A DNA stretch of 64,000 bases from positions 434,001 to 498,000 of the forward strand of contig NZ_LIPD01000001.1 of assembly GCF_001905545.1 (NCBI RefSeq). The letters are read 5' to 3'. This DNA is from Streptomyces sp. CB02056 (GTDB taxonomy: Bacteria; Actinomycetota; Actinomycetes; Streptomycetales; Streptomycetaceae). This document shows, piece by piece, positions 1 through 64,000 of the stretch. The translations under genes were made by a program, and so were the position numbers. How positions within the stretch are numbered: the first letter of the stretch is position 1; the number at the start of each line of letters is the position of its first letter. Below the pieces are notes generated by a model that saw nothing but the letters and a program-made list of their open reading frames with translations, searched no databases and was not told the DNA's origin.

Positions 1-3000
1 AGGGCGCGGCCCGCTCCTACGTCTCGCAGGGCGGCTCGGCGCGCGGCCTCGCCGACGTCTACGCCCAGGACTACCGCTACACCAGCGCCGACACCGACGC
101 GTACGAGCTGCCCACCTTCCTCGGCAACCACGACATGGGCCGCTTCGGCTCCTTCCTGCTCGCCGACAACCCGGGCGCCGACGACGCCACCCTGCTCAGG
201 AAGGACCGGCTCGGCAACGAGCTGCAGTTCCTCACCCGCGGCCAGCCCGTCGTCTACTACGGCGACGAGCAGGGCTTCACCGGCGCGGGCGGCGACAAGG
301 ACGCCCGGCAGGACCTGTTCGCCTCGAAGACGGCCTCCTACAACGGCGACCGGGTGCTCGGCGGCCCCTCCGGCCCGGCCGACCGGTACGGGCAGGGCGG
401 CGAGCTCTACCAGGGCATCGCCGGACTGGCCAAGCTGCGCCGCGACAACCCGGCCCTGGCCGACGGCGCCCAGATCGAGCGGTACGCCGCCGACGGCGCC
501 GGCGTGTACGCCTTCTCCCGGATCGACGCCGGGCAGCAGGTCGAGTACGTGGTCGCGGTCAACAACGCCGCCGAGGCGAAGACCGTCACCCTGGACACCT
601 TCTCGGCGGGGATGGGCTTCGACCCGGTCTACCCGGCGGCGGGCGCCCGCGTCACCAGCGGCGCCGACCGCAAGGTGACGGTCACCGTGCCCGCGCTGTC
701 CTCGCTCGTCCTCAAGGCGGGCGGCCGGCTCGCGCCGGTGGCCGCCGCGCCGCAGCTCTCGGTGCAGCCGCCCGCGGACGGCTCGACCGGGCTCGTCACG
801 GTCGGCGCCACCACGGACGGCGGCTTCAACCGGGTGAGCTTCGCCGCCCAGATCGGCAACGGGCCCTGGCAGACCCTGGGCACCGCCGACAACGGCGGGT
901 ACAAGGTCACCCAGGACCTGGCCGCCGTCGCCCCCGGCACGGTGGTCCGCTACAAGGCCGTCGTCCGGGACTCCAGCGGCCACCTGCGCTCCGCCACCGC
1001 GAGCTTCACCACCGGCACCCCCGCGCCCAAGCCCGCGCCCACCGCCGGCTCCCGCCCGTACGCCGTCGTCCACTACAACCGGCCGGACGGCGACTACGAC
1101 GGCTGGAACCTCTACGCCTGGGGCGACCTCGCCGACGGCGAGGCCACCCCGTGGCCGGCCGGGCACGCCTTCACCGGGCGGGACGCCTACGGCGCCTTCG
1201 CGTACGTGAAGCTCAAGCCCGGCGCCTCGGACGTCGGCTTCATCGTGGAGAAGGACGGCGTCAAGGACGTCGACGCCGACCGGCACCTCGACGTCGGCAG
1301 CACCGGCGAGGTGTGGCTGAAGCAGGGGGACGCGACCGTCCGCACGGCGAACCCGGGACCGCCGGCTGGGTCGACCGGTCCTGGCCAGCCGGCGAACACC
1401 GCCGTCATCCACTACAACCGGGCCGACGGCGACTACGACGGCTGGGGCCTGCACGACTGGACCGGCGCCGCCACCCCGACCGACTGGGGCAAGCCGCTGA
1501 CCCCGGCCCGCCGCGACGCCTTCGGCGCCGTCTTCGAGGTGCCGCTCGCCCCCGGGGCGACCAGCCTCAGCTACATCCTGCACAAGGGCAACGACAAGGA
1601 CCTGCCCGCCGACCAGTCGCTGGACCTCGCCGTCAACGGCAAGGAGGTCTGGGTGCTCGGCGGCCGCGAGGGCTACCTGCTGCCGCAGAACCCGGCCGCC
1701 TCCTCGCAGATCGACCTCACCGGCGCCAAGGCCCAGTGGATCGACGCGAGGACCGTCGTCGTCCCGGCGAACTACGGCGCGGGCGACGACGCCCTGGCCA
1801 GCGGCACCAGCGCCCAGCTGGTCTACGACCCCGAGGGCGGCATCCGGGCCGACAAGGGCGCGCTGACCAAGCCCGGCAAGTGGCTGCGGCTCACCCCGGC
1901 CAAGGGCGGGATGACCGACGCCCAGAAGGCCGAGTACCCGCACCTGGCGGGCTACCGGGCCTTCACCGTGGACCCCCGGGACGCCGCCCGCGTCCCGGCC
2001 GCGCTCCGCGGCCAGCTGCTGTTCACCGAACACCTGCCCAGCGGCGCCGTCCTGGCCGGCACCGGGGTGCAGACCCCGGGCGTGCTGGACGACCTGTACG
2101 CCGGGCGGACCGGCAAGGTCGACTTCGGCCCGGCCTACTACAACGGCAAGGTGGCGCTGTCGCTCTGGGCGCCGACCGCGCAGGAGGTCTCCGTCCAGGT
2201 CTTCGACAGCGCCACCGGGGGCACCCCGAAGACGCTGCCGCTGAAGCTCGACGACGAGACCGGCGTCTGGGAAGTCGTCCGCGACAAGGGCGAGTTGGAC
2301 GGCAGGTACTACCTGTACCAGGTGAAGGTCTGGGCGCCGTCCACCCAGCAGCTGGTGGTCAACACCGTCACCGACCCGTACTCGGTGGCGCTGTCCACCG
2401 ACTCCCGGCGCAGCCTGGTCGCCGACCTCGACGCCAAGGCGCTCAAGCCCGCGGGCTGGGACGACCACGCTCGCCCGCAGGCCGTCCCGCCCGCCCAGCA
2501 GCAGATCCAGGAACTGCACGTCCGGGACTTCTCGGTGGAGGACCCCACCGTCCCGGCCGCCGAGCGCGGCACCTACCTGGCGTTCACCGAGTCGGACTCG
2601 GCCGGCATGCGGCACCTGCGGGACCTGGCCAAGGCCGGGGTGACCACGGTCCACCTGCTGCCGACCTTCGACATCGCCACCGTCCGGGAGAACCGGGCCG
2701 ACCAGAAGCTGCCGGCCTGCGACCTCGAGTCCCTTCCCCCGGACGGCCCGAAGCAGCAGGAGTGCGTGGCGGCCGTGGCCGCCGACGACGCGTACAACTG
2801 GGGCTACGACCCGCTGCACTACAACGTGCCGGAGGGCTCGTACGCCACCGACCCGAACGGGGTCGCCCGCACGGTGCAGTTCCGGCAGATGGTGCAGGCG
2901 ATGCACGCGGCCGGGCTGCGGGTGGTGCTCGACGTGGTCTACAACCACACCGCCGCGAGCGGCCAGGCCGAGCACTCGGTGCTGGACAAGGTGGTCCCCG

Positions 3001-4370
3001 GCTACTACCAGCGGCTGGACGCCGACGGCAAGGTGACGGCGGACAGCTGCTGCGCCGACACCGCGCCCGAGCACGCCATGATGAACCGGCTGGTGGTCGA
3101 CTCGGTGACGCTGTGGGCCCGCGAGTACAAGGTGGACGGCTTCCGCTTCGACCTGATGGGCCTGGACCCGAAGTCCACCATGCTGGACGTGCAGGCCGCG
3201 CTGCGGAAGATGACGCCGGACTCGGACGGCGTGGACGGGAAGAACGTGTTCCTCTACGGCGAGGGCTGGAACTTCGGCGCCGTCGCGAACAACGCCCGGT
3301 TCGAGCAGGCCACCCAGCAGAACATGGCCGGCACCGGCATCGCCACCTTCGACGACCGGATCCGGGACGCCGCCCGCGGCGGCAACTTCATGCTGAACTC
3401 CGCCCCGCAGCAGGGCTTCGCCTCGGGCCTGTACACCGACCCGAACGGCTCGGCCGCGAACGGCACCCCGGAGGAGCAGAAGGCCCGGCTGCTGCACCAG
3501 ATGGACCAGCTGAAGGTCGGGCTGACCGGCAACCTGGCCGGCTACTCCTTCACCGACAGCTCCGGAAAGCCCGTCACCGGCGTCCAGGTCGACTACAACG
3601 GCGCCCCGACCGGGTACGCGGCCAAGCCCGGCGAGGCGGTGGAGTACGTGGACGCCCACGACAACACCGACCTCTTCGACGCGCTCGCGTACAAGCTGCC
3701 GACCGGCACCGCGCCCGCCGACCGGGCCCGGATGCAGGCGCTCGGGCTCTCGCTGACCGCGCTCACCCAGGGCGCGGGCTTCGCCCAGGCCGGCAGCGAC
3801 CTGCTGCGCTCCAAGTCGCTCGACTCCAACTCCTACGACTCGGGGGACTGGTTCAACGCGATCCACTGGGACCCGGCCCAGGGCAACGGCTGGGGCCGCG
3901 GCCTGCCGATGGCGAAGGACAACCAGGAGCAGTGGCCGGCCGCCCGGTCCCTGCTGGCGAACCCGGAGCTGACCGTCGGCGCGGCCGACATCCGGTCGGC
4001 CTCGGCGCAGTACCAGGAGTTCCTGCGGATCAAGCAGTCCTCGCCGCTGTTCTCGCTGCCGAGCCTGGCCGCCGTCCAGCAGCGGCTCTCCTACCCGCTC
4101 TCCGGCACCGCCGGCGAGACGCCCGGGGTGATCACCCTGCACCTGGACGGCACCGGGCTGCCGGGGGCGGAGAAGGGCGTCACGGTGGTCTTCAACGCCA
4201 CGCCCACGGCGCAGGCGCAGACCGTGCCGGCGCTGAAGGGCACCGGCCAGGCGCTGCACCCCGTCCAGGCGGGCGGGGCGGACCGGGTGGTTCAGCGGTC
4301 CGGCTTCGACGCCGCGACCGGCACCTTCACCGTGCCGGGCCGCACCGTGGCGGTGTTCGTCCAGCGCTGA
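1..4370 (+). CDS. pulA: Amylase-pullulanase fusion, pullulanase-type alpha-1,6-glucosidase (5' truncated)
   Basis: The reading frame is open from the window edge, so the N-terminus is missing. The product is a secreted starch debrancher cutting alpha-1,6 bonds of pullulan and glycogen. What remains begins inside an alpha-amylase (GH13) module, shown by FLGNHD near 116-133. It continues with an Ig/Fn3-like segment (about 730-1015) and two CBM41-type starch-binding modules, each opening with HYNRxDGDYDGW (about 1070 and 1410). A pullulanase N-terminal/CBM48 region follows (about 1700-2450). The GH13 type I pullulanase barrel shows YNWGYDP (2792), DVVYNHT (2931), GFRFDLMG with the nucleophile Asp (3138), YGEGWNFG with the acid Glu (3254) and YVDAHDN (3645). 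The C-terminal domain ends at 4367. Two GH13 modules in one chain is the layout of large actinobacterial pullulanases. Two hairpins follow the stop. Confidence 0.95.
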   Translation, partial: GAARSYVSQGGSARGLADVYAQDYRYTSADTDAYELPTFLGNHDMGRFGSFLLADNPGADDATLLRKDRLGNELQFLTRGQPVVYYGDEQGFTGAGGDKDARQDLFASKTASYNGDRVLGGPSGPADRYGQGGELYQGIAGLAKLRRDNPALADGAQIERYAADGAGVYAFSRIDAGQQVEYVVAVNNAAEAKTVTLDTFSAGMGFDPVYPAAGARVTSGADRKVTVTVPALSSLVLKAGGRLAPVAAAPQLSVQPPADGSTGLVTVGATTDGGFNRVSFAAQIGNGPWQTLGTADNGGYKVTQDLAAVAPGTVVRYKAVVRDSSGHLRSATASFTTGTPAPKPAPTAGSRPYAVVHYNRPDGDYDGWNLYAWGDLADGEATPWPAGHAFTGRDAYGAFAYVKLKPGASDVGFIVEKDGVKDVDADRHLDVGSTGEVWLKQGDATVRTANPGPPAGSTGPGQPANTAVIHYNRADGDYDGWGLHDWTGAATPTDWGKPLTPARRDAFGAVFEVPLAPGATSLSYILHKGNDKDLPADQSLDLAVNGKEVWVLGGREGYLLPQNPAASSQIDLTGAKAQWIDARTVVVPANYGAGDDALASGTSAQLVYDPEGGIRADKGALTKPGKWLRLTPAKGGMTDAQKAEYPHLAGYRAFTVDPRDAARVPAALRGQLLFTEHLPSGAVLAGTGVQTPGVLDDLYAGRTGKVDFGPAYYNGKVALSLWAPTAQEVSVQVFDSATGGTPKTLPLKLDDETGVWEVVRDKGELDGRYYLYQVKVWAPSTQQLVVNTVTDPYSVALSTDSRRSLVADLDAKALKPAGWDDHARPQAVPPAQQQIQELHVRDFSVEDPTVPAAERGTYLAFTESDSAGMRHLRDLAKAGVTTVHLLPTFDIATVRENRADQKLPACDLESLPPDGPKQQECVAAVAADDAYNWGYDPLHYNVPEGSYATDPNGVARTVQFRQMVQAMHAAGLRVVLDVVYNHTAASGQAEHSVLDKVVPGYYQRLDADGKVTADSCCADTAPEHAMMNRLVVDSVTLWAREYKVDGFRFDLMGLDPKSTMLDVQAALRKMTPDSDGVDGKNVFLYGEGWNFGAVANNARFEQATQQNMAGTGIATFDDRIRDAARGGNFMLNSAPQQGFASGLYTDPNGSAANGTPEEQKARLLHQMDQLKVGLTGNLAGYSFTDSSGKPVTGVQVDYNGAPTGYAAKPGEAVEYVDAHDNTDLFDALAYKLPTGTAPADRARMQALGLSLTALTQGAGFAQAGSDLLRSKSLDSNSYDSGDWFNAIHWDPAQGNGWGRGLPMAKDNQEQWPAARSLLANPELTVGAADIRSASAQYQEFLRIKQSSPLFSLPSLAAVQQRLSYPLSGTAGETPGVITLHLDGTGLPGAEKGVTVVFNATPTAQAQTVPALKGTGQALHPVQAGGADRVVQRSGFDAATGTFTVPGRTVAVFVQR

Positions 4371-4386
4371 CCCGCCGTCGCCGACC

Positions 4387-4416
4387 GGTCGGCACCGGTT
4401 CGTTCCGGTGCCGACC
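4387..4416. terminator. Hairpin after the pullulanase gene
   Basis: A perfect 12-bp inverted repeat (4387-4398 and 4405-4416) with the loop TTCGTT lies 17 bp after the stop codon. No T-tract follows, which is usual in high-GC actinobacteria. Confidence 0.7.
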
Positions 4417-4449
4417 CGTCCGACACTGATTCGTACACCCCGACAACTC

Positions 4450-4488
4450 CCGGGCCCCGTACCACTGTTCAGGTGGTGCGGGGCCCGG
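4450..4488. terminator. Second hairpin after the pullulanase gene
   Basis: A 16-bp inverted repeat (4450-4465 and 4473-4488) with one G-T pair and a 7-nt loop. Together with the hairpin at 4387-4416 it forms a tandem terminator region. Confidence 0.65.
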
Positions 4489-4999
4489 TCGCGGTCGGCG
4501 GGGGCACGGTTGCGTTCCGGACGCGCGATGGCCGGAAACCGTTGATGGCACGGCCGGAACTGTGACGTGCCGGGTCTGCCGGGCGCTGTCGGCCACCCGC
4601 CGGGGCCGGAACCGGCCCTGAGTGCTGGTCACCGACTGCCGGTGGTGATCGAACTTTGTCCGGGGCCATGAAAACCGTGTTCACGAGTTCGTCGTGGGGT
4701 AACACAACTGACGGAGCGCCCTCCATACGGTTTCGGTAATGAATCGGCCAATCCGTGGCATGCATCTGTCATTAACGGCTCGTTTGCTGCCACGATTCCC
4801 CCGGCTGTAGACGAGGGGACCCCACCCCCCGGTGCAGCTGTTCCAGTTCAGGTGCAGCGCGTCCGACCCTGCAACGAGTTGTGAGCACCGCATCCGCACT
4901 CCCGTCGCACCCGGCGGGGGCCCCCACTGCGCCGCGACCCCGCGGCCCAGGTTTCTCTCCACCGTGCGCGACCCAGCGCCGGTCGGAAAAGGAGTCCGC
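4489..4999. other. Intergenic leader region of the M4 protease gene
   Basis: About 510 bp without a convincing gene. The part from about 4650 to 4800 is clearly richer in A and T than its surroundings, which fits a promoter region for the protease gene, but I could not assign -35 and -10 boxes with confidence. Short open frames on both strands here lack family-like sequence. Confidence 0.4.
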
Positions 5000-7333
5000 A
5001 TGTCCCGTTACGCTCACGCACGGAAGGCGGCGGTTGTCATGGCCGCCTCCACCGCGCTGCTGGTCACCGGCATACCGGTGATCGCCCAGGCGGCCACGCC
5101 GGACGCGCCGGCCGCCGTCGCGGCCCAGCAGGCGAACCGCGCCCAGCTGATCTCTGCCGCGAACCAGCAGACCACCAGCCTCGCCCAGAGCCTCGGGCTG
5201 AGCGGTGAGGAGAAGCTGGTCACCAAGGACGTCTTCCAGGACGCGGACGGCACCCGCCACCTGCGGTACGAGCGCACCCTCAACGGACTGCCCGTCCTGG
5301 GTGGGGACCTGGTGGTGCACCAGGCGCCCACCGGTGCGACCAAGAGCGTTGACCGGGCCAGCACCGCCCCGCTGAGCGGTGTCAGCACCACGCCGAAGCT
5401 GGCCGCCCCGGCCGCGCAGACCGCCGCGCTCGCCGCCGAGCAGGGCACCGCGGTCGACACCGCGCCGCGCCTGGTGGTCTGGGCCGCGGACAACAGCCCC
5501 CGGCTGGCCTGGGAGACCGTCGTCTCCTCGACCAAGTCCGACGGCACCCCGAGCAAGATGCACGTCGTCACCGACGCCACCAGCGGCCAGGTCATCCAGC
5601 AGTGGGACGGCATCGAGACCGGCTCCGGCAAGGGCGTCTTCGTCGGCAACGTCACCATCGGCACCACCCAGTCGGGTTCGTCGTACCAGCTGAAGGACGG
5701 CACCCGCGGTGGGATGTACACCACCAACCTGAACCACGGGACCTCGGGCACCGGCACGCTGTACAGCAAGTCCACCGACACCTGGGGCGACGGCACCGTC
5801 AACAACGGCGAGTCCGCCGCGGTCGACGCCCACTACGGCGTCGCGGCCACCTGGGACTACTACAAGAACACCTTCGGCCGCAACGGCATCCGCAACGACG
5901 GTGTCGGCGCCTACAGCCGCGTCCACTACGGCAACAACTACGTGAACGCGTTCTGGGACGACTCCTGCTTCTGCATGACGTACGGCGACGGCAGCAACAA
6001 CACCGCGCCGCTGACCGAGCTGGACGTCGCGGGCCACGAGATGAGCCACGGCGTCACCGCGGCCACCGCCAACCTGACCTACTCCGGCGAGTCCGGCGGC
6101 CTCAACGAGGCCACCTCGGACATCTTCGGCACGATGGTCGAGTTCTACGCCAACATCCCGACCGACAACCCCGACTACCTGATCGGTGAGTTGATCAACA
6201 TCAACGGGGACGGCACCCCGCTGCGCTACATGGACAAGCCGTCCAAGGACGGTGCCTCGGCCGACTACTGGTCCTCCACCGTCGGCAACAAGGACGTCCA
6301 CTACTCGTCCGGTGTCGCCAACCACTTCTTCTACCTGCTGTCCGAGGGCAGCGGCGCGAAGACCGTCAACGGCGTCAACTACGACTCGCCGACCCAGGGC
6401 AACATCGCGGTCACCGGCATCGGCCGGGACAAGGCGGCGGCCGTCTGGTACCGCGCGCTGACCACCTACATGACCTCCAGCACCAACTACGCCGCGGCGC
6501 GCACCGCGACGGAGAAGGCGGCCACCGACCTGTACGGGGCCGGCAGCGCCGAGCTGGCCGCGGTCGGCACCGCCTGGGCGGGCGTCAACGTCGGCACGGC
6601 GCCCAACCCGGGCGGCGTCACCGTCACCAACCCGGGCAACCAGTCCACCGCCGTCGGCGGCGCGGTCAACCTGGCGATCAAGGCCACCGGTGGCACCGCC
6701 CCGCTGACCTACTCGGCCACCGGCCTGCCCACCGGCCTGTCGATCAACGCCTCCACCGGCGCGATCACCGGCACCGCCTCCACTGCGGGCACCTACAACG
6801 TGACCGTCACGGCGAAGGACTCGGCCGGCAAGACCGGTACGACCAGCTTCACCTGGACCGTCTCCACCGGTGGCGGCGGCTGCACCCCGGCCCAGCTGCT
6901 GGGCAACGAGGGCTTCGAGTCGGGCACGGCCACGCCGTGGACCGCGTCGAGCGGCGTGGTGGACAGCAGCGCCTCGCAGGCGGCCCACAGCGGCTCCTGG
7001 AAGGCGTGGCTGAACGGCTACGGCTCCACCCACTCGGACTCGCTGTCGCAGACGGTGAGCATCCCGGCCGGCTGCAAGGCGACGCTGAGCTTCTGGCTGC
7101 ACATCGACACCGCCGAGTCGGGCACCACCGCGTACGACAAGCTGACCGTCTCGGTGAACGGCACCGCGCTGAAGACCTACTCCAACGTGGACGCCGCGGC
7201 CGGCTACCAGCAGCGCACCTTCGACCTGTCGGCCTACGCGGGCCAGACGGTCACCGTGAAGTTCGCCGGGACCGAGGACGCCTCGCTCCAGACCAGCTTC
7301 GTGATCGACGACACCTCCGTCCAGACCGGCTGA
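5000..7333 (+). CDS. Secreted thermolysin-like M4 metalloprotease
   Basis: A 777-aa extracellular zinc endopeptidase. The ATG at 5000 is preceded by AAAAGGAG and gives a good signal peptide (basic start, hydrophobic stretch, AQA cleavage near residue 30), so I prefer it to upstream in-frame starts. A propeptide (FTP/PepSY type) covers about residues 40-220. The catalytic domain has HEMSH at residues 346-350 and the third zinc ligand in GGLNEATSD (Glu370), with the usual 20-residue spacing. The sequence GVANHFFYLL matches the C-terminal active-site His region. After the catalytic domain come an Ig-like putative He_PIG domain (about residues 535-625) and a C-terminal jelly-roll-like domain (about 635-777), a layout common in Streptomyces proteases. 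It is monocistronic and ends in a hairpin. Confidence 0.95.
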   Translation: MSRYAHARKAAVVMAASTALLVTGIPVIAQAATPDAPAAVAAQQANRAQLISAANQQTTSLAQSLGLSGEEKLVTKDVFQDADGTRHLRYERTLNGLPVLGGDLVVHQAPTGATKSVDRASTAPLSGVSTTPKLAAPAAQTAALAAEQGTAVDTAPRLVVWAADNSPRLAWETVVSSTKSDGTPSKMHVVTDATSGQVIQQWDGIETGSGKGVFVGNVTIGTTQSGSSYQLKDGTRGGMYTTNLNHGTSGTGTLYSKSTDTWGDGTVNNGESAAVDAHYGVAATWDYYKNTFGRNGIRNDGVGAYSRVHYGNNYVNAFWDDSCFCMTYGDGSNNTAPLTELDVAGHEMSHGVTAATANLTYSGESGGLNEATSDIFGTMVEFYANIPTDNPDYLIGELININGDGTPLRYMDKPSKDGASADYWSSTVGNKDVHYSSGVANHFFYLLSEGSGAKTVNGVNYDSPTQGNIAVTGIGRDKAAAVWYRALTTYMTSSTNYAAARTATEKAATDLYGAGSAELAAVGTAWAGVNVGTAPNPGGVTVTNPGNQSTAVGGAVNLAIKATGGTAPLTYSATGLPTGLSINASTGAITGTASTAGTYNVTVTAKDSAGKTGTTSFTWTVSTGGGGCTPAQLLGNEGFESGTATPWTASSGVVDSSASQAAHSGSWKAWLNGYGSTHSDSLSQTVSIPAGCKATLSFWLHIDTAESGTTAYDKLTVSVNGTALKTYSNVDAAAGYQQRTFDLSAYAGQTVTVKFAGTEDASLQTSFVIDDTSVQTG

Positions 7334-7377
7334 GCCCGGGCCGGCTCCTGACGGGCCGGTGAACCAGGACAGGTGAG

Positions 7378-7405
7378 GGGCCCGGCGGCTACGGCTGCCG
7401 GGCCC
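7378..7405. terminator. Terminator hairpin of the M4 protease gene
   Basis: A 12-bp stem (7378-7389 and 7394-7405, one G-T pair) with a TACG loop, followed by TTGT, 45 bp after the protease stop codon. Confidence 0.8.
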
Positions 7406-7475
7406 TTGTCGTGCCCGCTCCCCCTGGCCCGGCCCCGGCTCCTCCTCGGCTTCTCCCGGGCTTTCGACCAAGGTC

Positions 7476-7504
7476 TTGACGGCCCCCGCGGGTGCCTCTA
7501 GGTT
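7476..7504 (+). promoter_or_regulatory. Promoter of the alpha-amylase gene
   Basis: TTGACG at 7476-7481 and TAGGTT at 7499-7504 with a 17-bp spacer, a close match to the vegetative (HrdB-type) promoter of Streptomyces. Transcription would start near 7511, giving a leader of about 100 nt. Confidence 0.75.
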
Positions 7505-7509
7505 CGGCG

Positions 7510-7546
7510 CTGCAAGTTTCCGGCAAGTTGCAGAAACTTCCTGCAG
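7510..7546 (+). promoter_or_regulatory. Operator-like TGCA(A/G) repeats at the amylase start of transcription
   Basis: Three TGCA(A/G) half-sites (TGCAAG at 7511, TTGCAG at 7528, CTGCAG at 7541) lie just downstream of the -10 box. They include the block TTGCAGAAACTTCCTGCAG. Repeated TTGCAG/CTGCAA-type sites in Streptomyces amylase promoters are known targets of the maltose-responsive LacI-type repressor (MalR/Reg1). The position over the transcription start fits repression. Assignment to that repressor is inference. Confidence 0.6.
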
Positions 7547-7613
7547 TTCCCCTGCGGCCCTTCCGCAGGCTCCCCCTCCGGCTGCCCCACCCCAGCCACC
7601 CCCAGGAGACGAC

Positions 7614-9350
7614 GTGGTCACCACCGCCCCCGCCCGCCGGCCCGCCCGCGCGGCCGGTGCGCTCGCCGCCTCGGCGGCGCTCGCCCTCTCGCTCGGCACC
7701 TCCCTCGGTGCCCCCGCCGCCCAGGCCGCCCCGCCCGCCAACAACGGCAAGGACGTCACCGCCACCCTCTTCGAGTGGCGCTTCGACTCCGTCGCCCAGG
7801 CCTGCACCTCCACCCTCGGGCCCAAGGGCTACGGCTTCGTCGAGGTCTCCCCGCCGCAGGAGCACATCCAGGGCGCGCAGTGGTGGACCTCCTACCAGCC
7901 GGTCAGCTACAGGATCGCCGGACGGCTCGGCGACCGCACGTCCTTCAAGAACATGGTCGCCACCTGCCACGCGGCCGGGGTCAAGGTGATAGCCGACGCG
8001 GTGGTCAACCACATGTCGGCGGGCTCCGGCACCGGCACCGGCGGCACCGCGTACACCAAGTACAACTACCCCGGCACGTACCAGGACCAGGACTTCCACG
8101 GCTGCCGCCAGCCGATCACCAACTACCAGGACCGCGGCAACGTCCAGAACTGCGAACTGGAGAACCTCTCCGACCTGGACACCGGCAGCGCGTACGTCCA
8201 GACCACCATCGCGCACTACCTGGACGACCTGGCCTCGCTCGGCGTCGACGGCTACCGGATCGACGCCGCCAAGCACATCGCCGCCGCCGACCTCGCCGCG
8301 ATCAAGGCCAGGATGGCCAACCCCAAGGCGTACTGGGTCCAGGAGGTCATCTACGGCGCCGGCGAGCCGGTCCAGCCCACCGAGTACACCGGCACCGGCG
8401 ACCTGGACGAGTTCCGGGCCGGCACCGACCTCAAGCGGATGTTCACCACCGACAAGCTCGCCAACCTCAGCGGCTGGGGCGCCTCCTGGGGCTACCTGCC
8501 GAGCGGCCAGGCGCGCACCTTCGTCGACAACTGGGACACCGAGCGCAACGGCTCCACCCTCAACTCCACCTACGGCAACACCTACACGCTCGCCAACGTC
8601 TTCCTGCTGGCCTCGCCGTACGGCGCCCCCAACGTCTACTCCGGCTACTCCTTCACCAACAAGGACGACGGCCCGCCGAACGGCGGCACCGTCAACGCCT
8701 GCTACCAGGACGGCTGGAACTGCACCCACGCCTGGCGGCAGATCGCCAACATGGTCGGCTTCCGCAACGCGGTGGCGGGCACCGGGGTGAGCAACTGGTG
8801 GTCCAACGGCGGCAACGCGATCGCCTTCGGCCGCGGCGGCAAGGGCTACGTCGCGATCAACCACGAGGGCGCCGCGATCACCCGGACTTTCCAGACCGGG
8901 CTGCCGGCCGGCACCTACTGCGACGTCCAGCACGGCGACCCGCAGGCCGGCGGCGGCTGCACCGGCCCGACCTACCAGGTGGGCGCCGACGGGCAGTTCA
9001 CCGCCACGGTCGGCGCGGGCGACGCCGTCGCGCTGTACGTCCAGCCCGGCGCGAGCGTCTCCGGCGCCTCGTTCAACGTCAACGCGACCACCACGCCCGG
9101 GCAGAACATCTACCTGGTCGGCGACGCCGCGGCGCTCGGCGGCTGGGACCCGGCGAAGGCGCTGCCGCTCTCCTCGGCGGGCTACCCGGTCTGGTCGCTT
9201 GCGCTGTCGCTGCCGGCCGGCACGTCCTTCCAGTACAAGTACGTCCGCAAGGACGCGAGCGGCGCGGTGACCTGGGAGTCCGGCGCCAACCGGACGGCGA
9301 CGGTGCCCTCGGGCGGGACGGTCACGCTGAACGACACCTGGCGGCCGTGA
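7614..9350 (+). CDS. Secreted alpha-amylase (GH13) with C-terminal CBM20
   Basis: A 578-aa extracellular enzyme hydrolysing internal alpha-1,4 bonds of starch. The GTG at 7614 follows CCAGGAG by 5 nt and starts a signal peptide ending near APAAQA (residues 35-38). The barrel shows DAVVNHM (region I), GYRIDAAKH with nucleophile Asp217, QEVIYG with acid Glu244, and FVDNWDTER with Asp308. The usual His of region IV is Trp307 here, which I recall as normal for Streptomyces amylases. Residues about 480-578 form a CBM20 starch-binding domain ([19 protein letters not shown]). It has its own promoter, operator-like repeats and terminator. It complements the pullulanase upstream: one enzyme debranches, the other cuts the chains. 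Confidence 0.96.
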
Positions 9351-9364
9351 GGCCGGAGCGGACC

Positions 9365-9396
9365 GGGGCCCCGTCGGCATCGACCGACGGGGCCCC
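9365..9396. terminator. Bidirectional terminator between amylase and SDR genes
   Basis: A perfect 13-bp stem (9365-9377 and 9384-9396) with a 6-nt loop, between the convergent amylase and SDR genes. Confidence 0.85.
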
Positions 9397-9420
9397 TCCC
9401 GCGGCCCTCCGGGCCGGGGT

Positions 9421-10164
9421 TCAGCCCCGCCCGATGTAGGGCATGGCCGTCGCCATCACGGTGGCGAACTGCACGTTGGCCTCCAGCGGCAGCCCGGCCA
9501 TGTGCCGTACGGTGCGCGCCACGTCGGCCACGTCCATGGTCGGCTCGGGGGCGATCCGGCCGTCCGCCTGCCGCACGCCCGCGCCCATCGCCGCCGTCAT
9601 GTCGGTCGCCGCGTTGCCGATGTCGATCTGCCCGCAGGCGATCCGGTACGGGCGGCCGTCCAGCGACAGCGACCTGGTCAGGCCGGTCACGGCGTGCTTG
9701 GTCGCGGTGTAGGCGATCGAGTGCGGGCGCGGGACGTGCGCGGAGATCGAGCCGTTGTTGATGATCCGGCCACCCCGCGGGTCCTGCTCCTTCATCCGCC
9801 GGAACGCGGCCCGGGCACAGAGGAAGGCGCCGGTCAGGTTGAGGTCGACCACGGCCCGCCAGTCCTCGACCGCCAGCTCGTCCACCGGGACGGCCGGGCC
9901 GAAGGCGCCGGCGTTGTTGAACAGCAGGTCCACCCGGCCGTGGCGCTCGGCGGCCGCGGCGAACAGCGCGTCCACCGCGGCCGGGTCGGTGACGTCGGTC
10001 GGCACCACGTCGGCCGGGCCGGCGCAGAGCGCGGCGGTCTCCCGCAGCGGTCCGGACCGGCGGCCGGCCAGCATCGTCCGCCAGCCGTCCGCGGCCAGTT
10101 CCACCGCCACGGCCCGGCCGACGCCGCTCCCGGCTCCGGTGACGACGGCGATCCGCTGGTTCAT
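9421..10164 (-). CDS. SDR-family oxidoreductase
   Basis: A 247-aa short-chain dehydrogenase/reductase, cytosolic and NAD(P)-dependent; the substrate is unknown. The N-terminus has the Rossmann motif [10 protein letters not shown], then NNAG, then the catalytic Ser (NGSISAH) and the YTATK Tyr/Lys pair. The ATG at 10164 is preceded on its strand by GAGGAGG, which decides the start against longer in-frame options. The C-terminal part differs from fatty-acid reductases and gives no clear specificity. It stands alone, convergent with the amylase gene. Five phased repeats lie 37-90 bp upstream of its start. Confidence 0.9.
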
Positions 10165-10200
10165 GGCACCCTCCTCGATGACTGTTCCCGGTCGGCCCCG

Positions 10201-10255
10201 GCCTGGGCGTGCCCTGGGCATGGCCTGGGCACAGCCTGGGCAAGGCCTGGGCGTG
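10201..10255. repeat. Five 11-bp phased direct repeats upstream of the SDR gene
   Basis: CTGGGC occurs at 10203, 10214, 10225, 10236 and 10247, exactly 11 bp apart, in a near-identical 11-bp unit. On the SDR coding strand the unit reads (N)TGCCCAGGC. Spacing of one helical turn is typical of arrays bound by tandem response regulators, but this could also be a simple tandem repeat. Confidence 0.75.
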
Positions 10256-10629
10256 CCCCGGAGATCTTCGCGGATCCGGGGGCCGCCGTCACTGGTCGAA
10301 GCCGCCGAGAGGCTGGTCGAATCACCAGAATCCGGACGATTCGACGGGGCTCCGACGGTCACCCCCGCCGACCGGCCCCCGCCGACCGGGGGGACGGGTG
10401 AAGGCTTTTACCTGATCGCGAACAAACATTGGATTTCCGGTGGCCACCGCGCAACCGGGCCACCCCGGCCTACGTCATAAGATCGCAGGAAGGCGCACCC
10501 CCGCGAAGGGGCGGCGCGCCATCACTCCGGGGGACGCGCCAGCGCTGTGCCCTCGGGCATGTCCGGCCCCACCGGGGGGCCGCCGCCCGGTCACGGACCG
10601 GGCGCGACATCGGTCGGAGAGTCCTCACC
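10256..10629. other. Intergenic region between SDR and esterase genes
   Basis: Divergent promoter region of about 370 bp with no supported gene. It contains a moderately AT-rich patch (about 10405-10435) that could carry the promoter of the esterase gene. No clear boxes were identified. Confidence 0.35.
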
Positions 10630-11688
10630 GTGCTTAGGCAGTCGTCCCGTTCCCGCGCCGTCCTGTCCGGCGCCGCCGTGCTCGCCCTGGCCGCCTCGCT
10701 CGCGGCCTGCGGGAGTTCCGGCGGTGGGAAGGGGGACAGCGCCACGGCGAGCGCCGGCGCGACCGGCGGCAGCTCGTCGGGCAGCCCGAGCACCACCGGC
10801 ACCGGCCAGCCCGCGACCGGCAGCGCGACCCCGGCCGCCGCCTCCGGCAAGGTGCTGATGCCCACCGGGCCCGCCGCCGCCCTCAGCAAGTCCCGGGACA
10901 CCGGCGCCGGCCCGATCATGATGACCAAGGTGACCGGCGCGAAGTCCGGCGTCACCGGCCAGGTCTGGGTCTGGCTGCCGCCCGAGTACAACGACCCCAA
11001 GTTCGCCAAGACCGGCTTCCCGGTGCTCACCCTGTTCGCGGGCGGCCAGAGCAACGGCTACAACACCTGGACCGACAACCAGCTGCCGATCCAGGAGGAG
11101 AACGAGCGGCTGGTCAAGGAGGGCAAGTCCCACCCGTTCATCATGATCATGCCGGTGCAGAACTTCAACGGCGACGAGAAGAACGCGCTGGACTGCTCCG
11201 ACATCCCGGGCCAGGCCAAGATGGCCACCTGGATGGCCGAGGACCTCCCGGACTTCGTCCGCGCCAACTTCCGCACCGTGAAGGGCCGTGACGGCTGGGG
11301 CGTGATGGGCGCCTCCACCGGCGGCTTCTGCAGCGCCAAGCTCGCCCTCCAGTACCCGCAGGTCTACAAGGCCGCGGTGCCGATCGACGGCTACTTCATA
11401 CCGGACTCGGGGCTGTGGAAGGGCCACGACGCGGAGAAGGCCGCCAACAACCCGGACGTGCTGGTCACCCAGGGCAAGGCGGACGTGAGCATGCTGGTCA
11501 CCGCGGGCGGCGCCAACCCGTACGAGACCAAGGTGGTCAAGAGCTGGGTGGAGAAGGCGGTGCCGCCGGTGAACCTCCAGTACCACGAGCAGCCCGGCGG
11601 CAAGCACCTGACCTCGGACTTCAAGAAGATGATCCCGGACACCCTGGTGTGGCTCACCGCCCACCTGGCGGGGCCGGCGGCCGACTGA
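10630..11688 (+). CDS. Putative lipoprotein esterase (alpha/beta hydrolase)
   Basis: A 352-aa surface lipoprotein. The GTG at 10630 follows GGAGAG and opens a lipoprotein signal peptide with lipobox LAAC (Cys about residue 20), then a Ser/Thr/Gly-rich linker of about 55 residues. The rest resembles the esterase D/antigen 85 family (PF00756): nucleophile motif GASTGG, aromatic/Asp segment PIDGYF and C-terminal GGKHLTSD supplying His. Likely a cell-surface ester hydrolase or acyltransferase of unknown substrate. It stands alone, with a hairpin at 11733-11767. Confidence 0.85.
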   Translation: MLRQSSRSRAVLSGAAVLALAASLAACGSSGGGKGDSATASAGATGGSSSGSPSTTGTGQPATGSATPAAASGKVLMPTGPAAALSKSRDTGAGPIMMTKVTGAKSGVTGQVWVWLPPEYNDPKFAKTGFPVLTLFAGGQSNGYNTWTDNQLPIQEENERLVKEGKSHPFIMIMPVQNFNGDEKNALDCSDIPGQAKMATWMAEDLPDFVRANFRTVKGRDGWGVMGASTGGFCSAKLALQYPQVYKAAVPIDGYFIPDSGLWKGHDAEKAANNPDVLVTQGKADVSMLVTAGGANPYETKVVKSWVEKAVPPVNLQYHEQPGGKHLTSDFKKMIPDTLVWLTAHLAGPAAD

Positions 11689-11732
11689 GGCCCCTGCTCC
11701 GACCTGTTTCCCACCTGCTCCCACCGCTGCCG

Positions 11733-11767
11733 CCGGTGCCGGGACGCGTTCGCGCTCCCGGCACCGG
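11733..11767. terminator. Terminator hairpin of the esterase gene
   Basis: A perfect 12-bp stem (11733-11744 and 11756-11767) enclosing a smaller CGCG/CGCG stem, 45 bp after the stop codon. Confidence 0.75.
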
Positions 11768-12009
11768 CGGTTCTGCTTCCGGAGGGTCTGCGCGCGGGCC
11801 TTCCCGCGGTTCTTCCGCGGGTCTTCCAGCGGCTTCCCCGGTGGGGCTCGCCGGGGGGTTCCGGTGCGGGTCCGCCGCCCGTCGGCAGCCCCGTGACCTG
11901 CGCGTCAATCGGACATTGATTCGCTTCTGATCGACTGCGAGCACCTTGGCTGGGGCGGTCCTCACCGGCCGCCACCACCCGTCGTGCCCCAAGCAGTGAA
12001 GAGAGTCCC
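11768..12009. other. Upstream region of the hemerythrin-like gene
   Basis: About 240 bp with no gene. A relatively AT-rich part (about 11905-11935) probably contains the promoter, but no boxes are convincing. Confidence 0.3.
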
Positions 12010-12852
12010 ATGCCGATCCACCTGGTGCCCCAGCCCGTCCACACCGTGCCCGCCCAGGGCCAGTCCGGAGCCGACTCGCTGGGCGGGGACGCGTACGCGT
12101 ACGGGCAGGTCGTGGACGACGAGCCGGCCACCCCGCGGTTCGCCGGCCTGCGCCTGGTGCACGCCGCGCTGCGCCGGGACCTCGCCCGGCTGCCCAACGC
12201 GCTGCGGCTGCTCCAGCCCGACGAGGACGACAAGGGCGAGGCGCTGCTGCGGCACTGGAACTTCATCACCGCCATGCTCACCTGCCACCACGAGCAGCAG
12301 GACACCCGGCTCTGGCCGATCGTGCGCCGCTTCGCGCCCGAGCTGCGGCTGCTGCTCAACTGGCTGGAGGACGACCACCACAACCTGGACCACTCCTTCA
12401 CCCGGGTCACCACGCTGGTGCGGATAGCGAGCCGGGACACCGGCAGCGCCTGGCCGGTCGCGTACGCGATGGAGGACCTGGCGGCCCGGCTGGAGACCCA
12501 CCTGCGGATCGAGGAGCGGCAGCTGCTGCCCCGGATGGAGCGGGTGATCGCCGACGGCTCCCGGCTCGGCGGGCTGGGCGAGCTGCTGGACCTGCTGCGG
12601 CTGGCCGACGGCCCGGGCGTCGCGGACGCGCTGGCCTGGCTGCTGGAGGGTGTGGAGCCCGCGCTGGTCGAGCGGCTGCTGGCCGAGTGCGACGACGACG
12701 TGGCCCGCAACTGGCCGCACTGGCACGCGACCTACCAGCGCTGCACCTCGCCGCTGTGGGGGCCGGTGGACGGTCCGGTCGGCGGTGCCGGCACGGGCGC
12801 TGGCTTTGGCCTCGGCACCGGCTTCGGCGGTCTGGGGAGCGTCGCCGACTGA
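12010..12852 (+). CDS. Hemerythrin-like HHE domain protein
   Basis: A 280-aa cytosolic protein. Residues about 45-185 form a four-helix HHE bundle with His/Glu ligand candidates in HWNF, CHHEQQD, DDHHNLDH and THLRIEE. Such proteins bind a non-haem di-iron centre or other ligands and act in oxygen, nitric oxide or redox sensing; the role of this one is unknown. A second helical segment follows, then a Gly-rich tail. The ATG at 12010 is preceded by GAGAG. It is a single gene with no partner regulator visible. Confidence 0.82.
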   Translation: MPIHLVPQPVHTVPAQGQSGADSLGGDAYAYGQVVDDEPATPRFAGLRLVHAALRRDLARLPNALRLLQPDEDDKGEALLRHWNFITAMLTCHHEQQDTRLWPIVRRFAPELRLLLNWLEDDHHNLDHSFTRVTTLVRIASRDTGSAWPVAYAMEDLAARLETHLRIEERQLLPRMERVIADGSRLGGLGELLDLLRLADGPGVADALAWLLEGVEPALVERLLAECDDDVARNWPHWHATYQRCTSPLWGPVDGPVGGAGTGAGFGLGTGFGGLGSVAD

Positions 12853-13030
12853 CCCCGGGGCCTCTTCTCGGGCCGTTGATCTACGCGCGTGGCATGGGCC
12901 TCCGGTACGGGCCTCCGGCATATGCCTGACGGCTCTCGGGGGCTGGCTGATATTCCAACTCTCCGTATTTCCAGGGGTATTGGGCCCACCGGCATCGGGT
13001 GCCGGCCGTCCTGCCCGCCGCTCCGGCCGC

Positions 13031-13624
13031 TTACTCCGGCAGGCGGTTGAGCCACTCCAGCGGTGCGACCCGGATCGCCGTGTGCGGCGAGCCGTCCCAC
13101 TCCGCCGTCAGCCCGACGGCCTCCAGCGCGGCGACCACCGTCCGCCCGACCTCCGCCGTCCGGCGCTCCGAGACCTCGGTCGTCTCCTCCCCGGCGCGGA
13201 ACCCGCCGTAGCGCAGCATCAGCCCCCGGCCGGCGGCCGCCGCCTCGGTGTCCTGCTGGTGGAAGAAGACGAAGCCGACCGAGCCCTCCCCGGCCTCGCC
13301 GCCGATCTCCGCGTAGCCGCAGCCCGCGCAGCAGGTGAAGTCCATCGCCGCGACGATGCCCTGGTCCTCCAGCGCGTCGAAGGCGTCCGCCAGCCGGTCC
13401 ACGTCGGTGGTCTCCGGCCAGGCCGCCTGCTCGGCCAGCCGCGCGGCCCACAGCGGAGCGACGATCCGCTCCGCCTCCTCCTGCGTCAGCCCCTGGTCGT
13501 CGAGGTCCTCGACCAGGGACTCGGCTATCTCGTCCGGCTCCTGGAAGCCGCACCGGATCAACTCGCTTGCCCGCTCCTGGACTTCGCGCAGCACGTCGGG
13601 GGTGAGAACCGTCTCCTCGGTCAT
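13031..13624 (-). CDS. DUF6891-like hypothetical protein
   Basis: A 197-aa soluble protein of unknown function. It resembles an actinobacterial family I remember as DUF6891. The N-terminal half is acidic and helical (EEAERIV region). The C-terminal half contains a cysteine cluster (TCCAGCGYAEI), the segment GFVFFHQQDTE, and a final GSPHTAIRV strand. The ATG at 13624 is the only sensible start given the divergent neighbour at 13722; the pair share an intergenic space of about 100 bp. Confidence 0.75.
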   Translation of the reverse strand: MTEETVLTPDVLREVQERASELIRCGFQEPDEIAESLVEDLDDQGLTQEEAERIVAPLWAARLAEQAAWPETTDVDRLADAFDALEDQGIVAAMDFTCCAGCGYAEIGGEAGEGSVGFVFFHQQDTEAAAAGRGLMLRYGGFRAGEETTEVSERRTAEVGRTVVAALEAVGLTAEWDGSPHTAIRVAPLEWLNRLPE

Positions 13625-13721
13625 GCCCGCATCCTCGCACCCGCCACTGACACCGACGGCCGGGCGCGGGGGCGGGGACCGGCGCTTCGCCGCGGGCCGC
13701 CGTCCTGCTACCGTCCCGCCG

Positions 13722-14684
13722 GTGACCTCCCTGCTGCAACCACCGCTGCTCACCCGGCTGCTGGCCGCCGAGCGCATCCTGATCGCCGGAGCCGGCGGCG
13801 GATTCGACGTGTACGCCGGGCTGCCGATCGCCCTCGCCCTGCGGGCCGCGGGGAAGGAGGTGCACCTGGCCAACCTCTCCTTCTCCCACCTCTACGGCCT
13901 GCCGCTCGACGTCTGGGCGGAGTCCGACGTGGCCCGGATCGGACCGGACACCGCCGCCCCCGAGGGCTACTTCCCGGAGCGCACCCTGGCCCGCTGGCTG
14001 AACCGGCACGGCATGCCCGACACCGTGTGGGCCTTCCCGTCAGTGGGTGTGCAGCCGCTGCGCGAGGCCTACCGCGCGCTGGTCGGCCGCCTGGGTGTGG
14101 ACGCGGTCCTGCTGGTGGACGGCGGCACCGACATCCTGATGCGCGGCGACGAGGCCGGACTCGGCACCCCGGAGGAGGACATGGCGAGCCTGGGCGCGGT
14201 GGCCGGCCTGGACGAGGTGCCCGAGCGGCTGGTCGCCTGCCTCGGCTTCGGCATCGACGCCCACCACGGCGTCAACCACTCCCTGGTGCTGGAGAACCTC
14301 GCCGCGATCGACCGGGCCGGCGGCTACCTCGGCGCGTTCTCCGTCCCGCGCGACAGCCGGGAGGGGGTGCTCTACCTGGACGCCGTCGAGCACGCCCGGG
14401 CCGCCTTCCCGGAACACCCCAGCATCGTCAACGGCTCGGTGGCGGCGGCGCTGCGCGGCGAGTTCGGCGACGTCCGCTTCACCGAGCGGACCAAGGGCGA
14501 GCAGCTCTTCATCAATCCGCTGATGACGCTCTACTTCGGCGTCACGGTCGAGGCGCTGGCCGCCGAGCACCGGTACCTGGACCGGCTGGAGAACACCGTG
14601 GTGACCCGCCAGATCGCCACCGTCATCGCGGAGTTCCAGGACGAGCTGCCGCGTCAGCGGCCGCCCCGGCAGTTCCCGCACTGA
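13722..14684 (+). CDS. DUF1152 domain protein
   Basis: A 320-aa protein matching the DUF1152 family: the glycine-rich GAGGGFDVYAGLP near the N-terminus, LVDGGTDILMRGDE in the middle and a conserved INPLMTLYFG near the C-terminus. The function is not established. The sequence suggests a nucleotide- or sugar-binding Rossmann-like fold. The GTG at 13722 gives the family's normal N-terminus; longer in-frame starts run through the promoter of the divergent gene. Confidence 0.82.
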   Translation: MTSLLQPPLLTRLLAAERILIAGAGGGFDVYAGLPIALALRAAGKEVHLANLSFSHLYGLPLDVWAESDVARIGPDTAAPEGYFPERTLARWLNRHGMPDTVWAFPSVGVQPLREAYRALVGRLGVDAVLLVDGGTDILMRGDEAGLGTPEEDMASLGAVAGLDEVPERLVACLGFGIDAHHGVNHSLVLENLAAIDRAGGYLGAFSVPRDSREGVLYLDAVEHARAAFPEHPSIVNGSVAAALRGEFGDVRFTERTKGEQLFINPLMTLYFGVTVEALAAEHRYLDRLENTVVTRQIATVIAEFQDELPRQRPPRQFPH

Positions 14685-14720
14685 CCCGGGGCGCCTGGGT
14701 GGGCCGTGCCGGGGGGCCGG

Positions 14721-15284
14721 TCAGAGCGGGGCGAGCCGGAACTCCAGGTTCCCGAACCGCACCTGGTCGCCGGGCCGGACCCGGACGCCGCCCGCTATCC
14801 GGCGCCCGTTCACATGGGTGCCGTTGGTCGAGCCGAGGTCGTACAGCATCCAGCCGTCCCGCTCGTGCCGCAGTTCGGCGTGGTTCCGGGACACCGAGGG
14901 GTCGTGCAGCCGCAGCCCCGAGCCGGGGAGCCGGCCGATCGTCAACTTCCCGGCCCCGGACTGCGGCAGGCTCAGCCCCGGCAGCCGCTCGGTGCGCCAG
15001 GCCCTGCCCAGTCGGTCGCCGAAGGCGGAGATCCGCCCGACCGTCCGCAGCACGAACCGCTCGACCGGCCCGCCGGTCGGCAGTCCGGCCACCGCCGCGT
15101 CCAACTCGCCGCGGCTGGTGGCCCGGAGGACGATGTCCATCCGGCCGAGGAAGGTGTCGTGCGAGAGCCGCCCGCTGCCCGCGCCGTCCCGCAGCACCCC
15201 GAGCGCCTCCTCCCGCTCGGCGTCGGAGGGCCGGACCACGCCGGTCGGCCCGGCCGTGCCGGCGGGGAGCTCAGGAGGCGTCAT
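14721..15284 (-). CDS. DUF1707-FHA domain protein
   Basis: A 187-aa protein with an N-terminal DUF1707 domain (VRPSDAEREEALGVL, about residues 18-65) and a C-terminal FHA phosphothreonine-binding domain (TIGRLPGSGL, SRNHAEL, LGSTNGTHVNGR, about residues 110-185). FHA domains read Ser/Thr kinase output, so it is probably a signalling adaptor. No kinase is adjacent. The ATG at 15284 follows AGGAGG-like sequence closely enough to be preferred to the longer GTG/ATG options. It is convergent with the DUF1152 gene. Confidence 0.85.
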   Translation of the reverse strand: MTPPELPAGTAGPTGVVRPSDAEREEALGVLRDGAGSGRLSHDTFLGRMDIVLRATSRGELDAAVAGLPTGGPVERFVLRTVGRISAFGDRLGRAWRTERLPGLSLPQSGAGKLTIGRLPGSGLRLHDPSVSRNHAELRHERDGWMLYDLGSTNGTHVNGRRIAGGVRVRPGDQVRFGNLEFRLAPL

Positions 15285-15407
15285 GGCCACATTGTCCGCG
15301 CGGCCGATTCCGGCTGTCCAGATCACGCCGGGCGCGGGCGCGGGGTTCGTACGTCACGGCAGTCCAGACGCCCTTTCCGGCCGGGCGGTTCCGCGCGTTT
15401 CCGGGGT

Positions 15408-15486
15408 GCCGTACGGGCCGTTCCGGGTCGCCGTACCGACGGCCCCCGGCTGCCGTCCGGGCCGTCCCCGGCTGCCGTACGGGCCG
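15408..15486. repeat. Imperfect GGC(T)GCCGTACGGGCCGT repeats
   Basis: A GC-rich stretch between the DUF1697 and FHA genes contains several imperfect copies of a unit around GCCGTACGGGCCGT and CCCCGGCTGCCGT. It may act as a terminator/spacer for the DUF1697 gene; no other role is visible. Confidence 0.4.
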
Positions 15487-16035
15487 TCAGGCCTTGCGGG
15501 CGGCGGCCAGGATCTTCTCCGTGGTGTGCAGGAACCGGGAGGTGACCGCGCCCCGGTAGGCCTTGCCGAACATCTCCTTGGTGACCCACTTGCCGTCCCG
15601 GAGGTGGACCACCACGTAGGCGGCCCCCGGACCGGCGCCGATCACCTCGACGTCGCCCTTCGGCGAGCGGTGGGGGAGGGCGAGTTCGGCGGGCAGCGGC
15701 TCGGAGAGGAAGGCGACGACCAGCCGGACGTCCGGCGTCACCTCGACGCCCCGGAACGGCTCGGCGGCCAGCAGGTCGGCCACCTCGTCCACCGTCCGCA
15801 GCAGCACCGGCACCGGGTACCCGAGCGCCTGCTCCAGGTGCTCCTCGATCCGCCCGGTCAGCGCGGCGCGGTCCGGCTCGGCGGTGGTGAAGAAGACGTT
15901 GCCGCTCTGGATGTAGGAGCGGACGTTCCCCAACCCGAGCTCGGCGAAGAGCGCCCGCAGCCGCTCCATCCGCACCGTCCGGCCGCCGACGTTGATGGCC
16001 CGCAGGAAGGCGATGTACGTGGTCGTGGTGGTCAC
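15487..16035 (-). CDS. DUF1697 domain protein
   Basis: A 182-aa soluble protein of the DUF1697 family, recognised from YIAFLRAINVGGR, NVRSYIQSGNVFF and the C-terminal KEMFGKAYRGAVTSRF. The function is not established. The GTG at 16035 begins directly with the family's usual N-terminus. It is divergent from the PPOX gene at 16193. Confidence 0.87.
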   Translation of the reverse strand: MTTTTTYIAFLRAINVGGRTVRMERLRALFAELGLGNVRSYIQSGNVFFTTAEPDRAALTGRIEEHLEQALGYPVPVLLRTVDEVADLLAAEPFRGVEVTPDVRLVVAFLSEPLPAELALPHRSPKGDVEVIGAGPGAAYVVVHLRDGKWVTKEMFGKAYRGAVTSRFLHTTEKILAAARKA

Positions 16036-16192
16036 CCGGCCAGTCTGGCACCGGCCACCGACAGCGGCCCGGCGCTCCCGGCCGGCCGCCCCCGACCGGC
16101 CCGCCGCCCCTGCCCCGCATCCGCCCGACCGCCCCTGCCCGTCCGGTCGTCCGTGCCCGGCGGTTGTCGGTGCCGGGTGCCAGACTGGCGCC

Positions 16193-16663
16193 ATGGCTAC
16201 CTGGCAGGATTTCGAGCACGAGGCCCCCGACCTGGCGCCCCTGGTCCGGGCCCGGTTCGAGGCGAACAAGCACCACGTCCTGGCGACGCTGCGCAAGGAC
16301 GGATCGCCCCGGGTGAGCGGGACGGAGGTCGAATTCGTCGGCGCCGACCTGTGGATCGGGTCGATGTACGGCGCGGTCAAGGCGCGTGAGCTCCAGCGCG
16401 ACGCCCGCTTCGCGCTGCACGCGCACCCGGGGGACGAGACCATGGCCGGCGGGGACTCCAAGGTCTCGGGCCGGGCGGTGGAGGTCACCGACGAGACCGA
16501 ACTCGCCGCCTTCGCCGCCGATCTGCCCGAGCCGCCGCCCACCCCCTTCCACGCCTTCCGGCTGGAGCTCGACCAGGTGGTGCACACCGCCCTGGAGGGC
16601 GACCACCTGCTCGTCTTCAACTGGCACCCCGGCCGGCCGGTGGAGCGGATCCAGATCCACTGA
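16193..16663 (+). CDS. PPOX-class (pyridoxamine 5'-phosphate oxidase family) protein
   Basis: A 156-aa split-barrel flavin-fold protein. Motifs: VRARFEANKHHVLATLRKDG with an SPRVSGTEV strand, DLWIGSM, and KARELQRDARFALH, all typical of actinobacterial PPOX/F420-type enzymes. Whether it binds FMN, F420 or haem cannot be read from the sequence. The ATG at 16193 is the family start. It is convergent with the ArsC-like gene, with a short inverted repeat between them. Confidence 0.82.
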   Translation: MATWQDFEHEAPDLAPLVRARFEANKHHVLATLRKDGSPRVSGTEVEFVGADLWIGSMYGAVKARELQRDARFALHAHPGDETMAGGDSKVSGRAVEVTDETELAAFAADLPEPPPTPFHAFRLELDQVVHTALEGDHLLVFNWHPGRPVERIQIH

Positions 16664-16698
16664 CCGGCCGACCCGGCTGACCCGGATGAGTCGGCCGG
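16664..16698. terminator. Possible terminator between PPOX and ArsC-like genes
   Basis: A 9-bp inverted repeat CCGGCCGAC / GTCGGCCGG (16664-16672 and 16690-16698) with a 17-nt loop, between convergent genes. It is weaker than the other hairpins of this window. Confidence 0.4.
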
Positions 16699-16723
16699 GC
16701 GGGCCGGGTGGGCCGCAACCGCC

Positions 16724-17080
16724 CTACGGCAGAACGGACTTGAGGGCGTCCGGGGTGCGGGCCACGACGGCGTGCCCGTCGTCCGCGGTGATGATCGGGC
16801 GCTGGATCAGGATCGGGTGCTCGGCCATCGCCGCGATCCAGCGGTCGCGCGAACCCTCCTCCCGGGGCCAGCCCTTCATCCCCAGGTCCTTCGCGGCCTG
16901 CTCGTCGGTGCGGGTGATGTCCCACGGCTCCAGGCCCAGGCGCTCCAGCACCCGCACCAGCTCGGCCGCGGTCGGCGGATCCTCCAGGTAGCGCCGTACG
17001 GTGTACTCGACCCCGGCGCCGTCCAGCTCGCCGAGCGCGGTCCGGCACTTGCCGCACCGGGGGTTGATCCAGATCTCCAT
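16724..17080 (-). CDS. ArsC/Spx-family thioredoxin-fold reductase
   Basis: A 118-aa protein with the arsenate reductase-like active site near the N-terminus (PRCGKCRTA), followed by YTVRRYLEDPP, RTDEQAAKD and ITADDGHAVVARTP, which fit ArsC of the glutaredoxin-linked type or a YffB/Spx-like relative. A role in arsenate detoxification is possible, but no ars gene is nearby, so the substrate is unproven. The ATG at 17080 gives MEIWINPRCG; a GTG three codons upstream is an alternative. Confidence 0.82.
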   Translation of the reverse strand: MEIWINPRCGKCRTALGELDGAGVEYTVRRYLEDPPTAAELVRVLERLGLEPWDITRTDEQAAKDLGMKGWPREEGSRDRWIAAMAEHPILIQRPIITADDGHAVVARTPDALKSVLP

Positions 17081-17284
17081 GCCGGCCACCCTACCGAGCC
17101 GCCCGCGCCGGCCCCGACAGCCGCCGCGCGCGATGTCGCCCCGGGCCCGGCGCGCGCTGTCCTCCCGGCCGGCCGCGCGCTGTCCTCCCGTCCCGCCGCG
17201 CGCGATCCGTTCCGTACGGGAACTCCGCCCCGCCCACCGGCAGTTGACCGGTCAGGAAGCGTGAGCTCGGGAGGGGAGCAGCGG

Positions 17285-18487
17285 ATGGACGGCGCGGCGA
17301 TCATCGAACAGCTGATGACCACGGAGGTCAGGACCGATCCGTACCCGTTGTACGCGAAGGCCCGCGAGCTGGGCCCGGTGGCCCCGGCCGGGGACGGCAT
17401 GTTCGTGGTGAGCGGCTACGCGGCGGTCAAGAAGGTGCTGCGCACGCCCGCCTTCGGCGTCGCGACCGCCGAGATGACCGAGTACGCCGCGCACTCCTCG
17501 CTCGCCCTGCTCGGCCGCTCGATCCTCCAGCGCAACGCCCCCGACCAGCCGCGGGTCCGCTCGCTGATCGCCTCGGTGTTCACCGCCCGCCGGGTGGCCG
17601 CGCTGCGCCCGGCCGTGGAGGCGGCGGTCGGCCGGCTGCTGGACGGGATGGCCGAGCAGGGCGCCGACGGCTCGTCGGTGGACTTCATGGACGCCTTCGC
17701 CTTCCGGCTGCCGGTCGGGGTGATCTGCGAGCTGCTCGGCGTCCCCGAGCAGGACCGCTACCGCTTCCGCGGCCTCACCTCCGACCTGACCGTCGCGCTG
17801 GAGATCATGCAGGACCTGGACGGGCTGGCCGCCGCCGACGAGGCCGCCGACGAGCTGGCCGGCTACTTCACCGAGCTGGCCGCCGAGCGTCTGGCCCGTC
17901 CGCAGGACGACCTGGTCACCGACCTGGCCCGGATCGCCGCCGCCGACGACGAGCGGCTCTCCGCCCGGGAGCTGCTGGCCAACCTGGTGCTGCTGCTGGT
18001 GGCCGGCTTCGAGACCACCACCAACCTGCTCGGCAACGGCCTGGCCCTGCTGTTCCGCCACCCCGAGGCGGCCGCCGGGCTGCGCCGCGGCACGATCACC
18101 CCGGCCGGGTTCACCGACGAGGTGCTGCGGTTCGACGCCCCGGTCCAGGCCACCGGGCGGGTCGCGCTGGAGCCGGGCCTGGTCGTCGAGGGCCTGCCGA
18201 TCCCGCCCGGCAGCGGGCTGACCCTGCTGATCGGCTCGGCCAACCACGACCCGGCCCGGTACGAGCGCCCCGAGGTGTTCGACCCGACCCGCACCGACAG
18301 CCAGCCGCTCAGCTTCGGCGGCGGCACCCACTTCTGCCTGGGCTCCCAGCTGGCCCGGCTGGAGGCCGAGGTCGCGGTGCCCGCCCTGCTCGACCGCCTC
18401 CCCCGGCTCGCCCCGGGCGGCGTGCCGACCCGGCGCGACCGCCTGGTGCTGCGCGGCTACGAGACGCTGCCGGTGACCGTCCGCTGA
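17285..18487 (+). CDS. Cytochrome P450
   Basis: A 400-aa soluble class I bacterial P450. It has the I-helix oxygen-binding motif LVAGFETTTN, the ExxR motif in DEVLRFD, and the haem loop FGGGTHFCLGSQLA with Cys351 as the axial ligand. Family-specific substrate prediction is not possible from sequence. GAGGGGAG precedes the ATG at 17285. No ferredoxin or biosynthetic cluster is next to it, so it is probably a stand-alone oxidase with electrons supplied by generic partners. Confidence 0.95.
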   Translation: MDGAAIIEQLMTTEVRTDPYPLYAKARELGPVAPAGDGMFVVSGYAAVKKVLRTPAFGVATAEMTEYAAHSSLALLGRSILQRNAPDQPRVRSLIASVFTARRVAALRPAVEAAVGRLLDGMAEQGADGSSVDFMDAFAFRLPVGVICELLGVPEQDRYRFRGLTSDLTVALEIMQDLDGLAAADEAADELAGYFTELAAERLARPQDDLVTDLARIAAADDERLSARELLANLVLLLVAGFETTTNLLGNGLALLFRHPEAAAGLRRGTITPAGFTDEVLRFDAPVQATGRVALEPGLVVEGLPIPPGSGLTLLIGSANHDPARYERPEVFDPTRTDSQPLSFGGGTHFCLGSQLARLEAEVAVPALLDRLPRLAPGGVPTRRDRLVLRGYETLPVTVR

Positions 18488-18497
18488 CGCTCCGCTC

Positions 18498-18533
18498 CCG
18501 GGGGCCGGGGATTTGGCTCCTCCGGCCCCGGGG
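18498..18533. terminator. Imperfect hairpin after the P450 gene
   Basis: A GC-rich inverted repeat (about 18498-18508 and 18522-18531) with one bulged G, 10 bp after the P450 stop. Confidence 0.5.
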
Positions 18534-18645
18534 ACCGGGACGTTCGGCCATTCGTGGCAGGGCCGTCCGTGGGAGAGCATGGAGGGACCAAACCGGCCAA
18601 TCCGGGCGGATCGCCCGGAGTGGCCGCCTGCCAGGAGGTCCCGCC

Positions 18646-19743
18646 GTGCGCACAGCACCCCGCCCGCCGTGTCCCGCGGCGCTGGAGCCCAAGGCGCCGT
18701 GGTGGGTGCCCTGGCTGCCGGTGCTCCTGCTGGTGCTGGACCTGGTCGCCGAGGCCGTCGTCCCGGACGCCGTCGCCGCCGGCTTCCTGCTGACCGCGCT
18801 GCCCGTGGTGGCCGCGTTCAGCTACGGGCCGGTGCTGACCGCCGTCACCACGGCCGGCTCCCTGGGCCTCCAGCTCGTCCTGGCGCTGCGCGCGGACCAC
18901 GTCGACGAGCAGCACCACGTCTGGGTCTACATCGCCACCCTGCTCTCCGGCGTCATGGGCACCGCCCTGTCCTGGCAGCGCACCCGGCAGAACCGCAACC
19001 TGCTCCAGGCCCGTACGGTCGCCGAGACCCTGCAGCGCACCGTGCTGCGCCCGGTGCCCGAACGGGCCGGCGGGCTGCGGGTGGCCGGCCTCTACCGCCC
19101 GGCCCAGGCCGACGTCCTGGTCGGCGGCGACCTGTACGAGGTGTGCGACACCCGCTTCGGCGTGCGGGTGCTGCTCGGCGACGTCCGGGGCAAGGGCCTG
19201 GCCGCGGTCCGCACCGTCGCCGACGTCCTCGGCGCGTTCCGGGCGGCCGCGTACGACACCCCCGGGCTGGTCGACCTCGCCGACCAGCTGGACCGCGCGG
19301 TGCTGCGCGACGCCGCCGACCGCGGCGACGACGAACTGTTCGCCACCGCCGTCCTGCTCCAGTACCGGCCCGGCTCGGACTGCGTGGAGATCGTCAACCG
19401 CGGCCACACCACCCCGCTGCTCCTCGGCGGCGGGGGCATATCCCCGGTGTCCTGCGCCGACGAGCTCCCGCTCGGCCTCGGCCACCTCGGCCCCGCCGAC
19501 GAGCGCAGCAAGGCGATCGCCGTCGCGCTGCCCCCGGGCCACACCGTCCTGCTCTACACCGACGGCGTCAGCGAGGCCCGCGACACCACCGGCGCCTTCT
19601 ACCCGCTGGCCCCCCGCCTCGCCGCCCTCGGCACCACCGCCCCCGACCGCGTGGTCTCCTTCCTGGCCCAGGACGTCCACCGCTACGCCGGCCTCCTCGC
19701 CGACGACCTCGCCGTCCTCGCCCTCACCCCGGACACCCCGTAG
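18646..19743 (+). CDS. Membrane PP2C-type (SpoIIE-like) Ser/Thr phosphatase
   Basis: A 365-aa protein. Residues about 15-110 contain three or four hydrophobic membrane segments; the cytoplasmic part from about residue 135 is a PP2C_SpoIIE phosphatase with metal-binding motifs VGGDLYEV, LLGDVRGKG, LYTDGVSEARD and ADDLAVLAL. Such proteins in actinobacteria dephosphorylate anti-anti-sigma factors. No anti-sigma partner is adjacent. The GTG at 18646 follows CAGGAGG by 7 nt. Its last 20 bp overlap the convergent exonuclease gene. Confidence 0.9.
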   Translation: MRTAPRPPCPAALEPKAPWWVPWLPVLLLVLDLVAEAVVPDAVAAGFLLTALPVVAAFSYGPVLTAVTTAGSLGLQLVLALRADHVDEQHHVWVYIATLLSGVMGTALSWQRTRQNRNLLQARTVAETLQRTVLRPVPERAGGLRVAGLYRPAQADVLVGGDLYEVCDTRFGVRVLLGDVRGKGLAAVRTVADVLGAFRAAAYDTPGLVDLADQLDRAVLRDAADRGDDELFATAVLLQYRPGSDCVEIVNRGHTTPLLLGGGGISPVSCADELPLGLGHLGPADERSKAIAVALPPGHTVLLYTDGVSEARDTTGAFYPLAPRLAALGTTAPDRVVSFLAQDVHRYAGLLADDLAVLALTPDTP

Positions 19744-20347
19744 CCCCGTCCCACTCCCAGAGGTTCGCGAACAGCTCCGCCTGCTCCCGGGCGTCGTCCA
19801 GGGCGTGGTGCGTATGGGGCAGGTCCGGCAGCAGCTCCGGCGGCATCGACCGCTTCCCGATCCCGGCGAACGGCACCCCGGCCCGCGCCGCGTACAGCGT
19901 CTTCAGGTCCAGGCAGCCGGAGTGCCCGAACGGGCTGGAGCCGGTGAACCGCACCAGGTACCAGTAGAGGAACTGCCAGTCGTACACGGCGGGGTAGCCC
20001 ACCATCACCGGCTGGTACCGCTGCCCGCCCGGCCCGCCCCGCACCCCCTCCACCCAGCGGCCGAACTCCCGCATCGCCGCCGCCGGATCGGCCCCGTCAG
20101 CCTCCAGCGCCGCCCGGTCCAGCCCCGACACCGCCAGCGTCTCCGGGACGTACTCCGCACTGATCGGCCGCAGCTCCCGGTAGAACGCCGCCCCGCCCGC
20201 CCCCGCCCGCCGGAACCCCTCCCCGTCGTGCCACCCGGCCACCACCGCCCCGAAGCTCACCATCGAGTACGGCCCCGGGATCGGCCCGTCCGCCTCCACG
20301 TCCACCGACACGTACACCGTCGGCGTCACCTTCACCCTGCGTCCCAT
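19724..20347 (-). CDS. DnaQ-like 3'-5' exonuclease family protein
   Basis: A 207-aa protein of the DEDDh exonuclease superfamily: VYVSVDVEADG provides the first Asp/Glu pair, DWQFLYWYL the middle Asp, and HHALDDAREQAE the last His/Asp. Likely an RNase T/DnaQ-type nuclease acting on DNA or RNA ends; the substrate is unknown. I use the ATG at 20347 (MGRRVKV). Its 3' end overlaps the phosphatase gene by 20 bp on the other strand, so the two genes share no terminator. Confidence 0.82.
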   Translation of the reverse strand: MGRRVKVTPTVYVSVDVEADGPIPGPYSMVSFGAVVAGWHDGEGFRRAGAGGAAFYRELRPISAEYVPETLAVSGLDRAALEADGADPAAAMREFGRWVEGVRGGPGGQRYQPVMVGYPAVYDWQFLYWYLVRFTGSSPFGHSGCLDLKTLYAARAGVPFAGIGKRSMPPELLPDLPHTHHALDDAREQAELFANLWEWDGATGCPG

Positions 20348-20470
20348 CCCCCCATCCAACCCACCCCCGCAACCCCGTTTCCCACCCCACCGGCCGCCCC
20401 CTCACAACCGAAAGGGACCGGCGCCGCCCGGCACCGGTCCCTGTTCCGCACCCGAGGGCCGACGAGGGTC

Positions 20471-21883
20471 CTACAGGTCGTAGTAGAGCTCGAACTCGTG
20501 GGGGTGGGGGCGGAGGGCGATCGGGGCGATCTCGTTGGTGCGCTTGTAGTCGATCCAGGTCTCGATGAGGTCCGGGGTGAAGACGTTGCCGGCGAGGAGG
20601 TACTCGTGGTCGGCTTCCAGGGCCTCCAGGACGGCGGGGAGGGAGGAGGGGACCTGGGGGACGTTGGCGTGCTCCTCGGGGGCCAGCTCGTAGAGGTCCT
20701 TGTCGACGGGCTCCAGCGGCTCGATCTTGTTGCGGATGCCGTCGAGGCCGGCCATCAGCATGGCGGCGAAGGCCAGGTAGGGGTTGGAGGCCGGGTCCGG
20801 GGCGCGGAACTCGATGCGCTTGGCCTTGGCGTTGGAGCCGGTGATCGGGATGCGGATCGCGGCGGAGCGGTTGCGCTGCGAGTAGACCAGGTTGACCGGC
20901 GCCTCGAAGCCCGGCACCAGGCGGTGGTAGGAGTTCACCGAGGGGTTGGTGAAGGCCAGCAGCGAGGGGGCGTGCCGCAGCAGGCCGCCGATGTAGTAGC
21001 GGGCGGTGTCGGAGAGTCCGGCGTAGCCCTGCTCGTCGTAGAAGAGCGGCGAGCCCTCGGTCCACAGGGACTGGTGGACGTGCATGCCGGAGCCGTTGTC
21101 GCCGAAGATCGGCTTCGGCATGAAGGTGGCGGTCTTGCCGTTCCGCCAGGCGACGTTCTTGATGATGTACTTGAACAGCATCAGGTCGTCGGCGGCGTGC
21201 AGCAGGGTGTTGAACTTGTAGTTGATCTCGGCCTGGCCGGCGGTGCCGACCTCGTGGTGCTGGCGCTCGACCTCCAGTCCGGCCTTGGCGAGCTCCAGCG
21301 ACATCTCGGCGCGCAGGTCGGCGAAGTGGTCGACCGGCGGGACGGGGAAGTAGCCGCCCTTGTACTTGACCTTGTAGCCGCGCACGTCGCCCTCGGCGGC
21401 GCCGCTGTTCCAGGCGCCGGCCTCCGAGTCGATGTGGTAGAAGGACGCGTTGGCGCTGGTCTCGAAGCGGACCGAGTCGAAGACGTAGAACTCGGCCTCG
21501 GGCCCGAAGTACGCGGTGTCGGCGATGCCGGAGGAGGCCAGGTAGGCCTCGGCCTTCCTGGCGACGTTGCGCGGGTCGCGGCTGTAGGCCTCGCCGGTGA
21601 CCGGGTCCTGGATGAAGAAGTTGATGTTGAGGTGCTTCTCGGCCCGGAAGGGGTCGAGGCGGGCGGTGGCGAGGTCCGGCACCAGGGCCATGTCGGACTC
21701 GTGGATGGCCTGGAAGCCGCGGATCGACGAGCCGTCGAACATCAGGATCTCGGACGGGTCGAAGGTCGCCGCAGGTACGGAGAAGTGCTGCAAGACGCCC
21801 GGCAGGTCGCAGAACCGGACGTCGACGAACTTCACGTCGTTGTCCTGGATGTACTGCTTCACTTCGGCGGCGTTGTTGAACAT
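20471..21883 (-). CDS. glnA: Glutamine synthetase type I
   Basis: A 470-aa cytosolic dodecameric enzyme making glutamine from glutamate, ammonia and ATP. Typical motifs are present: [37 protein letters not shown], and the ATP-binding [12 protein letters not shown]. Tyr398 in [10 protein letters not shown] is the adenylylation site used by GlnE. The length is normal. The ATG at 21883 is preceded by GAGGAGG. Upstream lie a full GlnR operator (21929-21967) and a DasR-type palindrome (22041-22056), so nitrogen and probably N-acetylglucosamine signals control it. Confidence 0.98.
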
Positions 21884-21928
21884 CCATCCTCCTCGGCGTG
21901 CGAATTGGGCTCACCATAGGAATGGGTC

Positions 21929-21967
21929 GTTTCCAGCCGGTGACCCGCTCGTTTCCTAGATGTTAAC
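21929..21967 (-). promoter_or_regulatory. GlnR operator of glnA
   Basis: On the glnA strand four half-sites, GTTAAC, GAAAC, GTCAC and GAAAC, are spaced exactly 11 bp apart (plus-strand positions 21962, 21951, 21940 and 21929). This is the known GlnR box pattern gTnAC-n6-GaAAc, present in two tandem copies. It lies 46-84 bp upstream of the start codon. Confidence 0.9.
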
Positions 21968-22031
21968 CACGGTCGCCTCGCGGGCGGCAAAGATGTACGG
22001 GACGGTACAAATCGCCCCGCCCAGCTGCGCA

Positions 22032-22063
22032 CCCTTCCGCAAGTGGTCTGGACCACTTGGAAG
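22032..22063. promoter_or_regulatory. DasR-type dre palindrome between glnA and the RDD gene
   Basis: The 16-mer AGTGGTCTGGACCACT (22041-22056) matches the DasR consensus A(C/G)TGGTCTAGACCA(C/G)T except for one central base. The symmetry extends outward as CCTTCC(gc)AA...TTGGAAGG. The site is 158 bp upstream of glnA and 103 bp upstream of the divergent RDD gene. The match to DasR is known-motif based; binding is inference. Confidence 0.7.
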
Positions 22064-22158
22064 GGGGCCGGGATGACGATTCACCCGGTCGGGGGTGATG
22101 CCCCGGCCGGAGGGGAGCCGGTGGCGGTGCGACCCGTCAGCCCGGTTAGTGTGGATTC

Positions 22159-22626
22159 GTGGACACCAGAGAAGCGTTGGGATCGTGGATCGACGGCCCC
22201 CGGGCGGCCGCCGAGAAGATGGGCGCCGACTTCGGCCACCGCGGCGAGCGCCTCGGGCTGCCCAAGGAGGGCCCCGGCTCGATCGCCGGCCCCGGCCGCC
22301 GGATCGGCGCGCTGTTCGTGGACGGCTGGCTCGTCGCCCTGATCTCGTACGGGCTGATCGCCCGCGGCGACCAGGCCGAGGCCAACCTGTGGACCAGCCC
22401 GCTGTACTTCCTCGTCGCGGCCCTGATGCTGTCCACCACCGGCACGACGGTCGGCAAGCGGCTGTTCGGCCTCCGGGTGGTCCGGCTGGACGGCCGCCGC
22501 GCGACCATCCCGCAGGTCCTGCTGCGCACCCTGCTGCTCTGCCTGGTGGTGCCGCCGCTGGTCTGGGACCGCGACACCCGGGGCCTGCACGACAAGGCGG
22601 TCGGCACCGTCGAGGTCCGCATCTAG
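22159..22626 (+). CDS. RDD family membrane protein
   Basis: A 155-aa integral membrane protein. The RDD domain spans about residues 43-150: RRIGALFVDGWLVALISYG (first membrane segment with Arg-x-x-Asp), a second hydrophobic segment FLVAALMLSTTG, TVGKRLFGLRVV, and a third segment LLLCLVVPPLV followed by GLHDKAVGT. Function not established; possibly a transporter-like component. The GTG at 22159 gives the usual N-terminal length. It is divergent from glnA and ends in a strong hairpin. Confidence 0.85.
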   Translation: MDTREALGSWIDGPRAAAEKMGADFGHRGERLGLPKEGPGSIAGPGRRIGALFVDGWLVALISYGLIARGDQAEANLWTSPLYFLVAALMLSTTGTTVGKRLFGLRVVRLDGRRATIPQVLLRTLLLCLVVPPLVWDRDTRGLHDKAVGTVEVRI

Positions 22627-22669
22627 CACGGTCCGGACAAGCCCGGCAGCAGATGCCGGACGACGCCGA

Positions 22670-22701
22670 AACGGCCCCGCTGAGGATTCAGCGGGGCCGT
22701 T
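22670..22701. terminator. Strong bidirectional terminator between RDD and DUF4191 genes
   Basis: A perfect 14-bp stem (22670-22683 and 22688-22701) with loop GGAT, followed by TCT, between convergent genes. Confidence 0.9.
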
Positions 22702-22728
22702 CTCGTGTCGTGAGGGGCGGGGGAGGGG

Positions 22729-23427
22729 TCAGCGGGCCTGGCCGCCCTTGGGCATCCGGGCGCCCTTCGGCATCGGACCCTTGGGGATCGGCGCCTTGGA
22801 GAGCAGGTCGCCCAGCGCGCGCAGGCGGTCGTTGGTCTCGGTGACCTGGGCGGCGGTGATGGCGCGGGGCAGGCGCATCAGGTGGATCTGGAGCTTCTTC
22901 AGCGGGATCTCGCCCTCGCCGTTGCCCACCACGATGTCGTGCACCGGCACGTCGCCGACCACACGGGCCATCTTCTTCTTCTCGGAGGCCAGCAGCTGGC
23001 GGACCCGGTTCGGGTTGCCCTCGCCGATCAGCGCGATGCCGGCCCGGCCCACGGCGCGGTAGACCGCGTCCTGGCTACGGGTGACCGCGACCGGGGTGCT
23101 GTTGGAGCTCCAGCCGCGCCGGATGTTGTTCAGCACCGCCGCGACGGCGCCCGGCTGCCCCTCCATCTGCCCGAACGCGGCGCGCTCGGCCCGGCGCCCG
23201 AAGACGATCGCCATGGCCAGCACGGCCACGATGAAGCCCAGGATGCCCAGGTAGACGGGATGCTCGATCGCGAAGCCGATGGCGAGGAACACGCCGAAGG
23301 TCAGCAGGCCGACGCCGGCGATGATCAGGCCGATCTTGGTGTCGACCTTCTTGGTCATGGTGTACGCCAGACGGATCTGCTTCAGCCGTCCGGGGTTCTC
23401 GGATGTTTCCCTCGCCATAACGCTCAT
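22729..23427 (-). CDS. DUF4191 membrane protein
   Basis: A 232-aa protein with two transmembrane helices near the N-terminus (about residues 33-55 and 60-78), then a basic cytosolic part: RAERAAFGQMEGQPGA, AVYRAVGRAGIALIGEG, and a Lys/Pro/Gly tail (PKGPMPKGARMPKGG). Matches the actinobacterial DUF4191 family, found next to lipA in many relatives; function unknown. Start choice: ATG at 23427 (MSVMARET), with an in-frame ATG at 23418 as an alternative. Confidence 0.88.
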   Translation of the reverse strand: MSVMARETSENPGRLKQIRLAYTMTKKVDTKIGLIIAGVGLLTFGVFLAIGFAIEHPVYLGILGFIVAVLAMAIVFGRRAERAAFGQMEGQPGAVAAVLNNIRRGWSSNSTPVAVTRSQDAVYRAVGRAGIALIGEGNPNRVRQLLASEKKKMARVVGDVPVHDIVVGNGEGEIPLKKLQIHLMRLPRAITAAQVTETNDRLRALGDLLSKAPIPKGPMPKGARMPKGGQAR

Positions 23428-23527
23428 GGTACGTGGCACGGGTACGGGATATCCAAGCCCGGGTACCCGTTCGCCCCAACCGTGACCCGTGCGCCGGTGC
23501 GCCGTCGCGCACAGCGACGCCGGGGGC

Positions 23528-23761
23528 TCACTTCCGTGGCGTGGAACGGGTCCGCGGCGCGGGACGGCCCGGGGGCGTGGAGAGGGGCTGCGGCGTGGTC
23601 CGGGCGGCCTCCGCGTCGTCGTGCCGGCGGTCCGCCGCGTACCGGCGGTTCTCGCACACCGCCGCCCACGCGTTGCGGCGCGCGTGCTGCTGGCCGGGGG
23701 CCAGCAGGACGCTCTCGGCGTACCGCAGTGCCACTCCGACCGATCGGATCCGCATCCGCAT
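23528..23761 (-). CDS. Small basic hypothetical protein between DUF4191 gene and lipA
   Basis: A 77-aa frame starting at ATG 23761, 8 nt after a strong ribosome binding site (GGAGAGGAG). The first 52 residues look like real protein (SVGVALRYAESVLLAPGQQ, then HARRNAWAAVCENRRY), Arg/Ala rich with a short helical appearance. The Pro/Arg-rich tail from residue 57 is low complexity. I recall a small conserved gene at this place in other Streptomyces, between lipA and the DUF4191 gene. It is on the same strand as both. No function can be assigned. Confidence 0.6.
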   Translation of the reverse strand: MRMRIRSVGVALRYAESVLLAPGQQHARRNAWAAVCENRRYAADRRHDDAEAARTTPQPLSTPPGRPAPRTRSTPRK

Positions 23762-23944
23762 GCCGAACAGCTCCTCTCCGGGCTGATGGGGGCCGAGCCG
23801 GCCGAGCCGGGTGAGACGGCCGTGGTGGCCGTGGTGACCGAGCCGGCCGTGGTGGCCGAGAAGAATCGAACGCTCACCAGGCGTCCAGCGTCCCCACCCC
23901 GTGTTACCAGCCCGTGACCAGGCCGTCAAAGCGTGGTGAAACCG

Positions 23945-23972
23945 AAAGGGCGGAGCCGAAGCTCCGCCCTTT
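23945..23972. terminator. Terminator hairpin downstream of lipA
   Basis: A perfect 12-bp stem AAAGGGCGGAGC / GCTCCGCCCTTT with loop CGAA. On the lipA strand it is followed by a CGGTTT-type sequence. Confidence 0.85.
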
Positions 23973-23990
23973 CCCTGGCTCGAACAACAC

Positions 23991-24036
23991 GGTCGGACCG
24001 AACGGTCCGACCGGCCCGATCGGACCGATCGGACCG
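23991..24036. repeat. Inverted and direct repeats of GGTCGGACCG / CGATCGGAC after lipA
   Basis: GGTCGGACCG (23991-24000) and its inverse CGGTCCGACC (24003-24012) are separated by AA. Two copies of CGATCGGAC follow (24017 onward). This sits directly downstream of the lipA stop codon and may be a second terminator element. Confidence 0.65.
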
Positions 24037-24053
24037 TACCGGTCAGGAGACCG

Positions 24054-25007
24054 TCAGACCGCGGCCTGCTCGCGCCGCTCCAGCGCCTGCCGGTACAGCC
24101 GGCCGGCCCGGTACGAGGACCGCACCAGCGGGCCCGACATGACGCCCGCGAAGCCCAGCTCCTCGGCCTCCTGCTGGAGCTCGACGAACTCCTGCGGCTT
24201 CACCCAGCGCTCCACCGGGTGGTGGCGCAGCGAGGGGCGCAGATACTGGGTGATGGTGATCAGCTCGCAGCCGGCGCCGACCAGGTCGGCCAGCGCCTGG
24301 CTGACCTCCTCGCGGGTCTCGCCCATGCCGAGGATCAGGTTGGACTTGGTCACCAGCCCGGCCGCGCGGGCCTGGGTGATGACGTCCAGCGAGCGCTCGT
24401 AGCGGAAGGCCGGGCGGATCCGCTTGAAGATCCGCGGCACCGTCTCGACGTTGTGCGCGAGCACCTCGGGGCGGGAGGAGAAGACCTCGGCCAGCTGCTC
24501 GGGCACCGCGTTGAAGTCGGGGATGAGCAGCTCGACGCCGGTGCGGCCGGCCGCGCGGTCGGCGGTCATCGCGTGCACCTGGCGCACGGTCTCGGCGTAC
24601 AGCCAGGCGCCGCCGTCCTCCAGGTCGTCGCGGGCGACGCCGGTGATGGTGGCGTAGTTGAGGTCCATGGTGACGATGGACTCGGCGACCCGGCGCGGCT
24701 CGTCGCGGTCGAACTCGGCGGGCTTGCCGGTGTCGATCTGACAGAAGTCGCAGCGGCGGGTGCACTGGTCACCGCCGATGAGGAAGGTCGCCTCGCGGTC
24801 CTCCCAGCACTCGAAGATGTTGGGGCAGCCGGCCTCCTGGCAGACCGTGTGCAGCCCCTCCTTCTTCACCAGCGACTGGAGGGCGTTGTACTCCGGGCCC
24901 ATCTTCGCGCGGGTCTTGATCCACTCGGGCTTCCGCTCGATGGGGGTCTCGCTGTTGCGGACCTCCAGGCGGAGCAGCTTCCTGCCGTCGGGCGCGACAG
25001 CGGACAC
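24054..25007 (-). CDS. lipA: Lipoyl synthase
   Basis: A 317-aa radical SAM enzyme inserting two sulfurs into protein-bound octanoyl groups. The auxiliary cluster cysteines are Cys56, Cys61 and Cys67 ([12 protein letters not shown]); the radical SAM cluster is Cys82, Cys86 and Cys89 (CTRRCDFC). The GTG at 25007 follows AGGAG by 6 nt. It acts after LipB, whose gene is just upstream on the same strand with a gap of about 240 bp. Targets include the E2 protein encoded at 39586-41376. Confidence 0.98.
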
Positions 25008-25076
25008 GTGCGACTCCTAGAACTAGACGGGGTACCCCCAGGGTACGCCTGTGGTTGTACGGCCTTCGTCGGGCCT

Positions 25077-25100
25077 GTTGCCCTGCAATCGCAGGGCAAC
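25077..25100. terminator. Hairpin between lipB and lipA
   Basis: A perfect 10-bp stem GTTGCCCTGC / GCAGGGCAAC with loop AATC, 70 bp upstream of the lipA start. It could attenuate read-through from lipB or be part of the lipA leader. Confidence 0.55.
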
Positions 25101-25143
25101 ATGGCTACCGGTCGGTAGATTCCCAGCGGCCGCCGGGATTTCC

Positions 25144-25198
25144 GACGGCCGTCAGGACAGCGGGGCGGACGGTCATCGGGGCGGACGGCCGTCAGGAC
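25144..25198. repeat. 15-bp direct repeat in the lipB-lipA gap
   Basis: GACGGCCGTCAGGAC occurs at 25144-25158 and 25184-25198, 40 bp apart, with partial copies of GGGGCGGACGG between. Looks like a recent local duplication downstream of lipB. Confidence 0.6.
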
Positions 25199-25245
25199 GC
25201 ATCAGGGCAGGTGTCCGGCGGTGCGCCGGAGCCGGGCGGTGGGGC

Positions 25246-26043
25246 TCAGCGGCTGAGCGCCGGCTCCGGCAGCTCGGCGAGGACGGCCGCCAGGTGCCGC
25301 TCGACCACCGGTGCCGCCTCGGCGGCGGACAGTCCGCGCCGCAGCTCGCCGGTGAGCGAGGCGACGCCCGCGTCCCGGATGCCGCACGGCACGATCTTGT
25401 CGAACCAGGTCATGTCCGGGTCGCAGTTGAGCGCGAAGCCGTGCATGGTGACCCCGCGGGCGACCCGCACGCCGATCGCGGCGAGCTTGCGGTCGTCCCC
25501 GCGCTGGCCGGCGTTGGAGGGGGCGTACTCGGGGCCGGCCAGGCGCGGGTCGATGCCGAGCGGCAGGCCCATCCGCAGGGTCAGCTTGCCGATGTCCACG
25601 ACCTGCGCCGGGTCCACCACGGCGTCCGGGATGGACTCGCCCAGCACCCAGACCCCGCTGCGGCCCTCGACCCGGGTGGAGTCGATGCCGAACTCGCCGG
25701 CGGTGCGGATCAGCGCCTCCTCCAGCCGGCGGACGTAGGCGATGACGTCGATCGGGTCGGGCAGCTTGACGATCGGGTAGCCGACCAGCTGGCCGGGGCC
25801 GTGCCAGGTGATCTCCCCGCCGCGGTTGACCTCGACCACCGGGGTGCCGTCCAGCGGCAGGTCGGCGGGGTTGGTGCGCTTGCCCATGGTGTACACCGAC
25901 TGGTGCTCCAGGAGCAGGACGGTGTCGGGGATCTCGTCCGCGACCCGCAGCGCGTGCAGCCGCTGCTGCTCCTCCCAGGCCTCCTGGTAGGGCACGGTCC
26001 GCTCACCTATGCCCATGCGAACAAAACGCACGTTCTCGCTCAC
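25246..26043 (-). CDS. lipB: Octanoyltransferase
   Basis: A 265-aa enzyme moving octanoyl groups from acyl carrier protein to lipoyl domains. Shown by [17 protein letters not shown], the catalytic Lys in [10 protein letters not shown] and the catalytic Cys in KIVPCGI (Cys220). The GTG at 26043 follows AAGGAG by 9 nt and gives the normal N-terminus, so the longer frame from 26085 is not needed. It forms the lipoate pair with lipA. Confidence 0.96.
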
Positions 26044-26167
26044 CGCTGCCGCTCCTTGCCAGGCGTTCGAGACCAACCTCGCCACTGTACGCCCAGCCCG
26101 TCCGAACCCCTTCAGCCGCCTGCGGGCAGCGGCCCCGCCCAGCCGCTCGCCCAGCCGCTCGCCCCGC

Positions 26168-28108
26168 TCAGCCCCCCGCGAGCAGCTGCAGCCGCAGCGC
26201 GAGCTGGAGCTCCAGCGACCGCTCCGGCTGGTTCCAGTCCCGCCCGAGCAGCGCCTCGACCCGGTCCAGCCGCTGGACCACCGTGTTCACGTGGACGTGC
26301 AGCTCGTCCTTGGCCCTGGTCAGGCTGCCGCCGCAGTCGAAGTAGGCGCGCAGGGTGCGGACCAGCTCGGTGCCGCGCCGGGCGTCGTAGGCCAGCAGCG
26401 GGCCGAGCGTCGCGCCGACGAAGCCGTCCACGTCGTGGCCGTCGCCGAGCAGCACGCCGAGGAAGCCGAGCGCCCGGGCGGAGGCGCCCTCCCCGGCCCG
26501 GCCGAGCACCCGCAGGGCCCGGAGGCAGCGCAGACCCTCGCCGTAGGAGGCGGCCAGCGCGGACGGCCCGGCGGCCGGGCGGCCCGCGCCGACGGTGACC
26601 GGGAACCCGGCCAGCCGGGCCAGCCGTTCGGCGGCCTGTCGGGCGGTCTCCTCGGGATCGCCGGCGCCGACCGCGCTGCCGCTGCCACTGCCGCCGCTGC
26701 CGCTCTCGACGGGCGTCAGCAGCACCACCGTCTCAGCGTGCTCGGCGCTGACGCCCCGGGAGCCGAACAGGTAGCGCCGGGCCGCCCCGGCCAGCCGTCC
26801 GCGCTCGTCGGTCTTCCCGTCGGCCGGCTCCGCGACCAGCACCAGGTGCGGCCGGGCGAGGTCGACGCCGAGCCGGCGGCCGCGGGCGGTGAGCCCGGCC
26901 GGGTCGCGCTCGGGGGCGGTCAGCAGGTCGGTGAGCAGGTCGCCGCGGATCCGGTTCTCGGTCTCGGCGACGGAGCGGCGCAGCAGCAGGAGCAGGGCGG
27001 TGACCACGCTGGCCCGCTCGAACAGCCGCCGGTCGGCGTCGTCGAGGTCGGGGCGGCCGCGCAGCACCATGGTGCCGAGCGCGTCGTGCCCGGCCAGCAC
27101 CGCGCAGACCCACTGCTCGCGGTGCCGTACGGACCGGCCCTCGGCGCGGGAGGCGGCGACCGCCTCGGCCAGTTCGGCGGCGGGGGCGGAGCGTCCGGCC
27201 AGCGGCTCGCCCTCGGCGTCCAGGACCGCTATCTCCCCGCCCAGCAGGGCGGCGACGGCGGCGGCGACGTCCGGTACCTCGGCGCCGCGCAGCACCAGGT
27301 CGGTGAGCCGGTCGTGGGCCTGCTCGGCGCGCTGGACAGCGGCGGAGTGGGCCCGGACCAGCTCGTTGGCGGCGTTCAGCTCGGCGAGCGCGGCCCGGGT
27401 GTCGGCCAGCGACTTGGCGGTGTCCAGGGCGATCGCGGCGTGCGCGGCCAGCGAGCAGAGCAGCGCGACCTCGTCGGGGGAGAAGGCGCGCGGCGAGCGG
27501 TCGGCGGCGAACAGGACGCCGATGACCTGCCCGCCGAGCAGCAGCGGCACCCCGATGATCGCCACCAGGCCCTCGTCCAGCACGCCCGCGTCGATCGTGC
27601 CGGTGTGGTGGAAGCGCTCGTCGGTGCGGTAGTCGGGGGTGGCGTACGGGCGGGCGGTCTGGGCGACCAGCCCGCCCAGGCCGTGGCCGAGGCTGAGCCG
27701 CAGGGTCTGGAACAGGACGGAGACCGAGCCGTCGGTGACCCGCATGTAGGTGTCCCCGGCGGCCTCGTCCGGCAGGGTCAGGTAGGCGGTGTCGGTGCCG
27801 AGCAGCATCCGGGCCCGGCGGACGATCGCCTGGAGCACGGTGTCCAGGTCCCGGGAGGCGGCGAGGTCCCCGGCGGTGTCGAACAGGGCGGTCAACTCGG
27901 CTTCGCGGCGCCGGTGTTGACGCAGGGTGCGGTGGACCCGCAGGGCCTGCCAGGTGGCGTCGTCGATCTCGGCGAGGACGGCGGCCGACGCCCCGCGGCG
28001 GCGGGCGTCGGCCAGCACGTCGGCGAAGTCCTCGGTGGCGGCGCCGGAGGCGAGCAGGTCGAGCAGTCGCCGCAGCGCGGGCGCGGCGCTTTCCTGAGGG
28101 TGGTTCAT
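26168..28108 (-). CDS. GAF/PucR-type transcriptional regulator
   Basis: A 646-aa regulator. A GAF domain covers about residues 90-235 ([19 protein letters not shown] to HAAIALDTA), followed by a linker and a PucR/CdaR-like region. The C-terminal helix-turn-helix of the PucR type reads [20 protein letters not shown], then [14 protein letters not shown] (about 590-630). Such regulators usually activate catabolic genes in response to a small molecule. The start codon of this gene is 67 bp after the MFS stop codon on the same strand, so they are probably one operon. The regulated genes are likely the MFS gene and the 3-hydroxybutyrate dehydrogenase upstream (inference). No clear ribosome binding site precedes the ATG at 28108. 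Confidence 0.85.
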
Positions 28109-28175
28109 GGTGCGTGCTGCCAATCGGCGTCGGTTCCGTCGGTTCCGAGAAAGCGCGATCGTACCGGCTCGGCCC

Positions 28176-29555
28176 TCAGACGACGGCGGGCCTTCCGGCC
28201 GCGGCGGCGTCCGGCTCCGGGCCGTCCTGGCCGGCCTGCCCCTCGACCTCCGCGAGGTCCAGGCCCCTGGTCTCCCGGCCGCAGAGCACCGCCAGGACGG
28301 TGACCGCCGCCGCGATGGCGACGTACACCGCGATGGGGGTGGCGCTGCCGTAGTCCTTGAGCAGTGCGGTGGCGATCAGCGGCGCCGGGGCGCCGGCCGC
28401 CACGGAGGAGAACTGGGCCCCGATCGAGGCGCCCGAGTACCGCATCCGGGTCGCGAACAGCTCGGAGAAGAAGGCGGCCTGGGGCGCGTACATGGCGCTG
28501 TGGAAGACCAGTCCGACGGTCACGGCGGCGAGCAGTGAGCCGAAGGACCTCGTGTCGACCAGGCCGAAGAAGACGAAGGCCCAGGCGCCCACCCCGACCG
28601 CGCCCACCAGGTAGACCGGCCTGCGCCCGACCCGGTCGGACAGCGCGCCGAACAGCGGGATCAGCGCGAACTGGATCGCGGAGGCGACCAGCACGGCGTT
28701 CAGCGCGGTCTGCTTGGAGAAGTGGGCGTGGTTGACGGCGTACACGAGCACGAACGTCGTCATCACGTAATAGGAGATGTTCTCCGCCATCCGCGCGCCC
28801 ATGGCCACCAGCACCTCCCGCCAGTGGTTCCGCAACACCTCGACCAGCGGCGGCCGTTCGGGAGCCTTCCGGGACTGCTGCGCCGCCAGCGCCTGCTTGA
28901 ACAGCGGCGACTCGTCCACCGCGAGCCGGATCCACATCCCGACCGCGACCAGCACCGCCGACAGCAGGAACGGCACCCGCCAGCCCCAGGCCAGGAACGC
29001 CGCGTCCGACTGCACCGCCGTCATCAGCGACAGCACCCCGGCCGCCAGCAGGTTCCCGGCCGGCGCCCCGCCCTGCGGCCAGGACGCCCAGAAGCCCCGC
29101 CGCCGCTGGTCCCCGTGCTCCGACACCAGCAGCACCGCGCCGCCCCACTCGCCGCCGAGCGCGAAGCCCTGCACCAGCCGCAGCACCGTCAGCAGCACCG
29201 GCGCCGCGACCCCGATCGAGTCGTACGTCGGCAGCAGTCCGATCGCCGTGGTCGACCCGCCCATCAGCAGCAGGCTCACCACCAGCAGTTTCTTCCGCCC
29301 CACCCGGTCCCCGAAGTGCCCGAACACCAGCGCCCCGAGCGGCCGCGCCGCGAAGCCGATCGCGTAGGTCAGGAAGGAGAGCAGCGTCCCGGTCAGCGGA
29401 TCGCTGTGCGGGAAGAACAGCTTCCCGAACACCAGGGCCGCCGCCGTTCCGTACAGGAAGTAGTCGTACCACTCGATCGTCGTGCCGATCAGGCTCGCAG
29501 CCACCACTCTCGGGAGTGAACTGCTCGCCGCCGTACCTCGTGCGGAGGTGCTCAT
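28176..29555 (-). CDS. MFS transporter, metabolite:H+ symporter (MHS) type
   Basis: A 459-aa membrane carrier with 12 predicted helices. The opening GTTIEWYDYFLYG and loop 2-3 GHFGDRVGRKKLL are signatures of the metabolite:proton symporter branch (ShiA/ProP/KgtP relatives), importing organic acids or zwitterions. Substrate is unknown; the neighbour encoding 3-hydroxybutyrate dehydrogenase suggests a short hydroxy acid. The ATG at 29555 (MSTSARG) is chosen. Upstream is a palindrome with a spaced GGTAGGAA motif shared with the dehydrogenase gene. Confidence 0.9.
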   Translation of the reverse strand: MSTSARGTAASSSLPRVVAASLIGTTIEWYDYFLYGTAAALVFGKLFFPHSDPLTGTLLSFLTYAIGFAARPLGALVFGHFGDRVGRKKLLVVSLLLMGGSTTAIGLLPTYDSIGVAAPVLLTVLRLVQGFALGGEWGGAVLLVSEHGDQRRRGFWASWPQGGAPAGNLLAAGVLSLMTAVQSDAAFLAWGWRVPFLLSAVLVAVGMWIRLAVDESPLFKQALAAQQSRKAPERPPLVEVLRNHWREVLVAMGARMAENISYYVMTTFVLVYAVNHAHFSKQTALNAVLVASAIQFALIPLFGALSDRVGRRPVYLVGAVGVGAWAFVFFGLVDTRSFGSLLAAVTVGLVFHSAMYAPQAAFFSELFATRMRYSGASIGAQFSSVAAGAPAPLIATALLKDYGSATPIAVYVAIAAAVTVLAVLCGRETRGLDLAEVEGQAGQDGPEPDAAAAGRPAVV

Positions 29556-29598
29556 GGCCACCACTTCCAGAACCAGGGGGGAGACGATGTCGCCACAA

Positions 29599-29653
29599 GG
29601 TAGGAAGCGGCCGACCCCGGGACTATGTGGGCGGCCCACACAGTCCCGGGGTC
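29599..29653 (-). promoter_or_regulatory. Promoter/operator region of the MFS gene with 41-bp palindrome
   Basis: A 20-bp inverted repeat (29613-29632 and 29634-29653, one mismatch) has the core ATGTGGGCGGCCCACA. GGTAGGAA lies 18 bp from ATGTGG (29599-29606). The same GGTAGGAA-N18-ATGTGG layout occurs before the dehydrogenase gene. On the coding strand TACCTT would be the -10 region. The palindrome may also work as a terminator for the upstream dehydrogenase gene. Confidence 0.6.
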
Positions 29654-29708
29654 GAATGTGCCCGCTCTCCCTATGAGAGGGATGGCCGGACCACGGAGCG
29701 CCCGCCGC

Positions 29709-30470
29709 TCAGTGCGCCGTCCAGCCACCGTCGACGGGGAGGCTGGCGCCGGTGATGTAGGAGGAGGCGGGGGAGCAGAGCCAGAGGGCGAGCTGGGCGA
29801 CCTCGTCGGGTTCGATGAGGCGCTTCACGGCGGTGCGGTCGAGCATGATCCGCTCGACCACCTCGTCCTCGGGGATGCCGTGGGCGAGCGCCTGGGCGGC
29901 GATCTGCTTCTCCACCAGGGGGGTCCGGACGTAGCCCGGGTTGACGCAGTTGCTGGTGACGCCGTACGGCGCGCCCTCCAGGGCGACGGTCTTGCTCAGG
30001 CCCTCCAGCGCGTGCTTCGCGGTGACGTACGCGGACTTGAACGCGCTGGCGCGCAGGCCGTGGACGGAGGAGATGTTGACGACCCGGCCCCACCCCTGCT
30101 CGTACATGTGCGGCAGGGTGCGGCGCAGGATGCGGAAAGGGGCCTCGACCATGACGCGCTGGATGAGGGTGAAGCGGTCGGGCGGGAACTCGTGCACGGG
30201 GGCGACGTGCTGGAGGCCCGCGTTGTTGACGACGATGTCGGCGTCGTCCGGGAGGGCGTCCACGGCCCCGGGGTCGGCGAGGTCGGTGACGATCGCGCGG
30301 CCGCCGATCCGCTCGGCGAGCTCCTCGGCCGGGCCGGCCGCGAGGTCGACGACGTAGACCCGGGCGCCGGCCCCGGCGAAGGCCTCGGCGCAGGCCCGGC
30401 CGATGCCCGAGGCGGCCCCGGTGACCATGGCCGTGCGCCCGGCGAGCGGGCGGGCAGTAGAGGTGTCCAT
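29709..30470 (-). CDS. 3-hydroxybutyrate dehydrogenase (SDR)
   Basis: A 253-aa NAD-dependent SDR. Rossmann motif TGAASGIGRA, then the family's VNNAGLQHVAPVHEFP, catalytic Ser in NISSVHGLRAS and Tyr/Lys in AYVTAKHALEG, and VNPGYVRTPLVEKQI. The QHVAPVHEFP segment is characteristic of D-3-hydroxybutyrate dehydrogenases, which convert 3-hydroxybutyrate to acetoacetate. The ATG at 30470 is preceded by no ribosome binding site; a -10-like TACCGT lies only 9 bp away, suggesting a leaderless or very short leader. It is followed on the same strand by the MFS gene. Confidence 0.88.
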   Translation of the reverse strand: MDTSTARPLAGRTAMVTGAASGIGRACAEAFAGAGARVYVVDLAAGPAEELAERIGGRAIVTDLADPGAVDALPDDADIVVNNAGLQHVAPVHEFPPDRFTLIQRVMVEAPFRILRRTLPHMYEQGWGRVVNISSVHGLRASAFKSAYVTAKHALEGLSKTVALEGAPYGVTSNCVNPGYVRTPLVEKQIAAQALAHGIPEDEVVERIMLDRTAVKRLIEPDEVAQLALWLCSPASSYITGASLPVDGGWTAH

Positions 30471-30478
30471 GGCCCAGA

Positions 30479-30557
30479 ACGGTAGGAATCCGGCGGCCCC
30501 GCTCCCATGTGGCGGACCGCCACAGCATCCCGCCAGGTTGTGGCGTCGTCCGCCATG
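30479..30557 (-). promoter_or_regulatory. Promoter/operator region of the dehydrogenase gene
   Basis: TGTGGCGG-A-CCGCCACA (30508-30524) is a perfect palindrome. GGTAGGAA (30481-30488) lies 18 bp from its ATGTGG, exactly as before the MFS gene. A second imperfect site, TGGCG-TCGTC-CGCCA, lies at 30541-30555. No good -35 box is visible, which would fit an activator-dependent promoter. Confidence 0.6.
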
Positions 30558-30838
30558 ACGGCGACCCGCGGCCCGAACGGCGGATCGACCCTCGGAGAGG
30601 CCCTCGGAGAGGCCCCCGGAACCACCGACGGTTCGGCTACGGAAGACCAAACCCCTCCCGGCTCCGCTTCCCCACAATGGGCGCGGTTGCTTCACCCGTT
30701 CGGTGGATTGCTCGGTCAGATCCACCCATAGCGCCCGAATGCTCGCTACATTCACGCCGATTCCCGACAGGGGGCGCCGCCCCAGGCCGCCGAAGTGCTG
30801 GTGAGGCCCGGTGCGACGTCCGAGAGGTGTTGACAGAC
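30558..30838. other. Divergent intergenic region between dehydrogenase and NsdA-like regulator
   Basis: Nothing coding is visible. It holds a short direct repeat (CCTCGGAGAGGCC twice, 30590-30615) and the leader of the regulator with GAGAGGTG near 30822. Confidence 0.4.
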
Positions 30839-32761
30839 ATGCCCCAACGGCCTGCAACCGACAGCCCGGCGTACGGACCGCTCGACCCGCTCGGCCAGCA
30901 CCGAGGTCCGGTCGGCCGGACCCTTCCGGACGCCCCCGACGCCCTGACCGCCGACGCCATGACCGCCGACACGCTGACGGCCGACGCCCTGACCGCCGAC
31001 GCGTCGACCACCGACACGTTGACCGCCGACGCCCCGGACGCCGACGACCTGCGGCTGCCGGTGCAGGCCACACCCGACCGGCACGAGAACCCCGTCGCGC
31101 CCGCCCCGGCCCGCGGCGCCGGCCACTCCGGCCCGGCCCCGCAGAACGGCCAGCTCGCGGCGCTGATCGAGGAGGCCGGCTTCTCGCACGCGGGCCTGGC
31201 CCGCCGGGTCGACCAGCTCGGCCTGGAGCACGGCCTCGACCTGCGCTACGACAAGACCTCGGTCACCCGCTGGCTGCGCGGCCAGCAGCCGCGCGGGGCC
31301 ACCCCGGCGCTGATCGCCGAGGTCTTCACCCGCCGGCTCGGCCGCCGCCTCACCGCCCAGGACCTCGGCCTGGACGCCTGCGCCCCGGTCTACGCGGGCC
31401 TGGAGTTCGCCGAGACGCCGCAGGAGGCGGTGGACATCGTGGCGAGCATGTGGCGCAAGGACAACGGCCCGCAGTCCGAGCTGCGCCGGATCGCCTTCAC
31501 CCCGGCCGGCCTGGTCGTCCCCAGCCGGGACTGGCTGATCGGCCGCACCGACGAGCGGGTCGCCCGGGACGGCTCCACCCTGGCCCGGCCGGACACCGCC
31601 ACCGGTCCACCCTCCGGCAGCGCCACCTCCGCGGCCATCACCGGCGCCCCGGCGCCGGGTGCGCCCGGCGCGTCCCCCGGGAGCCCGTTGCGCGGCCCGG
31701 CCCCCGGCGTCCCCGGGGCCCCCACCGCGCGCAGCACCGCCGGGACGACCGGCACCGCCCCCACCATCGGCCGGGTGCCGATCCAGAGCCGCCGGCCGCC
31801 GGTCGCCGTCGAGCCGCCGTACACCGACCCGGCCCGCGAGTCCCGCCCCACCCTGCGGGTCGGCCGCGGCGACATCGCCGCCATCCGCGCCGTCGGCGAC
31901 CTCTTCCGCGCGCTCGACCACGCCTACGGCGGCGGCCACGCCCGCCAGGCGCTGGTCCGCTACCTGGAGAGCGAGGCCGAGCCGATGCTGCGCGGCCGCT
32001 ACGGCGAGCAGATCGGCCGGGCCCTGTTCGGCGCCGTCGCCGACCTCACCAGGCTGGCCGGCTGGACGTCCTTCGACATCGCCGCGCACGGCCTCGCCCA
32101 GCGCTACTTCGTCCAGGCGCTGCGCCTCTCCCAGGCCGCCGGGGACCGCGCGCTCGGCGGCTACGTGCTGGTGACGATGAGCCAGCAGGCCGTCCACCTC
32201 GGCCACGGCCGGGAGGCGGTCCAGCTCGCCAGGGTCGCCCAACAGGGCGTGGGCACCGCCGTGCCGCCGGTCGTCCAGTCGCTGATGCACGCCGCCGAGG
32301 CGCGCGGGCACGGCCTGCTGGGCGACGTCCGGTCCTGCACCACCGCCCTGGTGCGCGCCGAGCGCGCCCTGGCGGCGGCCCGGACGGGCGACGAACTGCC
32401 CTCCTGGGCGCGGTACTTCGACGAGGCCCAGCTCTCCGACGAGTTCGCCCACTGCTACCGCGACCTCCAGCAGTGGCGGACGGCCGCGCAGCACGCCGAG
32501 AAGTCGCTGCGGCTGCGCTCGCCCGCCTACGCCCGCAGCCGGATCTTCTGCCGCCTGGTGCTGGCCACGGCCCGGCTCGGCATGGGGGACCTCGACGAGG
32601 CGTGCACCATGGCCACCGACGCGCTGCGGGCGGCGGGGGAGATGCGCTCGGCCCGCTCGCTGGAGTACGTCCGGGACTTCCACCGCCGCCTCACCCCCTA
32701 CCGCGGCAGCCCGGTGGCCCGCGCCTTCGAGGAAACGGCCCGGCAGGCGGGAGTGATCTGA
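30839..32761 (+). CDS. NsdA/NsdB-like regulator with TPR-type repeats
   Basis: A 640-aa protein. The N-terminal 70 residues are low complexity with a TADxLTADA tandem repeat. Residues about 105-185 resemble the N-terminal domain of the Streptomyces regulators NsdA and NsdB (LARRVDQLGLEHG, TSVTRWLRGQQPRG, EVFTRRLGRRLTAQDLGL). A Pro/Ala/Thr linker spans about 245-325, then helical TPR-like repeats to the end (RALFGAVADLTRLAGW, YFVQALRLSQAAGDRALGG). NsdA negatively controls sporulation and antibiotic production; the role of this one is unknown. The ATG at 30839 follows GAGAGGTG. Confidence 0.8.
   Translation: MPQRPATDSPAYGPLDPLGQHRGPVGRTLPDAPDALTADAMTADTLTADALTADASTTDTLTADAPDADDLRLPVQATPDRHENPVAPAPARGAGHSGPAPQNGQLAALIEEAGFSHAGLARRVDQLGLEHGLDLRYDKTSVTRWLRGQQPRGATPALIAEVFTRRLGRRLTAQDLGLDACAPVYAGLEFAETPQEAVDIVASMWRKDNGPQSELRRIAFTPAGLVVPSRDWLIGRTDERVARDGSTLARPDTATGPPSGSATSAAITGAPAPGAPGASPGSPLRGPAPGVPGAPTARSTAGTTGTAPTIGRVPIQSRRPPVAVEPPYTDPARESRPTLRVGRGDIAAIRAVGDLFRALDHAYGGGHARQALVRYLESEAEPMLRGRYGEQIGRALFGAVADLTRLAGWTSFDIAAHGLAQRYFVQALRLSQAAGDRALGGYVLVTMSQQAVHLGHGREAVQLARVAQQGVGTAVPPVVQSLMHAAEARGHGLLGDVRSCTTALVRAERALAAARTGDELPSWARYFDEAQLSDEFAHCYRDLQQWRTAAQHAEKSLRLRSPAYARSRIFCRLVLATARLGMGDLDEACTMATDALRAAGEMRSARSLEYVRDFHRRLTPYRGSPVARAFEETARQAGVI
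30944..31043 (+). repeat. In-frame tandem repeat coding for TADxLTADA
   Basis: About six copies of a 15-bp unit like CTGACCGCCGACGCC within the start of the regulator gene. Likely a slippage-prone array whose copy number may vary between strains. Confidence 0.75.
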
Positions 32762-32786
32762 GCGCGGAGGTGAACTGACCGGCGGA

Positions 32787-32811
32787 GTGCGTGGGGACGG
32801 GCCTCACGCAC
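32787..32811. terminator. Terminator hairpin between regulator and antiporter genes
   Basis: A 10-bp stem GTGCGTGGGG / CCTCACGCAC (one G-T pair) with loop ACGGG, between convergent genes. Confidence 0.55.
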
Positions 32812-32832
32812 CCGGCGTACGGAGGCCCGGGC

Positions 32833-34059
32833 CTACCAGCTCTCGGCCCGGACCCTCGGCTGATCCGCGTCGGCCGCCACCGGCGGCCGCGCGCCGCCGC
32901 GCACCCGATGCGCCGCCAGCGGGAACACCAGCACCGACAGCATCCCGGCGCCGACCAGCGCCGCCGCGGTGGAGGACGGCAGGTGCCCGGCGTCCACCTC
33001 GATGGTGGTGATCACCACGACCAGCGGCAGCGCCGTCGCCCCGTACAGCGCGAGCGCCGCGCGGTCGCGCAGGCCGAGCCCGGCCGGGGCGAGCAGCGCG
33101 GCGGGCAGCCCGCGCACGGCCAGGAAGAGCAGCAGGAACACCGGGACCAGCAGCAGCGTGCCCGGGTCGTCCAGCAGGGCGTCCAGGTCGAAGTTCATCC
33201 CGCTGACCACGAAGAACACCGGCACCAGGAAGCCGAAGCCGATGCCCTCCAGCTTGGCCTCGATCACCTCCTCCTCGGCCTGCCGGACGCCGGCCAGCAG
33301 CAGCCGGGAGACGATCCCGGCGACGAAGGCCCCGAGCAGCATGTCGAGGTCCAGCCAGAGCGCGGCGGCGACCATGGCGGCCAGCACCAGGATCACCGCG
33401 CGGATCGCGAACTGACCGGAGGTGCGCAGGGTCCGTTCGATCAGCCGGGTGGCCCAGGTCGGGCGAGGCCGGCGCGCGCCGAACACGGCGAGCGCGGTGA
33501 TCACCGCGAAGGCCCCGAGGATGACCGCCGTGCGGGCCGGGGAGTTGCCGCTGAGCAGGGCGGCGATCGCGATGATCGGTCCGAACTCGCCGACCGCCCC
33601 GGTGGCCATCACCAGGGAGCCGAAGGGCGTGGGCAGTTCACCGGAGTCGCGGAGGATCGGCAGGATGGTGCCGAGCGCCGTGGTGGTGAGCACCAGCCCG
33701 GCGAAGGCGCCGTCCAGCGGGTCCCGGTTGACCAGCGCGCCCACGCCGAGCCCGACGGCCACCGAGACCAGCCACGCGGTGCCCGCCCGTTTCAGCGGGC
33801 CGCCGCGCAGCTTGGCGAAGTCGATCTCGTAGCCGGCCAGGAACATCAGCATGGCCAGGCCGAACTGGGAGAGCGCGTCGACCAGGCCGTCGACGTGCGC
33901 CCAGCCCAGGACGTCCGGGCCGATCAGGACGCCGAGCACGATCTCGAACACGACGGTCGGGACGGCGATCCACCGCAGCAGCCGGTCGGCGAGCAGCGGG
34001 GCGGCCACGGCTGCGGCGGGGATCAGGATCAGGGTCAGCGGCTGGGCGGCGGCGCTCAC
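32833..34059 (-). CDS. Cation:proton antiporter (CPA2/KefB type)
   Basis: A 408-aa membrane protein with about 12 helices. Typical CPA2 elements: VPTVVFEIVLGVLIGPDVLGW near the start, FLAGYEIDFAKLRG, TTALGTILPILRDSG, ATGAVGEFGPIIAIAALL, and GFLVPVFFVVSGMNFDL. No C-terminal RCK/TrkA domain is present. Probably an Na+ or K+/H+ exchanger. The GTG at 34059 is the best start before the first helix; an upstream ATG at 34128 would add a non-family tail. Confidence 0.85.
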   Translation of the reverse strand: MSAAAQPLTLILIPAAAVAAPLLADRLLRWIAVPTVVFEIVLGVLIGPDVLGWAHVDGLVDALSQFGLAMLMFLAGYEIDFAKLRGGPLKRAGTAWLVSVAVGLGVGALVNRDPLDGAFAGLVLTTTALGTILPILRDSGELPTPFGSLVMATGAVGEFGPIIAIAALLSGNSPARTAVILGAFAVITALAVFGARRPRPTWATRLIERTLRTSGQFAIRAVILVLAAMVAAALWLDLDMLLGAFVAGIVSRLLLAGVRQAEEEVIEAKLEGIGFGFLVPVFFVVSGMNFDLDALLDDPGTLLLVPVFLLLFLAVRGLPAALLAPAGLGLRDRAALALYGATALPLVVVITTIEVDAGHLPSSTAAALVGAGMLSVLVFPLAAHRVRGGARPPVAADADQPRVRAESW

Positions 34060-34253
34060 CGCGCAACCGGCCGAACGGTCGAAACCATCCGATGAACGGT
34101 CAGAGCAGGCACCCCGGCATCCTGGCACGCCGTCGGTCTGTCACCCCGGCAGACCGCTGGTGTGTCCCGGTGCCCCGATGCGCTCCGGCGGTGGCAACGG
34201 CCGCCCCTGCCGCCCCGCCGCTCGGACCGCCCCGACGGCCACCCGTGCCGCCG

Positions 34254-35585
34254 TCAGGCCGCCGCCTCCGCCTCCCGGGCGTCCGCCGGGACGCCGAGGT
34301 CGCCCAGGACCGCCTGCGCCGCCCGCCGCCCGGAGACCAGCGCGCCCTGCACGGTGCTGGTGTCCCGGTGGTCCCCGGCGACGTACAGCCCGGCCAGCAG
34401 CCGCACCGGGCGGCGGGGGTTGTGCGGCGGCGGCATCGCGGGCAGCGCGTCCGGGACGTGCCGTACGCCGAGGAACTGCCAGCCCGAGGTCGGGACGTCG
34501 TACAGCTCGGTCAGCCGGGCCCGGACGGCCGGCTCCAGCCCGGCCGGGCCGCCCACGTCGAAGGCGCGCCGCCCGAGCACGGTGGTGGCGATCAGCGCCT
34601 GGCCGGCCGGGGCGTAGGACGGGTGCAGCTCGCTGAGCACCAGCGAGTGCGAGACCAGTGGCGGGTGCCCGTTCGGCCGGTCGCCGTCGAGCAGCAGGAC
34701 GGCCTCGCCCAGCGGGGCGGTGTCGGCCGCGTGGTAGAAGGTCGTGACGGGGTGGAAGTCCGGCAGCCGCAGCCCGGGCAGCAGTCCGGTGGCGGAGCGG
34801 GCGTCGGTGGCGACGATGACGGCCTGGGCGCCGATCCGCCCGTGCGCGAGGGTCTCGACGCCGTCCGCGGCGATCGAGGTGACCTGCACCCGGGTGCGGA
34901 CGGTTCCGGCGGGCAGGGCGGCGGCCAGCTGGGCCGGTACCGCCGCGATCCCGCCGGCGGGCAGACAGAGCCGCCCGCGCGCGTACGAGCGCAGCACCAG
35001 GTCGGCGATCCGGCTGCTGGTGCCGAGGGCCGGATCGGAGAGCAGCGCGCTGAGCAGCGGGCGCAGGAAGCCGTCCACGGTGCGCTGGGCGAGGCCGTGG
35101 CCGGCCAGTGCGCGGGCGGCGGTGGTCTCCGGGCGGGCCTGGAGCCGGCCGACCGGGGTGGTGGCGAGCCGGCCGAGCCGGCCGGCCAGCCGGGCCTTGT
35201 CCAGCGGGCTGCCGAGCGGGGCCCGGGCGGCGGCCTGCCGGGCGACGGCGAGCTGGGGGTCCCCGGCGCGGTACCGGCGGCCGGCGCTGTGCACCAGCAC
35301 GCCGGGCGCGAGCGGGCGCAGGTCGAGGCGGTCGAGGTCGAGCGTGCGGCGCAGCTCGGGGAAGGCGGTGTTCAGCAGGTGACTGCCGTCGTCGAGCCGG
35401 AATCCGTCCTGTTCGCGGGTGGCCATCCGGCCGCCGATCCGGTCGGTGGTCTCCAGGACCTGGACGTCGAGGCCGTGGCCGGTGAGCGCGCGGGCGGCGG
35501 CCAGGCCCGCGAGTCCGGCGCCGACCACGACGACGTCCGGGTCGGACGGCCGGCGGGCGCGGCGGGTGAAGTCGTACGTGGGCAC
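34254..35585 (-). CDS. FAD-dependent oxidoreductase (amine oxidase/phytoene desaturase superfamily)
   Basis: A 443-aa flavoprotein. The dinucleotide-binding motif VVVVGAGLAGLAAARAL lies near residue 20, followed by VLETTDRIGGRMAT (FAD contact), LPAGGIAAVPAQLA, and the C-terminal FAD motif LYVAGDHRDTSTVQGALVSG. It fits the superfamily of NAD(P)/FAD oxidoreductases with protoporphyrinogen oxidase and phytoene desaturase; the substrate is unknown. The GTG at 35585 follows GGAGGGAG. Confidence 0.87.
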   Translation of the reverse strand: MPTYDFTRRARRPSDPDVVVVGAGLAGLAAARALTGHGLDVQVLETTDRIGGRMATREQDGFRLDDGSHLLNTAFPELRRTLDLDRLDLRPLAPGVLVHSAGRRYRAGDPQLAVARQAAARAPLGSPLDKARLAGRLGRLATTPVGRLQARPETTAARALAGHGLAQRTVDGFLRPLLSALLSDPALGTSSRIADLVLRSYARGRLCLPAGGIAAVPAQLAAALPAGTVRTRVQVTSIAADGVETLAHGRIGAQAVIVATDARSATGLLPGLRLPDFHPVTTFYHAADTAPLGEAVLLLDGDRPNGHPPLVSHSLVLSELHPSYAPAGQALIATTVLGRRAFDVGGPAGLEPAVRARLTELYDVPTSGWQFLGVRHVPDALPAMPPPHNPRRPVRLLAGLYVAGDHRDTSTVQGALVSGRRAAQAVLGDLGVPADAREAEAAA

Positions 35586-35945
35586 TGGGGTGCTCCCTCC
35601 CTGGTCCCGGGGCTCCGGCCGACGCAGGCAGCGGGGTGCCGGGACACGGTCCGTGGAGGGTGATGCCCAGTCAGTACGAGCATCAGACAAGCGCATCGGG
35701 CCGGATCCGAGGGCCGGGGAGGGTTGTGCGGCACCGGGCGGGGGCGCGGTCACGGACAGTGCGCCGTGGTGGCCGGGTTCGGGGGTCGGCGGGAGCGTAC
35801 GGTCACCGGGGGCGTGCGACGCGCCCACCATGTGCTCCCGTGCGCCCCCTCCTCGGGCCCCCTCGGGCCGGGCCCGGCATATGCCGCTGGCCAGGGTGGA
35901 TGCCGCAGTCGGAGTACGCACGGCTCCGCACGCCCCGCGCGCACA
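35586..35945. other. Promoter region of the FAD oxidoreductase gene; no gene seen
   Basis: About 360 bp, GC-rich, without a supported gene. It contains the 10-bp palindrome GGCATATGCC at 35876-35885, which also occurs at 12917-12926, and GC-rich runs around 35840-35875. Confidence 0.4.
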
Positions 35946-35953
35946 CCCACGCG

Positions 35954-36134
35954 TCACATGCCCGCGCGCGCACCCATCCGTCACACCGCCGCGCGCACGC
36001 CCAGGCGTCGCGCCCCCGCGCGCACGCCCACCGATCACATCGCCGCGAGCACCGCCGCACGCACGCCGGCCCGTCACATCGCCGCGAGCACCGCCACACG
36101 CACGCCGGCCCGTCACATCGCCGCGAGCACCGCC
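35954..36134. repeat. Tandem repeat array (27-bp then 39-bp units) ending in the epimerase stop codon region
   Basis: Unit starts (TCACAT-type) fall at 35954, 35981, 36008, 36035, 36074 and 36113: three steps of 27 bp, then two of 39 bp. The last two 39-bp units are almost identical and duplicate the final codons of the epimerase gene (36113 carries its stop codon). The copies further away are more diverged. Confidence 0.85.
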
Positions 36135-37018
36135 GAGTACACGTCCGGGTGGGTGAAGCGGAAGCCCGCGTCCAGCAGCCGCCGCGGCACCACCCGGTGG
36201 CTGCCGACCACCTCGACCGCCAGCTCGCCCAGCACCGCCTTGAGCACCGCCTCCGGCACCGGGAACGGCGTCGGCCGCCGCAGCGCCCGCCCGAGCGCGG
36301 TGGTCAGCTCGGCGTTGGTCGCCGGGTTCGGCGCGGTGAGGTTGAAGGCGCCGGAGAGGCCGTCGTGGTCGATCAGGAACCGCAGCGCGGCCACCTCGTC
36401 GTGCAGCGAGATGAAGCTCCAGTACTGCCGCCCGTTGCCGAGCCGCCCGCCGAGGCCCAGCTTGAACAGCGGGAAGAGCCGTCCGCCCGCCCCGCCGGCC
36501 GCGGACAGCACCATCCCGGTGCGGGGGTGGACGACCCGGATCCCGGCCCGTTCGGCCGGCCTGGCGGCGTCCTCCCACTCCCGGCAGACCTCGGCCAGGA
36601 AGTCGTCCCCGGCGGGGGAGTCCTCGTCGATCACCCGGTCGCCGGTCTGTCCGTACCAGCCGACCGCGGAGGCGCTCACCAGGACCTGCGGCGGCTCCTT
36701 GAGCGCGGCCAGGGCGACGGCCAGCGTCTCGGTGCCGTACGCCCGGCTCTCCCGGATCTCCCGCTTGTAGGAGTCCGTCCAGCGGCGGTCGCCGACCCCG
36801 GCGCCGGCCAGGTGCACCACGGCCTGGACCCCGGTCAGCCCGTCCCGCTCGACCTCGCCGAGCAGCGGGTTCCAGCCGATCGCCGTGCTGCCGTCCGGCC
36901 GGGGGCCGGTCTTCGAGCGGTGCCGGACCAGCCGGACCACCTCGTGGCCGTCCGCCAGCAGGGAGCGGACGAGCGCCGAACCGATCAAACCCGTGGAACC
37001 CGTGACAGCGATGCGCAT
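36113..37018 (-). CDS. TIGR01777 family NAD-dependent epimerase/sugar dehydratase-like protein
   Basis: A 301-aa protein of the extended-SDR type TIGR01777 (SulA/YfcH relatives). N-terminal TGSTGLIGSALV, VVHLAGAGVGDRRW, LVSASAVGWYGQTGDR, LGGRLGNGRQYWSFISLHD and the C-terminal GFRFTHPDV domain are all present. Function not established, linked to cell division in bacteria and chloroplasts. The ATG at 37018 (MRIAVTGS) is the family start. The 3' end is part of a tandem repeat array: the stop codon region is duplicated downstream. Confidence 0.9.
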   Translation of the reverse strand: MRIAVTGSTGLIGSALVRSLLADGHEVVRLVRHRSKTGPRPDGSTAIGWNPLLGEVERDGLTGVQAVVHLAGAGVGDRRWTDSYKREIRESRAYGTETLAVALAALKEPPQVLVSASAVGWYGQTGDRVIDEDSPAGDDFLAEVCREWEDAARPAERAGIRVVHPRTGMVLSAAGGAGGRLFPLFKLGLGGRLGNGRQYWSFISLHDEVAALRFLIDHDGLSGAFNLTAPNPATNAELTTALGRALRRPTPFPVPEAVLKAVLGELAVEVVGSHRVVPRRLLDAGFRFTHPDVYSAVLAAM

Positions 37019-37103
37019 GCGCCCATCCTCGCAGCTCCCGCCCGCTCCCGCGGTGTTCCCGACCGCCCGTCACCTTCGCATGCGTCCCGTTAGCATGACG
37101 CGC

Positions 37104-37601
37104 ATGCCTGACGACGATCTGATCATCCGTACGGCTCGGAGCGAGGACGAGCGCGAACTCGCCGTCCTCAACCATGCCGCCTGGTCCGTCCTGTCCGACG
37201 TCTCCCCGCGACCGCCCGTCGAGGACCCGGTCTTCGACGAGCGGCACCCGGCCGAGCAGTACCTGCTGGCCGTGCTGGACGGCCGGATCGTCGGCTACGT
37301 CCGTCAGGTCCCGGCCACCCCGCTGGCGAGCAACCGGCACGTCCGGCAGATCCAGGGCCTGGCCGTCGACGACACCGTCCGCGGCCGGGGCATCGGCCGC
37401 CGGCTGGTCGAGGCGGCCTGCGCGGCGGCCCGGGCCGAAGGCGCCCGCAAGCTGACCCTGCGGGTGCTCGGCTGGAACGCCCCGGCCCGTCGGCTCTACG
37501 AGAGCTGCGGCTTCGTCGTCGAGGGCTCGCTGGCCGAGGAGTTCCTCATCGACGGCCGGTACGTGGACGACGTCTGGATGGCCCGCCGCCTGGCCGACTG
37601 A
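37104..37601 (+). CDS. GNAT family N-acetyltransferase
   Basis: A 165-aa GNAT acetyltransferase, with acetyl-CoA motif IQGLAVDDTVRGRGIGRRL and the C-terminal LRVLGWNAPARRLYESCGF. Substrate unknown. The ATG at 37104 is used; an in-frame ATG three codons upstream (37095) is possible. It is divergent from the epimerase gene; 85 bp separate the start codons. Confidence 0.87.
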   Translation: MPDDDLIIRTARSEDERELAVLNHAAWSVLSDVSPRPPVEDPVFDERHPAEQYLLAVLDGRIVGYVRQVPATPLASNRHVRQIQGLAVDDTVRGRGIGRRLVEAACAAARAEGARKLTLRVLGWNAPARRLYESCGFVVEGSLAEEFLIDGRYVDDVWMARRLAD

Positions 37602-37752
37602 GCCCCGGACGGCACCCCGCCGAGCCCGCCCGGGCCCGCGCCGAAGATCCGAACAGGCTTGCCGCGGGCGGATGTTCGGCGTTCCGGGCCGGTGCCGAGT
37701 CGTGACGGTTCCGCGCTGTCTGGACCGCCGCCGCGCCGGGTACCGTACGCCC

Positions 37753-38847
37753 GTGAGCAACTCGACGCCTCCCGGGTGGTACCCGGTCCCGGGTGCGGAC
37801 GGCACCCCCGGTCACGAGCGCTGGTGGGACGGCAACGCCTGGAGCAGCGAGGTCCGACCGCTCCAGGACGGCGTCGCGGGCGGGCTCGCCGACGCCCCCA
37901 CCCAGACCCGGCCGCCGTCCGACCAGCGGCCCGGCTACGGCTACCCCGGCGGCCCGGCGGCGCCCTACGGCCACCCGGGCCAGGACGCCCACCAGGCCCC
38001 GGCCTACGGCTACCCGGGCCAGGACGCCTACCAGGCCCAGGCCCAAGGCGGCTACCCGGCCCAGGGCGCCTACCCCGGCCAGGGCCCCGGCTACGGGTAC
38101 CCGGGCCCGGGCTACCCGCCGCCCCCGGCGGCCAAGGCCGGGCCGCAGACCGGCCTGGTCATCGGCATCGCGGTCGCCGTGCTGGCCGTGGGCGGGATCG
38201 TCGCCGGCATCGTGTTCAGCGGCGGCGGCGACCGGAGGGCGGACCCGACCCCGGACCCCACGGTCACCGTGACCCAGAGCGGCAGCCCCACGTCGAGCCC
38301 CAGCCCCACCGTGCCCACGCCCACCCCCAAGCCCAAGCCCCTGCCGGTGGTCAAGAGCACCGTCCCCGACCCCCAGCACGCGATCACCGTGCCGGTCTTC
38401 GACGGCTGGGACGTGTCCACCAACCCGCCGCACTCGACGGTCTACCTCGGCACCGGCCGCTACAGCTGCCCGGACGGCAGCTCCTGCATCCGCGGCCAGT
38501 TCTCGGTCGAGAAGGACACCGTCCAGGGCACCACCCCCAAGGCGGCCGCCGACGCCCAGATCCCCGTCTACGCCGGGCAGATCTTCTCCGGGGTCAGCTC
38601 GCACACCGACGCCGGATCCGGGTACGTCAGGGTGGCCGGGGTGCTCGGCTACGCCACCCGCTGGCACATCCGCACCACGGACGGCACCCAGGGCTACGTC
38701 CTGCTGGCTGCCCTCCCGGCCAAGGGCGGCGGCTACGTGGTCATGGAGGGCGGCGTGGACGACAGCCCGGCCGCGCCGGACTTCTCGGCGCTGGACCAGA
38801 TCCTCAACGGCATCCAGCAGGACAGCTCCTCCGGCAGCAGCACCTGA
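37753..38847 (+). CDS. DUF2510 domain membrane-anchored protein
   Basis: A 364-aa protein. Residues 5-40 are a DUF2510 domain (PGWYPVPGADGT, RWWDGNAWS). A Gly/Tyr/Pro-rich region with YGYPGQDAYQAQ-type repeats spans residues about 60-130. One transmembrane helix follows (VIGIAVAVLAVGGIVAGIV, about 137-155), then an extracellular Ser/Thr/Pro linker and a globular C-terminal domain with a Cys pair (SCPDGSSCIRGQFS). Likely a type I-like surface protein of unknown function. The GTG at 37753 is the only start before the domain. Confidence 0.8.
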   Translation: MSNSTPPGWYPVPGADGTPGHERWWDGNAWSSEVRPLQDGVAGGLADAPTQTRPPSDQRPGYGYPGGPAAPYGHPGQDAHQAPAYGYPGQDAYQAQAQGGYPAQGAYPGQGPGYGYPGPGYPPPPAAKAGPQTGLVIGIAVAVLAVGGIVAGIVFSGGGDRRADPTPDPTVTVTQSGSPTSSPSPTVPTPTPKPKPLPVVKSTVPDPQHAITVPVFDGWDVSTNPPHSTVYLGTGRYSCPDGSSCIRGQFSVEKDTVQGTTPKAAADAQIPVYAGQIFSGVSSHTDAGSGYVRVAGVLGYATRWHIRTTDGTQGYVLLAALPAKGGGYVVMEGGVDDSPAAPDFSALDQILNGIQQDSSSGSST

Positions 38848-38888
38848 CGAAACCGCGAGGGCCGGCCCGCCGGCCCGGCCGGTACGCC

Positions 38889-39404
38889 CTAATCCCCGTA
38901 CCGCTCCCAGAGCTTGGGGTAGCGCTTGGCCATCACGTCCGGGTCGTCGAAGTCCAGCGCCGGCCCGGACGGCTGCTCGGCCTGCCGCCCGCCCACCTCG
39001 GGCAGCGGCAGCCCGGTCAGCCGCTCGTACGCCTCGTCGGCGGCGTAGCCGAGGTCCTCGGCGTCGCCGTCCTCCTCCTCGTCGAACTCCGGCAACAGGT
39101 CCGCCAGGTCGTCCGGTTCGGCCAGTCCGCCCTCGAAGACCTCGCGGCCCTGGCCGATCAGCCAGAAGCGGAAGTAGTCGAAGGAGTCGTCCGAGGCGCC
39201 GTCGAGCAGCAGGTAGGCCGCGCCCCACAGGTCGTTGCGGTAGGCGCGCCGGAACCGCGCCTGGAACAGCCGGGCGAAGTCGATCACGTCGTCCGGGGTC
39301 AGCTGGAGGAGCCGTTCCACCAGGAGGTCGGCCTGTTCGTCGGGGTCGCCGTCGGCGGCGTCCCGGGTGTCGTCGATGATCTGCCAGAAGTCCGTCTCGT
39401 CCAT
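38889..39404 (-). CDS. DUF4240 domain protein
   Basis: A 171-aa acidic soluble protein with the DUF4240 opening (MDETDFWQIID) and YRNDLWGAAYLLLDGASDDSFDYFRFWLIGQG in two shorter conserved segments. Function unknown. The ATG at 39404 is chosen; a GTG directly before it is possible. It is convergent with the DUF2510 gene, leaving 41 bp between stop codons. Confidence 0.82.
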   Translation of the reverse strand: MDETDFWQIIDDTRDAADGDPDEQADLLVERLLQLTPDDVIDFARLFQARFRRAYRNDLWGAAYLLLDGASDDSFDYFRFWLIGQGREVFEGGLAEPDDLADLLPEFDEEEDGDAEDLGYAADEAYERLTGLPLPEVGGRQAEQPSGPALDFDDPDVMAKRYPKLWERYGD

Positions 39405-39585
39405 CACCGCTCAAGCATCCCCGTTCGGCCGCCTCCGCGCATGCCACGACTCGACACGGGCCCGTGCCCGGTGTGCCCGGGGCCCCGGAACCCGGTGCGC
39501 CCGGGGGCCGGGAACGGCGGAACCCCGCGCCGTCCGGGGACGACGCGGGGTTCCGTACGCGGGGTGCCGCGGGGACCCGGTGGGG

Positions 39586-41376
39586 TCAGAGGCCGAGCTC
39601 GACCTCGAACTCGCCGGCCTCCAGGATCTCCTTGACCGCGACCAGGTAGCGGGCGGCGTCGGCGCCGTCCACCAGGCGGTGGTCGTAGGAGAGCGACAGG
39701 TAGGTCATGTCGCGGATGCCGATGGCGGTGCCGCCGTCGGCCTCGATGACGACCGGGCGCTTGACGGTGGCGCCGATGCCCAGGATGGCGACCTGGTTCG
39801 GCGGCACGATCACGGTGTCGAACAGCGCACCGCGCGAGCCGGTGTTGCTGATGGTGAAGGTGGCGCCGGACAGCTCGTCCGGGGTGATCTTGCTGTCGCG
39901 GACCTTGCTGGCCAGCTCGGCGGTCTTCTTCGAGATGCCGGCGATGTTGAGGTCGCCCGCGCCCTTGATGACCGGGGTCATCAGGCCCTTCTCGGAGTCC
40001 ACCGCGATACCGATGTTCTCGGTGTCGAAGTAGGTGACCGTGCCCTCGGCGTCGTTGATCCGGGCGTTGACGACCGCGTGGACCTTCAGCGCCTGGGCGG
40101 CGGCCTTGACGAAGAACGGCATCGGGGAGAGCTTGACGCCCTCGCGGGCCAGGAAGCCCTCCTTCGCCTTGGCGCGCAGCGACATGATCTTGGTGACGTC
40201 CACCTCGACCACGCTGGTCAGCTGGGCCTGCTCGTGCAGCGCCTTCAGCATGTTGTCGCCGATGACCTTGCGCATGCGGGTCATCTTGACGGTCTGACCG
40301 CGCAGGGCGGACGGCGCGGCGGCGGCCTTCGGCGCGGCGGCCGGGGCGGCGGCGGCGACCGGGGCCGGAGCGGCCTTGGCGGCCTCCGCGGCGGCGATGA
40401 CGTCCTGCTTGCGGATGCGGCCGCCGACGCCGGTGCCGGCGACGGAGGACAGCGCGACGCCGTGCTCGGCGGCGAGCTTGCGCACCAGCGGGGTGACGTA
40501 GGCGTCACCGCTGTCGGCCACCGGAGCGGCCGGGGCGACCGGAGCCGGGGCGGCAACGGGGGCCGGAGCGGCAACCGGGGCGGGGGCGGCAACCGGAGCC
40601 GGGGCGGCGACCGGAGCGGCCGGAGCGACGGGGGCCGGAGCGGCAACCGGAGCCGGGGCGGCAACCGGGGCCGGGACCGGAGCGGCAACCGGAGCCGGAG
40701 CGGCGACCGGGGCCGGGACCGGAGCGGCGACCGGAGCCGGAGCGGCGGCGACGGCACCGGCGGCACCGATCAGCGCGAGCTGGGCGCCGACCTCGGCGGT
40801 CTCGTCCTCGGCGACCAGGATCTTCACCACGGTGCCGGCGACCGGCGACGGGATCTCGGTGTCGACCTTGTCGGTCGACACCTCCAGCAGCGGCTCGTCG
40901 ACCTCGACGGTGTCGCCCTCGGCCTTCAGCCAGCGGGTGACGGTGCCCTCGGTGACCGACTCGCCCAGCGCGGGCAGCAGCACCGGGGTGGCGTCGGCGG
41001 CCGGAGCGGCGGCCGGGGCCGGGGCGGCAACGGGGGCCGGAGCGGCGACCGGAGCCGGGGCAGCGACCGGAGCGGGGGCGGCGACCGGGGCCGGCGCGGC
41101 CTCGACGGCCGGGGCCGCGGCGGCGACCGGGGCGCCCGAGCCGTCGTCGATGATCGCCAGCTCGGCGCCCACCTCGACGGTCTCGTCCTCGGCGACCTTG
41201 ATCGAGGCCAGGATGCCGGAGGCCGGGGCCGGGATCTCGGTGTCGACCTTGTCGGTCGACACCTCCAGCAGCGGCTCGTCGACCTCGACACGCTCACCCT
41301 CGGCCTTCAGCCAGCGGGTGACGGTGCCCTCGGAAACGCTCTCGCCCAGCGCGGGCAGTGTTACTGAGACCGCCAT
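39586..41376 (-). CDS. sucB: Dihydrolipoamide acyltransferase (2-oxoglutarate dehydrogenase E2)
   Basis: A 596-aa E2 core protein that carries acyl groups between E1 and CoA. Two lipoyl domains are present: lipoyl-lysines Lys43 and Lys170 in [10 protein letters not shown]. Long Ala/Pro linkers surround them. A peripheral E1/E3-binding domain ([15 protein letters not shown] to [10 protein letters not shown], about 302-340) and the catalytic domain with His566 in SYDHRLVDG follow. The succinyl versus branched-chain specificity is inferred from the overall type. The ATG at 41376 (MAVSVTLPA) follows GGAG by 11 nt. Its partner E3 (lpd) is just upstream on the same strand. Confidence 0.93.
40505..40750 (-). 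repeat. Repeated Ala-Pro linker coding DNA (APVAAP units)
   Basis: Dozens of near-identical 18-bp units such as GGAGCCGGGGCGGCAACC encode the second flexible linker of E2; a shorter array at about 41025-41095 encodes the first. The DNA repetition, beyond the amino acid repetition, makes this a likely length-variable site. Confidence 0.8.
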
Positions 41377-41399
41377 GGTTTCAGCGACTCCTATCAAGT

Positions 41400-41433
41400 C
41401 TTGCGTACGGGAAGTACTTGCGTACGGGAAGTA
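41400..41433. repeat. 17-bp tandem duplication between lpd and sucB
   Basis: CTTGCGTACGGGAAGTA occurs twice head to tail (41400-41416 and 41417-41433) in the 80-bp gap between lpd and sucB. No function is evident. Confidence 0.85.
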
Positions 41434-41456
41434 CCGGGAAAGGGGGTGGGGCGTGA

Positions 41457-42845
41457 TCAGTCGTGCGCGTGCAGCGGCTTGCCGGCCAGCGCCAGGTGCG
41501 CCTCGCCCAGGGCCTCGGACTGGGTCGGGTGCGCGTGGATGAGCTGCGCGACCTCGGCCGGGAGCGCCTCCCAGTTGTAGATCAGCTGGGCTTCACCGAC
41601 CTGCTCGCCCATGCGGGCGCCGACCATGTGGACGCCGACCACGGCGCCGTCCTTGACCTGGACGAGCTTGATCTCGCCGGCGGTCTTCAGGATCTTGCTC
41701 TTGCCGTTGCCGGCCAGGTTGTACTTCAGGGTGACGACCTTGTCCTTGCCGTACAGCTCGACGGCCTTGGCCTCGGAGATGCCGACGGAGGCCACCTCGG
41801 GGTTGGAGTAGGTCACCCGCGGAACGCCGTCGTAGTCGATCGGCACCGGCTTGAGGCCGGCCAGGCGCTCGGCGACCAGGATGCCCTCGGCGAAGCCGAC
41901 GTGGGCCAGCTGGAGGGTCGGGGCGAGGTCGCCGACGGCGGAGATGGTGGGCACGTTGGTGCGCATGTACTCGTCGACGAGGACGTAGCCGCGGTCCATC
42001 GCGACGCCGTTCTCCTCGTAGCCGAGGCCGGCCGAGACGGGGCCGCGGCCGATGGCGACGAGCAGCAGGTCGGCGTCGATCTGCTTGCCGTTCTCGGTGG
42101 AGACGCGGACACCGGTCTCGGTGTACTCCACGCCCGAGAAGCGGGCCTTCAGCTCGAACTTGATGCCGCGCTTGCGGAACGCGCGCTCCAGCAGCTTGGA
42201 GGAGTTCTCGTCCTCCAGCGGGACGAGGTGCGGCAGCGCCTCGACGATGGTGACCTCGACGCCGAAGGACTTCCAGACCGAGGCGAACTCGACGCCGATC
42301 ACGCCGCCGCCGAGGATGACGACCGACTTCGGGATGCGGTCGAGCTTGAGGGCGTGGTCCGAGGAGATCACGCGGTTGCCGTCGATCTCCAGGCCCGGGA
42401 TCGAGCGCGGCACGGAGCCGGTGGCCAGGACGATGTGGCGGCCTTCGATGCGCTGGCCGTTGACGTCCACCGAGGTCTGCGAGGAGAGCTTGCCCTCGCC
42501 CTGGATGAAGGTGACCTTGCGGGAGGCCACCAGGCCCTGGAGGCCCTTGTACAGGCCGGCGATCACGTCGTCCTTGTACTTGTGGACGCCGTTGATGTCG
42601 ATGCCCTGGAAGGTGGCCAGGACGCCGAACTCGGCGGCCTCCTTCGTCTCGTCCGCGATCTCCGCGGCGTGCAGCAGCGCCTTGGTCGGGATGCAGCCGC
42701 GGTGCAGGCAGGTGCCGCCCAGCTCACCCTTCTCGACCAGGGCAACACTCAGGCCCAGCTGAGCGGCGCGGAGCGCCGCGGCGTAACCGCCGCTTCCGCC
42801 TCCGAGAATGACTACGTCGAAAACGGTGCTGGCGTCGTTCGCCAC
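41457..42845 (-). CDS. lpdA: Dihydrolipoyl dehydrogenase (E3)
   Basis: A 462-aa FAD enzyme reoxidising dihydrolipoyl groups with NAD+. FAD motif [19 protein letters not shown], redox-active Cys pair in [17 protein letters not shown] motif [14 protein letters not shown], and the C-terminal His/Glu pair in [14 protein letters not shown] are present. The GTG at 42845 follows GGAGGACGTGAC, so the longer frame from 42956 is not used. Transcribed with sucB (80-bp gap). Confidence 0.97.
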
Positions 42846-43274
42846 GTCACGTCCTCCATGCATGGGGTGGGTCGCCGGGCCGGTCGCGGTCCGGTGGGTC
42901 GGAAGCCTTTGTGGGGCGCCCAGTCGTGCCGGAAATACATCTTCGCACTTGTTCACGGTGGCTGATGTCCGGGTCCGCCCCAGGGGTGTCCCGCGGAGTG
43001 GTCACCGGGGCGGGAACGCCCCCGACGGAAGGGCATCATCGCAGCTCAGAGCGGTGTTGACAGCCGCCGGACGGGCGTCTTCCGCGCCATCCGCCACGGC
43101 TTCTTCCGCACTGTGGAACAAAGTTTCGCCCGCAGCGAACAGGCGTGCGTCGCGGCGCTCCGGCCTACTCGCGGGTAACCGGGCCGGAACGCCGACGGGG
43201 CCCGGCGCGTGTGCGCCGGGCCCCGTCGCAGCGGGTCCTGGACCGGGGGACGCCCCGGGTCAGGGGTGTCCGGG
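42846..43274. other. Intergenic region between pepA and lpdA
   Basis: About 430 bp carrying the pepA terminator hairpin (43194-43227) and the promoter region of lpdA. No gene supported; a short open frame at 42808-43356 has no family-like sequence. Confidence 0.4.
43194..43227. terminator. Strong terminator of pepA
   Basis: A perfect 15-bp stem GACGGGGCCCGGCGC / GCGCCGGGCCCCGTC with loop GTGT, 48 bp after the pepA stop codon. Confidence 0.9.
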
Positions 43275-44777
43275 TCAGGCCTTGCCGTTCGCCCGCTGCT
43301 CGGCGAAGCGGACCAGGGTGCGCACCGCGCTCGCGGTGCCGCCCTTCGGGGTGTAGCCGTACGGCGCGCTCTCGTGGAACGCGGGACCGGCGATGTCCAG
43401 GTGCGCCCAGTCGGTGCCCTCGGCCACGAACTCCTTCAGGAACAGGCCGGCCACCAGGCCGCCGCCCATCCGCTCGCCCATGTTGGCCAGGTCGGCGATG
43501 GTCGACTCGGTCATGCCCTTGCGCAGGTCGGCCGGCAGCGGCATCGGCCAGGACTGCTCGCCCACCTCGCCGGCCAGGGCGTGCAGGCCGTCGCGCAGCT
43601 CGTCGTTGTTCGACATCACACCGAAGGTGCGGTTGCCCAGGGCCAGCACCATGGCGCCGGTCAGGGTGGCCACGTCGACGATGACGTCCGGGTTCTCCTC
43701 GCCGGCCCGCACGATCGCGTCGGCCAGCACCAGGCGGCCCTCGGCGTCGGTGTTCAGCACCTCGACGGTCTTGCCGCCGTACATCCGCAGCACGTCGCCG
43801 GGGCGGGTGGCGGAGCCGGACGGCATGTTCTCGGCCAGCGCCAGCCAGCCGGTCACGTTGACGGCCAGGCCCAGGCGCTTGGCGGCCACCACGGCGGCGA
43901 ACACGGCGGCGGCGCCGGCCATGTCGCACTTCATGGTCTCGTTGTGGCCGGCCGGCTTCAGCGAGATGCCGCCCGAGTCGTAGGTGATGCCCTTGCCGAC
44001 GAACGCCAGGGTGGCCTTGGCCTTCGGGTGGGTGTAGGACACCTTCACCAGGCGGGGCGGGTTCGCCGAGCCGATGCCGACGCCGATCAGGCCGCCGAAG
44101 CCGCCCTTGGTCAGCGCCTTCTCGTCCAGCACCTCGACCTTGAGGCCGTGCTCCTTGCCGGCCGCCTGGGCGAGCGCGGCGAAGCTCTTCGGGTTCAGGT
44201 CGTTCGGCGCGGTGTTGACCAGGTCGCGGGCCCGGTTCATCTCCTCGCCGATCGCGGTGGCGCGCTCCACGGCGGCCTTGGCGTCCTTGCTGCCCTTGCG
44301 GGCGGCCAGCACGACCAGCTCGCCGACCGGCTCCTTGCCGTTGCCGTCGCCCTTGTAGGTGCCGAAGGCGTACGAGCCGAGCAGGCCGCCCAGCGCGACC
44401 GCCTCGATGTCCGCAGCGGACTCGGCCGGCAGGGCCAGCGCGGCCTTCTTGGCACCGGCCAGGGTGCGGGCGGCGACACCGGCGGCGCGGCGCAGCGTCT
44501 CCAGCGCGTAACCGTCCTCGGCGGCCTCGCCCAGGCCGACCGCGAGCACGAGCGCGGCCTTCAGGCCGGCGGGGGAGGGGACCTTGACGGCCTCGCCCTC
44601 GGCGCCGGTCGCGCCCAGGGTGCTGAGGACCTCGGTCAGCTTGCCCTCGAACGCCTCGTTCACGGCCTCGGCACCGGGGGCCAGCACGATGCCCTTCGGG
44701 CCCTTCGCGACACCGACCACCAGGGCGTCCGCGCGCAGCGAGGCGGCGGAGGAGGTGCTCACAGACAATGCAGTCAC
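43275..44777 (-). CDS. pepA: Leucyl aminopeptidase (M17)
   Basis: A 500-aa cytosolic metalloaminopeptidase. The M17 signature NTDAEGRLVLAD and metal/active-site segments GKGITYDSGGISLKPAGH and KCDMAGAAAV are present. The less conserved N-terminal domain covers about 170 residues. The GTG at 44777 is preceded by AGGAC with correct spacing; a GTG at 44762 is a weaker alternative. It lies 259 bp after cobS on the same strand. Confidence 0.95.
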   Translation of the reverse strand: MTALSVSTSSAASLRADALVVGVAKGPKGIVLAPGAEAVNEAFEGKLTEVLSTLGATGAEGEAVKVPSPAGLKAALVLAVGLGEAAEDGYALETLRRAAGVAARTLAGAKKAALALPAESAADIEAVALGGLLGSYAFGTYKGDGNGKEPVGELVVLAARKGSKDAKAAVERATAIGEEMNRARDLVNTAPNDLNPKSFAALAQAAGKEHGLKVEVLDEKALTKGGFGGLIGVGIGSANPPRLVKVSYTHPKAKATLAFVGKGITYDSGGISLKPAGHNETMKCDMAGAAAVFAAVVAAKRLGLAVNVTGWLALAENMPSGSATRPGDVLRMYGGKTVEVLNTDAEGRLVLADAIVRAGEENPDVIVDVATLTGAMVLALGNRTFGVMSNNDELRDGLHALAGEVGEQSWPMPLPADLRKGMTESTIADLANMGERMGGGLVAGLFLKEFVAEGTDWAHLDIAGPAFHESAPYGYTPKGGTASAVRTLVRFAEQRANGKA

Positions 44778-45036
44778 GTAATGCGTCCTGTTCTTTCGCG
44801 GTCCACGGCCGGCCACGGCGAGGCTGCCGCACCGGCGCAGCCCGCGCCGTCGCAGGCCGTCCGCCGGCGGGCCTCCGGGTCCGGGCCCCCTGGCTGCGCG
44901 CGTCCGCCGGGGTGGCCGCGTACACCAGAGGCCCCGGCTCCTCGGTACGCGCCGGGCGGGCAGGACCTGCCACGGTGCAGGGCTGCGGTGCTCCACGCAT
45001 GGTAGTCCGCATGGTGGGATCACGCGCCGCCCGGTG

Positions 45037-45828
45037 TCAGCCGAGCAACGCCAGGGCGAACAGCGAGGCGGTCGCGGCGGTTTCGGCCATCGCGCCGAGC
45101 ACGTCCCCGGTGATCCCGCCGAACCTGCGCACGCACCGCCGGAGCAGCAGCCAGGAGCAGCCCGTGCCGACCGCAACGGCCAGCGGGAGGCGGAGAACTG
45201 ACCATCCGTCGAGCAGTCCGGCCGCGGCCAGGGCGAGCGCGGCGGCGGCCGTCGCGGCGGCGGCCCCGGCGGGCGGCACGGTGCCCGCGACCATCGCCCC
45301 CAGCCCGCCCGGCCGGGCGGCCGGCACCGAGCGCAGACAGCCCCAGGCGAGCGCGCAGCGGGCGGCCGTCGCCGAGGCGAGCACCGCGAGCGCGCCGCGC
45401 AGCGGGGAGTGGCCGAACTGTCCGGCCAGCGCGGCCACCTGGGCGAGCAGGACGAGGACCAGGGTCAGGACGCCGAACGGACCGATGTCGGACTGCTTCA
45501 TGATGCGCAGCGCGTCCTCGGCCGGCTTCCCGCTGCCCAGCCCGTCGGCGACGTCCGCCAGGCCGTCCAGGTGCAGACCCCGGGTCAGCCCGGCGAGCAC
45601 CCCCACCGCGGCCACCGCGCCGAGCGGCCCGCCCGCCCGCCAGGCCACCAGGGCCCCGACCACGGCCGCCAGGGTGCCCAGCACCAGCCCGACCACCGGG
45701 GCCGTCACCATCGCCCGGGCCGCCGCGGCCCGGTCCCAGCGCTCCACCCGCACCCGCAGCACGGACAGCGTCCCGAACCCGAACCGCAGGCCCTCGGCCC
45801 AGCCGGCCCGGTCGCCGCGGTCCGTCAT
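45037..45828 (-). CDS. cobS: Adenosylcobinamide-GDP ribazoletransferase
   Basis: A 263-aa inner-membrane enzyme joining adenosylcobinamide-GDP to alpha-ribazole. Recognised from LRFGFGTLSVLRV, GLTRGLHLDGLADVADGLG, MKQSDIGPFGV and GGITGDVLGAMAE, and by its multiple hydrophobic helices. The ATG at 45828 follows GAGAGGAAC. Acts with cobT and cobU just upstream on the same strand. Confidence 0.93.
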   Translation of the reverse strand: MTDRGDRAGWAEGLRFGFGTLSVLRVRVERWDRAAAARAMVTAPVVGLVLGTLAAVVGALVAWRAGGPLGAVAAVGVLAGLTRGLHLDGLADVADGLGSGKPAEDALRIMKQSDIGPFGVLTLVLVLLAQVAALAGQFGHSPLRGALAVLASATAARCALAWGCLRSVPAARPGGLGAMVAGTVPPAGAAAATAAAALALAAAGLLDGWSVLRLPLAVAVGTGCSWLLLRRCVRRFGGITGDVLGAMAETAATASLFALALLG

Positions 45829-45850
45829 GTGCGTGTTCCTCTCGAAGGGT

Positions 45851-45882
45851 CAGACAGCAGGACAGTCAGACAGCAGGACAGT
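45851..45882. repeat. 16-bp tandem duplication before cobS
   Basis: CAGACAGCAGGACAGT is duplicated exactly head to tail (45851-45866 and 45867-45882) in the cobT-cobS gap, 23 bp upstream of the cobS start codon. Confidence 0.85.
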
Positions 45883-45901
45883 AGGAGAGGGCGGGAAAGC
45901 A

Positions 45902-45927
45902 AGAACGCCCCGGCGAAGGGGCGTTCT
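45902..45927. terminator. Hairpin between cobT and cobS
   Basis: A perfect 10-bp stem AGAACGCCCC / GGGGCGTTCT with a 6-nt loop, 20 bp after the cobT stop. It may end or attenuate the cobU-cobT transcript before cobS. Confidence 0.65.
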
Positions 45928-45947
45928 CCGGACGGCCGGGGCCGCCG

Positions 45948-47072
45948 CTACAGCTTCCGCAGCAGATCCGCCGCCGAGGGCAGCCTCGGCTGCTCCTTCG
46001 GCGCGCCCGGCGCCGCCGGCACGAAGGGCTTCGGCGCCTCGTCCGCGAGCACGTCCCCCGCGGCCTGGAGCAGCGGCAGCGCCAGCAGCGCGCCGACGCC
46101 CTCGCCCATGGTGATGCCCTGGTCCTGCAGCGGCGTCAGGGTCAGCCGGTCGTACGCCTTCGCCTGGGCCGGCTCGCCGCTGGACTGCCCGGCGCGCCAC
46201 CACTCCGGCGCCCGGAAGGCGATCCGCTGTGCGACCAGCGCGCAGGCCGCCGAGACCACGCCGTCCAGCACCACCGGCAGTCGTCGGACGGCCGCCTGGA
46301 GCAGGAAGCCGGTGATCGCGGCGAAGTCGGCGCCGCCGGTGGCGCCGAGCAGGGCCAGCTGGTCGCCGAGCACCGGCCGGGCCCGCCGCAGCGAGTCCCG
46401 GATGGTGGCGCACTTGACCATCCACACCCGGTCGTCGATCCCGGAGCCGCGCCCGGTCACCGCCGCCGCGTCGGTCCCGCAGAGCGCGCCGACCAGCACG
46501 CCGGCCACCGTGGTGGCGCCGACCCCGAGGTCGCCGAGCAGCACCAGGTCGGTGCCGGCGTCGGCCTCCTCGTCGGCGACGGCCATGCCGGCCCGGAACG
46601 CCCGGACGGTCTCCTGGGCGGTGAGCGCGTCCTCGACGTCGATCCGCCCGGAGCCGCGCCGGATCCGGTGGGCGACCACCTCGTCCGGGAAGTCGGTCGG
46701 GTCGGCGTCCACGGCGACGTCGACGACCCGCACCTGGGCGCCGTAGCGCGCGGCCAGCCGGGACACCGGCGCGCTGCCGTCGAGCACGGCCCGCACCCGG
46801 GCCGCGGTGCCGCCCCGGGCGGGCATCCGGGAGACCCCGAGCGCCGCCACGCCGTGGTCGGCGGCGAACAGCAGCACCTTGGGGGCGGAGACGGGCAGCA
46901 CCGGCGAGCGCCCCTGTACGGAGGCCAGCCAGCTGCCCAGCTCCTCGAGCCGGCCGAGCCCGCCGCGCGGCCGGTCGGCCGCCTGCCAGCGCTCCTCGGC
47001 GGCCCGCCGGGCGCTCTCGTCGGGGCGCTCGACGAGCGAGGAGAACGTATCGAGATCCACGGTCGTGTCCAT
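45948..47072 (-). CDS. cobT: Nicotinate-nucleotide-dimethylbenzimidazole phosphoribosyltransferase
   Basis: A 374-aa cytosolic enzyme making alpha-ribazole phosphate for the lower ligand of vitamin B12. Diagnostic parts: RPRGGLGRLEELG, LFAADHGVAALGVS, LLGDLGVGATTVAGV, ITGFLLQAAVR and the catalytic Glu loop QGITMGEGVGALLALP. The ATG at 47072 is 28 bp after the cobU stop codon. Confidence 0.95.
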   Translation of the reverse strand: MDTTVDLDTFSSLVERPDESARRAAEERWQAADRPRGGLGRLEELGSWLASVQGRSPVLPVSAPKVLLFAADHGVAALGVSRMPARGGTAARVRAVLDGSAPVSRLAARYGAQVRVVDVAVDADPTDFPDEVVAHRIRRGSGRIDVEDALTAQETVRAFRAGMAVADEEADAGTDLVLLGDLGVGATTVAGVLVGALCGTDAAAVTGRGSGIDDRVWMVKCATIRDSLRRARPVLGDQLALLGATGGADFAAITGFLLQAAVRRLPVVLDGVVSAACALVAQRIAFRAPEWWRAGQSSGEPAQAKAYDRLTLTPLQDQGITMGEGVGALLALPLLQAAGDVLADEAPKPFVPAAPGAPKEQPRLPSAADLLRKL

Positions 47073-47100
47073 CGTCCGGAAGGCTACACGGCGCGGGTGT

Positions 47101-47688
47101 TCAGCCAACGGCTGGCTTGACGGTCAGCACCTGACCGGCCACCACCAGCAGGACCCGCTCGGAGGCGTCCGCCACGGCCATGTTGAGCCGGCCCAGGGTG
47201 TCGCGGAAGCGGCGGCCCGCGGCGGTGGCCGGGACGACGCCCATGCCGACCTCGTTGCTCACCGCGACGGCGGTCCGTCCGGTGGCCGCCCAGGCCCGCG
47301 CCAGCGCCTCGCAGCGGCGCTGCACGGCGGCCTCGCCGCCGGCCGCCCAGACCTCGTCGTCCCAGGCGCCGCACTCGTCCATCACGGCGGTCAGCCACAG
47401 GGCGAGGCAGTCGACCAGCACCGGTGCCGGGTCGGCCGGGTCGGCCAGCACGGCCTCCAGGTCGCAGGTCTCGGCGGTGCGCCAGCTCGCCGGCCGGCGC
47501 TCCCGGTGCAGCGCGACCCGCTGGGCCCACTCGGCGTCGCCGTCGCGGGTGCCGCCGGTGGCCACGTACAGGACGTCCGGACGGTCGGCGAGCAGCTGCT
47601 CGGCGCGGGTGGACTTGCCGGAGCGGGCGCCGCCGAGCAGCAGGGTGCGGGGCAGCGGGGGACGGGTGGGCTCGGATCGGGTCGCCAT
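47101..47688 (-). CDS. cobU: Bifunctional adenosylcobinamide kinase/guanylyltransferase
   Basis: A 195-aa enzyme phosphorylating adenosylcobinamide and adding GMP. P-loop LLLGGARSGKSTRAEQL at the N-terminus, YVATGGTRDGDAEW and the guanylylation His segment (RVALHRERRP), then VSNEVGMGVVP and RLNMAVADASERVLLVVAG, all as in CobU. The ATG at 47688 has AGG at good distance; an ATG at 47697 is an alternative. No cobalamin riboswitch fits into the 97 bp before the next gene. Confidence 0.95.
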   Translation of the reverse strand: MATRSEPTRPPLPRTLLLGGARSGKSTRAEQLLADRPDVLYVATGGTRDGDAEWAQRVALHRERRPASWRTAETCDLEAVLADPADPAPVLVDCLALWLTAVMDECGAWDDEVWAAGGEAAVQRRCEALARAWAATGRTAVAVSNEVGMGVVPATAAGRRFRDTLGRLNMAVADASERVLLVVAGQVLTVKPAVG

Positions 47689-47784
47689 GCCGTCCATCCT
47701 GCCGGAGCAGGCATACGGAAGATCGGGCCGGGCAGGCTATGGTGCGCAGCAACACAGGCAGCGTGGTCAGTGGGAGGAGCCGGC

Positions 47785-47985
47785 ATGGTCTGGACGTGGC
47801 GGTACGAGAAGGCGGACGGCAGTGCGGTGACGCCGGGCGCCGGCCAGGAGGAGTTCGCCGGCCAGGGGGACGCCGAGACCTGGATCGGGGAGACCTGGAA
47901 GCAGCTCGCGGAGGACGGTGTGGACACCGCGGTGCTGCTGGAGGACGACCGGGTCGTCTACTCGATGAGCCTGGGCGAGGAGTAG
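47785..47985 (+). CDS. Small conserved hypothetical protein
   Basis: A 66-aa acidic protein (MVWTWRYEKADGSAVTP, then a Glu/Asp-rich part ending VVYSMSLGEE). A strong ribosome binding site GGGAGGAG lies 5 nt before the ATG at 47785. It resembles small proteins seen across Streptomyces next to the cob genes, but no function is known. Confidence 0.8.
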   Translation: MVWTWRYEKADGSAVTPGAGQEEFAGQGDAETWIGETWKQLAEDGVDTAVLLEDDRVVYSMSLGEE

Positions 47986-48015
47986 CGCGGACGGGGTGGA
48001 GCGGCCGCGGCGCGG

Positions 48016-48939
48016 CTACTTCGCCCCGATCACGTGCAGGAGCGCGGCGACCTGCCGGTACGGGTCGGTGCGGCCGGCCCGGTCCTCGGCTTCCAGGAGC
48101 TGGGCCAGCTGCCGCCCGTCCACCGGCGGGGCCGCGTCGTCCGGGGCGCTGTCGGTGAAGACCCGCACGCCGTACCAGTGCCGCAGCGGGACGGACACCT
48201 CGGAGAGGGTGACGGTGAGGTCGGCGAGCCGGTCGGCCCGTGCGGCCAGTCCGAGCCGGTTGTAGTACCGGTCGCTCTCGAAGGCGTGCAGGGCGGCCCG
48301 CCAGTCCCCGGCGGCGGCCGGCCGCAGGGCGAGCGCGTCGCGGTTGCGGACCAGCAGCGAGAGCAGCCCCCCGGGCGCCAGCAGCCGGGCCAGCGAGGCG
48401 ATCATCGGGTCCGGGTCGGGCAGGTACATCAGGACGCCGTGGCAGAGCACCACGTCGAAGCTGCGCGGGCCGAACCAGCGCCCGCACTGGTGGCCGTCGC
48501 CGCTGAGCAGCTGCATCCGGCCGCGGACCTCCGGCGGCTCCTCGGCGAGCGCCCCCTGGGCGACGCCGAGCGCGACCGGGTCCGAGTCGATCCCGGTGAC
48601 GTAGTGGCCGGCCCGGGCCAGCCGCAGGGCCTGGGTGCCCTGGCCGCAGCCGATGTCGAGGACGCGCTGCCCGCTGCGGCCGGCCAGCTGTTCGGCGAGC
48701 TGGCGGGCGACGAGCTCCTGGCGGACGAAGTTGCGCAGCCCGCCGAGCCGGTCCAGCCAGGCGCCGGTGCCGCCCGCGAAGGAGCCGCTGCGCGAGGGCA
48801 GCCGGCGCTCCTGGGCGAGGCGGTCGTGGCCGCCGTCGCCCTGCCCCGGAAGCGCGCCGCCCTGCCCGGGGAGTGCGTAGAGGCCGGGCCCCTCCCAGGA
48901 GGGCGGGGCCCAGCCGGAGCCGACCGGTTCGGCGGTCAG
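48016..48939 (-). CDS. SAM-dependent methyltransferase with a CTG start
   Basis: A class I methyltransferase of about 307 aa. Motif I reads VLDIGCGQGTQALRLA, motif II region TGIDSDPVAL, and the later FDVVLCHGVLMYLPDP. No ATG, GTG or TTG codon occurs in frame between the upstream gene's stop and an internal ATG at 48516 that lies after motif I. A CTG at 48939 overlaps the upstream DUF3043 stop codon (CTGA), has GGGGAG 5 nt before it, and starts (L)TAEPVGSGWAPP. This looks like the common ATGA coupling with C in place of A. Substrate unknown (methylates small molecules or proteins). Confidence 0.82.
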   Translation of the reverse strand: MTAEPVGSGWAPPSWEGPGLYALPGQGGALPGQGDGGHDRLAQERRLPSRSGSFAGGTGAWLDRLGGLRNFVRQELVARQLAEQLAGRSGQRVLDIGCGQGTQALRLARAGHYVTGIDSDPVALGVAQGALAEEPPEVRGRMQLLSGDGHQCGRWFGPRSFDVVLCHGVLMYLPDPDPMIASLARLLAPGGLLSLLVRNRDALALRPAAAGDWRAALHAFESDRYYNRLGLAARADRLADLTVTLSEVSVPLRHWYGVRVFTDSAPDDAAPPVDGRQLAQLLEAEDRAGRTDPYRQVAALLHVIGAK

Positions 48940-49535
48940 GGCTTCTCCCCGCGCCGCACCTGCGGCTTGGGCAGGCGCAGCCGGCGCATCTGGAGGGTGC
49001 GCATGATGCCGTACGCGACGGCGCCGCGGGTGTTCTGGTCGGCGAAGCGCTCGGCCAGCTGCTTGCGCAGGCCGAAGCCGAGGCGGACGAAGTCCAGGAT
49101 CACCAGCACGAAGAACAGCAGGAACAGCAGCGTGGAGAGCAGCTGGAGCGCCGGCACCTTGACGATGCTGAGCACCAGGATGACCACGGCGGCCGGCAGG
49201 AAGAACTCGGCCAGCGACCAGCGGGAGTCCACGTAGTCGCGGGCGAACTTGCGCACCGGGCCCTTGTCACGGGCCGGCAGGTGGCGCTCGTCGCCGTTCA
49301 TCAGCGCCTGGCGCTGCTTCTCGCGCTCGGCGCGCATCCGCTCGCGCCCCTGGCGGGCGGCCTCCTTGCGGTCCTTGGGCACGGTCACCCGGGTACGCCG
49401 GTTGGCCTCGGCCTCACTGCGCTTGGGGGTGGGGCGGCCCTTCTTGGCCTGCGGATCGCGGGCCTGGGTCGTCTCGTCCTGCTTCTCCAGCACGGTGGCG
49501 GAGGCGGCGGCATCATCTGAACGGCGTCGGAACAC
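48936..49535 (-). CDS. DUF3043 membrane protein
   Basis: A 199-aa protein: a charged, Lys/Arg-rich N-terminal half (RRTRVTVPKDRKEAARQ) followed by two transmembrane helices (about residues 118-137 and 141-160) and a basic tail. Matches the actinobacterial DUF3043 family of unknown function. The GTG at 49535 (VFRRRSDD) is the family start. The stop codon overlaps the start of the methyltransferase gene, indicating translational coupling. Confidence 0.87.
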   Translation of the reverse strand: MFRRRSDDAAASATVLEKQDETTQARDPQAKKGRPTPKRSEAEANRRTRVTVPKDRKEAARQGRERMRAEREKQRQALMNGDERHLPARDKGPVRKFARDYVDSRWSLAEFFLPAAVVILVLSIVKVPALQLLSTLLFLLFFVLVILDFVRLGFGLRKQLAERFADQNTRGAVAYGIMRTLQMRRLRLPKPQVRRGEKP

Positions 49536-49836
49536 ACCACCAGCGTACGGGGTGCGACGCGGCTTCCACGGGCGCCCTCGGAACCGAACACATATCGATA
49601 CCGCCAGGTCGCCGTCCGAAGCGGGTTTCCCGGGCCCTTCCCGTAGGGGATCAGTCGGATGGACGATGGGGGGGATGAGGGGCGGATCCACCCGGGGGAG
49701 GAGGAAACGCCACTGGTCGCTGTAGCAGTCTTGTTGCAGGCAGGTGCACTGCGGCGAAGGGCTCGCTGCACATACACTCGTCGTGTCTGGTAACGAGATA
49801 GAGACCGCAGGCCGGAGAAGGGGGCACCCGAGGCCC
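49536..49836. other. Divergent promoter region of DUF3043 gene and pspA
   Basis: About 300 bp with no gene. Contains a G7 run near 49670 and GGGGGAGGAGG near 49695. Promoters for both directions are expected, but no boxes are convincing. Confidence 0.35.
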
Positions 49837-50640
49837 ATGAGCGACGGAATCATGAAGCGTATGGGGCTGATCTTCCGCTCCAAGGCGAACAAGGCCTTGG
49901 ATCGGGCGGAGGATCCGCGTGAGACGCTTGACTACTCCTACCAGAAGCAGCTTGAGCTGCTCCAGAAGGTACGGCGTGGTGTCGCGGATGTCGCGACCTC
50001 GCGCAAGCGGCTCGAACTCCAGCTGACGCAGCTCCAGCAGCAGTCGGCGAAGTACGAGGACCAGGGCCGCAAGGCGCTGTCGCTCGGCCGGGAGGACCTC
50101 GCCCGCGAGGCGCTGACCCGCAAGGCCAACATGCAGTCGCAGATCAACGACCTGGAGACGCAGTACCAGCAGCTCCAGGCCGAGGAGGAGAAGCTCACCC
50201 TCGCCTCCCAGCGACTTCAGGCCAAGGTGGACGCCTTCCGCACCAAGAAGGAGACCATCAAGGCGACGTACACCGCCGCCCAGGCGCAGACCCGCATCGC
50301 CGAGTCCTTCTCCGGGATCTCGGAGGAGATGGGCGACGTCGGCCTGGCGATCCAGCGTGCCGAGGACAAGACCGCCCAGATGCAGGCCCGGGCGGGCGCG
50401 ATCGACGAGCTGCTGGCCTCCGGTGCGCTCGACGACGCGAGCGGTCTCGGCCGCAAGGACGACATCGAGGCCGAGCTGGAGCGGGTGGCCGGCGGTTCCG
50501 ACGTCGAGCTGGAGCTGGCCCGGATGAAGGCCGAGCTCTCCGGTCCCTCCTCGGCCGGCCCCGCCGCGATCGAGCAGGGCAAGCAGGACGTCCAGCCGCA
50601 GCCGCAGCAGGACACCCCGCGCATCAACTACAACAAGTGA
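49837..50640 (+). CDS. pspA: PspA/IM30 family membrane-stress protein
   Basis: A 267-aa peripheral membrane protein, mostly coiled coil (residues about 30-190, rich in Gln/Leu/Lys heptads such as QLTQLQQQSAKYEDQG). Its N-terminus MGLIFRSKANKALDRAEDP is the family's membrane-binding helix. It stabilises the cytoplasmic membrane under stress. Start ATG 49837 (MSDGIMKRM). A Gln/Pro C-terminal tail is typical for actinobacteria. The next gene encodes its associated protein. Confidence 0.93.
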   Translation: MSDGIMKRMGLIFRSKANKALDRAEDPRETLDYSYQKQLELLQKVRRGVADVATSRKRLELQLTQLQQQSAKYEDQGRKALSLGREDLAREALTRKANMQSQINDLETQYQQLQAEEEKLTLASQRLQAKVDAFRTKKETIKATYTAAQAQTRIAESFSGISEEMGDVGLAIQRAEDKTAQMQARAGAIDELLASGALDDASGLGRKDDIEAELERVAGGSDVELELARMKAELSGPSSAGPAAIEQGKQDVQPQPQQDTPRINYNK

Positions 50641-50677
50641 TCTGAGCTCGACCCCACGAACCAGGGAGACGCACGGC

Positions 50678-50971
50678 ATGATCATGAGGGTCATGGGTGA
50701 GGGGCAGTACGAGGTGGGCGACGACCACCTGAACCTGCTCAACGAGCTCGACGCCGAGCTCGTCACCGCAGTGGAGTCGGGGGACGAGGCGCTCTTCCGT
50801 GAGGCCTACGGCAAGCTCATCGAGGCGGTGAAGCAGTACGGCACCCCGGTGCCGCTGGATTCGCTGGAGCCGTCCGAGCTGATCCTGCCGAGCGCCGACG
50901 CGACGATCGACGAGGTCCGCGAGCTGCTGATGGCCGACGGCGAGGGCGTGATCCCGGGCTTCCCGGAGTAG
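50678..50971 (+). CDS. PspA-associated protein PspAA
   Basis: A 97-aa acidic protein with the PspAA pattern (MRVMGEGQYEV, LNELDAELV, ATIDEVRELLMADGEGVIPG). Encoded 37 bp after pspA, with CAGGGAG before the ATG at 50678; clearly the same operon. Its exact role in PspA function is unknown. Confidence 0.88.
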   Translation: MIMRVMGEGQYEVGDDHLNLLNELDAELVTAVESGDEALFREAYGKLIEAVKQYGTPVPLDSLEPSELILPSADATIDEVRELLMADGEGVIPGFPE

Positions 50972-50993
50972 GGCCGCGGCCGCTGCCAGACGA

Positions 50994-51032
50994 AAGGGCG
51001 GGCCCCCTCCACCACGGAGGGGGCCCGCCCTT
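50994..51032. terminator. Strong terminator between pspAA and nadA
   Basis: A perfect 17-bp stem (50994-51010 and 51016-51032) with loop ACCAC and flanking A's and T's, between convergent genes. Confidence 0.95.
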
Positions 51033-51052
51033 CGGCTGTTGTCCGCGGACGG

Positions 51053-52237
51053 CTACGGCAGGGCCAGCATCCGGTCCAGCGCCGCCTTGGCGTACGTCTC
51101 GGTCTCCGGGTCGACGGTGATCACGTTCGGCACCCGGCCCTCGACCAGCGACTCCAGCGCCCAGACCAGGTGCGGCAGGTCGATCCGGTTCATGGTCGAG
51201 CAGAAGCAGACCGCCCGGTCCAGGAAGACGATCTCCTTGTCCGGGTGCGCCTTGGCCAGGCGGCGGACCAGGTTCAGCTCGGTGCCGATGGCCCACTTGG
51301 AGCCGGGCTCGGCGGCGTCCAGCGCCTTGATGATGTACTCGGTCGAGCCCACCATGTCGGCGGCCGCGACGACCTCGTGCTTGCACTCGGGGTGCACCAG
51401 GACGTTCACGCCGGGGATCCGCTCGCGGACGTCGTTCACCGAGTCCAGGCTGAACCGGCCGTGCACCGAGCAGTGGCCGCGCCAGAGGATCATCTTGGCG
51501 TCCCGCAGCTGCTCGGCGGTCAGGCCGCCGTTCGGCCGGTGCGGGTTGTAGACGACGCAGTCGTCCAGCGAGAAGCCCATGTCCCGTACGGCGGTGTTGC
51601 GGCCGAGGTGCTGGTCGGGCAGGAAGAGCACCTTCTGCCCCTGCTCGAAGGCCCACTCCAGGGCGCGCTTGGCGTTGGAGGAGGTGCAGATGAGGCCGCC
51701 GTGCCGGCCGGTGAAGGCCTTGATGTCGGCGGAGGAGTTCATGTACGAGACCGGGACGGTGACGTCGGCTATGCCGGCGTCCGTCAGCGCGTCCCAGCAC
51801 TCGGCGACCTGCTCGGCGGTGGCCATGTCGGCCATCGAGCAGCCGGCCGCGAGGTCCGGCAGGACGACCTGCTGGCGGTCGCTGGTGAGGATGTCCGCGG
51901 ACTCGGCCATGAAGTGCACGCCGCAGAAGACGATGTACTCGGCCTCGGGGCGGGCGGCCGCGTCGCGGGCGAGCTTGAAGGAGTCGCCGGTGACGTCGGC
52001 GAACTCGATCACCTCGTCGCGCTGGTAGTGGTGGCCGAGGATGAAGACGCGGTCGCCGAGCGCGGTCTTGGCCGCGCGGGCGCGCTCGACGAGGTGGGGG
52101 TCGGAGGCCGGGGGGAGGTCACCGGGGCATTCGACGCCGCGCTCGCTGTTCGGGTCGGCCTCGCGGCCGAGCAGCAGCAGAGCGAGCGGCGTCGGAGTGG
52201 GGTCGACGCCGTGGGTCTCGGTGATGGTGGTGGTCAC
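51053..52237 (-). CDS. nadA: Quinolinate synthase
   Basis: A 394-aa 4Fe-4S enzyme condensing iminoaspartate with dihydroxyacetone phosphate, the second step of NAD synthesis. Cluster ligands lie in CGVHFMAE (Cys105), ICTSSNAKR and VCFCSTM. Also GHHYQRDEV and HPECKHEV. The GTG at 52237 begins the family sequence. No nadB or nadC adjoins it here. An inverted repeat upstream could be its operator. Confidence 0.97.
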   Translation of the reverse strand: MTTTITETHGVDPTPTPLALLLLGREADPNSERGVECPGDLPPASDPHLVERARAAKTALGDRVFILGHHYQRDEVIEFADVTGDSFKLARDAAARPEAEYIVFCGVHFMAESADILTSDRQQVVLPDLAAGCSMADMATAEQVAECWDALTDAGIADVTVPVSYMNSSADIKAFTGRHGGLICTSSNAKRALEWAFEQGQKVLFLPDQHLGRNTAVRDMGFSLDDCVVYNPHRPNGGLTAEQLRDAKMILWRGHCSVHGRFSLDSVNDVRERIPGVNVLVHPECKHEVVAAADMVGSTEYIIKALDAAEPGSKWAIGTELNLVRRLAKAHPDKEIVFLDRAVCFCSTMNRIDLPHLVWALESLVEGRVPNVITVDPETETYAKAALDRMLALP

Positions 52238-52289
52238 GGGCGGGTGCCCTTCTGTGCGGCCGAGCTAGCGGTGGGGCCTTTTCGTCTAA

Positions 52290-52322
52290 CTGACGCTATC
52301 TATTCTAACCGCTTAGCGTCAG
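52290..52322. promoter_or_regulatory. Inverted repeat upstream of nadA
   Basis: CTGACGCTA (52290-52298) and TAGCGTCAG (52314-52322) form a perfect 9-bp inverted repeat around an AT-rich 15-bp centre that contains TAGAAT on the nadA strand (-10-like). It lies 53-85 bp upstream of the nadA start, a good place for a repressor site. Confidence 0.6.
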
Positions 52323-52416
52323 AGTGACGATGGCCATCCTGTCGATGTGACGAGAACCGCTCGTCGAATCGGATGCTTCCGGGCGTGGCCGAATCGATAC
52401 TTCGAAGCCGACGGGT

Positions 52417-53352
52417 ATGGCTGAGCCCATGAAAGCAATCGCGATCAACCGCTACGGCGGCCCCGAGGTGGTCGAGTACACCGACCTGCCCGACCCCAAG
52501 GTCGGGCCCGACTCCGTACTGGTCGAGGTCCGGGCAGCCGGGGTGAACCCGGTGGACTGGAAGGTCCGGGACGGCGCCCTGGACGGCATCCTCGACGCGC
52601 ACTTCCCGCTGGTCATGGGCTGGGACGTGGCCGGCGTGGTCCGCGCGGTCGGCGGCGGGATCACCGAGTTCGCCCCGGGCGACGAGGTGTACGGCTACGT
52701 CCGCAAGGACGCCGTCGAGCACGGCACCTACGCCGAACTGGTCTCCGCCCCGGTCCGCACCCTGGCCCGCAAGCCGGCCGCGCTGGACTGGGCGCAGGCC
52801 GGCGGCCTGCCGCTGGCCGGGCTCACCGCCCTGCAGGGCCTGCGGGCGCTGCGCCTCGCCGAGGGGGAGACCGTCCTGGTGCACGCCGCCGCGGGCGGGG
52901 TCGGCCACCTGGCGGTGCAGGTGGCCCGGGCCCGCGGTGCCCGGGTGATCGGCACCGCGGCCGAGCGCAACCACGACTTCCTGCGCGGCCTCGGCGCCGA
53001 GCCGGTGGTGTACGGCGAGGGCCTGGCCGACCGGGTCCGCGCGCTCGCCCCCGACGGGGTGGACGCCGCCCTCGACCTGGTCGGCCACGGCGCCGTCCAG
53101 CTCTCGGCCGGCCTGGTGGCGGACCCGGGCCGGATCGCCTCGATCACCGACTACGGGGTCAAGGCGCTCGGCGGCCGGTACGTCTGGGTCCGTCCGGACG
53201 CCGACGACCTCGCCGAGCTGGCCGCGCTCGCCGACGACGGCCGGCTGACCGTCACCGTCGCCTCCACCTTCCCGTTGGCCCAGGCCGCCTCCGCCCAGGC
53301 GCTCAGCGCCGAGGGCCGTACCCGGGGGAAGATCGTGCTGCTCGTCCCGTGA
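52417..53352 (+). CDS. NADP-dependent quinone oxidoreductase-like dehydrogenase
   Basis: A 311-aa medium-chain reductase of the zinc-independent quinone oxidoreductase type: GroES-like N-terminus (AINRYGGPEVVEYTDLP, AGVNPVDWKVRDG), and the NADP-binding VHAAAGGVGHLAVQVARARGA. No structural or catalytic zinc Cys set. Reduces quinones or enones; substrate unknown. I use the ATG at 52417 (MAEPMKAIA); the ATG at 52429 is also possible. Confidence 0.9.
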   Translation: MAEPMKAIAINRYGGPEVVEYTDLPDPKVGPDSVLVEVRAAGVNPVDWKVRDGALDGILDAHFPLVMGWDVAGVVRAVGGGITEFAPGDEVYGYVRKDAVEHGTYAELVSAPVRTLARKPAALDWAQAGGLPLAGLTALQGLRALRLAEGETVLVHAAAGGVGHLAVQVARARGARVIGTAAERNHDFLRGLGAEPVVYGEGLADRVRALAPDGVDAALDLVGHGAVQLSAGLVADPGRIASITDYGVKALGGRYVWVRPDADDLAELAALADDGRLTVTVASTFPLAQAASAQALSAEGRTRGKIVLLVP

Positions 53353-53491
53353 CGGCCGCCCGCCCGTCATCCGACGGCGGTGAACTCGTCCAGGTCATCC
53401 GCCAGAATGGTGGCGAACCGTTTCGGCAGTGGCAGCCCACCGCCGGAGCGCCCCGCCGAACCCCCCGTACGACCCGTGGAGCCCCTCACCC

Positions 53492-53956
53492 ATGACCAGC
53501 AGCCGAGCGCACGAGGTGGTCGGGGCCGACCTGGACGAGACCGACCGGCTCCTGCTCGCCCGGCTCGGCAGCGACGGCCGCGCCTCGTACGCCGAGATCG
53601 GGCTGCAGGTGAACCTCTCCGCCACCGCCGTGCGCCGGCGGATCGACCGGCTGCGGGCGCGCGGCGTGGTGCGGGGCTTCACCGTGGTGCTCGACCCGTC
53701 CGTGCTGGGCTGGCAGACCGAGGCCTTCGTCGAGGTCTACTGCCGCGAGCGCACCGCCCCCGAGGAGATCCTCGCCAGCCTGCGGCAGTTCCCCGAGGTG
53801 GTCGCCGCCTGGACGGTCACCGGCGACCCGGACGCCCTGGTGCACCTGCGGGCCGCCGACATGCGCCACCTGGAGGCCGTCATCGAGCGCATCCGGCGCG
53901 AGCCCGGAGTGCAGCGCAGCCGCTCCTCGGTGGTCCTCTCCCAGCTCATCGGCTGA
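53492..53956 (+). CDS. Lrp/AsnC family transcriptional regulator
   Basis: A 154-aa regulator: N-terminal helix-turn-helix (DRLLLARLGSDGRASYAEIG, VNLSATAVRRRIDRL) and C-terminal RAM/AsnC ligand-binding domain (VVAAWTVTGDPDALVHLRA). Start ATG 53492. It lies next to the decarboxylase gene on the same strand, 199 bp before it, and may control amino acid turnover (inference). Confidence 0.92.
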   Translation: MTSSRAHEVVGADLDETDRLLLARLGSDGRASYAEIGLQVNLSATAVRRRIDRLRARGVVRGFTVVLDPSVLGWQTEAFVEVYCRERTAPEEILASLRQFPEVVAAWTVTGDPDALVHLRAADMRHLEAVIERIRREPGVQRSRSSVVLSQLIG

Positions 53957-54155
53957 CCGCCCGCCGGCCGCCCCCGGACCGTACGCAGGAATCCTGCGCG
54001 GACCCGCCCGAAGACGCCCGAAACCTGCCTGACCAGCCGCGTTCCGACGCGCGGGGAGGGCCCGGTGCTGCCTACGCTGATCACGTCCGGTCGTCGCGGT
54101 GAAGCGTCCCGCCGACCGGACGCCCCCCGACACCCCCACGCCGAGAGGGACCGCC

Positions 54156-55523
54156 GTGTCCGCAGCACCCGACCGCATGCACCGGCCCGACAACGAGCTG
54201 GTCGACCTGGTTTTCGACTACATGCGGGAGCGGCTGCAGTACGACCCCGTCCCGCTCGACCACCCCGGTGACGGCGAGCACCTGCGCACCCAGCTGGCCG
54301 GCCTGCTGAACCAGGACGGCAACAACCCGGTCGACGTGCTCAAGCTCTACGACCACGAGCTGTCCCGGGCGGTCATCTCCGCCGACAGCCCCCGCTACCT
54401 GTCCTTCATCCCGTGCGCCCCGACCAAGGCCGCGCTGCTGTTCGACATGGTCGTCTCCTGCGCCTCCCTCCAGGGCATCTCCTGGCTGGAGGCGGCCGGC
54501 GCGATCGCCGCCGAGAACCAGGTGCTGCGCCTGATCGCCGACCGCGCGGGCCTGCCCCAGTCGGCCGGCGGCTGCTTCGTGTCCGGCGGCTCGGCGGGCA
54601 ACCTCTCCGCCCTGGTGGTCGCCCGCGACACCGCCCGCCGCAAGCTGGGTGTCGGCCCGGAGGCCCGGCTGCGGATAGCCGTCGCCGACCAGGTGCACTC
54701 CTCGGTCAAGAACACCTTCAACATCATCGGCGTCGAGGCCTTCAAGGTCCCGACCGTCAACCGGCGCTTCACCGGCGAGGCGCTGCGCGCCGCCCTGGCC
54801 GCCGACCCGAACCCGGAGACGGTGATCGCCGTCGTCGGCACCGCCGGCACCACCAACGAGGGCATCGTCGACGACCTGGCCGGCCTGGCCGAGGTCGCCC
54901 GCGAGCGCGACCTCTGGTTCCACGTGGACGGCGCCTACGGCGGCGCGGGCCTGTTCGCCCCCTCGGTGCGTGAGCGCTACAGCGGCATCGAGCACGCCGA
55001 CTCCTTCGTGGTCGACCCGCACAAGTGGCTGTTCGCCCCCTTCGACTGCGCCGCGCTGATCTACCGCAACCCCCAGCTCGCCCGCGCCGTGCACACCCAG
55101 GACGCCTCCTACCTGGACGTCCTGCACACCGAGGGCGACGAGTGGAACCCCACCGACTACGCCTACCACCTGACCCGGCGCGCCCGCGGCCTGCCGCTCT
55201 GGTTCTCGCTGGCCGTCCACGGCGTCCAGGCCTACACCGACGCCATCGAGGCCGGCCTCACCCTGGCCCGGGAGACGGCCCAGCTGATCCGCGAGAGCGA
55301 GCACCTGGAGCTGCTGTTCGACCCGCAGCTCTCGGCGGTCTGCTTCAAGCGCAGGGGCTGGACCAACGACGACTACTACCGCTGGTCGCAGCAGCTGCTC
55401 GCGGACCAGATCGGCTTCGTCACCCCCACCGGCTGGGACGGCGAGACGGTCGCCCGCTTCGCCTTCCTGCACCCGGGCACCACCATGGAGATGGTCAAGG
55501 AGATCCTGGACACCATGGTCTGA
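54156..55523 (+). CDS. PLP-dependent aromatic-L-amino-acid decarboxylase family enzyme
   Basis: A 455-aa group II decarboxylase. PLP-binding Lys290 in VDPHKWLFAPFD, plus FHVDGAYGG, ISWLEAAGAIAAEN and FVSGGSAGNLSAL. Could convert L-DOPA, tryptophan or tyrosine to amines; the substrate cannot be fixed by sequence. The GTG at 54156 follows GAGAGGGA. Ends in a 40-bp perfect palindrome. Confidence 0.93.
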   Translation: MSAAPDRMHRPDNELVDLVFDYMRERLQYDPVPLDHPGDGEHLRTQLAGLLNQDGNNPVDVLKLYDHELSRAVISADSPRYLSFIPCAPTKAALLFDMVVSCASLQGISWLEAAGAIAAENQVLRLIADRAGLPQSAGGCFVSGGSAGNLSALVVARDTARRKLGVGPEARLRIAVADQVHSSVKNTFNIIGVEAFKVPTVNRRFTGEALRAALAADPNPETVIAVVGTAGTTNEGIVDDLAGLAEVARERDLWFHVDGAYGGAGLFAPSVRERYSGIEHADSFVVDPHKWLFAPFDCAALIYRNPQLARAVHTQDASYLDVLHTEGDEWNPTDYAYHLTRRARGLPLWFSLAVHGVQAYTDAIEAGLTLARETAQLIRESEHLELLFDPQLSAVCFKRRGWTNDDYYRWSQQLLADQIGFVTPTGWDGETVARFAFLHPGTTMEMVKEILDTMV

Positions 55524-55536
55524 GCACCCTGACGTC

Positions 55537-55576
55537 CGTACGGCCCCCTCCGGAGCGCTCCGGAGGGGGCCGTACG
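55537..55576. terminator. 40-bp perfect palindrome between decarboxylase and GNAT genes
   Basis: CGTACGGCCCCCTCCGGAGC (55537-55556) and its exact inverse (55557-55576) with no spacer. It will fold into a long hairpin and probably terminates both convergent genes. Confidence 0.9.
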
Positions 55577-55585
55577 CGTGCCCGC

Positions 55586-56449
55586 CTACAGGAACGCCCC
55601 GTTCGGCAGGTACGGCGCCGGCGGCCGCATCCCGCGCACCCCGACGAAGCCGCCGGTCTCCGGCGTCAGCCCGACCTCCAGCCCGACGTCCAGCGCCCAC
55701 TCCTGCTCGGCGGTCAGGTACTCCACCCGCGCCTCGGCCCCGTCCGGCACCCGGGCCAGCGCCTCGCGCAGCAGCCGGGCCCCGATCCGCTTGCTGGTGG
55801 CCGCCAGCAGCCGCACCGTGCCGCCGTCCCGGTAGCAGTAGCCGCTGCCGGCCAGCGCGTCCGCGACCAGCAGCTCCTCGAAGTGCCCGAGCATCAGCTC
55901 GTGGTCCGGCCCGTGCGCGGACCCGCGCAGCCGGCGGTCCACCGAGTCCAGCAGGTGCAGGTGGGTGGCGTTGCCGCGGTGCACCGGTATGTCGCCCGGA
56001 TCGATCAGCCCCTGCCGGTCCACCGTCCCGGTCAGCCGCATCGCCGGGTGCAGGGTGAACCCGGCCAGCCGGTAGCGGCGGGCCGCCGCCGGGGAGCCGG
56101 AGGCGCAGACCATCCCGCGCAGGCAGCCCCGGGCGTGCGCCATCGCCCGTTCGAACAGCAGCCGCCCCACCCCCCGGCCCTGCGCGGACGGCCGGACGGC
56201 GAACAGCGAGGGCGTCCACAGGCCCTCGCGGCGCATCGACAGCACCACCCCGACCGCCTGCCCGCCGCTCTCCGCCAGCCAGCAGCCCCCGGGATCGGTG
56301 CGCGCCAGGTGCCTGGTCCGGGCCAGCTGCAGCGGCGTCGGCCGCGGTGGCCGCGCGGGGTCGTCGGACGGTGCGGCGAACGCGGCGAAGGACAGTTCCC
56401 GGACGACCTCCGCGTCCGCTGCGGTGTCCCTGACCTGGCGAAGGATCAT
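55586..56449 (-). CDS. GNAT family N-acetyltransferase
   Basis: A 287-aa acetyltransferase. The acetyl-CoA loop FAVRPSAQGRGVGRLLFERA lies near residue 100; a second, degenerate GNAT-like half follows (HFEELLVADALAGSG, RLLREALARVPDGA), so it may be a tandem GNAT fold. Substrate unknown. The ATG at 56449 has AGGATGG upstream; ATG 56458 is an alternative. Confidence 0.82.
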   Translation of the reverse strand: MILRQVRDTAADAEVVRELSFAAFAAPSDDPARPPRPTPLQLARTRHLARTDPGGCWLAESGGQAVGVVLSMRREGLWTPSLFAVRPSAQGRGVGRLLFERAMAHARGCLRGMVCASGSPAAARRYRLAGFTLHPAMRLTGTVDRQGLIDPGDIPVHRGNATHLHLLDSVDRRLRGSAHGPDHELMLGHFEELLVADALAGSGYCYRDGGTVRLLAATSKRIGARLLREALARVPDGAEARVEYLTAEQEWALDVGLEVGLTPETGGFVGVRGMRPPAPYLPNGAFL

Positions 56450-56694
56450 GCCGACCATCCTGGCGTCCGACGGGCGGCCGTGGGGCCCGTTCACCCGGAT
56501 CCGTGCCTCGGGCGGTGACCGGCCCTCCGGGGGTGTGCGAGCATGGGGAGCGTAGGGGACGCGGGTGGCACACCCGGCCTACGGACAACCAGCCGCGAAC
56601 AGGCCGCAGAAATCGATCGCCGCCCGGGAAATGAAACCGGACGGCCGTTGGTTGGCACTGGCGGCAGACCGTCGTCAAGACCGGGAGAAAGCAG

Positions 56695-57048
56695 ATGACC
56701 GTCCAGGACGAGACCACCGTCGAGAGTGGCATCCTCCTCACCGATGCCGCCGCGGCCAAGGTCAAGGCCCTGCTGGAGCAGGAAGGCCGCGAGGACCTCG
56801 CGCTGCGCGTCGCCGTCCAGCCCGGTGGCTGCTCCGGCCTGCGTTACCAGCTGTTCTTCGACGAGCGCTCGCTCGACGGTGACGTGATCAAGGACTTCGA
56901 CGGCGTCAAGGTCGTCACCGACCGGATGAGCGCCCCGTACCTGGGCGGCGCCACCGTCGACTTCGTCGACACCATCGAGAAGCAGGGCTTCACCATCGAC
57001 AACCCGAACGCCACCGGCTCCTGCGCCTGCGGCGACTCGTTCAGCTAA
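56695..57048 (+). CDS. erpA: Iron-sulfur cluster insertion protein (HesB/IscA/ErpA)
   Basis: A 117-aa A-type carrier delivering Fe-S clusters. Its three conserved cysteines are Cys46 (PGGCSGLRY) and Cys110 and Cys112 (GSCACGDSF). GGGAGAAAG precedes the ATG at 56695. It could serve NadA, LipA and other Fe-S enzymes coded nearby. Confidence 0.96.
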   Translation: MTVQDETTVESGILLTDAAAAKVKALLEQEGREDLALRVAVQPGGCSGLRYQLFFDERSLDGDVIKDFDGVKVVTDRMSAPYLGGATVDFVDTIEKQGFTIDNPNATGSCACGDSFS

Positions 57049-57059
57049 GCCCGCTGCGG

Positions 57060-57093
57060 AAGGCGGCCCCGGGGTGATCCCCGGGGCCGCCTT
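57060..57093. terminator. Terminator of erpA
   Basis: A perfect 15-bp stem (57060-57074 and 57079-57093) with loop TGAT, followed by TCCGTTTCC. Confidence 0.92.
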
Positions 57094-57122
57094 TCCGTTT
57101 CCGCCCGCGGGCGCCGCGGCGC

Positions 57123-57815
57123 CTACCGCCCCGCGACGTCCGGGGTGACCGGGTCCGGCCCCATGTGCGGGTCGCCCTCCAGCGGCAGCTCCTGACCGCT
57201 CGTCCTGTCGACCACCGTCCGCCCGGCCAGCGGCGAGCGCAGGTCGGCCGCGACCGACTGCCGCTTGGCCAGCGCGTTGCAGACCTGCCCCGGCTGGACG
57301 GTGGGCGGGCCCGGCACGACCAGCACGTCCACCCGGCCCGGCTGCGACTCGTCCGCCTTCAGCGCGTACGTGGTGCAGACCCCGCCGAAGAAGTAGACGG
57401 TCAGCTTGGTGGTGCCGTCCACCCGGTAGGCGACCGGCGGACGGACGGGCGCGTCCGAACCGTTCGGGTTCGGCTCGCCCACCGCGATCCCGTTGCCCGG
57501 GGGAGTGGCCGGGGCCGGCTGCCCGGGCGGGGGCGAGGCCGGGCTGGGTGTGAAGCCGGTCGGCGGCTGGGCCGGCTGCGCGGCCCCGGAGGAACTCCCG
57601 GTCGGAGCCGCCGAGGACGGGCTCGCGGAGTCCGCCGGGGCCGGCGGCGAGGCACTGGCCGAGGCGGACGCGGCGGCCGAGCCGCTCGTCGCCGCGTCCG
57701 AGGCGGGCTTGCCGCCGCCGCTGCCGCAGCCGGCCACCGTCACCACCGCCGCCAGCACCAGACCCGTCAGGGCCACCGCTCGCCGACCGCGCCGGGGCAT
57801 CGTCTCCAGATCCAT
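57123..57815 (-). CDS. Putative lipoprotein with Ser/Ala/Pro linker
   Basis: A 230-aa surface lipoprotein: signal peptide with lipobox VAGC (Cys near 30), low-complexity Ser/Ala/Pro linker (residues about 35-110), then a globular domain (VAYRVDGTTKLTVYFFGGVC) ending with a Gly/Pro tail. Contains two Cys likely disulfide-bonded. Function unknown. The ATG at 57815 has GGGAGG 8 nt upstream. Confidence 0.8.
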   Translation of the reverse strand: MDLETMPRRGRRAVALTGLVLAAVVTVAGCGSGGGKPASDAATSGSAAASASASASPPAPADSASPSSAAPTGSSSGAAQPAQPPTGFTPSPASPPPGQPAPATPPGNGIAVGEPNPNGSDAPVRPPVAYRVDGTTKLTVYFFGGVCTTYALKADESQPGRVDVLVVPGPPTVQPGQVCNALAKRQSVAADLRSPLAGRTVVDRTSGQELPLEGDPHMGPDPVTPDVAGR

Positions 57816-57949
57816 CTGCACATCCTCCCGAGGGTTCAGCGGTGCCGCCTCCTCGCCGCTCCGCGCGGATGTGACGTGCTCCGGTCGGATCCGGTTCCGC
57901 ACCGGTTCCGCGGCGGTTCCACGCGGGGCCGATCCGGTCCGGCGCGGGC

Positions 57950-58156
57950 TCAGAAGCCGTACTCGGCCATCCCGGCGACCACCCGCTGGGCCCCGGAGGA
58001 CACCCGGAAGCCGGTCGAGGCGGGGGCGACGGGCTCCGGGCCGGCCGCGAGCTGCGGCCAGAACCGGCGCAGCCGCCGGGAGGAGTCCAGCAGGGCGTCG
58101 AGCGTCTCGCCGTCCTCGGTCCGCAGGACGGGCAGGGCACAGTGGTCGGTCATCAT
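57950..58156 (-). CDS. Small hypothetical protein
   Basis: A 68-aa open frame (MMTDHCALPVLRTEDGETLD, ending RVVAGMAEYGF) with GGAG 9 nt before the ATG at 58156. It lies upstream of the lipoprotein gene on the same strand, 134 bp away. Composition is protein-like, but I recognise no family. Confidence 0.6.
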   Translation of the reverse strand: MMTDHCALPVLRTEDGETLDALLDSSRRLRRFWPQLAAGPEPVAPASTGFRVSSGAQRVVAGMAEYGF

Positions 58157-58428
58157 CCGGTATCGCTCCGATCCAGGGCCGCGGCCACGCTGCCGCGGTC
58201 GACGACGGGGCCCGCACGACGGGCCCCCCACGGCCGACCCTAGGCAGGGGCCCGGCCGCCCACCAGTGCTACCGGGAGGTAGTACACGGAGGAGGGCGAC
58301 GGGTGCCACCATGGCCGTGGGGCGGCAACTTGCGGCACTCTTGCCGGGCGCTCCCCGGGGCCGGGTACCGTAGGCGGGTTCGTCCCCGCCTGCCCGCTGG
58401 CCCCGCAGCCACCCTGAGGAGACCCCCC

Positions 58429-59406
58429 GTGCGTATCGCCGTCGCCGGCTCGATCGCCACCGACCACCTGATGACGTTCCCCGGCCGGTTCGCCGACCAG
58501 CTCGTCGCCGAGCAGCTGCACACCGTGTCGCTGTCCTTCCTGGTCGACACCCTGGACATCCGCCGCGGCGGCGTCGCGCCGAACATCGCCTTCGGCATGG
58601 GTGTGCTCGGCCTGCGCCCGGTCCTGGTCGGCGCCGCCGGTGCGGACTTCGCCGAGTACCGCAGCTGGCTGGAGCGCAACAACGTGGACTGCGACTCCGT
58701 CCACATCTCCGAGACCCGGCACACCGCGCGCTTCATGTGCACCACGGACGAGGACCACAACCAGATCGCCTCGTTCTACACCGGTGCCATGGCCGAGGCC
58801 CGCAACATCGAGCTGAAGCCGATCGCCGACCGCGTCGGCGGCCTGGACCTCGTCCTGGTCGGCGCCGACGACCCGCAGGGCATGGTCCGCCACACCCAGG
58901 AGTGCCGCACCCGCGGCTACGCCTTCGCCGCCGACCCCTCCCAGCAGCTGGCCCGCCTGGAGGGCGAGGACATCCGCGAGATCGTGGACGGCGCCGCGTA
59001 CCTCTTCACCAACGAGTACGAGGCCGCGCTGATCGAGACCAAGACCGGCTGGGGCGCCGAGGAGCTGCTCACCCGCGTCGGCACCCGGATCACCACCCTG
59101 GGCAGCAAGGGCGTCCGGATCGAGCGCAAGGGCGAGGCGCCGATCGTGGTCGGCTGCGCCAAGGAGGAGGCCAAGGTCGACCCGACCGGCGTCGGCGACG
59201 CCTTCCGCGCGGGCTTCCTGGCCGGCCTGTCCTGGGACCTCGACCTGGAGCGCTCCGCCCAGATCGGCTGCATGCTCGCCACCCTGGTGATCGAGACCGT
59301 CGGCACCCAGGAGTACGAGCTGCGCCCGGCCGCCTTCCTGAAGCGCTTCGAGGAGGCCTACGGCGCCGAGGCGGCCACCGAGATCAGCGCCCGCCTGGTC
59401 AAGTAG
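58429..59406 (+). CDS. PfkB-family carbohydrate/adenosine kinase
   Basis: A 325-aa ribokinase-fold kinase. N-terminal RIAVAGSIATDHLMTFPG, the substrate-side GGVAPNIAFGMGVLG, and the C-terminal DPTGVGDAFRAGFLAG with the catalytic Asp. Resembles actinobacterial adenosine kinase-like proteins coded near the cytochrome oxidase genes; substrate not certain. The GTG at 58429 follows TGAGGAG. Its last 8 bp overlap the convergent cysteine desulfurase gene. Confidence 0.9.
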   Translation: MRIAVAGSIATDHLMTFPGRFADQLVAEQLHTVSLSFLVDTLDIRRGGVAPNIAFGMGVLGLRPVLVGAAGADFAEYRSWLERNNVDCDSVHISETRHTARFMCTTDEDHNQIASFYTGAMAEARNIELKPIADRVGGLDLVLVGADDPQGMVRHTQECRTRGYAFAADPSQQLARLEGEDIREIVDGAAYLFTNEYEAALIETKTGWGAEELLTRVGTRITTLGSKGVRIERKGEAPIVVGCAKEEAKVDPTGVGDAFRAGFLAGLSWDLDLERSAQIGCMLATLVIETVGTQEYELRPAAFLKRFEEAYGAEAATEISARLVK

Positions 59407-60931
59407 TCCGCCGGACGACGAGGTAGGCCGAGCCCCGGTCGCCGCCGTACTCGGCGGCCGGGGCCTCGCCCGCGTACTCCTGTCCGCGCATCCCGCACCA
59501 GGCCGGGATGTCCAGCCGGGCCGCCTCGTCGTCCGCCAGCACGACGACCGTGCCACCCGGCGGCACCTCGCCGATCCGCTTCGCCAGCTCGATCACCGGC
59601 AGCGGGCAGCGCTTGCCCAGCGCGTCGATCACTGTGACCCGCCCGCTCGCCTCCGGGCGCTCTGACCCGGCGCCGACGCTCCTCGCTCCGGCACTCCCTC
59701 CTTCGTCGGCCGCTTGTCGCTCCTCGCTTTCGGCACCGGCGCGCCCTTCGGCTCGGGGCGCAGCCCCGATCGCGGCGGGCGCCGGCCCGGGAGCCGGCAG
59801 GTCCAGCCCGAGCGGCGCCCGGACGCCGGCCACCAGGTCCGGCAGCACCGCGAGGAAGCGCTCCACGTCGGCCTCGGCCGTCCCGTACGGCAGCGAGACC
59901 CGGACGTTCCCCTCGGTGAGCACCCCCATCGCCGCCAGCACATGGCTGGGCGTCAGCGTGGACGAGGTGCAGGAGGAGCCGGAGGAGACCGCGAAGCCGG
60001 CCCGGTCCAGCTCGGTCAGCAGCACCTCCCCGTCGACGTACAGACAGGAGAAGGTGACGATGTGCGGCAGCCGCCGCACCGGGTCGCCGACCACCTCGAC
60101 CTCGGGCACCAGCCTCGGCACCCGGGTGCGGATCCGCTCCACCAGCGCGTGCAGCCGGGCGTTCTCCCGCTCGGCCTCGGCCCGTACGGCGCGCAGCGAG
60201 GCGGCCGCGGCCACGATCGCCGGGACGTTGACGTAGCCGGGCACCCGGCCGCCCTCGCGCTCGTCGGCCGGCAGCGGCGAGGCGTACCGGACGCCCTTGC
60301 GGACCGCCAGCACCCCGACCCCGGGCGGGCCGCCCCACTTGTGGGCGCTCGCGGTCAGCAGCGACCAGCCCGCCGGGACGTCCGCCCGACCGGCGCTCTG
60401 CGCCGCGTCCACCAGCAGCGGGACGCCGGCCCCGGCGCACAGCGCGGCGACCTCGCCGACCGGCTGCACCGTCCCGACCTCGTGGTTGGCGCTCTGCAGC
60501 GCGGCCAGCGCGGTGTCCGGTCGCAGCAGCGCGGCGAAGGCCGCCGGGTCGGCCCGGCCGCCCCGGTCGACCGGCGCCACCGACACCTCGCCCCCGGCGC
60601 TTTCGTGGCGTTCGGCGACGTGCAGCACGCTGGAGTGCTCCACCGAGGAGTGCACGAAGTGGCCGCCGCGCCGCCGGTTCCCGGCCAGCGCGCCCAGCAG
60701 GCCGAGCTGGACGGCCTGGGTGCCGCTCGCGGTGAAGGAGATCTCGTCCGCCCGGGTGCCCAGCACCGCGGCCACCGTCTCGCGGGCGGCGTCCAGCAGC
60801 ATCCGGGCCTGCCGGCCGGAGCGGTACAGCCGGGCCGGATCGGCCCAGCCCTCGTCCAGGGCGGCGGTCAGCGCCTGCCGGGCGACGGGGTGCAGAGGGG
60901 CCGTCGAGGCCGCGTCGAAGTACACGGTCAC
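59399..60931 (-). CDS. Cysteine desulfurase-TusA fusion protein
   Basis: A 510-aa protein. Residues 1-375 are a class V aminotransferase-type cysteine desulfurase (YFDAASTAPLHP, PLP-binding Lys198 in SAHKWGGPP, persulfide Cys321 in SSGSSCTSST). Residues 431-510 are a TusA-like sulfur carrier with the CPxP motif (GKRCPLPVIE, Cys442). The two active sites can pass sulfur within one chain. The linker (residues about 376-430) has atypical base composition and direct repeats. I start at GTG 60931, which matches the family N-terminus; the GTG at 60943 would add a TTA codon. The fusion probably feeds tRNA or molybdenum cofactor thiolation. Confidence 0.88.
   Translation of the reverse strand: MTVYFDAASTAPLHPVARQALTAALDEGWADPARLYRSGRQARMLLDAARETVAAVLGTRADEISFTASGTQAVQLGLLGALAGNRRRGGHFVHSSVEHSSVLHVAERHESAGGEVSVAPVDRGGRADPAAFAALLRPDTALAALQSANHEVGTVQPVGEVAALCAGAGVPLLVDAAQSAGRADVPAGWSLLTASAHKWGGPPGVGVLAVRKGVRYASPLPADEREGGRVPGYVNVPAIVAAAASLRAVRAEAERENARLHALVERIRTRVPRLVPEVEVVGDPVRRLPHIVTFSCLYVDGEVLLTELDRAGFAVSSGSSCTSSTLTPSHVLAAMGVLTEGNVRVSLPYGTAEADVERFLAVLPDLVAGVRAPLGLDLPAPGPAPAAIGAAPRAEGRAGAESEERQAADEGGSAGARSVGAGSERPEASGRVTVIDALGKRCPLPVIELAKRIGEVPPGGTVVVLADDEAARLDIPAWCGMRGQEYAGEAPAAEYGGDRGSAYLVVRRTT
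59678..59737. repeat. Direct repeat in the linker of the cysteine desulfurase-TusA gene
   Basis: CGCTCCTCGCTCCGGCAC (59678-59695) and the near-copy CGCTCCTCGCTTTCGGCAC (59719-59737) lie within the linker coding region. The unit resembles short repeats spread in intergenic DNA of Streptomyces (memory-based). Confidence 0.55.
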
Positions 60932-61293
60932 ATTTAACGACACACCCGGCCGCGTCCCCGGTCGGTCGCGCGGCTCACCCGCCGTCAGTCGATCATCCCG
61001 AATGTCCGCTTCGTCCGCGCCCGACGGGCCGTCACGGGCGTCGCCCGAGGTCATCCCCCGATCGGGCGTACGGACCTCGAATGCCTACGATGACCTGCGG
61101 CGCAGCCCCCACCGGGCCTGATCGGGCTAGCGGGCGGCGCGTTACCGGGGGCTGCCCGTCAGGAGCGCATAAGGCTGGAGTAGGGTTTGGCCCGCATAAG
61201 CATTCAAACCGTGCCCGTGGACGGGTCGCCGGGGAGGCTCACACTCCTCCCCGGGGCGACGCGAAGGCGGGCGAGACTTCGGGAAGGCGCTAC
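60932..61293. other. Divergent promoter region between the fusion gene and ctaC
   Basis: About 360 bp without a supported gene. It contains two CGCATAAG-like elements (near 61166 and 61194) and TAGGGT at 61181, a possible -10 of ctaC, without a good -35 box. Confidence 0.4.
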
Positions 61294-62148
61294 GTGAGTC
61301 CCAACGGCTCCGACCGCTCGCCGCGGCGCACGATGCGGCGGAAGCTGCCTCAGGCGCTGGCACTGGGCCTCGTCATCGCGACCGCCACCGGCTGCTCGGC
61401 CAACGACCTCCCCAGGCTTGGCCTCCCGAGCCCCGTCACCAAGGAAGGGCCCATGGTCCTCCAGATGTGGCAGGGCTCCTGGATCGCGGCGCTGGTGGTC
61501 GGCGTACTGATGTGGGGTCTGATCATCTGGAGCGTGATCTTCCACCGGCGCAAGCGCACCGGTGTGGAGGTCCCCCCGCAGACCCGGTACAACGTGCCCA
61601 TCGAGGCGCTCTACACCGCGGTCCCCATCATCATCGTCTCGGTCCTCTTCTACTTCGTCGCCCGCGACGAGTCGAAGCTGACGGCCACCTCCGAGAAGCC
61701 GCAGCACTACGTCAACGTGGTGGGCTTCCAGTGGAGCTGGGCGTTCAACTACGAGAACACCGAGACCCCCGACCCGGCCAACAAGGACGCCGCGTACGAC
61801 GTCGGAACCCCCAAGGAGGTTCCGACGCTGTGGCTGCCGGTCAACGAGTCGGTGCAGTTCCGCCTCACCTCGCGTGACGTCATCCACGACTTCTGGCCCG
61901 TCAACTTCATGATGAAGATGGACGTCGTGCCGGGCGTGGTGAACAAGTTCGAGGTCACGCCGACCGTCAAGGGCGAGTACATGGGCAAGTGCGCCGAGCT
62001 CTGCGGCGTCGACCACTCGCGCATGCTGTTCAACGTCAAGGTCGTCGACCGCGCCGACTACGACAAGCACCTGGCCGAGCTTCGCGCCAAGGGCCAGAAC
62101 GGCTGGGTGCCCTCCGGCCTCATCGGCATGGGAAGTGAAGAGAAGTGA
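61294..62148 (+). CDS. ctaC: Cytochrome c oxidase subunit II
   Basis: A 284-aa membrane lipoprotein (lipobox TATGC) of the aa3 terminal oxidase. Two transmembrane helices lie at about residues 60-85 and 107-127. The CuA site is in VIHDFW (His) and [12 protein letters not shown] (Cys, Cys, His, Met). The GTG at 61294 follows GGGAAGG. Its stop overlaps the ctaD start (GTGA). Confidence 0.96.
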
Positions 62149-63920
62149 CCATCCTCAACGAGCCCGCCGCGGCCGGCGGGGGCGCCGATGCCGTCACGGT
62201 CGGGGCGCAGCGGACCCGGAAGCCGGGTTCCACCATCATCAAGTGGCTGACCACCACCGACCACAAGACGATCGGCACCCTGTACCTGGGCACGTCGTTC
62301 GCCTTCTTCCTGATCGGTGGCATCCTCGCCCTGGTCATGCGTGCCGAGCTGGCTCGTCCCGGGACCCAGATCCTGTCGAACGAGCAGTTCAACCAGGCGT
62401 TCACGATGCACGGCACGATCATGCTGCTGATGTTCGCGACGCCGCTCTTCGCCGGCTTCGCGAACTGGATCATGCCGCTCCAGATCGGCGCACCGGACGT
62501 GGCGTTCCCGCGTCTGAACATGTTCGCGTACTGGCTGTACCTCTTCGGCTCGACCATCGCGGTGGCCGGCTTCGTGACCCCGAACGGCGCCGCCGACTTC
62601 GGTTGGTTCGCCTACTCCCCGCTGTCCGACGCGGTGCACTCGCCCGGCGTCGGCGGCGACATGTGGATCATGGGTCTGGCCTTCTCCGGCTTCGGCACGA
62701 TCCTCGGTGCGGTCAACTTCATCACCACGATCATCTGCATGCGCGCTCCGGGCATGACGATGTTCCGGATGTCGATCTTCGTCTGGAACGTCCTGCTGAC
62801 CTCGGTGCTGGTCCTGCTGGCCTTCCCGGTGCTGGCCGCCGCGCTGTTCGCCCTGGAGGCGGACCGCAAGTTCGGTGCCCACGTCTTCGACCCGGCCAAC
62901 GGCGGGGCGATGCTCTGGCAGCACCTGTTCTGGTTCTTCGGCCACCCCGAGGTGTACATCATCGCGCTGCCGTTCTTCGGCATCGTGTCGGAGATCATCC
63001 CGGTCTTCAGCCGCAAGCCGATGTTCGGCTACTCCGGCCTGATCGCGGCCACCATCGCGATCGCCGGTCTGTCCGTGACGGTGTGGGCGCACCACATGTA
63101 CGTCACCGGACAGGTACTGCTGCCGTTCTTCTCGTTCATGACCTTCCTGATCGCGGTCCCGACCGGTGTGAAGTTCTTCAACTGGGTCGGCACCATGTGG
63201 AAGGGCTCGCTGAGCTTCGAGACCCCGATGCTCTGGACGGTCGGCTTCCTGGTCACCTTCCTCTTCGGTGGTCTGACCGGTGTCCTGCTGGCCTCCCCGC
63301 CGATCGACTTCCACGTCTCGGACTCGTACTTCGTCGTCGCCCACTTCCACTACGTGGTCTTCGGCACCGTCGTGTTCGCGATGTTCGCCGGCTTCCACTT
63401 CTGGTGGCCGAAGATGACCGGCAAGATGCTGGACGAGCGCCTCGGCAAGATCACCTTCTGGACGCTGTTCTTCGGCTTCCACACCACCTTCCTGGTGCAG
63501 CACTGGCTCGGCGCGGAGGGCATGCCCCGCCGCTACGCCGACTACCTGGCCTCGGACGGCTTCACCACCCTGAACACCGTCTCGACCATCGGCTCCTTCG
63601 TGCTCGGCCTGTCGATCCTGCCGTTCCTCTACAACGTCTGGAAGACCGCCAAGTACGGCGAGAAGGTCACCGTGGACGACCCGTGGGGCTTCGGCCGCTC
63701 GCTGGAGTGGGCGACCTCCTGCCCGCCGCCGCGGCACAACTTCCTCACCCTCCCGCGGATCCGCTCCGAATCCCCGGCCTTCGACCTCCACCACCCGGAG
63801 ATCGCCGCGCTGGACTACCTGGAGAACCACGGTGAGCCGGCCAAGCACCTCGCCGGCGTGACCCCGGCGAAGTACGACGCCCCGAAGCTGGGCAAGGGCA
63901 ACAAGGAGGGCGACGCCTGA
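62145..63920 (+). CDS. ctaD: Cytochrome c oxidase subunit I
   Basis: A 591-aa, 12-helix haem-copper oxidase subunit. Haem a and a3/CuB ligands are in [33 protein letters not shown] and VVAHFHYV. Proton channel residues are present as in A-family oxidases. The GTG at 62145 overlaps the ctaC stop codon, indicating translational coupling. Confidence 0.98.
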
Positions 63921-64000
63921 TGAAGGAACAGGGAAAGATCTTCCTGGGCCTGTCGGTCTTCGTGCTGGCCATGGCCATCACCTACGGCCTGTGGACCAAC
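63920..64000 (+). CDS. ctaF: Cytochrome c oxidase subunit IV (3' truncated by window end)
   Basis: The ATG at 63920 overlaps the ctaD stop codon (TGATG). The visible 27 residues start [18 protein letters not shown] and continue with a hydrophobic helix, as in the small actinobacterial subunit IV that lies after ctaD. Confidence 0.85.
   Translation, partial: MKEQGKIFLGLSVFVLAMAITYGLWTN

Follow-up and report, generated by a model that had tools for sequence, protein, structure and literature searches.

Within the 64,000-nucleotide stretch of Streptomyces sp. CB02056 DNA analyzed here (the window), three neighboring genes on the minus strand encode a 3-hydroxybutyrate dehydrogenase (HBDH) of the short-chain dehydrogenase type, an MFS transporter, and a PucR-type regulator (Table 1). 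In addition to TIGR01963, HBDH exceeds the cut-off of NF009093 (275.3 bits against 258), and it falls below that of NF009931 (238.3 bits against 340); as judged from its family, the product would oxidize 3-hydroxybutyrate to acetoacetate. The transporter scores 439.2 bits with TIGR00883 (metabolite:H+ symporter), narrowly below the cut-off of 443.45, and is therefore referred to as an MFS transporter of the likely metabolite:H+ symporter type and not as a TIGR00883 member. In the regulator, a GGDEF-like domain (PF17853; 66 bits, cut-off 24.5) lies ahead of the C-terminal HTH_30 domain (PF13556; 72.5 bits, cut-off 27). The two proteins encoded after the regulator gene, on the minus strand, we take to be LipB and LipA. 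An Rfam scan of positions 28000-31000 returned no family reaching its gathering score.

Table 1. Coordinates of the genes and promoter elements in the window.
Feature	Position	Strand	Remarks
GAF/GGDEF-like/HTH_30 PucR-type regulator, proposed reader	26168..28108	-	PF01590, PF17853, and PF13556 above cut-off
MFS transporter	28176..29555	-	PF00083 and PF07690 above cut-off
MFS -10 region TTCCTACCTT	29597..29606	-	columns 36-45 conserved in 19 MFS sites
Strongly folding 21-bp inverted repeat enclosing MFS site 2	29612..29654	.	95% complementary
MFS promoter site 2 TGTGTGGGCCGCCCACAT	29625..29642	-	exact pattern match; conserved columns
MFS promoter site 1 CATAGGGAGAGCGGGCACA	29657..29675	-	same register across 19 genus MFS sites
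HBDH, 3-hydroxybutyrate dehydrogenase	29709..30470	-	short-chain dehydrogenase; TIGR01963 309.4 bits, cut-off 307.05
HBDH -10 region TTCCTACCGT	30479..30488	-	ATG 8 nt further on
HBDH promoter site 2 TGTGGCGGTCCGCCACAT	30507..30524	-	exact pattern match; perfect 8-bp arms; columns 0-17 conserved
Divergent regulator gene beside HBDH	starts ~30509	+	
HBDH promoter site 1 CATGGCGGACGACGCCACA	30539..30557	-	same register across 62 aligned HBDH promoters

Anatomy of the two promoters

An earlier sequence-only reading of the window described a GGTAGGAA-N18-ATGTGG layout upstream of both MFS and HBDH. GGTAGGAA is indeed found at 29599 and 30481, with ATGTGG exactly 18 bp on, and at 0-1 mismatch these two copies are the only ones in the whole genome of 9,541,283 bp, in which the same pattern read backwards gives one match at the same setting. 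From base composition (72% G+C assumed), ~0.016 exact copies per genome and 0.0001 per window are expected. Read on the coding (minus) strand, GGTAGGAA is the -10 region TTCCTACC, which fits the earlier guess of TACCTT/TACCGT as the -10. The palindromes noted at ATGTGG are also present, one as TGTGGCGG-A-CCGCCACA at 30508-30524 and the MFS one as the tip of a longer inverted repeat that the earlier reading had passed over. Their centers, read as 5 and 7 bp, had raised the concern that different proteins might bind the two sites. That concern dissolves on the coding strand, where both palindromes are an 18-bp TGTG-N10-ACAT element sharing one register; the apparent center of the MFS copy is displaced by its opening TGTGTGG.

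Each promoter spans ~80 bp and comprises, in coding-strand order, an ATGG...CACA inverted repeat (site 1), the TGTG-N10-ACAT repeat (site 2), and, exactly 18 bp past site 2, a -10 that reads TTCCTACC[G/T]T. Site 1 had been overlooked in the earlier reading. The left halves of the two sites are separated by 33 bp and the right halves by 31 bp, about three helical turns, and the repeats extend down to the -35 position. The proposal of a shared regulatory promoter for these two genes has strong support. Because both have this two-repeat layout in the same register, the suggestion of different readers for the two sites is not supported.

The 21-bp inverted repeat that encloses MFS site 2 falls outside the shared motif, since arms of at least 14 bp are seen in only 4 of the 19 MFS sites found in the genus (median 9). 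A consensus scan for a T-run terminator at this repeat found none, and a hairpin or terminator was rejected as a shared feature; the repeat possibly has an insulating role. Just after the MFS -10, around the predicted start, the sequence GTGGCGAC (window 29589-29596, minus strand) is identical in 19/19 genus MFS promoters. An upstream reading frame opening with GTG in the MFS leader was considered and dropped, as the few frames inspected were inconsistent and this GTG lies ahead of the predicted start.

Register and distribution of the promoter

Among the 70 genus genomes, 65 have an HBDH match, giving 66 HBDH loci. The pattern TGTG-N10-ACAT-N18-TTCCTACC lies upstream of HBDH without mismatch in 35 of these loci, and with at most one, two, three, and four mismatches in 53, 57, 61, and 62, respectively. 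Four loci are omitted from the resulting alignment of 62 HBDH promoters: the register appears by eye to be shifted by a one-base indel in L011 and L041, and the promoters of L061 and L063 have drifted. The conserved columns form three blocks, ATGG...CA of site 1, TGTG...CACAT of site 2, and the -10 region, which reads TACCGT or TAGCGT in 61/62 promoters. The ATG is positioned exactly 8 nt past the -10 in 58/62, a spacing from which the HBDH mRNA is predicted to be leaderless or nearly so, starting at the ATG or within about two bases of it.

In the 19 genus MFS sites, these three blocks recur with unchanged spacing. All sites were aligned on site 2 and the -10 only, which makes their agreement in site 1 independent: 61/62 HBDH and 17/19 MFS promoters have both T at -31 and G at -29, and 61/62 and 18/19, respectively, have CA at -18/-17. 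An alignment of 73 sites requires no gaps. At one mismatch, the pattern yields 75 matches in 55 of the 70 genus genomes, leaving 15 genomes with no match at this level, and the reversed-pattern control yields none. By coordinates, 73 of the 75 matches precede HBDH or MFS; of the other two, one leads into HBDH at the edge of a contig and one lies before a truncated MFS 5' end. The motif is thus conserved at orthologous loci; its absence or lack of conservation there was one of the outcomes that the sequence-only reading had named as refuting it.

Whether MFS carries its own copy of the promoter follows its distance from HBDH. In 54 genus loci, MFS lies in line behind HBDH. When the gap between them is at least 130 nt, a cut chosen post hoc after inspection of the data, an MFS site (at most three mismatches) is present in 19/21 loci (the exceptions are L040 and L056); when the gap is shorter, a site is present in 0/33. 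Where MFS is located 1.9-5 kb from HBDH or HBDH is not nearby, the site is still present (L106-L108, L110, L111). An MFS gene close behind HBDH would accordingly be read through from the HBDH promoter, and one placed elsewhere would use its own copy.

A matrix trained solely on the genus HBDH promoters was applied to the ~510 bp that precede MFS in the first 40 listed genomes of other genera, so that training and test sets are separate; 1000 first-order shuffles, which reached a maximum of -20.0, set the threshold at their 99.9% level (-20.6). On the forward strand, 27/40 regions pass, 26 with scores above 10 and one (L211) with 2.5, as against 5/40 on the opposite strand, every one with a negative score. 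HBDH is directly upstream of MFS in none of the 27 matrix-positive genomes and in 12 of the 13 matrix-negative ones. Among the negatives, the HBDH of L192 is an N-terminal piece only, and L195 lacks both a site and an upstream HBDH. In 20 other-genus loci that were fetched, gene order is often changed, with MFS convergent with HBDH-PucR, and the MFS site is kept; the HBDH promoter has its own site at two mismatches in three of these loci (L171, L172, L175). Judged from these comparisons between genomes, co-regulation of HBDH and MFS is close to certain.

Across the family, the pattern matches 89 of 249 genomes, and the control gives one match; two of the 89 (G114 and G176) look chance-like by sequence. 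A sequence-only profile built from the 73 sites was used for the class and matched 85/394 genomes at E ≤ 0.01. All 14 genomes outside the family with E < 1e-3 were fetched, and HBDH, MFS, and/or PucR relatives are found at the match in 12; none of these relatives was found at the matches of L281 and L287. Of 20 weaker matches fetched (E ≥ 1e-3; 19 from outside the family, and G140), 5 lie at HBDH, MFS, or PucR, indicating that profile matches above 1e-3 are mostly chance. In the window's own genome, weaker profile matches occur on contig C3 (E 1.9e-4), with no fitting gene start found there, and on contig C5 (E 0.0025). With three mismatches allowed, this genome contains seven pattern matches and two control matches, so its weak sites are unreliable. 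In other families, a palindrome-like GTGACnCCGGTCAC is visible by eye between site 2 and the -10 of MFS-side promoters (L279, L283, L284, L286, L288-L291). It is absent from the Streptomycetaceae promoters and is possibly a second operator.

The putative reader of the sites and its relatives

The PucR-type protein encoded at 26168-28108 is the probable regulator of both promoters. It is the best candidate on the combined grounds of synteny, co-occurrence, co-loss, exclusion of the divergent neighbor, and likeness to GabR. PucR is found in 65/65 HBDH-positive genus genomes, wherever it is located. A relative at E ≤ 1e-110 is present in 89/89 motif-positive family genomes compared with 200/249 overall (Fisher p ~2e-11, with relatedness ignored). 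This threshold alone lets paralogues through, with one genus paralogue at 7.0e-123 and the weakest of the 89 at 5.5e-132, and the co-occurrence partly reflects shared inheritance, as PucR, HBDH, and MFS are mostly neighbors. PucR is seemingly missing from three MFS-positive genomes; G109 and G116 contain it as split matches, and in G217, a 910-contig draft, no PucR match was found at E ≤ 1e-25, though HBDH, MFS, and a variant site are present. G053 and G054 lack HBDH, MFS, and the motif, and their PucR is reduced to a 105-residue piece (G053) or gives no match (G054). Paralogous GAF/PucR regulators (~34-41% identical; L236-L240, L242, L243) reside in other neighborhoods and are not accompanied by the motif, no site scoring above -19.5 being found at any of the seven loci. 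In G052, which has no HBDH or MFS match, a two-mismatch site precedes the PucR gene (L123 4601); this site may be the remnant of an HBDH promoter that has come to drive the regulator.

The layout of the locus is reminiscent of characterized PucR-type systems, as far as these are described in the portions of the source papers used here. In Corynebacterium glutamicum, GabR activates gabTDP and binds a pair of 21-bp inverted repeats lying directly ahead of the -35, much more strongly when both are present (PMC7652997). Similar to the regulator in the window, GabR is a PucR-type protein encoded beside its catabolic and permease genes, a layout of the same kind. The main differences are that GabR lacks the GGDEF-like domain (PMC7652997), whereas the regulator here has GAF and GGDEF-like domains; that GabR, encoded divergently from gabT, controls a single operon, whereas two genes here can each carry a promoter copy; and that the repeats here are ~18-19 bp with TGTG/CACA ends rather than 21 bp. 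In Bacillus subtilis, the activators PutR and AdeR bind catabolic promoters at inverted repeats of 17 and 24 bp (PMC7652997); by description, they share the PucR type and the inverted repeats with the present system and differ in serving proline and alanine pathways. SrmR (Srm22) of Streptomyces ambofaciens combines a GAF domain with a PucR-like HTH_30 (PMC8388888), an architecture shared in a streptomycete with the regulator here, and acts in the spiramycin cluster.

We favor, with a probability of about 0.7, PucR-dependent activation of an HBDH and MFS transporter regulon laid out like GabR/gabTDP. The two genes would be targets of one regulator, and the adjacently encoded GAF/PucR protein most likely binds both repeats. 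Its GAF domain would sense 3-hydroxybutyrate or acetoacetate as a pathway substrate or product, and transcription would be activated in response; 3-hydroxybutyrate is put forward as substrate or inducer on the basis of the enzyme family.

The alternatives differ in who reads the repeats and to what effect. An unlinked regulator could read both, with PucR controlling something else or merely assisting; G217, with its genes and variant motif, is consistent with this, as is the separation of the PucR gene from HBDH in several genus genomes (L112-L118). The presence of PucR in every HBDH-positive genus genome and every motif-positive family genome, together with its loss or reduction in G053 and G054, argues against an unlinked reader, which we consider unlikely. 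PucR might instead be the reader and act as a repressor, or as both repressor and activator. The sign of regulation cannot be read from sequence, and B. subtilis PucR acts both ways, although the PucR-type regulators characterized are mostly activators, as far as the available part of the source describes them (PMC7652997). The end of site 2 at about -35, with site 1 further upstream, is a typical activator position, and a scan gave no sigma-70-type consensus promoter; repression therefore seems somewhat less likely still than an unlinked reader.

Two further explanations have very little in their favor. The divergent regulator gene adjoins the HBDH promoter and is present in 23 of 36 genus stretches, but it was found in 0/20 other-genus and 0/14 other-family stretches, most of which carry the motif. 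With 0/34 in these stretches (stretches, not whole genomes), it was rejected as the reader and is highly improbable in that role. Chance likeness is equally improbable, as is a hairpin or terminator surrounding the MFS site. In the window, this site does form the tip of a strongly folding 21-bp inverted repeat; however, such long arms are confined to the few MFS sites noted above, whereas conservation is seen in the 18-bp element, the repeat upstream of it, and the -10. The reversed-pattern controls (0 in 70 genomes, 1 in 249) also speak against chance, and the pattern matches in relatives, the conserved columns, and the matrix test refute it as a general explanation.

Under PucR-dependent activation, the HBDH/MFS/PucR set is a well-supported small catabolic regulon of a kind already known, and biologically an ordinary one. 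In the portions of the open-access literature on PucR, Streptomyces, and 3-hydroxybutyrate dehydrogenase that were available, no description of an HBDH/MFS/PucR regulon was found. For streptomycete-type bacteria, the proposal supplies a GAF-domain PucR regulator with a concrete operator open to testing; it also links an MFS transporter that otherwise lacks an assignment to 3-hydroxybutyrate oxidation, and the register fixed across genera offers a ready reporter design. We would give even odds to a broader proposal, a PucR-dependent ketone-body regulon of Actinomycetes, serving to take up and oxidize 3-hydroxybutyrate, with its own promoter type, in which tandem repeats replace the -35, the -10 is of the TTCCTACC type, the HBDH mRNA is leaderless, and the unit is kept through gene relocations and is recognizable across several families.

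Interrupted MFS genes in relatives

In several relatives, the MFS gene is cut right after the GTTIEWYD codons (L138 4305-5914, L148 6900, L167 3345-7718, L274 329, L275 307, and L109 8470), leaving a short 5' end and a promoter with the same motif. The bases that follow the cut begin with AACTCAT in five of these (L138, L148, L167, L274, and L275). MFS is likewise cut in L276 and L277, with other sequence following. A tyrosine integrase (PF00589) is encoded nearby in L138 and L167, and an intact MFS gene with its own site is found elsewhere in G045, G241, G078, and G164. The arrangement suggests an attachment site of an integrative element within the MFS transporter gene, with the element apparently bringing a replacement MFS 5' end together with a regulated promoter.
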